A DNA stretch of 51,440 bases from Salinivenus iranica (lineage in GTDB: Bacteria > Bacteroidota > Rhodothermia > Rhodothermales > Salinibacteraceae): the NCBI GenBank assembly GCA_002894665.1, contig NCRB01000017.1, positions 1-51,440 on the forward strand, read 5' to 3'. Position 1 is the stretch's first letter, and the number at the start of each line of letters is the position of its first letter. Both the position numbers and the translations under genes were made by a program. Of the stretch, positions 1-51,440 are shown in pieces. The notes under the pieces are model-generated. The model was not told the origin of the DNA and searched no databases. It saw only the letters and a list, made by a program, of their open reading frames with translations.

Positions 1-21
1 CCCCCCCCCCGGCTCGGAACG

Positions 22-39
22 TTTTAGGCTTGACTAAAA
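22..39. promoter_or_regulatory. DtxR/MntR-like metal-repressor box
   Basis: A perfect 6-6-6 inverted repeat, TTTTAG-GCTTGA-CTAAAA, lies about 90 bases before the start of the metal exporter gene. The shape (TTTTAGG-core-CTAAAA) resembles the operators of the DtxR/IdeR/MntR family of iron- and manganese-responsive regulators. The symmetry is seen directly; the identity of the regulator is inferred from the box shape and from the gene it precedes. Confidence 0.55.
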
Positions 40-131
40 TATAGTATTTCCACAGCAAATAGGCCCGATCGGGCGCCCACTGCTCTCCCCGACGGTCTGC
101 CCCTGTTCGTTCAAGCCGCGTCTCGTCTCTC

Positions 132-1472
132 ATGTCGCTTTCGGATGTCCTCGACATTCTCTTCGTCTCGGTCCGGGACGGATTCGTGCAGGTGAGCGCG
201 TTCGTCGCCGCGACGGTGCTGCTGTTCAGTTACATCCAGTACCGCACCAGCGGACGGATTGTCGCCTTCCTGGAGAACCACAAGCGCATGCAGCCCGTCG
301 CCGGGGCGTTGCTCGGCCTTACGCCGGGGTGTGGGGGCGCGATCGTGGCGATGCCGCTCTACATTCGGGGCACCATCAGCTTCGGCTCTGTGGTGGCCAC
401 CCTCGGCGCCACCGCCGGCGACTCCGCCTTTGTGATCTTCGCCATCGCCCCGGGGGCCGGACTGTACGCCTACGGGCTGGCGTTCGTGGCGAGCGTGGCG
501 TTCGGGTACGCCATCGACTTCTGGGGGCTGGGCATCCGGCGGGTGGACGCGGCCGTCGAGCGCCTCGCCGCCTCCATTCGCCCCGGCGGATTCGCCACGA
601 CCAGCGTTGCCACCTCCGCCCCCAGCGTGCCGTCCGGCGCGTCGGCGGGCGGCGCCTCCACGCACACCGCCCACTCCGCTTCGCTGTCCCTCGACGCCCC
701 GGCCCCGGATCGCGCTCCCGCCGCGGCCGCTCCCTCTGCGCCCGCCCGCGTTGACGCACCCTCAACGACACCGGCGGAGGCCCCGGCGTCCCGCCCGTCC
801 CACAGCCTGATGCATCTCCTCAGCCACGGCCTCCACCTCCTCTGGTGGGCCGTGGCCCTCGCGGGGCTCGTGGCGGGCGTGATGTACCTGGTTCGGGGCG
901 CCCCGGAGGTGCCCTTCGCGTTCGGCCCGTCGTTCTTCGGCCTGTTCACCATGGCCGGCCTGCTGGGCACCACGCTCTCGTTCTACCTGTACTTCGTGGG
1001 GCGTCACTACCTGGGCGCGGCGGACGCCGGCCGCATTCGCGAACGGTTCGGGAGCGCGTACGAAACCTTCGAGCACGCCGCCATCGAAACGTCCATGGTG
1101 ACGGTGTGGGTGCTTGCGGGCTACCTGCTCTACGAGTACACCATGGGGCTCTTCGCCTTCGACCTCCAGGCCCTGTCTGCCGCCGCCGGCGTGTTCGCCC
1201 CGATGGCGGGGGCTGCGCTGGGCCTTGTGCCGGGCTGCACGCCCCAGATCATCTTCGCGCAGCTCTACGCGGTCGAAGAGGTGATTCCGTTTTCCGCCCT
1301 CGTGGCCAACGCCATCAGCCAGGACGGGGACGCCCTCTTCCCACTCATGGCCATGGACATGAAGGCCGCCCTCATCGCCACCCTCTACACGACCCTTCCG
1401 GCCCTCCTGGTGGGCAGCGCCGTGTACTACCTCTGGCCGTTCGCCCGCTTCGGCTTCGGCGTACTTGGGTGA
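132..1472 (+). CDS. Putative manganese/heavy-metal exporter, ArsP_2-like 10-TM family
   Basis: This is an integral inner-membrane protein of 446 residues, probably exporting a divalent metal. Two homologous halves are visible: LTPGCGG at about residue 63 and LVPGCTP at about residue 364. Each is followed by a hydrophobic stretch ending in a small acidic motif (AGDSAF and DGDALF). Such paired PGC motifs mark the putative 10-TM heavy-metal exporter/manganese transporter family. The halves are joined by an Ala/Pro/Ser-rich hydrophilic linker (about residues 160-225) followed by a short His-containing segment (HSLMHLLSHGLH). The ATG at 132 directly precedes a hydrophobic segment. The gene stands alone, with a DtxR/MntR-like box upstream, which fits metal-dependent control. 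The substrate (Mn rather than another metal) is an inference. Confidence 0.75.
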   Translation: MSLSDVLDILFVSVRDGFVQVSAFVAATVLLFSYIQYRTSGRIVAFLENHKRMQPVAGALLGLTPGCGGAIVAMPLYIRGTISFGSVVATLGATAGDSAFVIFAIAPGAGLYAYGLAFVASVAFGYAIDFWGLGIRRVDAAVERLAASIRPGGFATTSVATSAPSVPSGASAGGASTHTAHSASLSLDAPAPDRAPAAAAPSAPARVDAPSTTPAEAPASRPSHSLMHLLSHGLHLLWWAVALAGLVAGVMYLVRGAPEVPFAFGPSFFGLFTMAGLLGTTLSFYLYFVGRHYLGAADAGRIRERFGSAYETFEHAAIETSMVTVWVLAGYLLYEYTMGLFAFDLQALSAAAGVFAPMAGAALGLVPGCTPQIIFAQLYAVEEVIPFSALVANAISQDGDALFPLMAMDMKAALIATLYTTLPALLVGSAVYYLWPFARFGFGVLG

Positions 1473-1665
1473 GGCCCCCAGACATCCGAAGTGAACTCAC
1501 ATGCACGAACGTTGAGGCGAACGCAGTCCCTCCCTTCTCCGTGATCGGACTCGCGTCGTCGATCCTTTCATCAAAACCCGCTGCAACGTGCCGCCCCCCT
1601 CTTCCGGGTGATCGTCTTCTCTGCGCCCGGTCCAATAAGAGTCTGCAACAAAACTGATTACAGCT

Positions 1666-1853
1666 GTCGCTCCAAGCTTGACTTATTGCATCAGTCGCCC
1701 CCCAGGAGCACTCGTTCCCTGCGGTCACAGCGCAGCCCGGTGACTACTCGGTCGCTCTCGCTCCCAGCGCTTCGCTCGTGTGGAGCCCGTCCGACGAACG
1801 ATTCAGCTTTTGCCCGTCGGATGGATGGGTCCCAAATCAAGTTTGGGACGACG
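1666..1853. repeat. Dispersed palindromic element, copy A, left arm split
   Basis: The right arm (about 1781-1853) matches the intact element at 2536-2629 almost base for base. The left arm is broken: GTCGCTCCAAGCTTGACTT lies at 1666-1684, and its continuation TGGAGCCCGTCCGACG resumes at 1781, with about 96 unrelated bases between them. This looks like an element interrupted by an insertion or rearrangement. The intervening bases contain no gene that I recognise. Confidence 0.6.
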
Positions 1854-2010
1854 GTGTGCTAGGTAGCAAAATCGGGGGCCAACCTTCTTACGCCACACGG
1901 GCTTACGTCGCGTACGCGCCGTCGTCGGTGGTCTCCACGTGCCCCAGCGCGGCGAGGGTCTCCACCAGGTCCTGCACGTCGGTCCGGCAGGCTCTATGGA
2001 CGTGCTGGGC
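1781..2010. repeat. Direct repeat of about 230 bp, copy A (partner at 2556-2785)
   Basis: The sequence repeats with an offset of 775 bases at 2556-2785, with only scattered substitutions. It contains half of a palindromic element plus the 3' end of a methylase-like gene read on the minus strand. Similarity fades near 2010. The two copies bracket the GIY-YIG gene, which suggests a past tandem duplication of a 775-bp unit followed by decay of one copy. Confidence 0.75.
1903..2010 (-). pseudogene. 3' remnant of restriction-modification methylase (copy A)
   Basis: About 35 codons ending at a stop encode a tail reading TDVQDLVETLAALGHVETT. It is nearly identical to the end of the remnant at 2678-2926 and is typical of the C-terminus of MmeI-like (type IIL) DNA methyltransferases/restriction enzymes. 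Upstream of this stretch the reading frame is unrelated, so no complete gene exists here. The family assignment rests on the recognisable C-terminal helix only. Confidence 0.5.
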
Positions 2011-2054
2011 CCGGCGGTCGAGATCGACAGTGAGCGGCCCGTCCGTATGGACCA

Positions 2055-2399
2055 TCACGGCGCGGACAGTCCTCCAGTTGCGCCCCGCTCGCGTCCGTAG
2101 GTCCGGCACGCCGCCTCGTACAGATCCTCCCACGCCGGGTTATTCTCGCGGATGAGGTCCAGCTTCCAGGCTCGCTTCCACGGCTTCAGCTGCTTCTCCC
2201 GGCAAATGGCCTCTTCGATCTGGTCAAAGCGCTCGAGGTGGACAAGACGAGTTACGCCGTACTGTTCGACGAACTCCGATCTCTCTCCCGTTCGGTGCTG
2301 ATAAACACGCCGAACAATGTCGTTTGTGACGCCGACGTAGAGCGTGCCGTTCGGCTTGCTGGCGAGGATGTAGACGAATCCGCCCCTCGACTGCGACAT
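2055..2399 (-). CDS. GIY-YIG domain endonuclease-like protein
   Basis: This protein of 114 residues has a single GIY-YIG nuclease fold. It starts with GGFVYILASKPNGTLYVGVT, in which VYI and YVG are the two halves of the signature. It continues with the conserved NDIVRRVYQH and the acidic/lysine region EEAICREKQLKPWKRAWK, and the length is usual for the stand-alone UvrC-like bacterial family. The open frame extends further upstream, but the ATG at 2399 sits just before the first strand and is the natural start. In cells these small proteins are of uncertain role and are often carried near mobile or repeat-rich DNA. Here the gene sits between two copies of a 230-bp direct repeat. The reading frame is intact. 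Confidence 0.8.
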   Translation of the reverse strand: MSQSRGGFVYILASKPNGTLYVGVTNDIVRRVYQHRTGERSEFVEQYGVTRLVHLERFDQIEEAICREKQLKPWKRAWKLDLIRENNPAWEDLYEAACRTYGRERGATGGLSAP

Positions 2400-2535
2400 G
2401 AGAACGAATGGATCATAGAAGCCCAACCTGTAGATTTCACCGACACATCCGCTGCGGCGGACATAACGTCGGCCCAGCAGAAAACGCCGACACCAGCGAA
2501 GAATGCTTTCTCCGCAAGAAAAACGCGACATGCGT

Positions 2536-2629
2536 TCGTCGCTCCAAGCTTGACTTGGAGCCCATCCGACGAACGATTCAGCTTTTGCCCGTCGGATGGA
2601 TGGGTCCCAAATCAAGTTTGGGACGACGG
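2536..2629. repeat. Dispersed palindromic element, copy B (intact)
   Basis: An element of about 94 bp has imperfect mirrored ends: TCGCTCCAAGCTTGACTTGG on the left against CCCAAATCAAGTTTGGGACG on the right. An inner inverted repeat, ATCCGACG...CGTCGGAT, surrounds a short loop. Translated on the minus strand it reads VVPNLIWDPS, a phrase known from insertion-type palindromic repeats of alphaproteobacteria and their relatives. It lies immediately downstream of the methylase remnant at 2678-2926. Confidence 0.7.
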
Positions 2630-2785
2630 TGTGCTGGGTGGCAGAATCGGGGGCCAACCTTCTTACGCCACACGGGCTTACGTCGCGTACGCGCCGTCGT
2701 CGGTGGTCTCCACGTGCCCCAGCGCGGCGAGGGTCTCCAGGAGGTCCTGCACGTCGGACCGCCGGGCGCGGTGGAGGTGCTGGGC
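2556..2785. repeat. Direct repeat of about 230 bp, copy B (partner at 1781-2010)
   Basis: This is the second copy of the segment described at 1781-2010. It is the better preserved copy, because the palindromic element and the methylase tail are both uninterrupted here. Confidence 0.75.
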
Positions 2786-2926
2786 GACCTGTTTGGTGGT
2801 ACTGAACGGAGTGGCAGGCCGGTCGATGCCCAGGAGGTCGTAGAGTTCGGACAAAAAGTGTTGCTGGTTTCCGTGCTCGGAGCCGCCGGAGGCTGTCCAC
2901 CGGGCAATGAACTCATCGACGGTCAT
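2678..2926 (-). pseudogene. Internally deleted restriction-modification methylase remnant (copy B)
   Basis: The 82-codon open frame joins two pieces. The first 33 or so residues (MTVDEFIARW...FLSELYDLLG) match the typical N-terminus of MmeI-like class DNA methyltransferases. The last 35 (SDVQDLLETLAALGHVETT) match the typical C-terminus. The whole catalytic middle, normally several hundred residues, is absent. A frame-preserving internal deletion would explain this. It is unlikely to have any methylase or nuclease activity. The family call is from memory of the terminal motifs, so it should be treated as probable. Confidence 0.6.
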
Positions 2927-3046
2927 GTGCGCACCTTCGAACTGCGGAGAACGATGTGTTGCCGTGGAGTTTATACAGTAACTGACATGGGGTCGAGTTT
3001 AAATGACCCTCACTTCCCTGCATTTCTTCCATTTCTCGTAGGCCCC

Positions 3047-3445
3047 ATGAAGCGTTCTCTTCTTCCTTGGGTCGTTCTTCTTTGGGCGCTCCTGCTCGGA
3101 GGCTGCGTGGAGACGATTGTGGACCCCAAAATGTGTCCCGATGTCATTGAGCCCGCCGTTGTTGTGGAGGTGCGCAGTGCCCGGACGGGCGCGCCGGAGG
3201 CCGATCGTGCCCTGGGCGTGCTCCGCGACGGCGACTACGTCGACACGATGCACGTCTCGGGTGTGACATCCGATGGGACACCTCTTTCGCTTGAGGGCGC
3301 AATGGAGCGGCCCGGCACGTACGACGTGCGGATCGAGAAGGACGGATTTCGACCCTGGACGCGCGAGAACGTCACGGTCGAATCCGGGGACTGCGGTCCG
3401 CGGACGCGTCGGCTCACCGCCGAGCTCACGTCGGCCGGTCGATAG
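3047..3445 (+). CDS. Small lipoprotein, carboxypeptidase-regulatory-like fold
   Basis: This protein of 132 residues has a lipoprotein signal: MKRSLLPW, a hydrophobic run, and LLLGGC with the modified Cys at 20. The mature part reads like a beta-sandwich of the carboxypeptidase-regulatory/PEGA type, with VVVEVRSARTGAPE and GTYDVRIEKDGFRPW as the recognisable strands. Such domains are usually found in envelope proteins and are often structural. The ATG at 3047 was chosen because the signal peptide begins there; the open frame upstream lacks sense. It lies 96 bases before another lipoprotein gene on the same strand. Confidence 0.65.
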   Translation: MKRSLLPWVVLLWALLLGGCVETIVDPKMCPDVIEPAVVVEVRSARTGAPEADRALGVLRDGDYVDTMHVSGVTSDGTPLSLEGAMERPGTYDVRIEKDGFRPWTRENVTVESGDCGPRTRRLTAELTSAGR

Positions 3446-3541
3446 GGCCTCCCTCCCCCGTTCATCCACAGTCCATCTGACCTTTCCGCGTCGGACGGCT
3501 ATGTTGCGTTTGGACTGACTCTCTCTCCGCCCCCACCCGAC

Positions 3542-4744
3542 ATGGTGCCTCGCCCCGTCCGTCTCCTCCTGGTCGCTGTCCTCGCCGCCGGGCTCCTCCT
3601 GTGGACCGGCTGTTCGTCCTCCGAGTCGACCACAACCCCGGAGCCGTCGCCCGACGAGACGGAGGACGCCCCCGGGCCCGCCCTCTCGCTGCTCTACGCG
3701 ACGGACGGGGGCGCGCTCGTCCATCACAAGGCCCGGTCGTCGGCGTCGGACACGCTCGACGCCGACGTACAATCGGATGGCGCTCGCGCCGTATCGCCTT
3801 CCGGTCGCCACCTCGCCTTCAGCTACGCCACGGTGGATTCGAGCCGCTTGGCGCTGCTGGATCTGACGGACGGGTCCTGGCAGCCGGTGCACGCGCAGGC
3901 TGGGGAGGGCGTCTACTCGTTGGCCTGGCACCCCGAGGACGACCGGCTGGCCTTCGGCGTCTACACGCCGACGGACGAGGACGGGCGCGGCGCCGGCACC
4001 ATCCGCGTCGCTGCCCCCGACGGGACCTCCCGGAGCGTCGGGTGCAGCGCCGCGCGGGAAGTGCTGGCCTGGCTCCCCGGAGGCGACCTCGCCACCCGCA
4101 ACGACGACAACCTGTTCCTCGTCTCTCCCTCGGACTGTGCCACCCAGGCCACGGGAGACGCCCGCCGGATGCACGAGGCCGCCTACGCACCCACCGGCAC
4201 CCGGCTCGCCTACCTCCACCGCGAGCTCAAGTACGACCAGAACGCAGGCGAGTACGTGCCGGACACGTCCCTCTACCTGAGCGATCCGCAACTGCAGAAC
4301 ACGACGGAGGTGCTGAATCCGGACCGGCGCCCGCGCCACCTTCAGTGGGCCCCGGACGGGTCGGAGCTGGCCCTGGACGTGCACACGGAGGACTCCGGGC
4401 ATCGTCAGATCGTCGTGTACCGCGACGGGGAGGACCGCACGGTCTACCTCACCCCGCCCGCCGAGACGCGCGCCGACCAAACCCACCCGCGCTGGTCAAC
4501 CGACGGGAACTACGTCGCCTTCACACAGGGACAGGGGGCCGACGCACAGGCGGCTGTGCGCGTGGAGGGGCAAACCCGAACGCTCGGCCCGGTGCGCGGC
4601 GCCGTCTGGGGATGGACGGGCCCCCGCTCGGTCGTCGTGCCGGGCCCAGACAGCCTCCGCGTGCAGACCCCGGACGGGACCACACGACACACCCACCCGG
4701 CCCCCGCCGCCCTTCTTCATGCCTGGGACCATTCGCCGTCCTAA
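3542..4744 (+). CDS. Lipoprotein with TolB/WD40-like (PD40) beta-propeller
   Basis: This protein of 400 residues begins with a lipoprotein signal ending LLLWTGC (Cys 24), then an acidic Ser/Thr/Pro spacer. The rest shows repeated propeller blades of the PD40 type: VSPSGRHLAFSY, LAWHPEDDRLAFGV, LQWAPDGSELALDV and PRWSTDGNYVAFTQ. This is the pattern of TolB-like or WD40-like propellers, which usually act as periplasmic or outer-membrane scaffolds. No catalytic domain is attached. It probably shares a transcript with the small lipoprotein upstream. Function is unknown. Confidence 0.65.
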   Translation: MVPRPVRLLLVAVLAAGLLLWTGCSSSESTTTPEPSPDETEDAPGPALSLLYATDGGALVHHKARSSASDTLDADVQSDGARAVSPSGRHLAFSYATVDSSRLALLDLTDGSWQPVHAQAGEGVYSLAWHPEDDRLAFGVYTPTDEDGRGAGTIRVAAPDGTSRSVGCSAAREVLAWLPGGDLATRNDDNLFLVSPSDCATQATGDARRMHEAAYAPTGTRLAYLHRELKYDQNAGEYVPDTSLYLSDPQLQNTTEVLNPDRRPRHLQWAPDGSELALDVHTEDSGHRQIVVYRDGEDRTVYLTPPAETRADQTHPRWSTDGNYVAFTQGQGADAQAAVRVEGQTRTLGPVRGAVWGWTGPRSVVVPGPDSLRVQTPDGTTRHTHPAPAALLHAWDHSPS

Positions 4745-4903
4745 GTAGAGCCACAAAAGAACCTGAACAAGGAGTCATTCCGAGCGCAGATCCGGGATCT
4801 ATACAGCGGTAGAAGAGGGCACTCCGGGTTCCGCTCTGCCCCCCACGGGCCATACTTCCTCAGTTGAGCCCCATTGAGTTGGCTGGATCGATCCCGGCTC
4901 GGC

Positions 4904-4923
4904 GCCCCGAACGCCCTCGGGGC
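4904..4923. terminator. Possible hairpin between convergent genes
   Basis: GCCCCGA...TCGGGGC forms a 7-bp stem in the 250-bp gap between a plus-strand and a minus-strand gene. It has no clear T-tract on either side, so termination is only a guess from its position. Confidence 0.25.
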
Positions 4924-4996
4924 TTGGCCGGGAGGACAAACACAACATTGAGGTTTGACACGACACTAGTCGCGCATGCACCGGGCGGACGGGGCG

Positions 4997-6223
4997 TCAC
5001 AAAATGCGGTCCACGGGGGTGCGCGCCACCTGCACCTGCGCCTCGGCGTCCTCGCCCCCGGGCTGAACCCAGGCGAGGTAGACCCTTCCGCTGCGGTGTA
5101 CCATCTTCGGAAACCCGGCGGCGCGACTCGCCGACGAGAGCCGGACCAGCGTCCGGACCGGGCCGGTCGTCCCGTCCGAGAACACGGGGCGGCCCCGCAC
5201 GGCCCCGCCCCGCTCCGTCGACTCCAGCCAGCTTACGACAGCGGTCCCGTCGTCCAGAAAAACCGCGTCAACGCGTCCCTCCGGCGTCTTCGCCCCGACG
5301 TCCACAGGGGACGAAAACTCGTGCCCCGCGTCCGACGAGACGGCAGCCCGAACGCGCGGTCGGCCCTCCGCCGCCGTGAACCAGGCCGCCACCACTCGGT
5401 CTTCCTCCGCGGCCAGGGCCGGGCCATTCACCGGGCAGCCCCCAATCTTCCACCCGTCAGCGTGGAGACGCCGGGGCTCGCTCCATTCTGTGCCGTCGAA
5501 CCGCACGAGGCGAATGTCCCGGACTTCGGTTTCCGAGCGATCCCGGTAGGCAACGAGCGCCTCGTCGCCCACCCGTACGGTGCTCGTCGCACAGCACTCG
5601 CAGGTGCGCCCGTCGATCATATTCCGCCGCGCTACCGTGCCGTCGGGCCCAAGGACGGCGCCCCGAAGCGTCATTCCTCCGTCGTTCGTCATCTTGCGCC
5701 CGTCGAGCCACACGGCCAGGAGACGATTGTCTCCCCAGGGCACCATCGACACAAACCCGTGCTCCGTCTGCGTGCTGTCGTTGTGGAGCGTGGCGGGCGC
5801 CGACCAGTCCCCCGCCGCCGACCGCTGGGTGACGCGGACGTCGTACGCCAGGAGCACGCGATCGTCCATCTTCCGGTGATTGTTCTGGAGGAAATGCGCC
5901 GCGGCCCGTCCCTCGGGCAGGGGCACCACCGACGGCAGATCGGCCCAGTTCACAAACCAGTCGGCGCCGGTGGCCACCGTACGGGTCGGCGACCAGGCCT
6001 CGTCCGCGAGGGCGGCGTACCGGAGCGCGTGCCCGCTGTCGGTGGGCGCCACCCAGCTGAGCCACACCGCACTGTCGCCGGCCACCTGGAGCTGGGGCTG
6101 CCCACTCTCCGGCCCCGCCGGCCCGTCGAGCCGGGTGGCGACGGGCTCGTCGGGCGCGATCGACTCGCCGCACCCGAACATCAGAAGGCCCAGTGCAACG
6201 ACGAACCCGGCGGCGCGAGACAT
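4997..6223 (-). CDS. Lipoprotein with sialidase-like beta-propeller
   Basis: This protein of 408 residues carries a lipoprotein signal (MSRAAGF..., Cys 18 in LLMFGC). The body has repeated blades with Asp-box-like turns, such as DARGWS-style loops and VSSDAGHEFSSPVDVG, typical of sialidase/neuraminidase-fold propellers of unknown substrate. A Cys cluster, TCECCATS, in the middle and a further GGCPVNGPAL could form disulfides or bind a metal. An earlier in-frame ATG exists, but the one at 6223 starts a proper signal peptide. It is convergent with the preceding lipoprotein gene. No sialidase catalytic set could be assigned, so an enzymatic role is not claimed. Confidence 0.6.
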   Translation of the reverse strand: MSRAAGFVVALGLLMFGCGESIAPDEPVATRLDGPAGPESGQPQLQVAGDSAVWLSWVAPTDSGHALRYAALADEAWSPTRTVATGADWFVNWADLPSVVPLPEGRAAAHFLQNNHRKMDDRVLLAYDVRVTQRSAAGDWSAPATLHNDSTQTEHGFVSMVPWGDNRLLAVWLDGRKMTNDGGMTLRGAVLGPDGTVARRNMIDGRTCECCATSTVRVGDEALVAYRDRSETEVRDIRLVRFDGTEWSEPRRLHADGWKIGGCPVNGPALAAEEDRVVAAWFTAAEGRPRVRAAVSSDAGHEFSSPVDVGAKTPEGRVDAVFLDDGTAVVSWLESTERGGAVRGRPVFSDGTTGPVRTLVRLSSASRAAGFPKMVHRSGRVYLAWVQPGGEDAEAQVQVARTPVDRIL

Positions 6224-6303
6224 GGCGACGGAGAGCGATATGGGAAAACAGAGTCGAGACATCACTGCGCACACACGGACCGGCGCCCCCTACGGTTCGC
6301 CCG

Positions 6304-7122
6304 TTACGTCGCGTCGGCGCGTTCCTGCACGAGCGCCACAACCTGGTCGCGCTGATCCTGGGCCCGCTGCACGAGCATGGGGACGGTGCGACGGCGCACC
6401 TCGTCCTCGTGTGCGAGGTAGGTGTCCAGTTCGTCTTCGGTCAGGTGGCCGACCACGGTCCCCAGCAGGGTGCGCTTTAGGCGACTGTCCTCCTTCAGGA
6501 GGTTGCGGAGGCGCCGCTCTTGATCGACCGGATCCATCTCGGCAAACCCGGTGCCGTACCGCACGAGCCGTTCCGCCACTAGGCGCAGGATCGTGGGGTT
6601 CAGTAGCTTCAGGATGGGGCGCAGGGTCTCGTTCTGAAACCGCTCCACGGGCCCCGCCTCCGCCGTGTCGAGATCCAGGACGGGCCGCACGTCGCGGAGG
6701 CGTTCGCCCCGTTCCCTCGTCCCCCACAGATTCTCACTCACAAGCTCCACGCTGTGCCCGGCCGGATCCCGCACGTAAAGGGAGCGGTGCCCCTCGCCCC
6801 AGTCGTGCTCGTGCTCCACGTCGATGTCGTGGCGGGCTAGGTGGCGCCGCCAGGCCGCCACCTGAGCGGTGGGCACGGCGAACGCGACGTGGGTGGCCCC
6901 CTCCGGACCGTGCGCCGGCAACGAGGCCCGCTCCCGGCTGTCCGCCGGGTCGAATACGTGCACTACGCCCGGCCCACACCGGAAGGTGACGTGGCCCTCG
7001 GCCCGGAGCGCGGGGTTAAGCCCCAGCACCGTGCCGTAGAAGTGGGCGGCCGCGTCAAGATCGGCGGCGTAGAGGCTCGTTTCGAGGACGGCACGCGGCG
7101 GCGTGGGGCGGGGCGACGGCAT
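6304..7122 (-). CDS. VOC/glyoxalase-family protein fused to a helical domain
   Basis: Residues from about 8 to 125 form a vicinal-oxygen-chelate (glyoxalase/extradiol dioxygenase) module: LETSLYAADLDAAAHFYGTV at the start, then HVAFAVPT, and the closing WGEGHRSLYVRDPAGHSVEL with the usual metal-ligand-like His and Glu. Residues from about 140 to the end are a charged helical domain (FQNETLRPILKLLNP, LLGTVVGHLTEDELDTYL), a type I recall as a stand-alone Bacteroidota protein. The 272-residue length is about twice that of a plain VOC protein. The reaction is unknown. The gene lies 61 bases beyond the PII-like gene on the same strand and may be the last gene of the dab transcript. Confidence 0.65.
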   Translation of the reverse strand: MPSPRPTPPRAVLETSLYAADLDAAAHFYGTVLGLNPALRAEGHVTFRCGPGVVHVFDPADSRERASLPAHGPEGATHVAFAVPTAQVAAWRRHLARHDIDVEHEHDWGEGHRSLYVRDPAGHSVELVSENLWGTRERGERLRDVRPVLDLDTAEAGPVERFQNETLRPILKLLNPTILRLVAERLVRYGTGFAEMDPVDQERRLRNLLKEDSRLKRTLLGTVVGHLTEDELDTYLAHEDEVRRRTVPMLVQRAQDQRDQVVALVQERADAT

Positions 7123-7183
7123 GGGCGGGAGAGATGGGATGGGGCTCGTTCAGCACAATGAAACGGCCCCCGCCCCGAATGGA

Positions 7184-7561
7184 TCACGCCGTCTCGCCCG
7201 CCTCGTCCTCTTCTCCCAAAAACTTGTCGAGCCGCACCACCTGTGTGTCGGAGACAAACATCACGCCCGAGCTCTTTTCGAAGAGAGGCGTGAGGCCGTC
7301 CACAATGCCTTGGATCACCTCCTCCTCGGCCACGGCAAAGAACATGACGAGGCCGGCGCGGTCGTTGAACAGGAGCCGTCCCTCGTGGAAGCCGTGCTCG
7401 CCCCGCCCGGCCAAGTCGCGGTGAATGGTGTAGCCACTCACGCCCGAATCGTCGAGCAGCTCGCGGACGAATTCTTCCTTCTCCCCCCGCACGATGATCT
7501 CGATTTTCTTGAGGGGGTGAAGGGTGTGTTCGGTCGGTTCGTACGTCGTGTCGTCACTCAT
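7184..7561 (-). CDS. PII-superfamily signalling protein of the DAB/carbon-uptake locus
   Basis: This 125-residue protein has the ferredoxin-like PII pattern: LKKIEIIVRGE (strand 1), VSGYTIHRDLAGRGEHG (strand 2 and a short T-loop), LVMFFAVAEEEVIQGIVDGL and SSGVMFVSDTQVVR. The T-loop region is shorter than in GlnB and lacks the uridylylated Tyr context. It resembles the carboxysome- or transporter-associated PII-like proteins (CPII/SbtB type) that bind adenine nucleotides and sometimes bicarbonate. It starts 56 bases after the dabA stop, so co-transcription with dabBA is likely. I infer that it reports carbon or energy status to the bicarbonate uptake complex. Confidence 0.7.
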   Translation of the reverse strand: MSDDTTYEPTEHTLHPLKKIEIIVRGEKEEFVRELLDDSGVSGYTIHRDLAGRGEHGFHEGRLLFNDRAGLVMFFAVAEEEVIQGIVDGLTPLFEKSSGVMFVSDTQVVRLDKFLGEEDEAGETA

Positions 7562-7617
7562 GACAGGAAGGAGGAGATGTGCGCGTGCAATGGTCGATGA
7601 GGGGAACTGCCGGCCCG

Positions 7618-10029
7618 CTACCCGGCCGCCGACGCCGGGGCGGCGGACTCCGCGGCATCGGGCGTCCATTCCCCCCCGGGCCGATAGCGGAGAATGGTGT
7701 TGTCCTGTTCCGGATCCATGACGGCGAGGGCCATCCACTCGTTGTCGAGCAGCTGGGCGAGGGTGTTCTGCCGCTCCAGAATGGCGTCGACACGGCCCAT
7801 CGGGGCCTGGATGAGGGTAAGCAGGCGCAGGGGACGATGCTGAACGTGCACGTCGTCGGTGCGGAGAGACTGAAGCGGCAGCCCGCTCATGAGGTCCCCG
7901 CCGTTGCCCTGCACCACGCCGACCTTCCCCTCCACATTCTGCGTCACCTTGGAGCCGCTGCCGTACGCCGCATTGTCGACGGTGGAGAAATAGTACTGGG
8001 TGTTGATCCACTCCCCCACCACCATCGGCCCCGTCATGATGTTCTCCAGCGCCGTGCCGTCCGCGTCGGTGCGCCAGTCGTAGGCGTGCAGGAAGCAGCG
8101 GCCGTTCAGGTTGAGATCGCGGGTGAGGCGGCGCGGGGCCACGATGAACGCGGCGTTGCCGGCCAGTCCCCACTCCGGCCGCGTTTCGGCCCAGTCGGCC
8201 GCCCGGCGCTGCACCTCGTCCACCGGCGCGTCGGGGCGATCGGCCCGGAAATGCTCCACGCGCTCGGCCGCCGTTTCAGCCTGGGCCGTCTCCAGGTCGG
8301 CCTGCAGGCGACGGATCGTGTCCGACGCGCCCTCCACCTCGTCCGGGTCCACAAACAGGGTCACCTCGTCGGTCGTCGTGTTGTGCTGCCCCGCCACGAA
8401 CGTCGTATCGTCGGGAATGTCGATGCCGCGCTCCCGGAGGGCCTCCCGCACGTCGGGATCGTTGCAGATGGCCGCCAGCACCCGGGCGTTCGGCCCGCCC
8501 GGGTTGCCCGCACAGGCCCCACAGTCGAGGCTCGCCTTGTAGGGATTGTTGGGCGTCTGGCAGCCGTGGCCCGTAAACACCACCACGGGGGCAAAGGTGT
8601 CGGTCCAGCCCATGAGCCGGAACGCCGCCTCGGCGTAGGTGACCTTTGCCTCGGGGGAGAGCCCCACCGGCAGCGGCCCCTCCGCATCGGCCTCCGGCAC
8701 GCGGTCCACCGTCGGCGCGCAGAAGTGGTCGGGGCCGGGCACACGGGCGTCCGCCACGTCGGTCGCCCGGAAGAGGGCGGACGGAAGCAGCGTCCGGGCC
8801 GCCAGGGCGGCCCCAAAGACGCCCCCGCTGCCCTCCACGAAGCCGAAGGCCGCGGCGACGTTGTGCTTGAGGGTTTTCACCAGCGACCGGCCCGCCTCGC
8901 CCCAGCGCCGCCACCCGTCGTACGTCGCCGCCTGGGTCTCCCGGTCGGGCGCCGGGCGCTCGGCGATGCGGTGCCGCGGGTTCACAATCGGGGGGCACGA
9001 CTTCACGCGGACGCCGTCGTAGCGCTCGTGCTGCATCGGCACCCCGAAGAACCCCGCGTAGCCGAAGGTCTGGTACGGGCCCGTGGCCTCGAGGTGACGC
9101 CGGAGGACCTCCGACCGCACGTCGATGCAGAACACCATCTGGGCCGCCGGGCGCTCATCGTCCTCGTCCGCCCCCGACGCGTCGGCCGCCGCGCTGAGGT
9201 CGTCGAGCAGGCGCCGCCGGTAGCTCTCCTCCCACGCCCGCAGCCAGAGGGCGGGCAGGCGGGGACGCGTGGTGCCGTTCGCCGGCAGTTCCTCCGCATC
9301 GTCCGGCGCGATGGCGCGGTCCATGCGCTTCGCCAGGGTGAGGCGCACCGCAAGGTAGTCGGCCAGCGAGATCGGGTAGGCCGCCTGCCAGGGATGATCG
9401 TCCTGCTGGGCCCGCCACTTGATGAAGCCGACCCAGCCCGGAAGGGCCGCAAGGTGCTGCACGAAGATGGACTCCCACTGGCCCTCGGGATAGGCCGTGA
9501 GCACATTCTCGAACGCGTCCAGCAGGGTGGGCGGCAGGTCCGACGGGCTGTCGACCGGGGGGCCGTCGTGATCGTAGGGGGCCACCGACCGCCAGGCGGC
9601 GTAGAAGCCCTCCTCGCGGTTCGGCATTGGCCAGTCGGCCTGGCCCTGGTCGAGAAAGGCGGCGAGCCACTTCGTCATCAGGCGATCGAGCGGCTCGTCG
9701 GCCGGGGATGTGTCCCCGGGCGGGTCGTCCGCCGCCATCCGCCCCAGCAGGGCCGCCGGCGGGTCCGTGATGCCGTGTGCCTCCAGCCGGCGGGTCAGGA
9801 GCGCAGGGTTGATTTCCCCGTTCTCCCATGCCTGGCGGAAGGTCGCGGGACGCGGGTAGGGCCGCCCCCCAAACAGCTTCCGGGCCCGATCCACCGCCTG
9901 GTCAAACGGCTGATCCTCAAAGCCGGCGAGGGGGTTGGCCGCGTTGAAGGTGCGCAGCGGCCACAATGAACCGATCACCTCGCCGGCATTTTCGATCCGG
10001 GCGCGCAGAACAGACCGCTTAATGGGCAT
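7618..10029 (-). CDS. dabA: DabA/MpsB inorganic-carbon accumulation protein (DUF2309)
   Basis: This 803-residue protein is the large cytoplasmic subunit of the DAB complex (DUF2309/UPF0753). It is a carbonic-anhydrase-like Zn protein that hydrates CO2 vectorially together with its membrane partner. The Zn ligands described for Halothiobacillus DabA are all present: Cys301 and Asp303 in VFCIDVRSE, His488 in FTGHGCQT and Cys503 in LDCGACAG. The 15-residue spacing from His488 to Cys503 equals that of the characterised protein. The ATG at 10029 overlaps the dabB stop (10019-10021) by 11 bases, implying translational coupling; a GTG 12 bases earlier is possible. It is followed by the PII-like gene. 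Confidence 0.9.
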   Translation of the reverse strand: MPIKRSVLRARIENAGEVIGSLWPLRTFNAANPLAGFEDQPFDQAVDRARKLFGGRPYPRPATFRQAWENGEINPALLTRRLEAHGITDPPAALLGRMAADDPPGDTSPADEPLDRLMTKWLAAFLDQGQADWPMPNREEGFYAAWRSVAPYDHDGPPVDSPSDLPPTLLDAFENVLTAYPEGQWESIFVQHLAALPGWVGFIKWRAQQDDHPWQAAYPISLADYLAVRLTLAKRMDRAIAPDDAEELPANGTTRPRLPALWLRAWEESYRRRLLDDLSAAADASGADEDDERPAAQMVFCIDVRSEVLRRHLEATGPYQTFGYAGFFGVPMQHERYDGVRVKSCPPIVNPRHRIAERPAPDRETQAATYDGWRRWGEAGRSLVKTLKHNVAAAFGFVEGSGGVFGAALAARTLLPSALFRATDVADARVPGPDHFCAPTVDRVPEADAEGPLPVGLSPEAKVTYAEAAFRLMGWTDTFAPVVVFTGHGCQTPNNPYKASLDCGACAGNPGGPNARVLAAICNDPDVREALRERGIDIPDDTTFVAGQHNTTTDEVTLFVDPDEVEGASDTIRRLQADLETAQAETAAERVEHFRADRPDAPVDEVQRRAADWAETRPEWGLAGNAAFIVAPRRLTRDLNLNGRCFLHAYDWRTDADGTALENIMTGPMVVGEWINTQYYFSTVDNAAYGSGSKVTQNVEGKVGVVQGNGGDLMSGLPLQSLRTDDVHVQHRPLRLLTLIQAPMGRVDAILERQNTLAQLLDNEWMALAVMDPEQDNTILRYRPGGEWTPDAAESAAPASAAG

Positions 10030-11458
10030 GGTACTGGTCACGTTGCGTGAGTACGGTGCGAGGCAGGGGCTGGGACGTGTTCAGGAGCGTCACGTAGAGG
10101 CGGGTGCTCGCGCGATGCCACCCGCGCTCCAGGGCCACGTACGCCAGGAGGAAAATCCCGGCGATCGTCCAGTGCAGGGCCGTCAGCTCGGTCGGGGCCG
10201 ACGCGGCGGGGAGCGGGCCCAGAAGCCCCTTCACCCCGTTGTAGACCGTCGCGTACAGGCCGATCGTCGGGAGCAGGAGGGCGGGCACGGCCCACAGCCG
10301 GGGGGTCGCGGAGAGGGCGCTCCGTCGCACCACCGCCCGCGTCGCGTGGAGGACGGCGAGCCCCACAAACAGCACGAGCAGGGTGCCGCTGTTGAGCGGC
10401 AGAATCGACTTGCCGGTGAGCGTCGCAAACAACAGACCGCCCGCCGCCGCGGCCCCCAGCGACACGAGGCCCGAAAGCAGGCCGGGACGGGGCGTCGTCC
10501 GCTTCGATGGGCGGGTGGGCTCCACCACCGACCCGGCGGCCAGAAACAGGTAGGCCTTGTAGAAGCCATGTAGGATCAGGTGCGTGACGGCCGCCGCCAC
10601 AAAGCCGAGCCCGCCCTGCAGCACCATGAAGCCCATCTGGGCCACCGTGGAGCAGCCCAGCTGCCGCTTCACGTTCGTCTGCACCAGCATCCAGGCCTGC
10701 CCCAGCAGGGCGCTGATCCCGCCCGCCGCCACAAGGACAAGCATCACCGCCGGCTCGGCAAACAGCACCGGTGCGAACCGGGCGATGAGCACCCCGCCCG
10801 CGTTCACAAGGCCCGCGTGCATGAACGCCGAGACGGGGGTCGGGGCCGTCATGGACGAGAGCAACCACCCCTGAAACGGCACGAGGGCGGACTGCACCAT
10901 GGCTGTCAGGACCAGAAGCCCGCCCGCCACTCCAGCGATCGGGCCCGGCCTCCCCTCCACGGCCCCCAGCGACCCCGAAATCGTGCTCGTGCCCGTCTGC
11001 CACGCCAGCAGCGCAGCCGCCCCCGCCAGCAGCACGCTCCCCCCCAAAAAGGCGTACCGGGCCCTCTGTGCGGCCGCCTGCGCCTGTGGCCAGTGCCGCA
11101 CATGCCCGATCAGGTCGGCCAGCACCCAGCCCATCGCCGCCCAGAGTCCCACGAACAGGGCAAGGTGGTTCGCGGCCGTCAGGCCCAGCACGATGAGCGT
11201 GAGCCCGAAGAGGCGCCCGTAGAAGCCCCGGAGCCGATGCGCCCCCGCCATGTAGCGCCGCGAAAAACTGTGCACAATGCCGCTCACAAACGTCGTGACG
11301 AGCGCCATCACCTGCGTCAGCCCGTCGACCCGCAGGAGCGACCCGGCCGTCCACTCGCCGCCGCCCCACACGCCCACGCCCAACAGCACCAGCACGAACA
11401 GCCCCCACATGCCCCAGGTACACAGAGGCGGCACGCGAGTATCGGCACGGGAGGGCAT
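10019..11458 (-). CDS. dabB: DabB/MpsA membrane subunit (NuoL-like)
   Basis: This 479-residue polytopic membrane protein belongs to the NADH-quinone/Mrp antiporter superfamily. It is the membrane half of the DAB (also called MpsAB) bicarbonate or CO2 accumulation complex, probably powered by a cation gradient. Recognisable parts are VSGIVHSFSRRYMAG, LVPFQGWLLSSMTAPTPVSAFMHAGLVNAGG (the conserved Pro- and Lys/His-bearing helices of NuoL relatives) and QLGCSTVAQMGFM. The context with dabA directly downstream, rather than with nuo or mrp genes, supports the DAB assignment. The start at 11458 is an ATG. A strong intrinsic-terminator-like hairpin sits about 65-110 bases upstream. Confidence 0.88.
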   Translation of the reverse strand: MPSRADTRVPPLCTWGMWGLFVLVLLGVGVWGGGEWTAGSLLRVDGLTQVMALVTTFVSGIVHSFSRRYMAGAHRLRGFYGRLFGLTLIVLGLTAANHLALFVGLWAAMGWVLADLIGHVRHWPQAQAAAQRARYAFLGGSVLLAGAAALLAWQTGTSTISGSLGAVEGRPGPIAGVAGGLLVLTAMVQSALVPFQGWLLSSMTAPTPVSAFMHAGLVNAGGVLIARFAPVLFAEPAVMLVLVAAGGISALLGQAWMLVQTNVKRQLGCSTVAQMGFMVLQGGLGFVAAAVTHLILHGFYKAYLFLAAGSVVEPTRPSKRTTPRPGLLSGLVSLGAAAAGGLLFATLTGKSILPLNSGTLLVLFVGLAVLHATRAVVRRSALSATPRLWAVPALLLPTIGLYATVYNGVKGLLGPLPAASAPTELTALHWTIAGIFLLAYVALERGWHRASTRLYVTLLNTSQPLPRTVLTQRDQYHAH

Positions 11459-11520
11459 GGCGAGACGGGTCGTTCGGAGCAGCTATTGAGGCAGTGCCGG
11501 CGCGCACCGTTCCAACATAG

Positions 11521-11566
11521 AAAAGGCCGACACCAACGCCATACGGAACGGCGTCGCGTGTCGGCC
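11521..11566 (-). terminator. Intrinsic terminator or leader attenuator between mpsC and dabB
   Basis: Read on the minus strand, GGCCGACAC...GTGTCGGCC forms a perfect 9-bp stem with an inner ACGCC/GGCGT stem and a 9-base loop, followed directly by TTTTC. It lies between the mpsC stop and the dabB start. It could end the P19-mpsC transcript, or act as a conditional attenuator for dabBA. Confidence 0.65.
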
Positions 11567-11734
11567 CACAATCGTTGCACCCGCCCGACGGGCGTGTGCG
11601 CAGCTTGTTTGCCGGAGTATGGAACTGGCCGCCCGGCGCGCCGAGCGCTCCGGCCAACCAGCGCCCCTATGATACAGAACAACGGGGGATGCCTGTCAAG
11701 GCTCGCCCCTCCGATTACCAAAAGTTCACCGTTC

Positions 11735-12103
11735 TCAGAAAGTGGCCCCGAGGTCCTCGGCCAGGCTAAACACAAAGATCCGCTCCCCCGTCCGCGCACT
11801 GATGTCGGTGTGCATGCTCACGACCTCCACGCCCGTCTCTTTGGTCACAAGGGTGTGGAGATCGTCGCTGGAGCTCTCGATGAGGCGCGTCCGCATCTGC
11901 TTGATCAGCTCCACGCCATCGTCTTCCGCACTCAGCTGCCGTTCCGCCGGGCTCAGAATGCCCTGCAGGCGGATGATCACGAGGTTCTCCACGATAAATG
12001 TCTTGGCCTCCTTCGGCCCCCGGCCCAGGTGGTCCCGCTCATACTGCGTGATGGCCTCCGTGATGGCGGCCTCGACTTGTCCCTTCGTGCGCGACGTTCC
12101 CAT
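11735..12103 (-). CDS. mpsC: MpsC-like protein (DUF2294)
   Basis: This 122-residue soluble protein matches the DUF2294/MpsC family: KGQVEAAITEAITQYERDHLGRGPKEAKTFIVENLVIIRLQGILSPAERQL, then IKQMRTRLIES and the terminal VVSMHTDISARTGERIFVFSL. In Staphylococcus aureus mpsC lies with mpsA and mpsB, which are the dabB and dabA homologues, and the three were described as a membrane-potential or bicarbonate-supplying system. Here the same three families are neighbours on one strand, so the family link is strong; the molecular role of MpsC is not established. The ATG at 12103 was chosen over an earlier alternative start because homology begins there. It follows the P19 gene by 43 bases. Confidence 0.8.
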   Translation of the reverse strand: MGTSRTKGQVEAAITEAITQYERDHLGRGPKEAKTFIVENLVIIRLQGILSPAERQLSAEDDGVELIKQMRTRLIESSSDDLHTLVTKETGVEVVSMHTDISARTGERIFVFSLAEDLGATF

Positions 12104-12146
12104 GGGGGCGGCGGGGGCGTGTGAGGATGCAGAGCAGTGGGGGGAT

Positions 12147-12713
12147 TTACTCACGCGTGGCCTCCGCCACGGCGGCCAGGTCCAGCCCCTCGTACGTCAC
12201 CGTCGTCGGCTCCAACAGCTGGTCCCCGTACGCCTCGCGCCAGTCGCGGTGCGTTGCCAGCTCGTACTCCCCCGGCGGGTTCACCGAAAACGTGACCGTG
12301 TATGGGTCGTCGGGCGCCCCCGGAAGCGCGATGTTGCGGGCGTAGTGGGCATTGTCGGACCGGTTGATGTGCGGCACGAGGCTCACCTTCTTGGTCCGGC
12401 CGGTTGCGTCATTCGTCACCTCCGCAAAAAGGTGAAGGTACGGCACGAAGCCGCCCTCCGGCGCCCCCACGGCGTCGCTGGCCGCCGCCGTCCAGGCCGC
12501 CAGCACCTCCAGGTGAATGTCAGTTCGATCTTCCGCCAGGTTCTGGGCCTGCGGCTGCACGTCGTCCTTCGGCGCCGCAATGAAGGTGAACTCCACGCCC
12601 GGCTCGACCACCTCGGCCCCGAACACCTTCTCCTGGGCATGCACCTCGGGGCTGTACAGCAGGAAGGCGACGGCAAGGCTGAGAAGCACGGGGCGGAGGC
12701 GCGGCATAGACAT
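12147..12713 (-). CDS. Periplasmic P19/Tp34-family iron-transport protein
   Basis: This is a secreted protein of about 188 residues with a signal peptide (MPRLRPVLLSLAVAFLL...HAQ). The mature part has the P19/Tp34 pattern: GGFVPYLHLFAEVTN, KVSLVPHINRSDNAHYARNIALPG and VTFSVNPPGEYELATHRDW. The conserved His residues in VPHIN and YARNI-type segments are those that bind copper/iron in the family. P19 proteins work beside FTR1-type ferrous-iron permeases in the periplasm, but no such permease is seen here. It precedes mpsC by 43 bases and likely shares its transcript. Two nearby ATGs (12713 and 12707) both give a workable signal peptide. Confidence 0.75.
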   Translation of the reverse strand: MSMPRLRPVLLSLAVAFLLYSPEVHAQEKVFGAEVVEPGVEFTFIAAPKDDVQPQAQNLAEDRTDIHLEVLAAWTAAASDAVGAPEGGFVPYLHLFAEVTNDATGRTKKVSLVPHINRSDNAHYARNIALPGAPDDPYTVTFSVNPPGEYELATHRDWREAYGDQLLEPTTVTYEGLDLAAVAEATRE

Positions 12714-12833
12714 CGGGGACGAGAGCAAAGAGTGGAGCGAGAGTTTTTTATTTACAATCGTTCTATATCATACCTCACGGAGGTGGGTTCCGGGAGCGGA
12801 AGGCGCCGCGTGCGCCCCACGTTCCCCCAATGC

Positions 12834-13631
12834 CTACGCGGACGGGGAGGCATCCTTTGTGGTCGAGACCGGAAAGGGCACCGCCGGGGTGGTCCGCAGG
12901 AAGGAGACGAGAACGTTGCGGGGCACGTCGGTATCCGAGAGGTCGAGGCGGAGCCGGGCGTGATCGCTCCGGCGATCAATCGCCACGAGCACCGGGGACA
13001 CGGGCCGCATGCCGTCCGCCACCGTCGGCTCCACGACCACCTCCATCGTCCAGCCGTCATCGTGGAGGCGCACCGCTCGCGCCTGCGTCCAGTTCAACCG
13101 CAAGACCACGTGGCCGTCCGCCCACATCGTCGCCCCGTCGTCCGTGAGCCGCATCGAGACGTCGGTTGCCTCGTCGGGGAACTGGCGGGCCACCCCCACG
13201 GCAATCAGTGCGGCCAAAAGCGAGGCTGCCCCCACCGCCGTCACGATTGTCCACGTGTCGGAGGCGGCCCACACGCCCGCGGCCTCGAGGACAAAAAAGA
13301 GCCCTACGGCCACGAGGCCCGCAACCACACGCCAGAGGTAGCCCCCACACCCGGCCGGGGCCTGCTGGGTGATGGTGAGGCCGTCGGGGGTCCGCTGCGC
13401 CGCCGCCCGGACGTCGTCGTACCGCGCCCGCCGCTCCGGGTCGCGCAGCACCTGGTACGCCTCTTTCACCTTTTGGAAACGCTCGGCGGCCTTCGGGTCG
13501 TCGGGGTTGTGATCCGGATGGGTCTCTTGCGCTTTCTGCCGGTAGGCGCGCCGGATGTCCTCGGCCGAGGCCGACGGGCGCACCCCAAGCCGCGCATAGT
13601 GGTCGGGCCGGGACGCGTCGGAGGCGGGCAT
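12834..13631 (-). CDS. Membrane-anchored J-domain protein
   Basis: This protein of 265 residues starts with a full J-domain (about residues 10-75): DHYARLGVRPSASAEDIRRAYRQ, the catalytic HPD at 38-40, and YQVLRDPERRARYD. Two hydrophobic segments follow (WRVVAGLVAVGLFFVLEAAGVW and TAVGAASLLAALIAVGVA). The C-terminal half is a beta-rich domain with no family I recognise. The glycine/phenylalanine and zinc regions of DnaJ are missing, so it is a class-C J-protein that would recruit DnaK to the membrane. It starts 30 bases after crtI on the same strand. Confidence 0.75.
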   Translation of the reverse strand: MPASDASRPDHYARLGVRPSASAEDIRRAYRQKAQETHPDHNPDDPKAAERFQKVKEAYQVLRDPERRARYDDVRAAAQRTPDGLTITQQAPAGCGGYLWRVVAGLVAVGLFFVLEAAGVWAASDTWTIVTAVGAASLLAALIAVGVARQFPDEATDVSMRLTDDGATMWADGHVVLRLNWTQARAVRLHDDGWTMEVVVEPTVADGMRPVSPVLVAIDRRSDHARLRLDLSDTDVPRNVLVSFLRTTPAVPFPVSTTKDASPSA

Positions 13632-13661
13632 GGGCCGAGCCGGATCCGCAGAGGAGCAACA

Positions 13662-15272
13662 CTACACCGAGGCGGCCGTCGCCTCGGACGCAGGGGCGGG
13701 GGCGGAGGAGACAGCGTCGGGATCCGGCACCACAGTGTCGAGGACGCGGGCCGAGGAGAGCACGCCCGGCAGCCCGGCGCCCGGGTGCGTGCCGGCGCCC
13801 GCAAAGTACAGATGCTCAACGTCTTCGCTCCGGTTGTGGGGCCGAAACCAGGCGCTCTGCGTCAGCTTGGGCTCCACGCTGAAGGCGGCGCCCTTGAGGC
13901 TCTTGTAGTCGGCCTTGAACTCGCGCGGCGTGAGCATCCGGCTGGTGACCAGGTGCTCGCCCAAGTTGGGCAGCGCCGTCTCCGCCAGGTAGTCTTCGAC
14001 GGCCTGGCGGTACGGCTCGGCCTGCTGTCGCCAGTCCACGCCGCTCTCCAGGTGCGGCACGGGACTCAGCACGTAGAACGCATCGTGTCCATCTGGGGCC
14101 ATTGACGGGTCCGTGCGGGTGGGCCGGTGGAGGTACAGGCTAAAGTCGTCGGCCAGCGTTTTGCGGTCGAAGATGTCGTCGAGCAATCCCTTGTAGCGCG
14201 GCCCCATGAGGATGGTGTGGTGCTCTACGTCCTCGTACGTCCGGTCCGTGCCGAAGTACCAGACGAAGAGGCTCATGGAATAGTCCATGTTGTCGACGCG
14301 CCGGTCGGTCCAGGTGGTGCGGTGCTCCGGCGCGAGGAGGTTCTTGTAGGTGAACCCCACGTCGGCATTCGACACGACGAGGTCGGCGTCGATGGTCTCC
14401 CCGTCGGCGAGGCGTACGCCGCTTGCCCGGCCGTCCTCCACGAGGATCTGATCCACGTCGGCCCCGTAGCGCTGGGTGGCGTAGGGCCGCTCCTCCAGCA
14501 GGCCCGTGAGGCCCGACACCAGCGAGCCCGTGCCGCCCATCGCGTACCACACGCCCCACTTGCGCTCCAGGTGTGCGATGAGGGTGTAGATGGAGGTGGT
14601 GTTGAACGGATTGCCGCCCACCAGGAGGGGGTGAAACGAGAGCACCTTCCGCACTTTCGGGTGCGAGATGTACTTCGAGACGAGCCCGTGCACCGTGCGG
14701 TGGCTTTCGAGCTTCATCATCGCCGGCACAATGCGGAGCATGTCCGTGAGGTTTTGGAACGGAACGTGCCCCAGCTCCTCAAATCCGACCTCAAAGATCT
14801 CCTCGCTCTTCTTCAGGAAGCGGCGGTAGCCTTCCACGTCCGCCTCCGAAAACTTCGCGATCTCCCGCTCCATCTGGTCGGCGTCCCCGTTGTAGTTGAA
14901 GGTCGACCCGTCGTGAAATTGGATGCGGTAGTAGGGGTCGATCGGCACGAGCTCCACGTCCTCGGCCCGCTCGCGACCGCAGAGTTGCCACAGCTCGTCG
15001 AACAGAAACGGCGCGGTGATCACCGTGGGGCCGGCGTCGAACGTGAAGCCGTCCTGCTCGAAGACGCGGGCCCGGCCGCCGGGCTGCTCCAGCCGCTCCA
15101 CCAGCGTCACCCGAAAGCCGCGGGCGCTCAGGCGAATGGCGGAGGCGATCCCCCCCATCCCCGCCCCAATCACGACGGCGTGGGGGGCATCGGGCGTCGG
15201 GTCGGTGGGGGCACGCGACGGGTCCAGAAGGCGGGCGTCGTCGCGGTGGGCAAGGCGGCGGAGCCAGGTCAT
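13662..15272 (-). CDS. crtI: CrtI-type phytoene desaturase family oxidoreductase
   Basis: This 536-residue FAD enzyme desaturates carotenoid precursors at the membrane. The dinucleotide motif VVIGAGMGGIASAIRLSARG is at about residue 33, followed by the acidic ERLEQPGGRA. The family's substrate-region signatures DAGPTVITAPFLFDELW and YFAGAGTHPGAGLPGVLSSA (C-terminal FAD contact) are complete, and the length is typical. The likely product pathway is the C40 carotenoid salinixanthin of these red halophiles, which is inferred from the organism type. A related desaturase/isomerase activity cannot be excluded from sequence alone. It is followed by the J-domain gene. Confidence 0.85.
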   Translation of the reverse strand: MTWLRRLAHRDDARLLDPSRAPTDPTPDAPHAVVIGAGMGGIASAIRLSARGFRVTLVERLEQPGGRARVFEQDGFTFDAGPTVITAPFLFDELWQLCGRERAEDVELVPIDPYYRIQFHDGSTFNYNGDADQMEREIAKFSEADVEGYRRFLKKSEEIFEVGFEELGHVPFQNLTDMLRIVPAMMKLESHRTVHGLVSKYISHPKVRKVLSFHPLLVGGNPFNTTSIYTLIAHLERKWGVWYAMGGTGSLVSGLTGLLEERPYATQRYGADVDQILVEDGRASGVRLADGETIDADLVVSNADVGFTYKNLLAPEHRTTWTDRRVDNMDYSMSLFVWYFGTDRTYEDVEHHTILMGPRYKGLLDDIFDRKTLADDFSLYLHRPTRTDPSMAPDGHDAFYVLSPVPHLESGVDWRQQAEPYRQAVEDYLAETALPNLGEHLVTSRMLTPREFKADYKSLKGAAFSVEPKLTQSAWFRPHNRSEDVEHLYFAGAGTHPGAGLPGVLSSARVLDTVVPDPDAVSSAPAPASEATAASV

Positions 15273-15787
15273 GGGCGGCAGGGCAGTCCGGGAGACAAAG
15301 CGGACTGTCCTGAACGGTCGGTCTCTCCGGGCGTTCGCCGCGGAACGCCACAGTCTGGTTACGCGACGGCCGTCCTGCCGCCTCGGAGAAAGACGAACCG
15401 GAAGGAACCGGTGCCGAAGCGGCCTCTCAGCAACACGGGCCCGCGACGGCTTGACCTCCGTCGTGAGGCCCCACTACGTCCGCACACGTCGGTCGCTGCG
15501 GGTCGTTTTCGCACCGCGTTCGGCCCGTCCTTGAACGCCCCGTTCCCCTCTTCGTATTCCATGAGGGGATCAGGCGGCGGGCCCTTTGCGCTTCGCGCCG
15601 GTAGAAGGGGTGGACTGCAGCTGTGCGCCCCCAGAAATGCATTCACACACGTAAAGAGCCGCCAAAAAGAGCCCGGTCTCCCCCGTCGTCGTGGTGCTTT
15701 CGGGCTCCGCCCAGCGTCCTCCCCGTAGAACCGACACGTTCCTCGTAGCGAGGGGCGTCCGCTTTTTCTCGTTCGTCCTCGTTTTCC
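15273..15787. other. Intergenic stretch without a recognisable gene
   Basis: The 515 bases between the divergent crtI and DCC genes hold several open frames on both strands, but all have biased Arg/Pro/Ser composition and no family resemblance. Promoters for both flanking genes must lie here. I see no repeat or hairpin that stands out. Confidence 0.5.
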
Positions 15788-16240
15788 ATGCCCGCTCCCT
15801 TCTCGTCCGTCGACGCCGCCCTCTCCGAGGGGCACGCCGTCGTGCTCTTCGACGGCGTCTGCAACCTGTGCAACGGGGCCGTCAACTTCATCATCGACCG
15901 CGACCCGGCCGGGCATTTTCAGTTTGCCCCTCTCCAGTCCGAGATCGCCCGAACGGCCCTGGAGGCCCGCGGCCGCTCCGCCCTCGACCTGGACACGATC
16001 GTGCTTCTGGAGGAGGCGGACGTGCACCTGCGCTCCGACGCGGCGCTCCGCATTGCCCGACGACTGACCGGCCCCTGGCCGCTTCTGTCCTGGGCGCTGT
16101 GGCTGCCCCGCCCCCTCCGCGACGCAGTCTACGACTGGGTGGCGGCGCACCGGTACAACTGGTTCGGGAAACAGGCCTCGTGTCGCCTTCCCACCCCGGA
16201 GCTTCGGCGCCGCTTCCTGGAGTACGCCCCCCCAGACTGA
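15788..16240 (+). CDS. DCC-family (DUF393) thiol-disulfide oxidoreductase-like protein
   Basis: This 150-residue protein is named for the motif DGVCNLCN near its N-terminus, a CxxC in a thioredoxin-like setting. Other family features are NFIIDRDPAGHFQFAPLQSE, TIVLLEEADVHLRSDAALRIARRL and the C-terminal NWFGKQASCRLP. DCC proteins are predicted redox proteins of unknown substrate. The start ATG is directly followed by the first helix, and the length is normal. It converges on the mlaC-like gene with a gap of 27 bases. Confidence 0.8.
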   Translation: MPAPFSSVDAALSEGHAVVLFDGVCNLCNGAVNFIIDRDPAGHFQFAPLQSEIARTALEARGRSALDLDTIVLLEEADVHLRSDAALRIARRLTGPWPLLSWALWLPRPLRDAVYDWVAAHRYNWFGKQASCRLPTPELRRRFLEYAPPD

Positions 16241-16267
16241 CGCCCCCCCGTCCGGACCTGCGGCACG

Positions 16268-16906
16268 TTACTCAGCCTTCGCGGCAATCTCGTCGCGCTT
16301 TCGCTCCAGGCTCGCCATTAGCGCCCCAAACCCGCGCTTGCGGATGACGGACTGGAACGAGCGGGCGTATCCCTCCGCCGTGCTCACGTCGTCGAGGATA
16401 ATGTCTTCGGCCCGCCACTCCCCCTCTCGTCGCTCCAGCACGTACTCTACCGGCGTGCGGGTGCCCTTGTACTCGGTGGTCGTGCGCACGAAGGCGCTAT
16501 CGCCCTGTACGGAAATCTGGTCGAACGTGACCCGTGAGTTGTACACCCCAAGGTCGCTCATGGACTGCGCCCGCACCACGTCGCGGAAGACCGATACGAA
16601 GGTGTCTCGCCGGTCGGTGCTCAGCGTATCCCAGTGCGGCCCCAGGGCCGTCTGCGCCATTACCCGGAAGTCGATTACGCCGTTGATCAGTTCCTTGAGG
16701 CGCTGGCGCTGCTCGGCCGTGTAGTCGTCGCTCCCGCGGAGGATGCTCTTGATTTCCTGGTCTCGCTCCTCGAGCATCTGCCGGATCTCGTCCTCTGTGG
16801 CGGTGTCCTGGGCCTGCGCCGGCGCGGCGCCCCCCCCGAGGCTCAGAAGCACGAGAAGCGCGCCGGAAAGAAGGGGGCGGAAACGGGTCATGACGATGCG
16901 AGGCAT
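16268..16906 (-). CDS. MlaC/Ttg2D-family periplasmic lipid-binding protein
   Basis: This secreted protein of 212 residues has a signal peptide (RPLLSGALLVLLSLGG...AQAQ). The mature part has the MlaC outline: a helical N-terminus with LKELINGVIDFRVMAQTALGPHW, then TFVSVFRDVVRAQSMSDLG, a strand region VEYVLERREGEWRAEDIILDDVS, and GYARSFQSVIRKRGFGALMASL. MlaC proteins carry phospholipids between the membranes. The partner MlaE/F/D genes are not in the window. A second ATG at 16891 also fits. It lies 45 bases downstream of the tolC-like gene, so the two may be co-transcribed. Confidence 0.75.
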   Translation of the reverse strand: MPRIVMTRFRPLLSGALLVLLSLGGGAAPAQAQDTATEDEIRQMLEERDQEIKSILRGSDDYTAEQRQRLKELINGVIDFRVMAQTALGPHWDTLSTDRRDTFVSVFRDVVRAQSMSDLGVYNSRVTFDQISVQGDSAFVRTTTEYKGTRTPVEYVLERREGEWRAEDIILDDVSTAEGYARSFQSVIRKRGFGALMASLERKRDEIAAKAE

Positions 16907-16951
16907 GGTGCAGAAAAGAATGTGTGGGACGTCCTCCCGAACGAGAGGGCG

Positions 16952-18403
16952 TCACTTCTGGGTAGAGGTAGAATCAACAAGCGTGCCGCTCTGTGCCCGA
17001 TCGGCCAGGGTCCCGGTGGCCTGGAGAAGCCGAAGTACGGCCACGTTGTACTCCTTTACGGCCTGGAAATAGCGCGCCTTCTCCTCCAGATCGGCCCGCA
17101 CCGCCTTCACCAGGTTCTCCGTGTCGCCGAACCCCAGATCAAAGTCGACCTGCTCGGTGCGCAGCCACTCGCCGGAGATGGTGGTCGACCGGTCCCGCGA
17201 CTCCATGGCGGTCTGCGCCACAATCAGGTTGCGAAAGGCCTCTTCCACCTCGAAGCGAACGAGTTGGCGCGCCGCCGTCTGCTGATTCTCCACCTCACGG
17301 AGCTCCGCTTCGGCCTGCTCCACGCGGGCCGACGTCTGCCCAAAGTTCAGGTTCTGCTCGATGCCGATGCCTGTGCGAGTCCCCGTACCCATGAAGGAGT
17401 CGCCAATAAAGGCATTGTCGGGGTTGGGGCGCTCCGGAAGGGTAATGCTCTGCGAGAGGCTGGCCTGCACACCAATTTTCGGGTAGTAGTCGGACCGGGC
17501 CACGTCCACCAGGGCCTCGCGGGCCTGCACCCCCGCCTCGGCCTGCTCCACCTCCGGCCGATTTTGTAGGGCGAGCTCCGTGTAGTAGGTGAGCGAGTCG
17601 GGGTGGAGCTCAAACGAAAGGGGTTGAATCTCCTCCGGGGCGGCCTGCACAACGGTCTCGTCCGGCACAAAGAGCTGGCGACGAAGGGCCGAGCGGGCCG
17701 TCCGCCGGTTCTGCGTAATCTCCACGACCCGACGCTTGTACTCTTCCTCCGTCAGTCGCGTCTGGAACAGGTCGGCCTGGTCCACACTCTCGTCCCCTTC
17801 CTCCAGCATCCGATTGATTTCCTTCTTGGCCCGGTCGATCACCTCCTCCGTGCGGTCCGCCAGCCGATCGAGCGCCTTCGTGAGCAGCAGGTTGTAGTAG
17901 ATCTCCCCGGTGCGCGCCGACACCTCCAGCGCCTTCTGGTCCAGGCGGGCGTCCTCAACCGCCACCCCGTGCCCGGCCGCCTCGATGGTGCCCGAAAGCT
18001 CTCCCCACGTGAACAGCGGCTGGCGCACCGCGATCTCGGCCCGCCCAAACGGTCGCAGCGCCCCGACCGACCAGTCGTTCTCCACATCGGGGTTCAGGTA
18101 CAGCTGGTCGTCCGGAAACGTGTTGTCCGCCGGCACGTCGAGGCCGGGGGCGAACGAGGACGCGAGACTCATCGACACGTCGGTGAGGTAACGGCTGGCG
18201 CGCGCCTGGTCGCTGCGGGCCGTGGCGAAGCGACGCTCGGCCCGCCGCTGGTCCACCTCCGGACTCACCCGGAGGGCCGACGTAATGGCCTCCGTGAGGG
18301 TCACGCGGAGGGTGTCCTGCGTCGTCGGGGCCTGGGCCGACACAGACCCTGCGAGGACCCCGAGAAGGACGCTGAGAAGAAGGGAACGGGCGGGGGACGA
18401 CAT
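16952..18403 (-). CDS. TolC-family outer-membrane efflux protein
   Basis: This protein of 483 residues has a signal peptide (SSPARSLLLSVLLGVLAGSVSAQ) and two outer-membrane-efflux (OEP) repeats rich in long alpha-helical heptads, for example RLTEEEYKRRVVEITQNRRT and EQAEAELREVENQQTAARQL. It would form the periplasm-spanning tunnel of a type I or RND export system. No inner-membrane pump or adaptor gene lies next to it; the MlaC-like gene follows, and the combination with an Mla-type carrier suggests envelope lipid or solute traffic. The ATG at 18403 is preferred to a GTG two codons earlier. Confidence 0.85.
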   Translation of the reverse strand: MSSPARSLLLSVLLGVLAGSVSAQAPTTQDTLRVTLTEAITSALRVSPEVDQRRAERRFATARSDQARASRYLTDVSMSLASSFAPGLDVPADNTFPDDQLYLNPDVENDWSVGALRPFGRAEIAVRQPLFTWGELSGTIEAAGHGVAVEDARLDQKALEVSARTGEIYYNLLLTKALDRLADRTEEVIDRAKKEINRMLEEGDESVDQADLFQTRLTEEEYKRRVVEITQNRRTARSALRRQLFVPDETVVQAAPEEIQPLSFELHPDSLTYYTELALQNRPEVEQAEAGVQAREALVDVARSDYYPKIGVQASLSQSITLPERPNPDNAFIGDSFMGTGTRTGIGIEQNLNFGQTSARVEQAEAELREVENQQTAARQLVRFEVEEAFRNLIVAQTAMESRDRSTTISGEWLRTEQVDFDLGFGDTENLVKAVRADLEEKARYFQAVKEYNVAVLRLLQATGTLADRAQSGTLVDSTSTQK

Positions 18404-18614
18404 GAGCACGTCGAATCAGTCAGAGAACGGATGCTTCGGGAGGCGGAAGAGCCGGGCACAGGAGACGCATTCCGACTGTCTCTTGCCTCGCCTGTTGACG
18501 CCGCGCGCCGTTCGCCGAAGGTAACGGACCGGGCGAAGGCTCGGTCCCGCGGCACACGCGCAGGGGCCCTCTCGTAAAAGTTTCCCACATACAGCTCACT
18601 CTCCCTCTTTTCCC

Positions 18615-18905
18615 ATGGCCCCCAGCAGCCCCCGCCCGCTCGGCGAAGTCATCAAAGAGGTGATCGACGGACTCGACGTCCAGGCCGAGATTGACGAGGC
18701 CCGAGTCGTCGAGACGTGGGCCTCGGTGGCCGGCACCCGGATCAATGCCGTCACCAAAACGGCCTGGATGAAGGGCTCCACGCTCTACGTGAAGATCACC
18801 TCTGCGGCCTGGCGGCAGCAACTACACATGAACCGTCGACAGTGGCGCGAGCGCCTGAACGGCGCCCTCGACGACGAGCTCGTCGACGAAATTGTCTTCC
18901 GCTGA
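18615..18905 (+). CDS. DUF721/DciA-like protein
   Basis: This small protein of 96 residues is divergent from the tolC-like gene. It has the DUF721 pattern: LGEVIKEVIDGLDVQ, VVETWASVAGTRINAVTKTAWMKGSTLYVKITSAAWRQQLHMNR and LVDEIVFR at the end. In many bacteria lacking DnaC/DnaI, proteins of this family (DciA) help load the replicative helicase. It is a short form consisting of the KH-like domain only, and a replication role is inferred. Confidence 0.75.
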   Translation: MAPSSPRPLGEVIKEVIDGLDVQAEIDEARVVETWASVAGTRINAVTKTAWMKGSTLYVKITSAAWRQQLHMNRRQWRERLNGALDDELVDEIVFR

Positions 18906-18924
18906 CCCCCCGCACACTGCGCCT

Positions 18925-20184
18925 CTACCCCTCAAAGGTCCGGAAGGCAACCGAGGTGTTGTGGCCCCCAAAGCCAAAGGCGTTGGAAATGGCGAGGTCC
19001 ACAGACCGCTCCTCCGCCTCGTTGAAGGTGTAGTGGAGATCGCAGTCGGGATCGGGCTCCTCAAAATTGATGGTCGGCGGCACCACGTCGTGCCGGATCG
19101 CCTGGATGACGGCGATGGCCTCGATGGCCCCGGCCGCCCCCAGCAGATGCCCCGTCATGCTCTTCGTCGACGACACGTTTAGGTCGTAGGCGTGATCGCC
19201 GAAGACCTGCTTCAGCGCCTTCGTCTCCGCCACGTCTCCCTGCGGGGTTGAGGTGCCGTGCGCGTTGACGTAGTCGATCTCCGACGGGTTGATCTCCGCG
19301 TTTTCGAGGACGCGCTCCAGGGCGAGGCACACGCCGCCCCCGTCCGGGTCCGGCGCCGTCAGGTGGTACGCATCGGCCGACATGCCAATGCCCTCAAGCT
19401 CGGCGTAGATGGGGGCGCCGCGCTCCCGGGCCCGCTCCAGCGACTCCACGAAAAGCGCACCGGCCCCTTCCCCCATCACAAACCCGTCCCGCTTCGCGTC
19501 GAACGGGCGCGAGGCGTGGGCCGGGTCGTCGTTTCGGGTGGAGAGGGCCCGCATGCTGGCGAAGCCCGCGATGCCGAGGCGCGTCACGCAGGCGTCGGTG
19601 CCCCCGCAGAGCGCCGCGTCCATGTCTCCCTCCCGGATGAGGCGGTATGCATCCCCAATGTTGTGATTTCCCGTTGCGCAGGCCGACACCGCCGCATGGT
19701 TGGGCCCGCGAAAGTCGTACTGCATCGCAATCTGGCCCGCCGCGATGTCGGGGATGAGCATCGGGATGAAGAACGGGGACGTCTGCGCCCGATCGTTCTC
19801 CAGAAAGTATTCCGTCTGGTCCTGAAACACCTGCATGCCGCCGATGCCGGTGCCGTAGACGACCCCGATCCGGTCCTTTTGGTCCTGCGGCATCGCCTCT
19901 GGATCCAGGCCCGCGTCCTGCACGGCCTCGTCGGCGGCCGCCAGGGCATACTGGCAGAACGGGTCCATGCGCCGCACCTGCTTGGCGTCGAGGTACTCTT
20001 CAGCGTCGAAGCCGTCGAGTTCGCACGCAAAGGTGGTACGCAGTCCCTCCGGATCGAACGACGAAATGGTATCGGCGCCACTCCGACCCTCTACGAGCCC
20101 GTTCCAATAGTCGTCGACGGTGAGGCCCAGGGGCGTGAGGGCCCCCATGCCCGTAACGACAACCCTTCGCGATGCATCAGCCAT
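18925..20184 (-). CDS. fabF: 3-oxoacyl-[acyl-carrier-protein] synthase II
   Basis: This 419-residue condensing enzyme elongates acyl-ACP with malonyl-ACP in type II fatty-acid synthesis. The Cys-His-His triad is complete: Cys169 in VSACATGNH, His309 in NAHGTSTPQGD and His346 in SMTGHLLGAAG. The spacings (140 and 37) are identical to those of E. coli FabF. The start ATG at 20184 gives the standard MADASRRVVVTGMGALTPLG; an upstream in-frame extension is not plausible. The gene follows acpP on the same strand, 125 bases away, the usual acpP-fabF order. Confidence 0.93.
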   Translation of the reverse strand: MADASRRVVVTGMGALTPLGLTVDDYWNGLVEGRSGADTISSFDPEGLRTTFACELDGFDAEEYLDAKQVRRMDPFCQYALAAADEAVQDAGLDPEAMPQDQKDRIGVVYGTGIGGMQVFQDQTEYFLENDRAQTSPFFIPMLIPDIAAGQIAMQYDFRGPNHAAVSACATGNHNIGDAYRLIREGDMDAALCGGTDACVTRLGIAGFASMRALSTRNDDPAHASRPFDAKRDGFVMGEGAGALFVESLERARERGAPIYAELEGIGMSADAYHLTAPDPDGGGVCLALERVLENAEINPSEIDYVNAHGTSTPQGDVAETKALKQVFGDHAYDLNVSSTKSMTGHLLGAAGAIEAIAVIQAIRHDVVPPTINFEEPDPDCDLHYTFNEAEERSVDLAISNAFGFGGHNTSVAFRTFEG

Positions 20185-20309
20185 AGTGGTATCGGAGTCA
20201 GGAGACAAAACGACGGATGGGGGCCCGGCCCCTGGTCGCCCCCAAAATGAATGCCCGACGGGCCCCAGGGACGCCTGCGGCACGCCGGGACAGAACGAGG
20301 CCGTTCGTG

Positions 20310-20549
20310 CTACCCTACGTTCTCCTCAAGGTAGTCAATCGCGTCGCCCACCGTGGCAATCTCTTCCGCCTCGTCGTCCGGAATGGTGAGATCAAACTCC
20401 TTCTCGAACTCCATAATCAGCTCCACGATGTCAAGCGAGTCGGCGCCCAGGTCGTTTGTAAACGAGGCGTCCGTGCTCACGTCGGACTCGTCCACGCCGA
20501 GCTTCTCAACGATGATTGACTTAACCGTCTCTTCGATGTCGGTAGCCAT
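20310..20549 (-). CDS. acpP: Acyl carrier protein
   Basis: This acidic protein of 79 residues carries the growing acyl chain on a 4'-phosphopantetheine arm. The attachment site is Ser38 in [19 protein letters not shown], the canonical DSL motif. Helix 1 ([14 protein letters not shown]) and helix 4 ([15 protein letters not shown]) complete the fold. The ATG at 20549 gives the usual length; a longer upstream reading is spurious. It leads into fabF. Confidence 0.95.
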
Positions 20550-20781
20550 GATTTGGCAATTTCTTTGGTGAGTGAGAGCGTTCTGACTGAATGCGGTACA
20601 GAAAAAGCGTCGTCGACTCCCCATGTGCCCTTCCATCCCCCGACGACCGGGCCGCTACGGCCTTGGTTTCAACCGCCAAAAACTACAACCAGGCCCCCGG
20701 AGAAGCAACGTCCCCCCTTCGTTTGATGCAAGCTTCTCACGCGGACAACCCAGTGTCCGTTCAGGAACTCGAGCCCCTCCC

Positions 20782-20896
20782 ACCGTTCTTTACAGAACGG
20801 TCGTTTGCAATGGCTCATCGGCTGCTTACCTTATCTTCGCCTTTGCGTCCCGCTCCACCGGCGGAGCCGTCTCTGTTCGGTGTCCCGTCGCGGGAC
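20782..20896 (+). promoter_or_regulatory. metK leader with two short hairpins
   Basis: Within the 380-base gap before metK two perfect stems are seen: ACCGTTCT-TTAC-AGAACGGT (20782-20801) and GTCCCG-TCG-CGGGAC (20882-20896). Neither looks like a known SAM riboswitch, and neither carries a T-tract. They may be a leader regulatory structure or an operator. Their function is unknown. Confidence 0.3.
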
Positions 20897-20929
20897 GTAC
20901 GCTTTTCTCCCAATTTCTCCTGTTCGTTT

Positions 20930-22090
20930 ATGGCCTACTTGTTTACGTCCGAATCGGTCTCGGAGGGACACCCCGACAAGATTGCAGATCAAATTTCGGA
21001 TGCCATTCTCGATGCCCTCCTCGCCGAGGACCCGGACAGCCGCGTCGCGATCGAAACCCTCGTCACCTCCGGCCTTGTGGTCTTGACGGGCGAGGTCAGC
21101 TCCCGAGCTCGTGTCGAGCCTCGCCGGATTGCGCGGGAAGTGATCCGCGACATCGGCTACACCGATCCGCGCCTCCGGTTCGACGCTGACTCGTGTGGGG
21201 TCATCAGCAGCATCCACGAGCAAAGCAGCGACATTAACCGGGGCGTGGACGGGAAGCAGGAACAGGGGGCCGGCGACCAGGGCCTCATGTTCGGGTACGC
21301 GTGCCGGGAAACGGGCGAGTACATGCCGATGGCCATTACGTTCGCCCACCGCCTGATGCAGGAACTGGCCCACCTCCGCAAGGAGACCGACAAGATGCCC
21401 TACCTGCGCCCCGACTCCAAAAGTCAGGTAACCATCGAGTACGAGGACGACCGCATCACCCCGAAGCGCATCCACACCGTCGTCCTCTCCACCCAGCACG
21501 ACGACGGCATTTCGCAGAAGCAGATCCGACGGGACGTGCGCAACATCGTGCTCCCCCGCGCCCTGCCCGAGGACCTGCTCGACGACAACCTCACCCTGCA
21601 CGTCAACCCGACCGGCCGGTTCGTGATCGGCGGGCCGCACGGCGACACGGGCCTCACCGGCCGCAAGATTATCGTGGACACCTACGGCGGCAAGGGCGCC
21701 CACGGCGGCGGTGCGTTTAGCGGAAAGGACCCGTCGAAGGTCGACCGAAGTGCGACCTACGCCGCCCGGCATGTCGCCAAAAACCTCGTGGCCGCCGGGC
21801 TCTGCGACGAGGCCATCGTGCAGATTGCCTACGCCATCGGCGTGGCCGACCCTGTCTCGGTGGACGTGCAGACGAACGGAACCGGCACGCTCCCCGACAC
21901 GGCCCTCTGCGACCTCGTGCACGAACACTTCGAGCTCTCGCCCACCGCCATCATTGAGCGGTTCGACCTCCTCAAGCCTCGCTACCAAAAGACCGCCGCG
22001 TACGGCCACTTCGGACGTCCGTCGTTCCCCTGGGAAGAATTGACCCACGTCGACACCCTGAAGCGGGCCGGCGCCGAGATGTCCGAATAG
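20930..22090 (+). CDS. metK: S-adenosylmethionine synthetase
   Basis: This enzyme of 386 residues makes S-adenosylmethionine from methionine and ATP. The signatures are complete: the N-terminal [19 protein letters not shown], the loop [15 protein letters not shown] with the catalytic acids, and the C-terminal [21 protein letters not shown], which includes the P-loop-like and K+ site region. The length is standard. The start ATG at 20930 gives [10 protein letters not shown]; an in-frame extension from 20591 contains no homology. It is divergent from acpP-fabF. Confidence 0.95.
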
Positions 22091-22256
22091 GCCCGCGGGG
22101 CTGGGCCCGTGGTTTCCTTTTCTCCCGCGAAGACCGTACATTTTGGGAACGACCGATCAGGCGAACTGAACGTGCCAGGGGTGGGCCGATCCCAACCACT
22201 CGACTCCTGTAACGGTCTCGGAGCGTAGTCGTCCACTGGTCCGACACGCACATGGC

Positions 22257-22282
22257 CCCCGGGACTTTTCTGAGTCCCGGGG
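22257..22282. promoter_or_regulatory. Strong 10-bp hairpin upstream of ECF sigma gene
   Basis: CCCCGGGACT and AGTCCCGGGG pair perfectly around the six-base loop TTTCTG, in the 335-base gap between metK and the sigma gene, about 145 bases before the start. With no T-run it is not a clear terminator; it may be an operator or an mRNA leader structure. I recognise nothing else in this gap. Confidence 0.4.
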
Positions 22283-22425
22283 ACATTCGCACTGCGCTTG
22301 TCGCTCCCTCAACGCCTTGGCTCCTCACGGCACCGAACCTGGCATGCAATCTGCGAAGAGAATCGGACACCGAGGAGGGGATTCTCCTGTTCCGTCCGTC
22401 TCCCTTCGCTTGATGCACAGCGTTC

Positions 22426-22998
22426 ATGGCGCACGACGAACCCGACGAGGTCTACGCCCAGCGCGTCCAAGACGGTGATCGAGAAGCGTTCCGTGTCTTA
22501 ATCGAGCGGTACGAGGGCATGGTATTCGACCTCACACACCAGTACAGCAACACTCCGGAGGACGCCGAAGATCTGGCCCAGGACATCTTCCTGAAGGCCT
22601 ATCGGCGGATCAATGACCTCCGGTCTCCCGGCCGGTTTTCCTCCTGGCTGTACGGCATTGCCCTGAACCGCTGTCGCGACTACGCCAAGAATGTACGACG
22701 GGAAACCTACGCGTTTAGCCGAACGGAGGAGCACGACGATGCCGCCGTGACGGACGACCGCCAGCCCGGACAGGACGATCAGCTCGTGGCCGATGAGCGA
22801 TCCGAACAGCTGTGGGACGCCCTGAGCGAGCTCTCTTCCACGTACGCCACCCCCTTCCTCCTCAAATACCGGGATGGCATGACGTACAAGGCCATGTCGA
22901 AGCGCCTGGACGTGTCGGTCAGTGCCCTCAAGGTGCGAGTACACCGCGCCCGCAAAAAGCTTCGCAGCCTACTCGACGACCGTAATGGACACTCCTGA
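22426..22998 (+). CDS. ECF (sigma-70 group IV) sigma factor
   Basis: This 190-residue alternative sigma factor has the two DNA/core-binding regions. Region 2 runs from about residue 10 to 85 (FRVLIERYEGMVFDLTHQYS, EDAEDLAQDIFLKAYRRIND, RFSSWLYGIALNRCRDY). Region 4 runs from about 130 to 185 (LSELSSTYATPFLLKYRDGMTYKAMSKRLDVSVSALKVRVHRARKKLRSLL). The linker between them is acidic. The next gene overlaps it by 14 bases and looks like its anti-sigma factor, so the pair is translationally coupled. Confidence 0.9.
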   Translation: MAHDEPDEVYAQRVQDGDREAFRVLIERYEGMVFDLTHQYSNTPEDAEDLAQDIFLKAYRRINDLRSPGRFSSWLYGIALNRCRDYAKNVRRETYAFSRTEEHDDAAVTDDRQPGQDDQLVADERSEQLWDALSELSSTYATPFLLKYRDGMTYKAMSKRLDVSVSALKVRVHRARKKLRSLLDDRNGHS

Positions 22999-23731
22999 CC
23001 CCGACACACTGGTTCAGCGGTTTCTCGACGGCGATCTCTCGGAGGCCGAGGTCGAAGCGGCCCTGCACCGCATCGCCGACGACGCGGAGGCGCGCGATCT
23101 CCTTCGGTTTGAGCTGCGGATGACGCAGGACTTTGCGGCCTCTCGTTCCCCAGCCCCGCCGCCCGACTTCGCCTCGGAAACCGTCGAGGCCCTCCCCCCG
23201 GCGTCGGACGCCCGCGACTCGTCCCCTGTATCGCTTGGGGACTGGCTTCAGGGGCTCTGGCGGCGAGCTACGCGCCCGGTGACGGTGCCCGTCCGCCCGG
23301 CGTACGCCCTCGTTCCCATCCTGCTCCTAGCCGCAATGGCGTGGGTGCTGTGGCCTGTCGCCCCGTCGTCGACGGCCGGCGGGTCGTCCGTCGAACCCGT
23401 ACAGTCGACCTCCTCGGCCACCTCCTCCCAGCCCGTCGCCGCCGAGTCTGCCGCGCCCGACGACAGAAAGACCGTCTGGATTCGGTTCCTCTACCCCGAT
23501 AACGACGCCGACTCCGTAGCCGTGGCGGGCGACTTCAACCAGTGGCAACCCATCTCGCTCACCCCCCGCACGGTGGACGGCCGCACCGTATGGACCGGAC
23601 TGGTCCCCGTCCCCCGCGGTGAACACGAATATCAATTTGTGATTGACGGAGACCAATGGGTGCCCGACCCCTTGGCCCCCGAAACCCGAAGCGACGGATT
23701 TGGGGCCCAGAACGCCGTACTCGAAGTATAG
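22985..23731 (+). CDS. Anti-sigma-like membrane protein with C-terminal CBM48/AMPK glycogen-binding-like domain
   Basis: This 248-residue protein has three parts. An N-terminal cytosolic segment (residues 1-105) is helical (LVQRFLDGDLSEAEVEAALHRIADDAEARDL), like short anti-sigma domains, but has no Cys, so it lacks the usual zinc motif. A membrane helix lies at about 107-124. A periplasmic domain at about 160-248 has the AMPK-beta/CBM48 pattern: AGDFNQWQP (Trp187), EHEYQFVIDGDQWVPDP (Trp225) and GAQNAVLEV (Asn243). The two Trp and the Asn that contact glycogen in AMPK-beta are kept; the contacting Lys is replaced by Gln217. I infer that a glucan in the periplasm controls the sigma factor. Confidence 0.75.
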   Translation: MDTPDPDTLVQRFLDGDLSEAEVEAALHRIADDAEARDLLRFELRMTQDFAASRSPAPPPDFASETVEALPPASDARDSSPVSLGDWLQGLWRRATRPVTVPVRPAYALVPILLLAAMAWVLWPVAPSSTAGGSSVEPVQSTSSATSSQPVAAESAAPDDRKTVWIRFLYPDNDADSVAVAGDFNQWQPISLTPRTVDGRTVWTGLVPVPRGEHEYQFVIDGDQWVPDPLAPETRSDGFGAQNAVLEV

Positions 23732-23749
23732 GGCGACGTCCCTGCACCG

Positions 23750-24991
23750 ATGACCCGTGTTCGCTTCCTATGTTGGTCTTTGCTCCTCGGGCTCGGCCTG
23801 TGGGGGCCTCTGAGTGCCCCGCCGGCCGCAGCGCAGCAGTGGACCGGTACGGCCTCGCTGGGACTGGCCGGGGGATACCAGACCAATACATACCTCGACC
23901 CGGTGGCGGGCACGTGGAATCCCTCCTTTGCGCCCACCTTCGCCGCCCTCACCCCGCGGCTGGGCCTCACCCACAGCGGGCCGAACACTCGACTCGACGT
24001 CACGGCTCAGTCGCTTCTATACCCTCGCCACGACCGTCGGCCCCAACTGCTTCAGGGATTTGTGGACGGGCACTATCGGCTCAATCCGCAGTGGGCCGTC
24101 GGGATGGTGGGCGGGGCCTCACGCTATCGACTCAGCGTGTCCCGCGACGGCTGGTGGGCCCTTCCCTCCGTCCGATGGACCCCCACCGCGGATGCGTCCC
24201 TGACCCTCCGGGCCGGCGTCACCCAACGCGTCGATCGCTCGACGGCGGCGACGGCCCGCCAGTGGAGTAGCCTCGCCACCGTGCGCGCCTCCTACTGGCT
24301 CACCGAGCAGCTCCGCGGCGACCTCCAGGTGTACCGGAGCGACGGGCGCACGGCCGCCGCGACAGAGTTCGGGTACGGGAGTACCGGCGCCACGCTCTCC
24401 GCCACGTACTGGGCCTCCAACAACCTGTCGCTTACGGCGCGGGCCGGGGCCGAGCAAGTGCAGTACCGGTTTTCCTCGTCGGAGGCCACCGGCTCGCAGC
24501 ACGACCGGGTGGGACGCGTCGGCCTCTCCGCCACGTGGCGGGTGCGTCCCTCGGTCTCCGTGTTCGGTCGCGCACGGGCCCTCCAGGCGTCCCTGGCCGG
24601 TCGTGACGCCGCTCAGTCGGATGTATACCTCGCCGCCGGCGTGCGCCTCCAACTTCAACGGGCCTTCGGGAAGGAGGAAGGCCCCGACGCCTCGTTCCGT
24701 CAGTCGGTCTGCCGCCCCACCGATGCAGGCCTCCGGTTTCGGGTGCCGTACGACGGAGAGGGCACCCCCCACATCACGGGCGTCTTCTCCGGCTGGTCTC
24801 TTCCCGGCATTCCCCTCACCGAAGTGGACGACGGCGTGTGGGGCACCACGGTCGAGGTCGACTCCGGGCGCTACCCGTACCGCGTCCGGGTCGTGGAGCG
24901 TGACGGGGCCCGATGGTTGTCTCTCCCCTCCTACGCTCGCACCGCCGAGGACGCCTTCGGCGGGACCAATGGCGTGTGCATCGTTCCTTAA
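23750..24991 (+). CDS. Secreted outer-membrane beta-barrel with C-terminal CBM48-like domain
   Basis: This protein of 413 residues begins with a signal peptide (MTRVRFLCWSLLLGLGLWGPL...AAAQQ). The middle (about 35-325) shows alternating amphipathic strands typical of outer-membrane barrels, such as RASYWLTEQLRGDLQVYRSD and VGLSATWRVRPSVSVFGRARAL. The last 80 residues (about 334-413) resemble CBM48: HITGVFSGWSLP (Trp349), RYPYRVRVVERDGARWLSLP (Trp388) and GTNGVCIVP (Asn407). This is the second CBM48-like module in the same operon. The gene follows the anti-sigma gene by 18 bases. The barrel function and the binding partner are unknown. Confidence 0.6.
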   Translation: MTRVRFLCWSLLLGLGLWGPLSAPPAAAQQWTGTASLGLAGGYQTNTYLDPVAGTWNPSFAPTFAALTPRLGLTHSGPNTRLDVTAQSLLYPRHDRRPQLLQGFVDGHYRLNPQWAVGMVGGASRYRLSVSRDGWWALPSVRWTPTADASLTLRAGVTQRVDRSTAATARQWSSLATVRASYWLTEQLRGDLQVYRSDGRTAAATEFGYGSTGATLSATYWASNNLSLTARAGAEQVQYRFSSSEATGSQHDRVGRVGLSATWRVRPSVSVFGRARALQASLAGRDAAQSDVYLAAGVRLQLQRAFGKEEGPDASFRQSVCRPTDAGLRFRVPYDGEGTPHITGVFSGWSLPGIPLTEVDDGVWGTTVEVDSGRYPYRVRVVERDGARWLSLPSYARTAEDAFGGTNGVCIVP

Positions 24992-24996
24992 CGAAT

Positions 24997-25947
24997 ATGA
25001 TTCACCGTTACGTGCTACAACGATTCCTCCGCCGGCTCTGGACCGGGGTGGGGCTTCTATTCATGGTCCTCGCCCTCCCGTCCACTTCGTTCGGACAGCC
25101 GGCCTCGGTCTCGTCCCTGCTCGATCGTGCCGAACAGACCGGGGCCGACCTTGAGCTCATGCGCACAGTGGCGGACCGGGCCAGCAACTCCGGCCTTTCT
25201 CCCGCCGCCACGGCCGAGTTGCTTGAACCCGCGGTGGCCCTCGCCGAGCGCGACCTCCCGGCCAGCCCGATCCTCAACAAAGCCCTGGAGGGCCTGTCCA
25301 AACGCGTTCCGCCGAACCGGATGTCCTCCGTTCTCCAGCAGCTGCGCAACCGAACCGAACAGGCCGGCCAACTCGTGTCGACCTGGCTTCAAAAGAACGA
25401 GGTGCGCGCGATGGTCGGGGCCGACCAGGACGCCCCTTCGAAGCGGGGGCGGGCCGACCTCATTGCCAGTGTCGCCGACGCGCAGCAGCAGAAGGTGTCC
25501 CCGGAGGCGATTGAGGCCTTCCTGAATCAGCTTCCCGCAACGACGGAGCGGCGTCCGGTCTCCCTCTCCGACGTGTCGGTGGCGGTCGGCGTGCTTCCAG
25601 ATCTTCCCTCGAACGGAGACTCCCCCGCCGCCGCACAGCAATTGCTGGCCGCAGCCCTCGACGCCGGGTACGACTCCGAATCCATGCGTCAGCTGCCGGC
25701 CGCAATCGAGCGGGCGGGACGCCAGACCCAACGCCCTACGGCAGCCATCGCAAAGGGCGCCGCCCAGGCCATTTCGTGGGGCACCCCCGCCGACAATGTG
25801 CTCCGGAATCTCTTCCGGGGCGTCCCGGCCGCCGGCCCCCCTGCCCAAACGGGGCAGGGAAACCAGGGCCAAAATGCCCCCCCCGGGAACGGGCCCCCGG
25901 ACGATCCGCCTGGGGGCGGGAGTGGGGGCGGAGGCGGCGGTCGATAA
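24997..25947 (+). CDS. Secreted hypothetical protein, Gly/Pro-rich tail
   Basis: This protein of 316 residues has an N-terminal hydrophobic signal (FLRRLWTGVGLLFMVLALPSTSFGQ). The middle is helical and Gln/Ala-rich, with heptad-like stretches (SVADAQQQKVSPEAIEAFLNQ, SPAAAQQLLAAALDAGYDSESMRQL). The end is a low-complexity Gly/Pro tail. No family is recognised. It starts 5 bases after the barrel gene, so it is the fourth gene of the sigma operon. Its repeated helical segments could form a scaffold; this is speculative. Confidence 0.55.
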   Translation: MIHRYVLQRFLRRLWTGVGLLFMVLALPSTSFGQPASVSSLLDRAEQTGADLELMRTVADRASNSGLSPAATAELLEPAVALAERDLPASPILNKALEGLSKRVPPNRMSSVLQQLRNRTEQAGQLVSTWLQKNEVRAMVGADQDAPSKRGRADLIASVADAQQQKVSPEAIEAFLNQLPATTERRPVSLSDVSVAVGVLPDLPSNGDSPAAAQQLLAAALDAGYDSESMRQLPAAIERAGRQTQRPTAAIAKGAAQAISWGTPADNVLRNLFRGVPAAGPPAQTGQGNQGQNAPPGNGPPDDPPGGGSGGGGGGR

Positions 25948-25966
25948 TTGACCGGGCCCGTTGCCT

Positions 25967-26992
25967 CTACATGTCCCCGTCCTCCTGGGCCCCAAAGATC
26001 CGGACGGCCGTGTTGCCCTCGGTATCCACGTAGGCCCGAAACATGCCGTTGGTGGTAAACGGCATGGCCATGTTGCCCTCGGGGTCGAGCACAATCACAC
26101 CCCCGACGCCGCCGAGGGCCTCGGCCTCCTCTACGGCTGCCTGGGCGGCCTCCGGCAGCGACGCCTCGCCGAATCGCACGCGCGAGGCAACGTTGTGCGC
26201 GGCCACGCTGCGAATGTAGAACTCTCCCTGTCCGGTCGCCGACACAGCAACGGATTCGTTGCTGGCGTACGTGCCCGCCCCCACGATCGGAGAATCACCA
26301 ATGCGACCAAAGCGCTTGTTCGAAATGCCCCCCGTGGAGGTCCCCGCCGCCAGGTTGCCCTCCTGGTCCAGCGCCACGGCTCCCACCGTTCCAAACTTCT
26401 CCGCTGTCTTCTGTACGTGGGCGTCGTCCCCCGCACCGGAACGACGCCGCTCCGTAATGAAGTAGTCGTTCTTTACCTGCTCCAGGCCGTGCTCTTCCGC
26501 GAAGGTTTCGGCCCCCTCCTGCGCCATCATCACATGCTCCGACTCCGTCATGATCGTGCGCGCCAGACGGATCGGGTGCTTCACCGTCTTCACGCCCGTA
26601 AGCGCACCGGCATTCCGGGTCTCCCCGTCCATAATCGCCGCGTCGAGCTCCACCGTGTTCTGACTCGTCAGCACAGCACCACGCCCGGCGTTAAAGAGCG
26701 TGTCGCTCTCCATCGTGGTAATCACCGCCTCCACCGCATCGAGCGCCGTGCCGCCGTCCTGGAGCACCCCATTGCCGGCCGTCAAGGCCCGGCGGAGCGC
26801 TTGCTTATAGGTTCTCTGCTGCGCCTCGCTCATCGCGTCCTGGCTCATGCCCCCGGCCCCTCCGTGAATGAGCAGGGCCGTATCACTCCCCGTCTGCGCC
26901 GAAGCCGTAACGGGGACCAACACGACCCAACAGAGAACCCCGAGACCAAACAAAAGACTGAAAGCCCCTCGAAGCACGTCGAGTACACTCAT
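25967..26992 (-). CDS. Secreted isoaspartyl peptidase/L-asparaginase (Ntn-hydrolase)
   Basis: This 341-residue enzyme hydrolyses isoaspartyl peptides or asparagine after autocleavage. A signal peptide (LRGAFSLLFGLGVLCWVVLV...TASAQ) directs it to the periplasm. The alpha part has LIHGGAGG and NAGRGAVLTS. The nucleophile is Thr202 in KFGTVGAVALD, where autocleavage is expected, followed by the GTSTGGISNKRFGRIGDSPIVGAGTYA-type substrate loop. The length is typical. The ATG at 26992 begins the signal peptide. It converges with the sigma operon, with only 19 bases between the stops. Confidence 0.88.
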   Translation of the reverse strand: MSVLDVLRGAFSLLFGLGVLCWVVLVPVTASAQTGSDTALLIHGGAGGMSQDAMSEAQQRTYKQALRRALTAGNGVLQDGGTALDAVEAVITTMESDTLFNAGRGAVLTSQNTVELDAAIMDGETRNAGALTGVKTVKHPIRLARTIMTESEHVMMAQEGAETFAEEHGLEQVKNDYFITERRRSGAGDDAHVQKTAEKFGTVGAVALDQEGNLAAGTSTGGISNKRFGRIGDSPIVGAGTYASNESVAVSATGQGEFYIRSVAAHNVASRVRFGEASLPEAAQAAVEEAEALGGVGGVIVLDPEGNMAMPFTTNGMFRAYVDTEGNTAVRIFGAQEDGDM

Positions 26993-27413
26993 GCCATTCT
27001 GTGTATTTTGCTGAAAGAGAAAAGAGAACAGTGTGCAAAAGGATGGACAGTGCGACCGCGTACTGTGCAACATAGGCAACCGAGGCGGACAATCACCACC
27101 CGCGGCCGGCGCCGCAAAACTGACGAATCGTCGGGACTTGCATAAAATAGACGCCCTTTCCCGCCGCAATGACGCCCCCCTACACCCTCTTTACATGTTC
27201 TTGCGCGCCCCTTTTCGCGTTCGTGCAGCCTGGACTGCATTTTGCTGTACAATAATTCGAGACGTTGCCCCGTTTAGGAACATGTGCCAGGATGCCTGAT
27301 TCGTAACAACTTCCGTTTGCGGTTTTCCCCCGCAACCCCGACGTTACGGAATCCATCTTGGGCGTCGAATCTAGACACTCAACATTCCCCGCAGGAATCG
27401 TACCCACACCTAT
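26993..27413. other. Intergenic promoter region, less GC-rich
   Basis: The 421 bases between the divergent asparaginase and sigma-factor genes are less GC-rich than most of the window. Small inverted repeats are present (ATTCC-CCGCA-GGAAT near 27382-27397). No gene or family match is seen. The two promoters must lie here. Confidence 0.45.
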
Positions 27414-28082
27414 ATGGCGAAGGACAAAGCGGAAGTAGTCACCAAAAAGACGGCCTCGTCGGATCGGAAGGCCCGAGACAGCCAGCATGAGGCGCTCCAG
27501 GAGATGAGCGACGAAGACCTCATGTCCCAGTTCCAGGCTGGAACCGTGGAGGCCTTCAATATCCTCGTGGACCGGTATTCGGACCGGCTCATGCAGTACC
27601 TGTATCGCTTCCTCGGCGACATGAAGCGGTGCGAGGACCTGCTGCAGGAGACCTTCCTCCGGGTGCACCGGAACCGGCACTCGTACCGTCGCATTGCCAA
27701 GTTCTCGACCTGGCTCTACACCATTGCCGGGAACCTCGCGCGGTCGGAGTATCGCAAACGGAAGCGGCGGCGCATGCAGTCGATCCAGTCGGTGAACCGC
27801 GACAACGAGGAGTACGAGATGGAGATTCCGGACGAATCGTTCTCCCCGGACAAGCACGCGGAGAGCACGATTCAGGACCACTATATTCAGGAGGCCATGA
27901 ACGAAATTCCCCCGGCCTTCCGCGAAGTCGTGGTGCTGCGGGACATCCAACAGCTGGCCTACGATGAGATTGCGGAGATCACGGGCCTGCCGATGGGCAC
28001 CGTCAAGAGCCGCATCAACCGGGGGCGCACGAAGCTGCAAGCCCTCCTCGAAGACGTGTACCCGTTCCAGGACGAATCGTAA
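27414..28082 (+). CDS. RpoE-like ECF sigma factor
   Basis: This 222-residue sigma factor has a charged N-terminal extension rich in Lys/Asp (about 1-35). Region 2 follows (DLMSQFQAGTVEAFNILVDRYSDRLMQYLYRFLG, CEDLLQETFLRVHRNRHSY, AKFSTWLYTIAGNLARSEYRKRKRR). Region 4 is at about 165-215 (IPPAFREVVVLRDIQQLAYDEIAEITGLPMGTVKSRINRGRTKLQALL). No anti-sigma gene is adjacent, unlike the sigma gene at 22.4 kb, so control may act at another level. A clear terminator follows the gene. Confidence 0.9.
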   Translation: MAKDKAEVVTKKTASSDRKARDSQHEALQEMSDEDLMSQFQAGTVEAFNILVDRYSDRLMQYLYRFLGDMKRCEDLLQETFLRVHRNRHSYRRIAKFSTWLYTIAGNLARSEYRKRKRRRMQSIQSVNRDNEEYEMEIPDESFSPDKHAESTIQDHYIQEAMNEIPPAFREVVVLRDIQQLAYDEIAEITGLPMGTVKSRINRGRTKLQALLEDVYPFQDES

Positions 28083-28113
28083 AGACAACCGAGAGATTAT
28101 TCTCTGGAGAACG

Positions 28114-28149
28114 AGCGCCGGATCTTATTGGGTCCGGCGCTTTTTCTTT
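28114..28149 (+). terminator. Rho-independent terminator after the RpoE-like sigma gene
   Basis: AGCGCCGGA and TCCGGCGCT pair around a 10-base loop and are followed directly by a run of T residues with one C. This is a classical intrinsic terminator 32 bases after the sigma stop codon. Confidence 0.85.
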
Positions 28150-28190
28150 TCCCCCTTCGCCTCGCCTTTGCACCGCCCTCCGCTCCCCCA

Positions 28191-28508
28191 ATGTCCCCTC
28201 CAACTCGTGTTCAGGTGGACACCGATGCGCAGACGTTGACGATAACGTGGGACGACGATCACACGTCGGTCTTTCCGCTCGATGCCCTGCGCCAGGCCTG
28301 TCCCTGTGCGAACTGCAATGGGGACGCGGTCGAGGCCATCGCGCCCCCAGCGGAACCCCGCGAACCGGAGACGACCTGGACGGACCTCTCGATCGAACCC
28401 GCCGGCAGTGTGGGGATCCGCATCACGTGGGACGATGGGCACAACGCCGGCATTTACCGATGGGACCGGCTTCGCCGCCTTCAACCGAAGGACGAACGTA
28501 CGACCTGA
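28191..28508 (+). CDS. DUF971 (GBBH-like N-terminal domain) protein
   Basis: This 105-residue protein has the DUF971 pattern: QTLTITWDDDHTSVFPLDALRQACPCANC, with CxxC residues expected to bind zinc, then SIEPAGSVGIRITWDDGHNAGIYRWDRLRRL. The domain is found as the N-terminus of gamma-butyrobetaine hydroxylases and as stand-alone proteins linked to Fe-S/Mrp proteins. The role here is unknown. The ATG at 28191 was chosen because homology starts there. It may be co-transcribed with the methyltransferase. Confidence 0.8.
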   Translation: MSPPTRVQVDTDAQTLTITWDDDHTSVFPLDALRQACPCANCNGDAVEAIAPPAEPREPETTWTDLSIEPAGSVGIRITWDDGHNAGIYRWDRLRRLQPKDERTT

Positions 28509-28628
28509 CACTGCCCCCACGCTCACCCGGAGGGAATCTTCTGCGTGCCCAGCCGTTGTGCGGGCCCCACCCGTCCCCGACGGCCCCCTGTCACTGGGCT
28601 CTACCTTCGCAGACGCGCACCGTCCTCG

Positions 28629-29534
28629 ATGTCCCCTCCGTCCGACTCGGATGCCCTTCTTCAGTCCCTCGATGATGCGATTCGAGGAGGGACCGTTCCC
28701 GTCCACGCCCTCGACGACCGCCGGTACGTGAAGGCCCATCGCGCCTTCGAGCAGTCGAGCCCCCAACAGGCCCAAATCCGCCATCGGCTCGAGGCGGAGG
28801 CGAGACAGCTCATCGAAGCAGGACGCGGGCCGCTCAACGTATTGAGCGTAGGGTGTGGCTGTGGCATGCTCGACCACTCCCTCCTTGTCCATCTCACCGA
28901 GCACGTCGAGTCATTCGTAGGGGTCGACCCGAACCCCGCGGCCGTGGCCCACTTTCGGCAGACGCTCTCCTCCAAACGCCCCCTGCCCCCCACGCGAATC
29001 GAGTGCACGCGGTTCGAAGACCTTCAGAGCGACCGACGCTACGACTTCATCTACTGCAGTCACGTCTTTTACTACGTAGAGGACCGTGTGTCGACCTTTC
29101 AACGGATGTGCTCGCAGCTTCGGGACGGCGGCACGCTGGTGATTGCCCACGCGCCGAAAACCGCGATGAACGCGCTGGCTCAGGTCTTCTGGTCCGAGCA
29201 TCAGCAGGCCGATTTTTTCGACGACGACCTACACCAGCTCATCAAAACGCACTGGCCCTCTCCCCCCGCGACACACGACATCTCGGCCGGCATTCCGCGG
29301 ACGCTCTTCTCGGACAACACCTCTCAGGGCACGCTGCTCCTGGAATTTCTCCTCCAGGCCGAATGGGCCCCGTTGCCTTCGCCGGTGCAGGACCAGGTGC
29401 AGTCCTACATCGACCGCCACACCCAGTCGGTCCCCGGCGGTCGCGCCGTTCTTCCACATCCCGTTACGACGTTTGCCCTGCGGCACGGGACGCCCTCCCG
29501 GAGTGGCTCCTCGGGCGCAAAGAACGCGGAATAA
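28629..29534 (+). CDS. Class I SAM-dependent methyltransferase
   Basis: This protein of 301 residues has a Rossmann methyltransferase core. Motif I is NVLSVGCGCGMLDHSL, followed by the acidic FVGVDPNPAAVAHF (motif II), FEDLQSDRRYDFIYCSHVFYY (motif IV region) and LRDGGTLVIAHAP (motif VI). The substrate is unknown; the outline resembles small-molecule N-methyltransferases. The ATG at 28629 follows the DUF971 stop by 120 bases. An upstream in-frame extension has no homology. Confidence 0.8.
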   Translation: MSPPSDSDALLQSLDDAIRGGTVPVHALDDRRYVKAHRAFEQSSPQQAQIRHRLEAEARQLIEAGRGPLNVLSVGCGCGMLDHSLLVHLTEHVESFVGVDPNPAAVAHFRQTLSSKRPLPPTRIECTRFEDLQSDRRYDFIYCSHVFYYVEDRVSTFQRMCSQLRDGGTLVIAHAPKTAMNALAQVFWSEHQQADFFDDDLHQLIKTHWPSPPATHDISAGIPRTLFSDNTSQGTLLLEFLLQAEWAPLPSPVQDQVQSYIDRHTQSVPGGRAVLPHPVTTFALRHGTPSRSGSSGAKNAE

Positions 29535-29604
29535 CGAACGGCGGCGGCCCGTGCTGGACCGCCGCCTCAAACGCCCGGATCTCATAAGTGAACGCGCATC
29601 GGCA

Positions 29605-32130
29605 TTACGCGTCGGCCTGGCTCTCCCCCTCAAGGATGTTGTCGATGCGCGCGATCACATCCTCGAGGTGCATCTCCGTCGTCTCGTCCGTGGTGCGGCG
29701 GAGCGCCTGCTCCACCTCATCCTGGAGCGTATTCAGCTCTCCACGGACGTACGCTCGGATGTCGGACTGGCTCACATCCACCGGCGTGAGCACGGCGTAA
29801 TCCTCATAGTAGTCGGGCACATTCGAGGTCACCTGAGCGGTCATGAGGTGGTCCATGCGCTCCAGGTACCCGCGCTGGAGATTCCGACGGTAGGGCCCGA
29901 TGGCGTCTCCGCCGTCAAGCTCTGCCCACACGCCCTCTCGCAGGTCGGCGAGCATCTCGGCGGGCGCGTACGTCTCGGTCTCCGTATCCATCGCCTCAAT
30001 CTCGATGAGCCGGGCCAGTCGCTCGGGCTGCAGAACCAGTTCGAGCGCCCCGACCTGCGTTTCGCGTACCCGGTTCAGCGCCCCGGACGCCTCGAAGCGG
30101 CGCAGCACGTCGGCCTCCACGAGCCACTCGGGCGACTGGAAGCCCTGCTCCAGCACGAAGTCCATCGCACGACGCTGCTGGGCAGCAGGCACCGGGTCGT
30201 ACACCGGGCCTTCCTGATCGTACGTCTTGAACGTTTCGTGGATGCCGCCGATGTGGCGGGCCGCATGGCCGAGGTACAGACTCCACTGCCCCACGACCGA
30301 GCCGTAAATTTCCTCGAGCTCATCGTAGTTGTCCCCATCCCGGCGCGTCCATTCGACCAGGTTCGGCACGATGCGCTTCAGGTTCTCCACGCCCAGGCTT
30401 CCGGCCTTCACGGCGTCGCGGCCCAGGTCCTCACGCTGGGAGCGCGGATCGACGGGGTCCACCGTCTGCCGCCCGTAGAAGTAGTCCGGATCGCCTGCGC
30501 GCTCCCGCACCATCTCGTCAAGTCGCTGGGCTTCCTGCTCGGCGCCGTCCGCGTCCGGCATCCACTGGTAGCCCCACTGGACCGACCACTCGTCGTAGAC
30601 CCCGATTTGGGGAAGGAAGTTCGTCACGCCGTCGCCCGGCTGGGCGATGTAGTTAAACCGCGCATAGTCCATGATGGAGGGCGCCGTGCCGTGCTCGTCC
30701 GTGTAGCTCGGGGATCGGAGCGAGTCGACCGGCACCGCATCGCTGGAACCCCAGTTGTGGGGCAGGCCGAGGGTGTGCCCCACCTCGTGGGCCACCACGA
30801 ACCGGAGCAGCTCGCCCATCACGTCGGTGTCGAAAAACTGCCCTCGGGCGTCCGGATTCACGGCGGCGGTCTGCACGAAGTACCAGTTGCGCAGCAGACT
30901 CAGCACGTTGTGGTACATCCCAATGTCGCTCTCCAGAATCTCGCCCGAGCGCGGGTCGTGGACGTGCGGGCCGTAGGCGTTGGGCACCTCGGAGGCGAAC
31001 CAGCGAACCGTAGAGTAACGGATGTCGTCCGCGTCGAACGAGCCCTCGACCTCAGAGGGGGTCTTCGCCACGATGGCGTTCTTAAAGCCCGCCGTGCGGA
31101 AGGCCTCCTGCCAGTCCTCGATTCCTTTCCGCACGTAAGGACGCCATTTCTCGGGCGTCGCGGGGTCGACGTAGTACTCGATCGGTTCTTCGGGCTCCAC
31201 GAGCTCGCCGTTGGCGTAGGCCTCGGGGTCCGACGGCTGTAGCTGCCAGCGCGTCACGAAGCATTCCTCGGCCGCCTGCTGCTCCTCGGAGCTGTAGTTG
31301 ATGTGCTCGACGCTAAAGTACCCGACGCGCTGATCGCAGTGGCGGGGCGTCATCGGGTCGCTCGGCAGGAGCACCATCGAATGATTCATCTCCACACTCA
31401 CCGTCCCCGACGACTCGCTCGACGGGGGGTTCTGGGCATCGTAGGTGAGAATGGCCTCCACGTCCGTGTTCTTCGGGAAGCTCTCCACGCCCGTCAGGTA
31501 GGTCCGGTCCCCATCGAGGCGACGCACCTGGTACTCTTCGCGGGCGTCCGACGGAAGGCCCAGCGCGGGGACATCGCTTGTGTAGAGCGACTTCGCGTCG
31601 ATGACAACGCCCGTCGAGTCTTCGTTCAGCGCCTGTACGTCAAAGGATTTCAGAATGGGCTCGAAGCTGGAATTCTGTACGGCCTGAAAGACCGGGTCGT
31701 CGGGGTCGGCCGTCTTTTCGTAGCTGGCCACCCGCAGGAGCAGCTCGTCGTCGCGGCGCTCCCAGCGAAGGACCTGCGTGTTGACCTTCTCGCCCCCGTA
31801 GGCCAGCTCAGCCTGGGCCTGCGAGACGCGCGAAACCATCAGGAGCTCCCGCCCCATCAGTGAATCAGGGATCTCAAAGTAGAGGTCGTCGGTCGTCCGG
31901 TGAATCGTAATCAGGCCATCGTCCGTCTCTGCGTCGTCGGGCACGACGTCGCCAAATGCCTTGGGGTCGTCCCCGTCGGCGGATTCACCTTGCGACTGTG
32001 TGGCTTTCTGCTGCGACGGCGTGCCGTTCGTCGCGGGGCCGGCACTGGCACAGCCGGCGAGCAGACCGGCCAGGGCCACCGTGGCGACGAGAAGCGTCCA
32101 GGACGAGCGGGGGGAGTGCTGAGAATCCAT
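29605..32130 (-). CDS. Zinc-dependent metzincin lipoprotein (DUF4953/DUF5117 type)
   Basis: This outer-membrane or periplasmic lipoprotein of 841 residues has its lipobox at LLAGC (Cys27). The catalytic motif is HEVGHTLGLPH: His448, His452 and His458 bind zinc and Glu449 is the base. A Met-turn is present in SIMDYARFNY. N-terminal beta-rich segments (DDLYFEIPDSLMGRELLMVSR, VLRWERRDDELLLRV) precede the protease domain, and a long helical C-terminus follows, the order of DUF5117-DUF4953 proteases. The substrate is unknown. It is the last of a minus-strand series including a 31-residue peptide, a secreted hypothetical and an amidohydrolase. Confidence 0.8.
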   Translation of the reverse strand: MDSQHSPRSSWTLLVATVALAGLLAGCASAGPATNGTPSQQKATQSQGESADGDDPKAFGDVVPDDAETDDGLITIHRTTDDLYFEIPDSLMGRELLMVSRVSQAQAELAYGGEKVNTQVLRWERRDDELLLRVASYEKTADPDDPVFQAVQNSSFEPILKSFDVQALNEDSTGVVIDAKSLYTSDVPALGLPSDAREEYQVRRLDGDRTYLTGVESFPKNTDVEAILTYDAQNPPSSESSGTVSVEMNHSMVLLPSDPMTPRHCDQRVGYFSVEHINYSSEEQQAAEECFVTRWQLQPSDPEAYANGELVEPEEPIEYYVDPATPEKWRPYVRKGIEDWQEAFRTAGFKNAIVAKTPSEVEGSFDADDIRYSTVRWFASEVPNAYGPHVHDPRSGEILESDIGMYHNVLSLLRNWYFVQTAAVNPDARGQFFDTDVMGELLRFVVAHEVGHTLGLPHNWGSSDAVPVDSLRSPSYTDEHGTAPSIMDYARFNYIAQPGDGVTNFLPQIGVYDEWSVQWGYQWMPDADGAEQEAQRLDEMVRERAGDPDYFYGRQTVDPVDPRSQREDLGRDAVKAGSLGVENLKRIVPNLVEWTRRDGDNYDELEEIYGSVVGQWSLYLGHAARHIGGIHETFKTYDQEGPVYDPVPAAQQRRAMDFVLEQGFQSPEWLVEADVLRRFEASGALNRVRETQVGALELVLQPERLARLIEIEAMDTETETYAPAEMLADLREGVWAELDGGDAIGPYRRNLQRGYLERMDHLMTAQVTSNVPDYYEDYAVLTPVDVSQSDIRAYVRGELNTLQDEVEQALRRTTDETTEMHLEDVIARIDNILEGESQADA

Positions 32131-32308
32131 ACTGGAGGAGCGAAAACGAAAAATACGAGCGGGGCCTGCCCTGCAACCCTCATTCGCAGATATTTGAGCA
32201 AACCATTCATTATAAACCGGCTCGCTCTCCACAAAAACAACCCTCAACGGCCCATCGCCACGAATACCAGACAGATGTTGTGTATCCGGTTCTGCACGGC
32301 GTGAACCG

Positions 32309-32324
32309 ACCGGAGGCCTCCGGT
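32309..32324. repeat. Perfect 16-bp palindrome next to the small-peptide stop
   Basis: ACCGGAGGCCTCCGGT is symmetrical. It lies a few bases beyond the stop codon of the 31-residue gene on the minus strand. It could be a weak terminator or chance; no T-tract follows. Confidence 0.3.
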
Positions 32325-32327
32325 ACG

Positions 32328-32423
32328 CTACCCGCCCACCTGCGCAATAATGTAGAAGAGAACCACGATGCCGGCGAAAACCCCCAGCGCAATAAGAATT
32401 TGGCGCTTTACACGACGGTTCAT
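32328..32423 (-). CDS. Putative 31-residue single-pass membrane peptide
   Basis: An ATG-initiated frame of 31 codons encodes a basic N-terminus (MNRRVKRQ), one hydrophobic helix (ILIALGVFAGIVVLFYII) and a short tail (AQVGG), then TAG. The positive-inside pattern and the match to typical small membrane proteins support it as a gene. There is no homologue that I can name and no strong ribosome-binding site, so it remains a candidate. It lies between a secreted hypothetical gene and the metzincin on the same strand. Confidence 0.45.
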   Translation of the reverse strand: MNRRVKRQILIALGVFAGIVVLFYIIAQVGG

Positions 32424-32507
32424 GACACTGACCGGGTCAACGATGAAAGTGTGGCGACGTCCCTTGATTATGTTAAGATCAGGACAACGGACCGGCCTTG
32501 TCAACCT

Positions 32508-32969
32508 CTATCCATCTCCCGCGGGAGATTCGACCTGGATCGTCCTGCGAACCTTCGGCCGATCGGTCTGCGGCACGACGATGCGAAATTGGCCCTTCCG
32601 AAAGGGCGGCGCCAGCGCAATCGTCTCGTCGAGCGACACGACGGCCATCGTGCACATGCTCTGTCCGCTGTGGCGGACGATGGGACGGAGGATCACCCGT
32701 TCCGGCGTTCGGTCCTTCTCAATCCGCACGAGCGAGTAGCATCCGTTCGGGCCCACCATGCCCCGCAGGCGAAGCCGAAGCGTGTCGGTGGTCGCGAGCC
32801 GCGCCGGCGCCTGGACGGTGTCAACGGTCGCCAGAAGGGTGTCGGTGGGGGTATCCGGTGCGGAAGGAGACGGCGCAACGTCTGAGGCGGCCGAGCAGGT
32901 GGCGCCTCCCCCAGCAATCACAGCGCACAGGAGCATCGGGATCATTGACCGGACAACATCTGCAGACAT
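32508..32969 (-). CDS. Secreted hypothetical protein
   Basis: This 153-residue protein begins with a hydrophobic signal (MIPMLLCAVIAGGGATC); the Cys at 25 sits in a poor lipobox. The mature part has a Thr/Asp/Pro spacer, then a beta-rich domain: TLRLRLRGMVGPNGCYSLVRIEKD and QSMCTMAVVSLDETIALAPPFRKGQFRIVVPQ. Two Cys in that domain could form a disulfide. No family is recognised. It lies 87 bases after the amidohydrolase on the same strand. Confidence 0.6.
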   Translation of the reverse strand: MSADVVRSMIPMLLCAVIAGGGATCSAASDVAPSPSAPDTPTDTLLATVDTVQAPARLATTDTLRLRLRGMVGPNGCYSLVRIEKDRTPERVILRPIVRHSGQSMCTMAVVSLDETIALAPPFRKGQFRIVVPQTDRPKVRRTIQVESPAGDG

Positions 32970-33056
32970 GGCAAGTGGGGGACTGGGGAAGAGAACTGCA
33001 TTCTGCCCGTCGGGCGCACGTGTGTATCCTCCACACCGCTTTGCGCACCCGATCGT

Positions 33057-34796
33057 TCACTCCTGCACGAGCCATGCCCGATCGATGCGCCCGTCTGTTA
33101 CGCGGTAGATCACCACCTGCTCCAGCGGGCCGTCGCGGTCCGGCAGGCCCTCGATGGTCTCGTGGACGACGACCGTCTGGCCGACGACGGTCAGATCGTG
33201 GAGGCGGAGCTGGAGGTCCGAGGCAGAGCTGAAGAGGCGTCGGTATTCCTGGCGCAGGGCCGACCGCCCATCGCTTACCAGCGTGTTCGGGGGATCGTGT
33301 ACCTTCAGGTCCGGGGCAAAGCTGTCGAGAAAGCCGCCGAGGTCGCGGGCGCTAAAGGCGTTGGCGCCCTGCCGCACGACGGCCTCGGGCCTGGGGGTAA
33401 TCAAAGAGTCCGAAGCGTACACCCGGCCTTTTTTCACCACCCGGTGGATGCTCGTCGTGTTCGTGACATCGTCGAGCGGGTTGCGATTGAGCACCACGAG
33501 GTCGGCCTGCATGCCCTCGTGGAGCCGGCCGAGATCATCGCGCTCCATCAGTCGCGCCCCGCCCACCGTGGCCGTCGCCAGGATTTCGCGCGGCGTGAGG
33601 CCGGCATCGCGCATCAACTCGAACTCGCGAACGAGCGCCGGGCCGTGCGGCGTGCCGATGTTGCCAGCGTCGGTGCCCGCAGCGATCGGTACCCCCGCCT
33701 CGTGCAGTCGCTTCAGGTTGCGCATCGCCGTGGTGTCGGAATCCACCGGCCGGGTCGACACAATCCGCTCCCGAATCCCCTCGGGCACGAGCGAGTCCGG
33801 CAACGTGCGCAGGTCAAAGAGCGACCCAATCACGCCCTTCTGCCCGATGCGGTGCTCCGCCGTCGTAAAGTCGATCTGCTGGGCAAAGGTCTCGGAATAG
33901 CGCTCGCCCACCATGAGCGTCGGGGTGTAGAGCACGTCGTTTCCCTGCAGGAGGCGCACGAAGTCGTCGTCGACCGGCTCGTCGGACACGCTGTGGACCA
34001 GAATGTCGGCCCCGGCCTCCACGGCGGCACGGGCCGTCTCCAGCGCCGTTGCGTGCACCGCCACCCGCTTGCCCGCCGCGTGCGCCTCATCGACCGTTGC
34101 CTCCACCACCGGGCGGTAGTCGGCGGGCGTCTCGTCCGGCCCTACGATGTACCAGATCTTGACGAGGTCGACGCCGGCTTCGACCTGCTCGCGCACCTCC
34201 TCCCGGGCGGCTGCGGGCGTGGTAATCTGGAGGATGGGCGGGTCGCCTGTGTCGAGCGAGGGCCGCGAGACGCTGGAGATGAGGGGGCCGGCCGTGACGA
34301 CGGTGGGTGCCTGTGCTGTCGTGTCGGCCCGAGTGCGGACGTCGAGGTTCCACATCGGCCCGCCTACGTCCACCACGCTCGTCACCCCGCTGCGCAGATA
34401 GCGGCGGAAGGTGTCGGGCAGACGCTCCTTGATGCGGCGCAGCTCCTCGGCGTAGGGCCGCACGGCGCGCAGGTCGATCACGTCGGGGCGCGTGTAGAGG
34501 CCGCCGCTCTGGAAGAAGTGCACGTGCCCGTCGATGAGCCCCGGAATCACGTACTTGTCGGGCATCTCGTAAATTGTCGCACCGTCCGGCACCGTCACCT
34601 CACTCGACGGCCCGACCGCTGCAATCTGGTCGCCCTCAATCAGGACCGTCGCGTCCGTGACGACGGTCGAGTCGGCCGGATTGATGGCCGTGGGGCCGAC
34701 GAGGGCGATTGAGCCCGCCGAGCCGCGGGATTGGGCAACGACCGACCCCACTCCGACGATGTAAACAAGAGCGAGGAGGCCAACGAGTCGTCGCAT
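33057..34796 (-). CDS. Secreted amidohydrolase fused to a SnoaL-like domain
   Basis: This protein of 579 residues has a signal peptide (LVGLLALVYIVGVGSVVAQ). The amidohydrolase core shows the metal-binding DGHVHFF, the strand RVAVHATALETARAAVEAGADILVHS with further His ligands, and GTDAGNIGTPHGP with the catalytic Asp. The C-terminal 115 residues (from about RQGANAFSARDLGGFLDSFAPDL) resemble a SnoaL/NTF2-like barrel, often used for small-ligand binding. The substrate is unknown; imidazolonepropionase-like and prolidase-like amidohydrolases are the nearest outlines. It is divergent from the RAYT. Confidence 0.78.
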   Translation of the reverse strand: MRRLVGLLALVYIVGVGSVVAQSRGSAGSIALVGPTAINPADSTVVTDATVLIEGDQIAAVGPSSEVTVPDGATIYEMPDKYVIPGLIDGHVHFFQSGGLYTRPDVIDLRAVRPYAEELRRIKERLPDTFRRYLRSGVTSVVDVGGPMWNLDVRTRADTTAQAPTVVTAGPLISSVSRPSLDTGDPPILQITTPAAAREEVREQVEAGVDLVKIWYIVGPDETPADYRPVVEATVDEAHAAGKRVAVHATALETARAAVEAGADILVHSVSDEPVDDDFVRLLQGNDVLYTPTLMVGERYSETFAQQIDFTTAEHRIGQKGVIGSLFDLRTLPDSLVPEGIRERIVSTRPVDSDTTAMRNLKRLHEAGVPIAAGTDAGNIGTPHGPALVREFELMRDAGLTPREILATATVGGARLMERDDLGRLHEGMQADLVVLNRNPLDDVTNTTSIHRVVKKGRVYASDSLITPRPEAVVRQGANAFSARDLGGFLDSFAPDLKVHDPPNTLVSDGRSALRQEYRRLFSSASDLQLRLHDLTVVGQTVVVHETIEGLPDRDGPLEQVVIYRVTDGRIDRAWLVQE

Positions 34797-34944
34797 GGGG
34801 GAGCGGGCCAGTTGGGAAAGCAGGCAATTTGGAAAAACGTAGACACTGCCTGTGACAAATGCACTCTGCGACGCACGACGTTATGCCCACGAACGGACGC
34901 GTGTCTGCAAGCCCCCTGTTCCCTGAAGCCCCCGCGGTGCGCCC

Positions 34945-35628
34945 ATGACCTCATCTGACCGCCGATACAACGGCTACCGTTCAGATACCCTTCGCCTCGA
35001 CGCCTGGGATTACCGACGGTCGGCGTGGTATTTTGTGACGACCTGTACCCACGATCGCGTCTCGTATTTTGGCACGGTGCGAAACGGCATCGTGGGACTG
35101 TCGCCCGCCGGGTGCATGGCGGCGCACGAATGGCGGCGTACGCCGGAGGTCCGCCCGTACGTGCGATTGGGCGCATGGGTCGTGATGCCAAATCGACCAA
35201 AGGGAGATTCACGGAGCGAACGCGGAGTAAACCTCGTGCACGGATTGATCGGCATCACCACCGAATCCCCGGCCCACGACGTCGTCGCCGGCACGGATAC
35301 ATCCAAACGTGATGGATCCAACACTGCGGGTGATGCGGACAATTCCAACGCCGTAGATGCGTCCCGGCGGGACGCATCTACGCATGGTTGCAATGCGGAA
35401 TCCACGGACAAATTTCGGTTGCACGCCCATTCGTTGGGGGCCATCATTGGCCAATACAAATCGGTGTGCACCAAACGCATCCGGGCGGCGTATCGTCCCG
35501 ATTTCGGGTGGCAATCCCGGTATTACGACCGCATTGTCCGCACCCGTCGCGAATGGACGGCAGTGCAACGATACATCTATCAGAATCCGGGCAAATGGAC
35601 AGATGCCCGGCACGCCCCGTCCACCTGA
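34945..35628 (+). CDS. RAYT (REP-associated tyrosine transposase-like) with interrupted HUH motif
   Basis: This 227-residue protein matches the Y1-transposase/RAYT family at its start (RRSAWYFVTTCTHDRVSYFG), at VRLGAWVVMPN, and at the catalytic region (HAHSLGAIIGQYKSVCTKRIRA, Tyr in QYK), with YIYQNPGKW at the end. The metal-binding HUH motif should read MPNH-V-H. Instead MPN is followed by 14 other codons (35194-35235, residues 84-97) before V-HGLIGI, so the first His is lost and only His99 remains. This looks like an in-frame insertion of 39 bases that inactivates the enzyme. The variable linker also contains the palindrome described at 35352-35382. Confidence 0.75.
   Translation: MTSSDRRYNGYRSDTLRLDAWDYRRSAWYFVTTCTHDRVSYFGTVRNGIVGLSPAGCMAAHEWRRTPEVRPYVRLGAWVVMPNRPKGDSRSERGVNLVHGLIGITTESPAHDVVAGTDTSKRDGSNTAGDADNSNAVDASRRDASTHGCNAESTDKFRLHAHSLGAIIGQYKSVCTKRIRAAYRPDFGWQSRYYDRIVRTRREWTAVQRYIYQNPGKWTDARHAPST
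35352..35382. repeat. REP-like palindrome inside the RAYT gene
   Basis: CGTAGATGCGTCCCG and CGGGACGCATCTACG are perfect inverted 15-mers around a single G. RAYTs are known to act on REP palindromes, which are usually scattered between genes. Here the palindrome lies in the coding sequence of the RAYT linker and is translated as VDASRRDAST. Confidence 0.8.
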
Positions 35629-35682
35629 TCGCCACGACGCGCCGGGCACCTTCACAGAACGACCGGCCCTGTCCACCTCCAC

Positions 35683-37758
35683 TCATGATTCGGCCCCCTC
35701 GCCCCCGCCCCCGTCGGGCGCCGCGTCGAGCCCCGTCTCCAGGAAGGCGTCGAAGGCCGCAGGCGAGGCCATGCCGCGATGCTCGGCCAGCACCCGCTTG
35801 TCGGGCGTCACGATGGCGTAGGTGGGCAGGGCCACCGTCCCGGTGATTTCGCGCTGGAACTGGCGGAGGGCCGGCCCCTTCTCCGCGTCGTCGGTGTGCA
35901 GGCGCAGCAGCGCAAAGTCCTCGCGCAGGTGCGCAGCGACGGGCGGCTCGGGGAAGACGTTCATCTCCATCTCACGGCAGTTCGTGCAGGTGTAGCCGCT
36001 GAAGTCCACGAACAGCGGCTTCCCGGCGGCCTCCGCGTCGGCCAGCGCCGCGTCGATGTCGTCCGCGTTCCAGTCGAGCTGCGCGACCGGCGTCCCCGAC
36101 GACGCTGTCGCTTCGGCCTGGGCCGTGGCCGACGCCGGGCGGGGCGGCAGGTAGGCGTCGATCGTCCCGAGGGACGCGCCCCAGAGGCCCGGCGTCATGT
36201 AGAGGGCCAGCCCCAAAAACAGCGTGGCGGCCCCGAGGCGCCCCACCCCGATGCGCGTCGGCCCCGTTGGCCCCTCGTCCGACGCGGCCGGGCCGGTGGC
36301 CAGGGGCAGCTTGCCGAGCAGGTGCAGCCCCGTCAGCCCCAGGAGAACGACGGCAAACGCGAGGACGAGCGACCGCGGGAGCAGGCCCGTGCCCCAGACG
36401 AGGTCGGCGTTGGAGAAAAACTTGAGCGCGGCCACCAGCTCGACGAAGCCGAACGTCACTTTGAGGGTATGCATCCAGCTCCCGGAGTCGGGCAGCTGCT
36501 GCAGGCCGCTCGGGAAGAGCGCAAAGCCGACGAAGGGCAGGGCAATCACCGTCGAGAAGACGACCATGCCCAGCACCGGGTAGAGCCACGTGCCCTGGGC
36601 CGCCGCGGCCAGGAGCCCGCCCACGAACGGCGCCGTGCACGAGAACGACACCACGGTCAGCGTGAGCGCCATGAAGACGACGCCCACGTAGCCGCCCCGG
36701 GCGTTGGAGGAGCGGTTCAGCGCATTCATTACCCCGGACGGCAGGCGCAGCTCGTAGAGGCCGAGGAGCGACAGGGCAAACGCGACCAGCGTGGCCCCGA
36801 TGGCGAGGTTAACCCACGGGTTGGCCGCCACGATCTGCGCGCCGGACGCGCCCAGCAGCGCCGCCGCCAGGGCCCCGAGCCCGGTGAATGTGGCGATGAT
36901 CGTGAGACCGTAGAGGCCCGCGAGCCGAACCGTCTCACCGGCATCGTCGGCGTGCTCGGTGAAGTAGGAGGCGGTGAGCGGAATCATCGGGAAGAGGCAC
37001 GGCATCAGCAGGGCGCCCAGCCCCGCCCCCGCCGCCAGCAACAGAAAACCCCAGAGGCCCTGTCCCCGCTGCGTGCCGCCGCCCGACGAAACGCCGGCGG
37101 TGCCCGCAGCGGTGGTTGTCTCAGGAGTCCCGGCCGCCGAATCGGCTACCGGCGGCACCAGGTCGCCAAACCGCGCCTCTGTAAGCGTCGAGCGAGGCGG
37201 GCCGTCCTCGATCGTCACCGGCACCCGCACCGTCGTCGTCCGCGGGGGCATGCACAGCTCATCGTTGCACACCATGTAGCGGACCGAGGCGCGCAGCGTA
37301 TCGGTCCCGGGCGCAGCGCTCGAATCCACCGCCAGCGCCGCCCGCAGCGCAAAGCGCCCCGTCTGGTAGCGGGCCTGCGACTGAAAGTTGGGGTCGTACT
37401 TCGACGTGGGCGACGTCTGGTGGAGGGGCCGCTGCACCGTCAGGCCCTCGGGCAGCGCGTCGAACGTCACGGACAGGGGCTTGCCCGCCGGCGAGTTCAG
37501 GGCGTAGCTGTACCAGCCGTCGGTCACCTCTCCCTGTAGCTCCACCATCAGGTGCTCGCCCGGGCGCACGGTCGGGGGCTGCGCCTCGGCATCCCACCGC
37601 ACGTCTCCCTGTCCGGCGCCCGACGACGCCCCCGTCGATACTGCCTGGCCCGGGGCCGCCAGGGGGACGAGGAGCAGAAGGGTCGCCCAAAATCCAACGG
37701 ACTTCCACGACGGCACGCGAAAGAGCGAAAACGAACGAAGCACATCAACAAAAAACAT
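35683..37758 (-). CDS. dsbD: DsbD-type thiol:disulfide interchange protein
   Basis: This membrane protein of 691 residues carries electrons from cytosolic thioredoxin to periplasmic partners. The N-terminal alpha-like domain has Cys164 and Cys169 in MVCNDELCMPP. The central membrane domain has the paired cysteines in LLMPCLFPMIP and SFSCTAPFVGG. The C-terminal thioredoxin domain has CTNC in SGYTCTNCREME at about residue 590. All three redox centres of DsbD are present. It is the last gene of the unit small protein-tlpA-tlpA-dsbD and would supply reducing power to those TlpA proteins. Confidence 0.88.
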   Translation of the reverse strand: MFFVDVLRSFSLFRVPSWKSVGFWATLLLLVPLAAPGQAVSTGASSGAGQGDVRWDAEAQPPTVRPGEHLMVELQGEVTDGWYSYALNSPAGKPLSVTFDALPEGLTVQRPLHQTSPTSKYDPNFQSQARYQTGRFALRAALAVDSSAAPGTDTLRASVRYMVCNDELCMPPRTTTVRVPVTIEDGPPRSTLTEARFGDLVPPVADSAAGTPETTTAAGTAGVSSGGGTQRGQGLWGFLLLAAGAGLGALLMPCLFPMIPLTASYFTEHADDAGETVRLAGLYGLTIIATFTGLGALAAALLGASGAQIVAANPWVNLAIGATLVAFALSLLGLYELRLPSGVMNALNRSSNARGGYVGVVFMALTLTVVSFSCTAPFVGGLLAAAAQGTWLYPVLGMVVFSTVIALPFVGFALFPSGLQQLPDSGSWMHTLKVTFGFVELVAALKFFSNADLVWGTGLLPRSLVLAFAVVLLGLTGLHLLGKLPLATGPAASDEGPTGPTRIGVGRLGAATLFLGLALYMTPGLWGASLGTIDAYLPPRPASATAQAEATASSGTPVAQLDWNADDIDAALADAEAAGKPLFVDFSGYTCTNCREMEMNVFPEPPVAAHLREDFALLRLHTDDAEKGPALRQFQREITGTVALPTYAIVTPDKRVLAEHRGMASPAAFDAFLETGLDAAPDGGGGEGAES

Positions 37759-37809
37759 GGGAGAATCGGTTCTCGAATTGGAGGCAGGGCGGCGTCCTCT
37801 CTCAGGGCA

Positions 37810-38388
37810 TCAGCCCATCGGTCCCGGCTCGGCGATGAGGGTTTCCAACATCGGTTCGAGTCTGCCGGGCAGAAACAGGCCGCTGTGGGTGTACCGAATC
37901 CGCCCGCGCTTGTCGATCACGAAGGTGCGCGGAATGGCGGTCGTTTGACCGTACTTGCGGGAAGCCACCGTTTGGCTCGCCACCTGCGGGTAGTTCAGGG
38001 GCTGCTCCTGCGCGAAGCGCCGGACGGCGGCCCGCCCGCCCTCGTCCACCGAGAGCCCGACAAACTGTACCCCCCGGCTCCGGTACTCCCGCTGCAGCTC
38101 CACGAAGCCGGGAATCTCGTCGCGACAAGGCGCGCACCAGGTGGCCCACACGTTGAGAACCACCACCTCGCCGCGGTGCTCGGAGAGTTGAAACGACTCT
38201 CCATTTAGGCGGGTGAGGGTAAAGTCTGGAGCCGACGGTCCACTCTCGGGGAGGTCGGTGTCGGGACGCAGGTCGTTCCAGAGAAAGACTCCACCAATCA
38301 GGAGCGCGGCCCACAGGCCGTAGCGGCGCAGCAGTCGGCCGAGAGAGCGGGCGAAGGAGCGATCGTCAACGTTCGCGGAGTCAGGCAT
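37810..38388 (-). CDS. TlpA-family periplasmic thioredoxin (WCAPC), copy 1
   Basis: This protein of 192 residues has a membrane anchor (LWAALLIGGVFLW) and one TlpA/AhpC-TSA domain. The active site is WATWCAPCRDEIPGF (Cys85, Cys88), with the conserved IPRTFVIDKRGRIRYTHSG that positions the cis-Pro. It would reduce disulfides or heme/copper ligands in the periplasm. It sits 57 bases after copy 2 and 51 before dsbD. It pairs best with copy 3 at 41.5 kb, which shares WCAPC and RIRYTHSG. Confidence 0.85.
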   Translation of the reverse strand: MPDSANVDDRSFARSLGRLLRRYGLWAALLIGGVFLWNDLRPDTDLPESGPSAPDFTLTRLNGESFQLSEHRGEVVVLNVWATWCAPCRDEIPGFVELQREYRSRGVQFVGLSVDEGGRAAVRRFAQEQPLNYPQVASQTVASRKYGQTTAIPRTFVIDKRGRIRYTHSGLFLPGRLEPMLETLIAEPGPMG

Positions 38389-38445
38389 TGGGACAAGGGA
38401 AACAGCTGAACAGACAGTGCAGGGACGGGTGACGGCCGACACCTA

Positions 38446-38982
38446 CTAGCTGCCGTCCGGGGGCCGCCCCAGCATCGCGTTGAGCTGACGTCGGAGCTGT
38501 TCCTCCGGAAAGTACCCCTTCTTCCGGTGCTGAATCCGTCCGTCGGGCCCGACCAGGACAGTCGACGGGAGAATGCGAACGCCACCGTACTGGGGCGCCA
38601 CCGACCCGTCATCCACCACCAGGGGATAGTTGATGCCCATCTTCTCGGCGTACGGACGGACGCTCGAAAATCCGTCTTCGTCCAACGACACGCCCACAAA
38701 GGTAACGTCCCGGTCCTTAAACTCCTCCTGGAGCGTAATGAACCCCGGGATTTCTTTCCTACAGGGGGGACACCAAGTGGCCCAAAAGTTGAGGACGACG
38801 ATCTCGCCGCTGTGGTCGGAGAGGCGGAACGTGTCCCCATTCATCTGTTCGAGGGCGAAGTCGGGCGCGCGGCGCGACGCCTCGTCCGCCGACGATTGCC
38901 CGACCGCCGAGGGGGCAATTCCTCCAACGATGAGGAGAAGGACCAGAATCAACGAGCGAGGAGCAGACAACCAAGCGAGCAT
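38446..38982 (-). CDS. TlpA-family periplasmic thioredoxin (WCPPC), copy 2
   Basis: This protein of 178 residues has a signal/anchor (SLILVLLLIVGGIAPSAVG) and a TlpA domain with WATWCPPCRKEIPGF (Cys71, Cys74), then FVGVSLDEDGFSSV, NYPLVVDDGSVAPQYGGVRILPSTVLVGPDG. It is the closest relative in the window of copy 4 at 42.2 kb (same CPPC site and YGGVR.LP). The start ATG 38982 begins the hydrophobic segment; the longer upstream frame is not credible. It is the second gene of the unit headed by the small protein at 39133. Confidence 0.85.
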   Translation of the reverse strand: MLAWLSAPRSLILVLLLIVGGIAPSAVGQSSADEASRRAPDFALEQMNGDTFRLSDHSGEIVVLNFWATWCPPCRKEIPGFITLQEEFKDRDVTFVGVSLDEDGFSSVRPYAEKMGINYPLVVDDGSVAPQYGGVRILPSTVLVGPDGRIQHRKKGYFPEEQLRRQLNAMLGRPPDGS

Positions 38983-39132
38983 AAGCAGAACGGGGGATTG
39001 ATCAACGAGGGAACCGTAGAGGCAAACAGTCGACTGGCCAGACGGCCGGCCGCAAAGAGGACGAGACCGCTCAGCGTCGGGCTCCACGCCGAACGGACAC
39101 GCGCCGGACAACGCTGGCGCGGAGACGTCAGA

Positions 39133-39594
39133 TTATAGTCGCAGTACGACACTGCGAACGGTTCCCAGGTCCCCCTGGGGACGAGAGACGAGTGGGGAAG
39201 AGACCGGGCGCTCGGACTGGGATTCCCCCGACGCCCGTATGCTGTTGAGCGAGAGACGGTTCGTTTCCTGGGTCTCTCCGTCGGTGTGGTCGGTTAGGCG
39301 AACAGACCGGGTCGACACGGCACTGGGGTCTCCTGCGGGAGAGTTGGAATTGCACTCCAGTGGCGGAGTGGAATCCTGCCCGGTGTCGACGAAAGAACGA
39401 GCGTCGTGCGCCACGCCCCGACGGAGCGACGGCGATTGGGCCGAGGCATGGTCGACGTTCACCCGCGAGGTGACGCGCTGGGAATCATCGCAATACTGCC
39501 GGTCCGCACCCCCCCCCAGTACAACGACAGCGAGTGCAACCCCTAGCAGGGGCACCACTGTGCTCAGTCGATATGGAGCCGCGGTGCCTGTCAT
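39133..39594 (-). CDS. Small membrane-anchored Cys protein with RSVVLR tail (family member A)
   Basis: This 153-residue protein has no known family. An N-terminal hydrophobic helix (LSTVVPLLGVALAVVVLGGG) is followed by Cys35 (DRQYCDD), a Ser/Asp/Thr-rich body with Cys81 (LECN), and a conserved C-terminus QGDLGTVRSVVLRL ending the protein. The same tail, with changed third codon positions, ends the small proteins at 39841 and 42892. It heads the unit that includes two TlpA proteins and DsbD (150 bases to the first tlpA). The body is probably disordered. I infer a periplasmic location, with the tail as a recognition or processing signal. Start chosen: ATG within a 15-bp palindrome. Confidence 0.7.
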   Translation of the reverse strand: MTGTAAPYRLSTVVPLLGVALAVVVLGGGADRQYCDDSQRVTSRVNVDHASAQSPSLRRGVAHDARSFVDTGQDSTPPLECNSNSPAGDPSAVSTRSVRLTDHTDGETQETNRLSLNSIRASGESQSERPVSSPLVSRPQGDLGTVRSVVLRL

Positions 39595-39603
39595 ATTATG
39601 ACA
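39589..39603. promoter_or_regulatory. 15-bp palindrome over the start codon of small protein A
   Basis: TGTCATA-T-TATGACA is a perfect palindrome that includes the ATG of the minus-strand small protein and lies in the gap between the divergent units headed by A and B. This position suits a repressor controlling one or both units. Confidence 0.45.
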
Positions 39604-39840
39604 TGTTGTGATGTTTTAGAGGGTCCGTACATTTTCTCCGAACGTCGAGTTCCGACCCGGCGGTTCCCTTCAACGTCTCTTGGAGGATTGCGGCGGCGTT
39701 CGTGCACTGGCCGTGCCCGTAAGATCCCGTCCGATCGGCGATTACGGATGGCAAAACCGAATGAAGAGCTTGAATACGCCCGAAACCTGCAAAATCAGGG
39801 GCGGTTGCCTCTACCCTCAGCAATTGCCCCACCTGTCCTA

Positions 39841-40320
39841 ATGGGTTCCCTCCTGTTACAACATTTGAGTGTGCCCGGCCGTCGAGCGCCCACAGGGATC
39901 GTGGTCGCCCTACTGGTTGTGCTTCTTCCGGCGGTGCTCGCGCCGTCTTCCGCCTGCACAACCCCGTACGCCCCAGCGGGTCCTTCGTCGTCCCCTGTAC
40001 CGACGGCTCCGGCTCCGACCGATACAGACCGGGAAGCTGTCCTCCTGCCGCATGGGACAGAGTCGCAACCCGCTCCGCGGAGTGCGTGCCGGACTCTGCG
40101 AACGGAGGCGGTGACCGTCCCCGCTCCGGCCCAACCCAATCGGCAGGCCCTCCTCCCGCTCGGGTCCGACCCATCCGTCTCGTCCCCACCCGACTCGCTG
40201 CGGGGAGCCATCACGGCGGCGATTTCTTCTATCGGGCAGTCCGCCCCAACGCGACCGGCGTTGTCCCATGCCAGCCAGGGATCGTCCGGTCATCTCCGTA
40301 GCGTCGTGCTACGCATATAG
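39841..40320 (+). CDS. Small membrane-anchored Cys protein with RSVVLR tail (family member B)
   Basis: This 159-residue protein has no known family. After a short basic start (PGRRAPT) comes one hydrophobic helix (GIVVALLVVLLPAVLAPSS), then Cys39 (SACTTPY), a Pro/Ser/Ala-rich body with Cys83 (SACRTL), and the terminal QGSSGHLRSVVLRI. It matches member A in helix position, Cys spacing (35/81 against 39/83) and tail, while the rest is dissimilar. An in-frame ATG at 39748 exists; the one at 39841 gives the architecture shared by A and C. It heads a unit containing a DsrE-like gene and doxX. Confidence 0.68.
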   Translation: MGSLLLQHLSVPGRRAPTGIVVALLVVLLPAVLAPSSACTTPYAPAGPSSSPVPTAPAPTDTDREAVLLPHGTESQPAPRSACRTLRTEAVTVPAPAQPNRQALLPLGSDPSVSSPPDSLRGAITAAISSIGQSAPTRPALSHASQGSSGHLRSVVLRI

Positions 40321-40556
40321 TTTTCTCCCGTCCGTCGACGGAATGCACATCCCATCAGGCGCGGTCTGTGAACCTCTCAGGACCGGCCCAATGGCTGCTG
40401 TGCCCCACTGTGATCCCCAGCGGGGCCAACTGTATCTGTGCCCCTTCCTGCCTGACACAGATTCTTGCTAGCGGAAACCAACGCTCGCGGATCTCCTCCG
40501 GGATTCAACAACCGGCCGTTCCGGTACGTCCTCATCTAAAAACTGATTTCGTTCGT

Positions 40557-41015
40557 ATGCTTCGTTCCTCCTTCCTGCTCGCGCTCGTATTTCTGCTTGG
40601 CTCCCTCGTTGCGCCGGCGGCGCATGCGCAATCAACAGACGGCGCCTCCTCGTCAGTGTCGCGTGCCGCCTCCACCGAGGCCCCCGGCATCGTGATGCTC
40701 GTGCGTCGGCCGCAGCACATCCGCGCCTCCATGCAGACCGTCCGCGACCTGCGTGCGTCCGACTCTCTGTCCACCACCCCGGTCGAGATCGTCGTCTGCG
40801 GACAGGCGGTGCGCGACATCCAGTCCGAGGGTCCGCTGGCGGACGCCATCTCCCGCATCTCCGGCGAGAGGGTTCGCGTGCTGGCCTGCGGCATGTCGCT
40901 CAACAACCTCGACATAGACCCTAGTACGCTAGCTCGCGACGTCACGGTGGTGCCCAACGGGCTTGCCCACGCCCTCAAGCGCCAGGCCGCCGGCTACCTT
41001 TCGGTCGAGCTCTGA
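40557..41015 (+). CDS. Secreted DsrE-like protein
   Basis: This protein of 152 residues has a signal peptide (MLRSSFLLALVFLLGSLVAPAAHAQ). The mature part has the DsrE/F outline: IVMLVRRPQHIRASMQTVRD, PVEIVVCGQAVRDI (Cys81), RVRVLACGMSLNNLDIDP (Cys111), and VTVVPNGLAHALKRQAAGYLSVEL. DsrE proteins move sulfur as persulfides; cytosolic forms dominate, but this one is exported. It is the second gene after small protein B and precedes doxX by 110 bases. A sulfur-relay role in the periplasm is inferred. The longer upstream frame is not coding. Confidence 0.8.
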   Translation: MLRSSFLLALVFLLGSLVAPAAHAQSTDGASSSVSRAASTEAPGIVMLVRRPQHIRASMQTVRDLRASDSLSTTPVEIVVCGQAVRDIQSEGPLADAISRISGERVRVLACGMSLNNLDIDPSTLARDVTVVPNGLAHALKRQAAGYLSVEL

Positions 41016-41125
41016 CGCCGCCGCCCGACGGCCGTCTCCGCAGGAACGACCGGGCCTCACAGGTCCCGTGTGGGGCCCCAATTGTCCTGTTTTCGCCGAC
41101 ACTATCGTCCCTCCTCCACCTTTCC

Positions 41126-41584
41126 ATGAACGACTTCGCTCCGCACTCCGATTCTTCGTCCGCGATCCCGCCCCCCCAGCCCCACATCACGGCGCTGTTC
41201 CGGGGCCTGCTCAGCCTCATCTTTCTGGTCGCCGGCACAGGGCACCTCCTGAACACCGAACACATCGTTCGGCGTCTGCAGGACGCCCAGCTGGGGTACC
41301 TCGCCACCTCGATCGCGCCGGCCGAGCCGCTGGTGCTATTGGCCGGCGGGGCGCTCCTCGTCGGCGGGATCGGACTGCTGCTGGGCCTCCAGACGCGGCT
41401 CGCCGCGGGCCTGCTCATCCTGGTCGTGATTCCGATCACCATCACCATCCAGATCGGGCGCCCCACGCTGGGGCCGCTATTCAAGAATGTCGCCATTCTG
41501 GGCGGCCTCCTCTACTTCACGGCCCACGGCGCCGGCCCCTTCAGCCTTGACCGGCTCGTTTTCCACGACGGCGCGGCCTCGTAG
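41126..41584 (+). CDS. DoxX-family membrane protein
   Basis: This protein of 152 residues has four hydrophobic helices (LFRGLLSLIFLVAGTGHLL, AEPLVLLAGGALLVGGIGLLLGL, TRLAAGLLILVVIPITITIQIG, VAILGGLLYFTAHG). The first helix holds the DoxX signature around AGTGHL. DoxX proteins occur as subunits of thiosulfate:quinone oxidoreductases or in oxidative-stress complexes. Here it closes the unit begun by small protein B and the DsrE-like gene. It overlaps the opposite-strand tlpA (41541-42194) by 44 bases at the 3' ends. Confidence 0.75.
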   Translation: MNDFAPHSDSSSAIPPPQPHITALFRGLLSLIFLVAGTGHLLNTEHIVRRLQDAQLGYLATSIAPAEPLVLLAGGALLVGGIGLLLGLQTRLAAGLLILVVIPITITIQIGRPTLGPLFKNVAILGGLLYFTAHGAGPFSLDRLVFHDGAAS

Positions 41585-42194
41585 ACGCAGGGGCCTCCGG
41601 CGTCGGCCGGCGGCTCGTGGCCGTCGTCGCCGGCTCGTCCACCAGCGTCTCCAGCGCGTCGTCCAGCGCCCACTTCAGGATCACCCCGCTGTGCGTGTAC
41701 CGGATGCGCCCCTGCTTGTCGATGAGGTACGTGCGGGGGACCATCTCCCCCGGGAAGTGGCGCGCCGCGACGGCCGGATCGAGGATCTGCGGGAAGTTGA
41801 TGTTTTTCTCCTCCACAAAGGGCCGCACGGCCTCCTCGCCATTCCGATCCAGGGCAATGCCCACAAACTGCACGCCCTCGTCGCGAAAGGAGTCCTGCAG
41901 GTCGACGAAGCCCGGCATCTCCACGCGGCACGGGGCGCACCAGGTCGCCCACACGTTCACGACCACCACCTCGCCCCGGTGCTCGCGCAGGCGAAACGTA
42001 TCGCCGCCCATCGTCTCCGCCACGACGTTCGGGGCCGGACGGCCGTCGGCCGTTAAATCAATGCTGGGCAGGTACTGCTGGTAGGCGTAAAACGCCATAA
42101 CCAGCAGCAGCGGCCAATGCCAATAGCGCTTCGTGTACGTCCAGGCCGTCTCCCACCCGGAGACGGATTCGGATTCTGACATGGATTCCGACAT
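41541..42194 (-). CDS. TlpA-family periplasmic thioredoxin (WCAPC), copy 3
   Basis: This protein of 217 residues has an anchor helix (WHWPLLLVMAFYAYQQYL) and a TlpA domain with WATWCAPCRVEMPGF (Cys86, Cys89), then ALDRNGEEAVRPFVEE and MVPRTYLIDKQGRIRYTHSG. It matches copy 1 in its active site and RIRYTHSG segment. A basic Pro/Ser/Arg tail (RRPTPEAPASTRPRRRG) extends it into the doxX 3' end, overlapping it by 44 bases on the opposite strand. It follows copy 4 by 45 bases. Confidence 0.82.
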   Translation of the reverse strand: MSESMSESESVSGWETAWTYTKRYWHWPLLLVMAFYAYQQYLPSIDLTADGRPAPNVVAETMGGDTFRLREHRGEVVVVNVWATWCAPCRVEMPGFVDLQDSFRDEGVQFVGIALDRNGEEAVRPFVEEKNINFPQILDPAVAARHFPGEMVPRTYLIDKQGRIRYTHSGVILKWALDDALETLVDEPATTATSRRPTPEAPASTRPRRRGKRAGQG

Positions 42195-42239
42195 AGAAGG
42201 TCAGGCTCGCTGTTCGAAGACGACGAATCGGCCGGGCCG

Positions 42240-42797
42240 CTACCCGTCCGATGTTGCCTCTTCCAACAGCTCTTCCAGTCCCGGTCGGAGCATCGATTCG
42301 GTGGCGCGCCCCGGGATGTGGCCTTCCACTGTTCCGTCCGGCCCGATGATGTACGTCATCGGCAGGCCGCGCACGCCGCCGTACTTTTTCGCGATGCGGC
42401 CGTCGCCCATCCCAATGGGGTAGTTGATGTTCATCTTCTCTGCGAACGCCTGCACCTTCTCCGGGCCGGCATTCCGCTCCAGCGCCACCCCTACAAACTG
42501 CAGCCCGTCGCTCCCCAGTTCCCGCTGAAGGTCAACGAACATCGGGATTTCCTCGCGACAGGGCGGGCACCACGTCGCCCAAAAGTTGAGCACGACGACC
42601 TCCCCACGGTGCTCACTGAGACGAAAGGTGTCGCCACGGAGGGTTTCGAGGGCAAAATCCGGCGCGTCTTTGGACGCCAGGTCGGATTGGGCCCACGAGG
42701 GCGCCGACGCCGACTGATTGGCTGAGATCAGCCCCGCCCCGGCGATCACGACGAGTACACCCGCCAGAAAGGACCAGAACCACGTTGGAATCTGCAT
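42240..42797 (-). CDS. TlpA-family periplasmic thioredoxin (WCPPC), copy 4
   Basis: This protein of 185 residues has an anchor (FWSFLAGVLVVIAGAGLISA) and a TlpA domain with NFWATWCPPCREEIPMF (Cys77, Cys80), then AEKMNINYPIGMGDGRIAKKYGGVRGLPMTYIIGPDG. It is the relative of copy 2. The ATG at 42797 is preferred over a TTG-started extension because a GGAG sequence lies upstream. It is the second gene of the unit headed by small protein C. Confidence 0.85.
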   Translation of the reverse strand: MQIPTWFWSFLAGVLVVIAGAGLISANQSASAPSWAQSDLASKDAPDFALETLRGDTFRLSEHRGEVVVLNFWATWCPPCREEIPMFVDLQRELGSDGLQFVGVALERNAGPEKVQAFAEKMNINYPIGMGDGRIAKKYGGVRGLPMTYIIGPDGTVEGHIPGRATESMLRPGLEELLEEATSDG

Positions 42798-42891
42798 AGG
42801 AATTCTTGTCTCCAGTTTGTACAAACACGAATCGCCAGCCGGTTGCCCGGCGGCGAATCCCCAGGAGTCAGCTGGGAACCACGGGAGACAA

Positions 42892-43269
42892 CTAAATTTG
42901 CAGGACGACCGGGCGTAAGACCTGTAGCACCGGAGACATGCGAGTGCGCTCCCCGTCCCAGTGCCCCCCCTCTCTCGCCATCTTCATCGCCTCGTCTTCG
43001 GCCGGCGCCCCGGATCCACCGCTCGCCTCCGAAGGCTCCGGGCGCTCCGACGACACCGCCTGAAGGGGCGTCGCGGGCGTAAAGGCCGCACACACGGCCC
43101 GGGCCGACGACGCGACCACGCGCTCTGTGTCCGATGTGTCCGCGCCCCCGAGAACCTTCTGGCTGCACGGCCGCACCAACGCGGATTGAGCGAGAAGCCC
43201 AACCGTTAACAGCAGACCAACCAGAAACACCCAGCGGTCACTCCCGGCGGGATGGTGTGGACGAAGCAT
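42892..43269 (-). CDS. Small membrane-anchored Cys protein with RPVVLQ tail (family member C)
   Basis: This 125-residue protein is the third member. It has a helix (WVFLVGLLLTVGLLAQSALV), Cys35 (VRPCSQK), Cys60 (ARAVCAAF), a Glu/Ser/Gly-rich body and the terminal VLQVLRPVVLQI. The tail keeps the R..VVL.I pattern of A and B with Pro for Ser and Gln for Arg. It heads the unit with tlpA copies 4 and 3 (94 bases to the first). It is divergent from the methyltransferase at 43381. No known family; probably exported and membrane-anchored. Confidence 0.65.
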   Translation of the reverse strand: MLRPHHPAGSDRWVFLVGLLLTVGLLAQSALVRPCSQKVLGGADTSDTERVVASSARAVCAAFTPATPLQAVSSERPEPSEASGGSGAPAEDEAMKMAREGGHWDGERTRMSPVLQVLRPVVLQI

Positions 43270-43380
43270 AGCGCAAAAGACATTTTGCAAACGCGATATC
43301 GTCAACTTTTGCGCCCGGGGCGAGTTTCCGGTTCTCGACTTCGCCATCGTTCTCCTCCTGCCCGACCTCCCCTCTTCCCG

Positions 43381-44496
43381 TTGCCCGCGTCCGTTACCTC
43401 TCTCCGGTCGACCGATCACACGCCCCTCCTCTTCACCGTCAATATGGGGCTGGAGGACGTCGTCGTAAACGAGTATCGCGAGCGGGCCGCCACGGCCGAC
43501 GTGGCCGTCCCCGACGCCGACGACGCCCCGTTCGGCCTGCAGAGCTACGCCCTCGTAACGCCCCGTGCCACGCCCGAAGCGGCACTCGCCATCGCCCGGC
43601 AGATGCGCTCCGTCCACCACGTCCTGACGCCCCTCTACACCTTCCCCCTCCCGGTCACCGACGGCGCGGAGGCGGTCCTGCAAACGATCCGGTCCACGGT
43701 GGAGTCGCTCGACGTGGAGGCCATGACGACGGCCGACACCTTCCGCGTCACGACGGTGCGCCAGGGCGACCACGACTTCACCAGCGTCGACGTGCAGCGC
43801 GCGGCCGGCGGCGGGCTCGACGCCCACTACGCCGCCGCCGTGGACCTGGAGGATTACGATGTGGACGTGCGGGTGGACGTACACGACGACCGCTGTCTCG
43901 TGAGCGTGCAGCACACCCGCGAGGCCCTCAGCCGGCGCCAGCTGGAGGGCTACCAGCCGCGGGCCGCCCTCAAGGCCAACGTGGCGTACGCCCTGCTCCG
44001 GCTCGCCCACCGCGATACGCCCCCGGACGCGCTCCTCGATCCGTTCTGCGGCTCCGGCACCATCCTGCTGGAGGCGGCCGACCGGTGGCCGGACACGCGC
44101 GGCTACGGCAACGACTGGAACGAGGAGGCGGTGGCCGGCGCGCGGCTCAACGTGAACCGGGCGGGCCTCACAGACCGCGTTACGATTCGGGAGGGGGACG
44201 TGTGGCACCTCGCCGAACGGTTCGAGGACGTCTCCCCGGACCTCATTGTGACCAACCCCCCGTTCGGGGTGCGCATGGGCAGCAGCATGGACTTTCGTCC
44301 GTTCTACCGCCGCGTGCTGGAGCAATTCCACGCCGTGCTGCGGCCCACGGGACGCGTCGTGATGCTCGTGCTGCGCCAGGGCCCGTTCAACAAGGCCCTT
44401 GACGACACGGGGGCCTTCGATGTCCGGCACGTCCGCGTAATCGAAATTGGCGGGCTGTATCCTCGCGTCTTTGTGCTGGAACGGACGGACACCTAA
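43381..44496 (+). CDS. THUMP-domain class I RNA methyltransferase
   Basis: This protein of about 372 residues methylates RNA, probably guanine-N2 of tRNA or rRNA (Trm14/RlmL type). The N-terminal part starts LLFTVNMGLEDVVVNEY, the usual opening strand of the family, and contains a THUMP domain. The C-terminal part has DALLDPFCGSGTILLEAADRW (SAM-binding), GYGNDWNEEAVAGARLN and the catalytic VTNPPFGVRMG. No ATG precedes the LLFTVN strand in a sensible place. A TTG at 43381 is the best start, and the ATG at 43444 would cut off the first strand. Confidence 0.78.
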   Translation: MPASVTSLRSTDHTPLLFTVNMGLEDVVVNEYRERAATADVAVPDADDAPFGLQSYALVTPRATPEAALAIARQMRSVHHVLTPLYTFPLPVTDGAEAVLQTIRSTVESLDVEAMTTADTFRVTTVRQGDHDFTSVDVQRAAGGGLDAHYAAAVDLEDYDVDVRVDVHDDRCLVSVQHTREALSRRQLEGYQPRAALKANVAYALLRLAHRDTPPDALLDPFCGSGTILLEAADRWPDTRGYGNDWNEEAVAGARLNVNRAGLTDRVTIREGDVWHLAERFEDVSPDLIVTNPPFGVRMGSSMDFRPFYRRVLEQFHAVLRPTGRVVMLVLRQGPFNKALDDTGAFDVRHVRVIEIGGLYPRVFVLERTDT

Positions 44497-44553
44497 ATGG
44501 CCCCGGGTCTCTTCCCGGATCCCCCACGGGGGCCTCCTCAACGCCTCGGCTCA

Positions 44554-45597
44554 TCACGAGCGGGCATCCGCTCCCGGTGCGGAATCCGAGGAGGCGGAGA
44601 CGTCCGCGTCGGCGTCGGTCTGGGCAGAGTGATGAGTCTCTCTCGCGTCTCCCTGTCCCATCGACTGGTAGTCGGCAACCGTCTCCGCGGCCTTCTCTTT
44701 CAGCTCCTGGAACCGGTCGCTCGCCTGCTCCAGTCGGTCCTGCCACACCGGGTCCGGCGTCCTGCCTTCGGTGGACCGGTGGTAGGCGAGCAGCGTGGCC
44801 GCGAGGGCAAACGCATCGGCCAGGGCCAGCTTCAGCATCCACGCCCCCACCAGCACGCCAACGCCCAGCGCCAGGCTCAGACTCGGCGCCAGCGCCGACA
44901 CGGCCAGTGCCGGCAGGCCCAGCAGCACGAGGAAGGCGAAAAACTCGACGTAACTGAGGAGGGTGAGCGCAACGGCGTTCGCCAGGATGGGCTTCCAGCA
45001 CTGCGCGTACAGGATCACGCCGTCCTTCGCCACCGCCCACACGTTCGCCTCCCGCTGGGCGTAGGCCCGCGAGAGGATGGCTTCGTCAATGTAGGTCGTG
45101 GAAAATCGGGACACCCGGCGCACAAACTGCTGGAGGGCCTCCATGCCCGGGAGGGGCAGAAAATCCGTGACGTTCGTGAAGGTGCGGTTGAACCCTTTCA
45201 CCACAGCGTCGAGCACCTGGTCGATGGCAAACATGATGCTCGTGTCCTTGAACCGGCTGGTCACCTGCTGCTTGCCGTACTCAATCTGCGCCCCCTCGGG
45301 GCCGCGGTCGTGCAGAATAAACTCCGTCATCACCGCTGCGTGGGCCGCCCTTAGGAGGTAAAAGTAGTAACGCGTGACCCATCGCACCAGTCCCCACGCC
45401 CCACCGAACGCCGAGAGAAACACGATGATGCCGAGCACGCTCCACAGCTGGCCCAGAAGCCAGGCCAGCCCCCCGGCTACGGCAAAGTATACGAGCAGGC
45501 CGAGCCCCAGGAGGGCGTAGGAGCCGAGCCGCACCCAGAGGATGGGGGTGGTTTTGAGCAGAAGTCCAAACGCCTCTCGAAGATATAGACGGGGCAT
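44554..45597 (-). CDS. Polytopic membrane protein of unknown function
   Basis: This 347-residue protein has several hydrophobic helices (YALLGLGLLVYFAVAGGLAWLLG, VLGIIVFLSAFGGAWGLV, LLSYVEFFAFLVLLGLPALAVSALA, LSLALGVGVLVGAWMLKLAL). A middle soluble loop contains RFKDTSIMFAIDQVLDAVVKGFNRTF, and the C-terminal tail is hydrophilic and acidic with a Ser/Ala/Asp-rich end. No family is recognised. The start at 45597 places the first helix soon after the N-terminus. It is followed on the other side by a 264-base gap before clpB, in which nothing else is seen. Confidence 0.55.
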   Translation of the reverse strand: MPRLYLREAFGLLLKTTPILWVRLGSYALLGLGLLVYFAVAGGLAWLLGQLWSVLGIIVFLSAFGGAWGLVRWVTRYYFYLLRAAHAAVMTEFILHDRGPEGAQIEYGKQQVTSRFKDTSIMFAIDQVLDAVVKGFNRTFTNVTDFLPLPGMEALQQFVRRVSRFSTTYIDEAILSRAYAQREANVWAVAKDGVILYAQCWKPILANAVALTLLSYVEFFAFLVLLGLPALAVSALAPSLSLALGVGVLVGAWMLKLALADAFALAATLLAYHRSTEGRTPDPVWQDRLEQASDRFQELKEKAAETVADYQSMGQGDARETHHSAQTDADADVSASSDSAPGADARS

Positions 45598-45861
45598 GAG
45601 CGAATCGAACGGGAGAAAACCTGAGCGGGAGACCGCGTGGGAGTACGAGGCGTCGGTGTAGATGACCGGGTTTGTTCGTGCCCCCTTCGTCGCGGATACC
45701 CTCCCCCCAGGCATCGGTCCTGACGACGGGCGGAAGAGAGAAAGCATGAGTGTGAGGATACGTCTCCCCCATTTTTCCTCTGCTCAACCTATCGCCCGTC
45801 CCGACAAGCACCGATGGCGCAGGACTCATGCCCCTTCCTCTTCCCCGAGGAGGGGAGGCCG

Positions 45862-48549
45862 CTATGCATTGACCGTCGGGACCCCGTCTCCGCCGGTCTC
45901 AGCAGCGTCGGCCGCGTCCCTCGTCCCCTCTGATCTCCTGCGCTCAAACGTGAGACCCTCTCCACTCTTAGCCCGCTCGATGCGCACGTGATCGCCATCG
46001 TCGATGGTGCCGTCCAGGAGGGCCTCGGAAAGGCCGTTCGCCACATGCCGCTTCATCAGGCGCTTCAGCGGACGCGCGCCGAAGGCCGGATCGTAGCCGT
46101 GCTCAGCGAGCCAGACCTTCGCGTCGTCGGAAAGCTCCAGCGTCAGGTCGTGGCTCTTCTGGGCCACGCGCTGAATGCGCCGCAGCTGAATGTCGACGAT
46201 CTCGCGGATGTGCTCGCGGCTGAGCGAGCGGAACATCACCACGTCGTCGATCCGGTTCAGGAACTCCGGCTTCAGGCGCTTGCGCAGCATCTTGAGGACC
46301 GTCTCCTCCAGCTCCTGCTGCTGCGCCTCGCTGAGGTGGCCCTCCACCTCGTCCATCCGGTCCGAGATCACATCGGACCCCATGTTCGAGGTCATGATGA
46401 TAATCGTGTTGGTGAAATCGACCGTGCGGCCCTGGTTGTCGGTGAGCCGGCCGTCGTCGAGCACCTGCAGGAGTACGTTGAAGATCTCGGGGTGCGCCTT
46501 CTCAATCTCGTCGAGCAGCACCACAGAGTAGGGCTTGCGGCGAACCGCCTCGGTGAGCTGGCCGCCCTCCTCGTAGCCCACGTAGCCCGGGGCCGCCCCG
46601 ATGAGGCGGCTGGCCGTGTGGCGCTCCTGGTACTCGCTCATGTCGATCCGCACCATCGCATCCTCGTCGTTGAAGAGGAACTCGGCGAGCGTCTTCGCAA
46701 GCTCCGTCTTGCCGACGCCCGTGGTGCCGAGGAAGATGAACGAACCGATCGGCTGATCGCCCTCCTGCATGCCGGTGCGGCCGCGGCGGACGGCGTCGGA
46801 CACGGCCTGAATGGCCTCCTCCTGCCCCACAACGCGTCGGGCGAGCTCCTCTTCCATCCGGAGCAGCTTCTCGCGCTCGCTCTCCAGCATCTTCGAGACC
46901 GGAATGCCGGTCCAGTTCGACACAATCTCGGCGATGTCCTCGCCGTCGACCTCCTCCTTCAGGAGCGCCCCGTCGTCCTGAATCTCTTCGAGCTTCGCGT
47001 TGGCCTCTTCGGCCTCGTCCTTCAGGTCCGGAATCTCGCCGTAGCGGATCTCGGCCACCTGGTCGTACTTGCCCTCGCGTTCCAGATTCTCGGCCTCAAC
47101 ACGCAGCTCGTCAATCTTCTCTTTCGCGGAGCGGACGGTTTGAATGAGGTCTTTTTCTTCCTCCCATCGGGTTTTGAGCTCGTCGCGCTCGTCTTCGAGG
47201 TCGGCAATCTGCTTGTTGATGGTTTCCCGCTTATCGGCCTCGTCGCCTTCGTCGCGCTTCAGCGCCTCGCGCTCGATTTCGAGCTGGCGAATCTCGCGTT
47301 CCAGCTGGTCGAGTTCGGCGGGCATCGAGTCGATTTCGATGCGGAGCCGCGCGGCGGCCTCATCGATCAGGTCGATCGCCTTGTCCGGAAGCTGTCGGTC
47401 GGTGATGTAGCGCTCGCTGAGGTCGGCCGCGTTGATGAGGGCACTGTCGTGAATGCGCACGCCGTGGTGCACCTCGTAGCGCTCCTTGAGGCCGCGCAGG
47501 ATCGAGATCGTATCCTCCACGCTCGGCTCCTCGATCATCACCTTCTGGAACCGACGCTCCAGGGCGCGGTCGTCCTCGATGTGCTTGCGGTACTCGTCGA
47601 GCGTCGTCGCGCCGATGGCGCGCAGCTCGCCCCGGGCCAGGGCCGGCTTCAGAATGTTGGCCGCGTCCATCGCGCCCTCCGAGGCCCCGGCGCCCACGAG
47701 GGTGTGCAGCTCGTCGATGAACAGCACGATCTCACCGTCGGACTCCGCAACCTCCTTCACCACGGCCTTGAGCCGATCCTCAAACTCGCCGCGGTACTTG
47801 GCCCCGGCCAGCAGCGCGCCCATGTCCAGCGCCAGCAGGCGCTTCGACTGCATCGACTCGGGCACGTCGCCGCGCACGATGCGGGTGGCGATGCCCTCGG
47901 CGATGGCGGTCTTGCCCACACCGGCCTCGCCGACGAGCACCGGGTTGTTCTTCGTGCGCCGACTCAGGATCTGAAGCACGCGGCGAATCTCCTGGTCGCG
48001 CCCGATCACCGGGTCGATCTTGCCGTCGCGCGCCAGCTCGTTCAGGTCGCGGGCGTACCGGTCGAGCGCCTCGTAGCGCTCCTCGGCGTGCGGGTCGTCG
48101 GCGCTCTGCCCGCCGCGCACGTCGGCCAGCACGTCCATCACGACATCCTTCGAGGCGCCCTGATCGCGCAGGGCCTGCCCAACCTGGTTCTTGCCCTCCA
48201 CAAGGCCGATCAGCAGGTGCTCGGTCGACACGTACTCGTCGTCCATCACGTCGGCCTCGCCCCGGGCTCGATCAAAGACCTTCTTCAGGTCCTCCCCGAC
48301 GTACTGGTTGCCCGCGCTCGCCCCTGACACCTCGGGCAGGCGACCGAGCGCTGCCTCGGCCTGCTCGCGCAGGCGGTCGAGGTTGGCCCCAATGCGGCGC
48401 AGGATCGACACCGCGACGCTGTCCGGGTCGCTCAGGAACGCCTGGAGGAGGTGGGCAGGCTCAATGCCCTGGTGGCTGTGAGAAGCCGCCAGCTCCATCG
48501 CCTTCTGGACGGCCTCCTGTGCTTTGACGGTAAACTTTTGCAGATTCAT
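45862..48549 (-). CDS. clpB: ClpB disaggregase
   Basis: This AAA+ chaperone of 895 residues reactivates aggregated proteins with DnaK. The N domain ([21 protein letters not shown]) is intact. The first AAA+ module has Walker [14 protein letters not shown] (about residue 206), a coiled-coil middle domain ([23 protein letters not shown]...), and the second module has [13 protein letters not shown] (about 606) and the sensor region [11 protein letters not shown]. The C-terminus is extended by about 25 acidic residues. The ATG at 48549 gives the standard N-terminus. An inverted repeat overlaps the presumed promoter. Confidence 0.95.
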
Positions 48550-48645
48550 ATCTCAGGGTCGTAGTCGAGCAACGGTAGTGAATCGCCGCGCCCGCACACG
48601 GTCGCAGCGAGGAAGAGTGTTACGCATGTGTGTACCCGATCGAAA

Positions 48646-48675
48646 AGTATACCATCGGTTTCTGTACTGACAGAA
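48646..48675 (-). promoter_or_regulatory. Candidate clpB promoter with inverted repeat
   Basis: On the minus strand TATACT (plus 48646-48651) could serve as a -10 box. An inverted repeat, TTCTGT-ACTG-ACAGAA (48660-48675), covers the matching -35 position. It is not the CIRCE or HspR consensus. The sites are seen in the sequence; the operator role is inferred. Confidence 0.4.
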
Positions 48676-48762
48676 TGGCACGCCTCCATCATCACCCCCA
48701 GACCGATCGGCCTCGGCCCGGGTCTCGATCCTGGCGATTCGAAATGATCGTGAATCCAGCGC

Positions 48763-48813
48763 AATAACGCAATGCGTCACACGAGCCGGGAACCGATGAC
48801 GCAGTGCGTTATT
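48763..48813. promoter_or_regulatory. Paired palindromic operators upstream of the phasin gene
   Basis: AATAACGCAATGCGTCA (48763-48779) and TGACGCAGTGCGTTATT (48797-48813) are inverted repeats with one mismatch, separated by 17 bases. Each arm holds its own palindrome ACGCA-N-TGCGT. Their centres are 32 bases apart, about three helical turns, so two dimers could bind the same DNA face. The site lies in the gap between clpB and the phasin gene and is nearest to the latter. Confidence 0.55.
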
Positions 48814-48881
48814 GAAGATGGTGTGGATGCAACGAGTCGGTTTGTGTCCCGACTGTCCCCTATCATCACGGATTAATGAAC

Positions 48882-48886
48882 GGAGG
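48882..48886 (+). promoter_or_regulatory. Shine-Dalgarno site of the phasin gene
   Basis: GGAGG lies 6 bases before the ATG at 48893. Such clear sites are rare in this window, and it settles the start codon of the phasin gene. Confidence 0.8.
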
Positions 48887-48892
48887 ACCGAC

Positions 48893-49555
48893 ATGACGGC
48901 TCAAGACAACACGATGTCCTCGGAGGACCGCGAGGGCTTTGATCTCAAGCATTTGCCGGACGAAGTGACGGGTCGTGCCCGCGAGGTGTGGTTGGCCGGA
49001 CTCGGGGCCCTGGAGCGGCTCGAAGAGGAAGGAGACAAGGTCTTCCAGAACCTCGTGGAGCGCGGAAAGAGCTACGAGTCGAAGCGCCGGAGCCAGTTTG
49101 AGGAGGCGACCGATACCCTGCGGGAGCGGCAGGAGGAGTTTGCGGACGACGTGACGAAGCGCCTCGACAACGCCACGAAATCCGTGGAGAAGGTGGTATC
49201 GGACACGCTCAGCGGCACGCTCGGGCGCATCGGGGTCCCGACTCGCGACGAGGTCCGCGGCCTGTCGCGCCGCGTGGGCCAGCTGTCGCAGAAGCTAGAG
49301 GCCCTCTCGCAGATGCTCGACGCCCAGCAGACGGCCGTCGAGGAGCGCGTACTGCACGTGGTGCCCAGCGAGGAGGGGTGGGCCGTTACCATCGAGGGGG
49401 AGGACGACACGGTGAGCACCCACGACACGAAGAAGGAGGCGGTGAGTGCCGGCCGCACCGCTGCGAAGGAGCACGTGCCCAGCACGCTGGTCGTGCACAA
49501 GCAGGACCGTTCCGTTCAGGAAAGCTTTTCCTACGACGCGAGCGACGCCGAGTAG
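48893..49555 (+). CDS. Phasin-like protein fused to a DUF2188 domain
   Basis: This protein of 220 residues has a phasin (polyhydroxyalkanoate granule-associated) N-terminus: VTGRAREVWLAGLGALERLEEEG, a long helical coiled-coil, and VSDTLSGTLGRIGVPTRDEVRGLSRRVGQLSQKLEAL. The last 55 residues (EGWAVTIEGEDDTVSTHDTKKEAVSAGRTAAKEHVPSTLVVHKQD) form a DUF2188 domain, small and often stand-alone. The phasin part would coat storage granules. The role of DUF2188 is unknown. The start is fixed by the GGAGG site. A strong terminator follows. Confidence 0.8.
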   Translation: MTAQDNTMSSEDREGFDLKHLPDEVTGRAREVWLAGLGALERLEEEGDKVFQNLVERGKSYESKRRSQFEEATDTLRERQEEFADDVTKRLDNATKSVEKVVSDTLSGTLGRIGVPTRDEVRGLSRRVGQLSQKLEALSQMLDAQQTAVEERVLHVVPSEEGWAVTIEGEDDTVSTHDTKKEAVSAGRTAAKEHVPSTLVVHKQDRSVQESFSYDASDAE

Positions 49556-49581
49556 GCAGCGTCTGGTTCCAGAATCCTCAC

Positions 49582-49627
49582 AGCGGCTCGTTTCTTGACT
49601 TCGGTCAGAGACGGGCCGCTTTTTTGT
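49582..49627 (+). terminator. Rho-independent terminator after the phasin gene
   Basis: AGCGGC...GCCGCT stem with extended imperfect pairing around a TTCG loop is followed by a run of T. It ends the phasin transcript 27 bases after the stop codon. Confidence 0.85.
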
Positions 49628-49639
49628 TTGCCCCAACGG

Positions 49640-50686
49640 TCATTCCGAATGGTAGGGCGTTGCTGAAAGCGATCCCGCCTGCACGCTGCGCACGTAGGCC
49701 TCGTCGAGCGGCCGCTGGGAAAAGTCGTATTTGGTGCCGTTTCCAAGTCGCACGATCTCCACGTCGGAAAAGGTGAGCGGCGTGCCCGGCTCCATCGTCT
49801 CCGGCGGGTGATCGACGTGGACGAGATAGGCATGCCCGCCGTACACGGTCCCGATCTTTTTCGGACCGATGACGACGGCGGTGGCCGCATTCACGCCCAG
49901 CCCGTAGAACGACTCGGCGCCGCGCTCCTCGATTTGCCGGGCGACGAACGTGATGAGACGCCCCATGCGGTCGCGCTCTTGAAAGTGACTGTCGGTGATG
50001 ATGGGATCGAGAACGGGCCACTCGAACAGCGACTCGCTGAAGCTGATGCGGCGATGATAGGGATCGGATAGGGCCTCGCCGGAACGGACGCTTCCCGCAC
50101 AGCCGTCGTAGACGACGTCGCCCTGAACGGCCAGCCCCGCGCTTCCGCCGCCCACCCCGCCGCCGCGCTCGACCACGTCGATGACCGCATCGTGGACGGC
50201 CGTCCCCCTCCATTCGACGTAGTTGCACTGGTTGCCCCCGGCGACGTACACGACCTCGGCCCGTCGCACCGTGTCGGCAACCGCCGCCGCGTCGGCGCCG
50301 CGCGGATCCGGGATCGTGACGGTGGTGCACGAGTGCAGGCGGGGGAGGCCGGTGAGGGCGTCGCACTCCGGCGTTGCGTTGTCCCCGCCCGGAAACGAGG
50401 CCGCTAGAACGACGAGGTCGAGAGGCGCGTCGGCCACGTGATCGGCCTGGGCCTGGACAGCCGTGTCGAGGGGCGTCCCGTCGCCCTGGAGCAACAGGGC
50501 CGGCCCTGAAAGCTGCGGCTGTGCGTCTGCGTCTGGCCCAAGGCGCTCCACCGATACGCCAAAGGGAAGCTGCGAGGAAGGCGCGTTCTCCGCATCGTCC
50601 ATCGAACTGCTGGAACACCCGAGTGCCAAAATCAGCACTCCGGACGCGAGAAGACAACAACCGATCGCTCGGAAGCAGGGGGACAT
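49640..50686 (-). CDS. Cyanophycinase-like (peptidase S51) lipoprotein
   Basis: This protein of 348 residues has a lipoprotein signal (SPCFRAIGCCLLASGVLILALGC, Cys24). The mature part has the S51/cyanophycinase outline: ALLLQGDGTPLDTAVQ, VVYVAGGNQCNYVEW, GGGVGGGSAGLAVQGDVVYDG (nucleophile Ser in GGSAG) and GVNAATAVVIGPKKIGTVYG. Cytosolic cyanophycinases degrade cyanophycin; this exported form may instead act on other Asp- or Asn-containing peptides. The ATG at 50686 is preferred over an upstream TTG. It converges on the phasin gene. Confidence 0.8.
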   Translation of the reverse strand: MSPCFRAIGCCLLASGVLILALGCSSSSMDDAENAPSSQLPFGVSVERLGPDADAQPQLSGPALLLQGDGTPLDTAVQAQADHVADAPLDLVVLAASFPGGDNATPECDALTGLPRLHSCTTVTIPDPRGADAAAVADTVRRAEVVYVAGGNQCNYVEWRGTAVHDAVIDVVERGGGVGGGSAGLAVQGDVVYDGCAGSVRSGEALSDPYHRRISFSESLFEWPVLDPIITDSHFQERDRMGRLITFVARQIEERGAESFYGLGVNAATAVVIGPKKIGTVYGGHAYLVHVDHPPETMEPGTPLTFSDVEIVRLGNGTKYDFSQRPLDEAYVRSVQAGSLSATPYHSE

Positions 50687-50827
50687 CGGACGAGCCAAAC
50701 GCGTGCAGTGAACGTTGGGGACCCAATTGTCGTACGGCTCGCAAGCGTGCGGTGTGCCAAGTGGCGTTGGGACGTCGCCTTGCTCTGATGCTCCCTGAAG
50801 CGTACTCTCTCCTCATTTGCCTCCATC

Positions 50828-51307
50828 ATGATCCAGCGCGACGTGCTCATGCGGCAGATCCGTCAGCTCGGACAGGCCCTGGCGGAGATCGTCACGTCCG
50901 GTCAGACGGGCCGGCCCCAGGTCGTGCTCGACCAGATCGACGAGGCCGTCCGCATTCACCTCGACGGGACGGCGGCCGACCTTCGCACCCTCCCGCCCGA
51001 GACCCTCCTGGCGATGTGCGAGGACGGGACCCGGTTCGATCCTGAAGCCGCCCAAACCCTGGCGCGCCTGCTGAACGTGCAGGGCGAGGCACACCGCGAG
51101 CGGGACGAGGAGGAGAAGGCGGGGGCCTGCTTCGGGCGGTCGCTGCTGCTGTACCGGCGCCTGCTCCACGCCCCCGACGCGCCGGTGTCGTGGCAGGTGG
51201 GCACCACCGTCGCGGCACTTACCGATCGAGTCGAGTCGCTGCCGATTGGCGACGACGTGCAGGACGCCCTTGATTCCTTCCGGAACGGCACCGATTCGTC
51301 TATCTAA
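50828..51307 (+). CDS. DUF6483-like protein
   Basis: This 159-residue soluble protein is helical with no signal or membrane segment. It starts MIQRDVLMRQIRQLGQALAEIV, with a middle helix FDPEAAQTLARLLNVQGEAHRERDEEEKAGACFGRSLLLYRRLLH, resembling the DUF6483 family as I recall it, with TPR-like features. The role is unknown. It is divergent from the cyanophycinase-like gene with a 141-base gap. Confidence 0.55.
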   Translation: MIQRDVLMRQIRQLGQALAEIVTSGQTGRPQVVLDQIDEAVRIHLDGTAADLRTLPPETLLAMCEDGTRFDPEAAQTLARLLNVQGEAHRERDEEEKAGACFGRSLLLYRRLLHAPDAPVSWQVGTTVAALTDRVESLPIGDDVQDALDSFRNGTDSSI

Positions 51308-51440
51308 GTAGATACGCAGAAATACATTTATTCGAGAGTCGTTCTGAGCGACCGACGACCGGAGGGAGGAGAACGTCGAAGCGCCCTGACCAGAGGGAGG
51401 AAGTACTTTCAGAGTGAATCTCTCTGGGTCCAGCGAAGCG
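51308..51440. other. Window-end stretch without a gene
   Basis: The last 133 bases include an AT-rich stretch after the DUF6483 gene and purine-rich repeats such as GAGGGAGGA. No gene start is seen before the window ends. Confidence 0.4.

Follow-up and report, generated by a model that had tools for sequence, protein, structure and literature searches.

From sequence and structure models we read, on balance, a four-gene operon of Salinivenus (Rhodothermota) as an ECF sigma/anti-sigma switch, in which a remodelled CBM48 domain would act as the sensor and an envelope-lipoprotein regulon would be the output. The operon occupies positions 22426-25947 of the window, which is the whole 51,440-nt stretch of DNA that was analysed. 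Its genes run in the order ECF sigma factor, anti-sigma factor, outer-membrane barrel and secreted helical protein, with the following features.

22208..22236, + strand: predicted promoter of ECF type, TGTAAC-N16-CGTCCAC, some 190 nt before the start of sigma; sole exact match in the window
22340..22354, + strand: second conserved upstream element, TGGCATGCAATCTGC, with sigma-54-like -24/-12 spacing; sole match in the window
22426..22998, + strand: ECF sigma factor, 190 aa (Pfam)
22985..23731, + strand: predicted membrane anti-sigma factor, 248 aa, whose putative sensor is a CBM48 domain in the periplasm (Pfam, AlphaFold2, fold match, RsiW profile match)
22985..23194, + strand: anti-sigma domain, predicted helices 6-15, 20-32, 34-52 and 62-69, without zinc ligands
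23300..23353, + strand: single transmembrane helix, about residues 106-123 (hydrophobic stretch by sequence; helix 109-122 in the model)
23468..23728, + strand: CBM48/AMPK-beta domain, residues 162-248; W187, W225, F239 and N243 kept, Lys replaced by Q217
23750..24991, + strand: outer-membrane barrel with a periplasmic CBM48-like domain, 413 aa (AlphaFold2, fold matches; orthologues pass the AMPK1_CBM cut-off)
23834..24664, + strand: 14-strand beta-barrel, residues 29-305 (AlphaFold2)
24707..24988, + strand: diverged CBM48-like domain, residues 320-413, a beta sandwich in the AlphaFold2 model
24997..25947, + strand: predicted secreted all-helical protein, 316 aa, with a Gly/Pro-rich tail

Conservation of the operon

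The sigma factor carries regions 2 and 4 and is of ECF type (Pfam Sigma70_r2, E=3.8e-17; Sigma70_r4_2, E=5e-15), and its orthologues in the family are 63-99% identical. Judging by conservation, the operon is not a chance arrangement, because it is kept in 11 genomes of the family and no other part of the anti-sigma protein is nearly as well conserved across phyla as CBM48. The same unit is also found across Rhodothermota, Balneolales, Gemmatimonadota and Nitrospirota, and a sigma gene adjoins a CBM48 anti-sigma gene in 70 loci from several phyla. Of 150 Gemmatimonadota genomes, about half have a match to the anti-sigma profile, and of 118 Nitrospirota genomes, a fifth.

The partners differ in constancy. 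Among the sigma-linked loci with enough flank, the helical gene is present in 63/63 and a second CBM48 protein in 41/63; in Nitrospirota loci, a lipoprotein takes the place of the barrel. A first-pass annotation of this DNA had centred on two proteins with CBM48-like domains. Because the second CBM48 is missing from 22/63 loci while the helical protein is always there, the pairing of two CBMs is not what the system is built around.

The anti-sigma factor and its CBM48 domain

The anti-sigma gene likely starts at ATG 22985, rather than at the upstream GTG 22922, and overlaps the sigma gene by 14 nt. Class I anti-sigma domains consist of a three-helix bundle plus a fourth helix, and about 44% of them are missing the zinc motif (PMC7406223). 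The N-terminal part of the window protein shows the four-helix pattern in the AlphaFold2 model (pLDDT about 92 for residues 11-40), matches RsiW over positions 8-76 in a profile search (5wuq, E=1.6e-4) and is encoded beside an ECF sigma gene. Its orthologues match the NCBIfam antisigma entry NF052375, with a score under its cut-off. The Hx3Cx2C zinc motif is absent since this part has no cysteine. As sequence and model have it, this is a class-I-type anti-sigma domain without zinc, a motif that is not needed for membership.

Beyond the transmembrane helix and a linker (residues 126-158) that is variable and disordered in the model, the C-terminal part matches AMPK1_CBM of Pfam at 37.3 bits against a cut-off of 26.8 (E=3.1e-9), and the AlphaFold2 model superposes on AMPK-beta1 (1z0m) with Z=13.3, 80 aligned residues and 1.4 A (VIA). 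A score over the curated cut-off together with the fold places the domain in CBM48. In the alignment to 1z0m, W100, W133 and N150 correspond to W187, W225 and N243, and K126 corresponds to Q217. The full glucan-site set (both Trp, Lys126 and Asn150) is therefore incomplete in the window, with W, W and N kept and Lys replaced by Gln.

The barrel and the helical protein

The best fold matches of the barrel are CymA (Z=22.7) and OmpG (Z=20.4), at 6-11% identity (6-7% for CymA). The likeness lies in the 14-strand topology at the level of fold, and the match spans the barrel alone, not the CBM48 domain. No plug or TonB features are seen in the AlphaFold2 model, and no TonB-receptor match was found in Pfam. 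EpsL (TIGR03014) was considered and rejected, the match being partial, with 29.1 bits against an NCBIfam cut-off of 275. The C-terminal domain scores 17.0 bits with CBM_48, below the Pfam cut-off of 22.4 (E=0.0078), while orthologues score above the cut-off of AMPK1_CBM (L083, E=7e-10; L061, E=2e-6). W, W and N are kept in this domain as well.

The helical protein has, by inspection, an N-terminal signal sequence in addition to its Gly/Pro-rich tail. Profile searches found no relative of it in Pfam, NCBIfam or PDB, the PDB search yielding merely a designed helical repeat (E=0.07) and one hypothetical protein (E=0.1).

Most of what the first-pass annotation had read from the letters is borne out by these results: the order of the four genes, the fold and the contact residues of the anti-sigma CBM48, the missing zinc motif, and the secreted helical protein as the fourth gene. 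Its CBM48-like domain on the barrel is probable too, from the orthologues and the predicted beta sandwich, with the window match below the cut-off.

Promoter motif and predicted regulon

The regulon in the own genome was defined by pattern searches, and DUF4382 genes were located by profile search. GTAAC-N16-CGTC has four exact copies in this genome; three of them lie upstream of this operon and of the two genes for DUF4382 lipoproteins that the genome has in all. In relatives, it stands before 14 of 16 DUF4382 loci, before 8/8 Balneolales operons and before 6 Nitrospirota operons; in Balneolales, it likewise links the operon with DUF4382 lipoprotein genes. Gemmatimonadota and Nitrospira genomes have motif variants of their own, TTTAC or GTGAC combined with CGTCTAA or CGTCTTA. 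Reversed-pattern controls gave 2 matches versus 22 for the real motif, and 0 versus 14. Over 27 genomes, the operon and DUF4382 co-occur (Fisher p=3.4e-5, kinship ignored).

The regulon that the motif defines is made up of lipoproteins, DUF4382 among them, and secreted proteins; none of its members was recognised as an alpha-glucan gene, be it a glycoside hydrolase or a glucan transporter. The motif search that had been proposed earlier for finding the regulon thus gave a clear answer. The operon appears to govern surface lipoproteins and not sugar use. Because the motif also precedes this very operon, autoregulation is predicted.

Another element, TGGCAY-N5-YTGC, is located 73-93 nt before the sigma gene in 9/11 family genomes, and rpoN is present in the genome. 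This sigma-54-like element was dropped as the main promoter; TGTAAC-N16-CGTC, common to the DUF4382 genes, is the better candidate.

What the CBM48 domain may sense

Both stacking Trp and the Asn are kept in 96-97 of the 97 anti-sigma CBMs, which suggests that the binding face is retained. The Trp residues are weak evidence for a sugar ligand, because both are kept throughout the CBM48 family, control set included. The contact Lys (K126), on the other hand, is absent in 97/97 anti-sigma CBMs, with mostly Met in its place and Gln in the window, whereas it is present in 41/47 other CBM48 domains of the same scan, which served as controls. K126Q in AMPK-beta1 abolishes glycogen binding (PMC6274970). 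The window Gln is this same substitution and counts against a glucan signal.

In the switch that we favour, the anti-sigma factor would keep the sigma factor inactive until a ligand in the periplasm binds to the CBM48 domain. This ligand would most likely be a carbohydrate of the envelope or from outside the cell, and not plain glycogen or maltodextrin. Inactivation of the anti-sigma factor would follow, probably through regulated proteolysis, and the freed sigma would switch on its own operon and the surface lipoproteins. Two envelope components would be produced along with the switch, namely the secreted helical protein and the barrel with its CBM48 in the periplasm; these would offer the ligand to the sensor or belong to the structures that the response makes.

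Alternatively, the switch may sense a protein, although we consider this unlikely. Here CBM48 would be a docking module, and the helical protein (and the second CBM48 where present) would bind the periplasmic domain of the anti-sigma factor and signal the condition of the envelope, as in RseA/RseB. No periplasmic partner other than the helical protein is invariant, the second CBM48 being optional, and the predicted regulon of lipoproteins and secreted proteins would suit such a role. With Lys126 lost, the domain may bind no sugar at all: the CBM48 domains of DmCE1A and DmCE1B had no affinity for the glycans tested, and those in one CE1 dimer structure clasp each other (PMC8040265). However, the aromatic platform and the Asn are kept in almost all anti-sigma CBMs, an RseB-like domain was looked for and not found, and the second helical paralogue that Balneolales have under the same promoter resembles an output, not a regulator.

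A wider version of carbohydrate sensing is a doubtful conjecture. The paired CBM48s, on the barrel or lipoprotein and on the anti-sigma factor, would, with the secreted helical protein, inform an ECF factor of the state of a glycan in the envelope or matrix, and this factor would build a surface layer of DUF4382 lipoproteins; the system would then be an undescribed trans-phylum signalling class.

Classical alpha-glucan sensing, the signal suggested by the first-pass annotation, is not borne out in that form and is improbable. Maltodextrin or glycogen fragments would pass the barrel, be bound by the two CBM48 domains and activate sigma. Such a course fits the CBM48 family with its kept W/W/N, the cyclodextrin porin CymA as the top fold match of the barrel, and plant AKIN-beta2, which binds starch though it has neither the Lys nor the Asn (PMC4032982). 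Yet the uniform loss of Lys126 with its K126Q precedent, and a motif-defined regulon in which no glycoside hydrolase or glucan transporter was recognised, speak against it; moreover, CymA and OmpG are alike merely as 14-strand barrels, and Nitrospirota have no barrel but a lipoprotein at that place. Finally, it is highly improbable that CBM48 is a passive structural cap, the anti-sigma factor sensing otherwise, e.g. via its membrane helix or the disordered, variable juxtamembrane linker, given that CBM48 is so much the best-conserved part and that its sugar-contact Trp are nearly invariant.

Relation to known systems

RsgI/SigI of Clostridium thermocellum also combines a membrane anti-sigma factor bearing an extracytoplasmic carbohydrate-binding module with a neighbouring alternative sigma gene and an autoregulated operon (PMC4711584). 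However, its sigma is non-ECF, RsgI has an N-terminal family of its own, its modules (CBM3, PA14, CBM42 or GH10) bind plant polysaccharides, and its regulon consists of cellulosomal enzymes (PMC4711584), whereas the window system has an ECF sigma, a class-I-type anti-sigma domain, CBM48, a Gram-negative envelope and a predicted lipoprotein regulon. With no RsgI domain found (Pfam) and a sigma of ECF type, membership was rejected.

The class I anti-sigma factors RsiW, RskA and RseA share the four-helix cytoplasmic domain beside an ECF gene, but the window protein has CBM48 as its sensor and is without the zinc motif. AMPK-beta shares the fold, the sequence family and, of the glucan site, the two Trp and the Asn, but the window domain is without the contact Lys, is periplasmic and sits on an anti-sigma factor. 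FecI-FecR-TonB likewise encodes an ECF sigma, an inner-membrane regulator and an outer-membrane barrel together. Membership was rejected here too, since Pfam shows neither a FecR nor a TonB-receptor match and the 14-strand barrel is plugless and carries a second CBM48; the difference from TonB-FecR systems noted earlier is confirmed.

Among 5.39 million open-access papers, which exclude most subscription articles, none was found to describe an anti-sigma factor that carries CBM48. The best reading is that the operon is a version of the CBM-bearing anti-sigma systems (compare RsgI), with CBM48 and an ECF sigma as new features. With it, a signalling family is defined in several lineages that have been little studied, and a predicted regulatory context is provided for DUF4382 lipoproteins and for a secreted helical family that Pfam does not have. 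The regulon can be tested directly through the promoter motif, and, since one sugar-contact residue is consistently lost, the question of the ligand can be addressed with a single purified domain.

Operon with two CBM48 proteins

The four reading frames described in the first-pass annotation are present in the window, and their products are as follows.

22426-22998, ECF sigma factor with regions 2 and 4 (Pfam)
22985-23731, anti-sigma protein whose N-terminal domain is helical and cysteine-free; a single hydrophobic helix (about residues 106-123) follows, and the C-terminal part is an AMPK1_CBM/CBM48 domain (E = 3.1e-9)
23750-24991, barrel protein with a weak CBM_48 match at its C-terminal end (E = 0.0078)
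24997-25947, secreted helical protein with a tail rich in Gly and Pro, to which no family is assigned in Pfam or NCBIfam

ATG 22985 is the most probable start of the anti-sigma gene, whose first 14 nt then lie within the sigma gene. A second ECF sigma gene (27414-28082) follows the operon at a short distance, and several relatives have a similar sigma gene near theirs. The sole other near-cut-off AMPK1_CBM match in this genome is locus L002 (G000:C106:4510-4725), and many genomes of the order encode short free-standing relatives of ~100-135 aa.

The anti-sigma protein was modeled using AlphaFold2 with an alignment of 29 sequences, giving pLDDT of ~97 for CBM48 and ~92 for the N-terminal helices. 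The modeled CBM48 matches AMPK-β1 (1z0m) with Z = 13.3 over 80 residues at 1.4 Å (Foldseek was also used), so both profile and fold bear out the CBM48-like domain proposed from sequence. Among known structures, the family profile matches the RsiW anti-sigma domain (5wuq, E = 1.6e-4) as well as a CBM48 domain from a type II pullulanase (5ot1, E = 2e-11).

The barrel protein is predicted by AlphaFold2 to have 14 strands followed by a β sandwich. Its top fold matches are CymA (Z = 22.7) and OmpG (20.4) at 6-11% identity, so topology is shared while homology is not established. Barrels with an even strand number have both termini in the periplasm, and the CBM48 domains of the barrel and of the anti-sigma protein should therefore share one compartment.

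Conservation of the operon

The operon is retained in 11 genomes of the Salinivenus family, and in a twelfth (G024) the barrel and helical genes are seen where a contig ends. A GTDB genome scan with Gemmatimonadota and Nitrospirota searches found the unit also in Balneolales, Gemmatimonadota, Nitrospirota, and a few MAGs labeled Deltaproteobacteria or Proteobacteria. The anti-sigma profile matches 78 of 150 Gemmatimonadota and 25 of 118 Nitrospirota genomes at E ≤ 1e-25, neighbors having been checked for part of these.

A sigma gene adjoins at 70 loci, and the 63 with at least 1.2 kb of downstream sequence were used for counting. The helical gene is found in 63/63 and a second CBM48 protein in 41/63; thus, the invariant core is the sigma factor, the CBM48 anti-sigma protein and the helical protein. 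Rhodothermota, Balneolales and some Gemmatimonadota encode the second CBM48 protein as a barrel; its Nitrospirota counterpart is small, has no barrel and is probably a lipoprotein. In one MAG labeled Proteobacteria (L081, 4479-7357), the operon's gene order is permuted, with the helical gene placed between the sigma and CBM48 genes. Two Balneolales loci have a second helical paralogue near the operon (L069, 4638-5615; L075, 7241-8215).

Putative sugar-binding site of the anti-sigma CBM48

Among 97 sigma-linked CBM48 domains, the stacking positions are Trp in 97 and 96, and the Asn of the glucan site is kept in 96. The position of AMPK Lys126 is Lys in none and Met in 71, and is Gln in the window, just as first annotated; in the same scan, it is Lys in 41/47 CBM48 domains without a sigma link. 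Glycogen binding by AMPK-β1 is abolished by W100G and by K126Q (PMC6274970), a plant homologue without the Lys and Asn retains starch binding (PMC4032982), and CBM48 domains of two CE1 esterases had no affinity for the glycans tested (PMC8040265). Together, these suggest that the binding face is kept yet altered, and that the favored ligand is something other than plain glycogen or maltodextrin. The glucan signal originally proposed is not supported in that form.

In the main rival explanation, the CBM48 would instead serve as a docking site to which the helical protein binds. The invariable presence of that protein and the loss of the contact Lys speak for this reading, and the conserved aromatic platform speaks against it.

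Promoter motif and predicted regulon

GTAAC and CGTC elements at near-fixed spacing lie upstream of the sigma gene in 8/8 Balneolales operons examined and in six Nitrospirota operons, and related elements were seen by inspection in Nitrospira and Gemmatimonadota operons. Genome searches with the motif gave 22 matches in Balneolales (2 for the reversed control) and 14 in a Nitrospirota order (0 for the control).

When the downstream proteins of both groups are pooled, 12/26 carry the DUF4382 signature, all 12 in Balneolales; the one protein scanned matches Pfam DUF4382 at E = 3e-36. Further motif targets are a second helical paralogue and a carboxypeptidase-regulatory-like lipoprotein, which also has the motif in a Salinivenus relative (32% identity, 411 residues). 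Nitrospirota targets are small secreted repeat proteins, one DUF5666 lipoprotein and one DUF2202 protein. At four Nitrospirota loci (L187, L193, L217, L218), the gene directly 3′ of the motif encodes a small secreted protein that has LKDGTG-type repeats and a Gly-rich tail. At five Balneolales loci (L199, L202, L203, L207, L210), promoter and DUF4382 gene are separated by a short protein whose end (QNYPNPFNPVT...) resembles a T9SS-type sorting domain. At L178, the same promoter motif precedes a helical-like gene and a DUF4382-like fragment.

In the Salinivenus family, the motif takes the form TGTAAC-N16-CGTC and lies upstream of most DUF4382 genes found; in several genomes, a DUF4382 gene immediately precedes sigma. 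The regulon search advised in the first-pass annotation, once run, thus placed DUF4382 genes behind the motif in both Balneolales and this family. The window's own genome has four exact copies, one before the operon (22208) and two before its only two DUF4382 genes. Because the reversed pattern has three copies there, single matches are not significant alone, and their significance lies in their positions. The fourth, unassigned copy (G000:C48:29812; L262 3313) faces a short putative ORF, with a DUF4382 gene close by on the opposite strand.

The operon and DUF4382 tend to occur together: 11 genomes have both, 13 neither, 3 DUF4382 only and 0 the operon only (Fisher p = 3.4e-5, too optimistic as the genomes are related). 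In one genome (L232, G012:C75) a DUF4382 gene and the motif were found while the anti-sigma operon was not; this assembly is 83% complete, so the operon may simply be absent from it. In addition to the ECF-type promoter there is a sigma-54-like -24/-12 element, TGGCATGCAATCTGC (22340-22354), which occurs at -73 to -93 from sigma in 9/11 family genomes; rpoN is present in the genome.

Relation to RsgI/SigI and proposed mechanism

The closest known kind is RsgI/SigI of C. thermocellum, in which anti-sigma factors bear extracellular carbohydrate-binding modules (PMC4711584). The CBM48 system has another type of sigma factor, belongs to other anti-sigma and CBM families, and operates in a different cell envelope with a different regulon. 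RsgI membership was rejected, since the window's anti-sigma protein has no RsgI domain hit in Pfam and its sigma factor is of the ECF type. The system is therefore a variant of the carbohydrate-module anti-sigma kind rather than a member of RsgI. Searches of the open-access literature gave no account of an anti-sigma factor bearing a CBM48.

Both the pairing of sigma with anti-sigma and the predicted regulon draw support from homology, adjacency and the conserved motif. Binding of a ligand, a proteolytic step and the functions of the barrel and helical proteins are our inferences. In the most likely working, the anti-sigma domain would keep sigma at the membrane until the CBM48 binds a periplasmic ligand or partner and the anti-sigma factor is lost. 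The freed sigma would then transcribe its own operon and surface lipoproteins.
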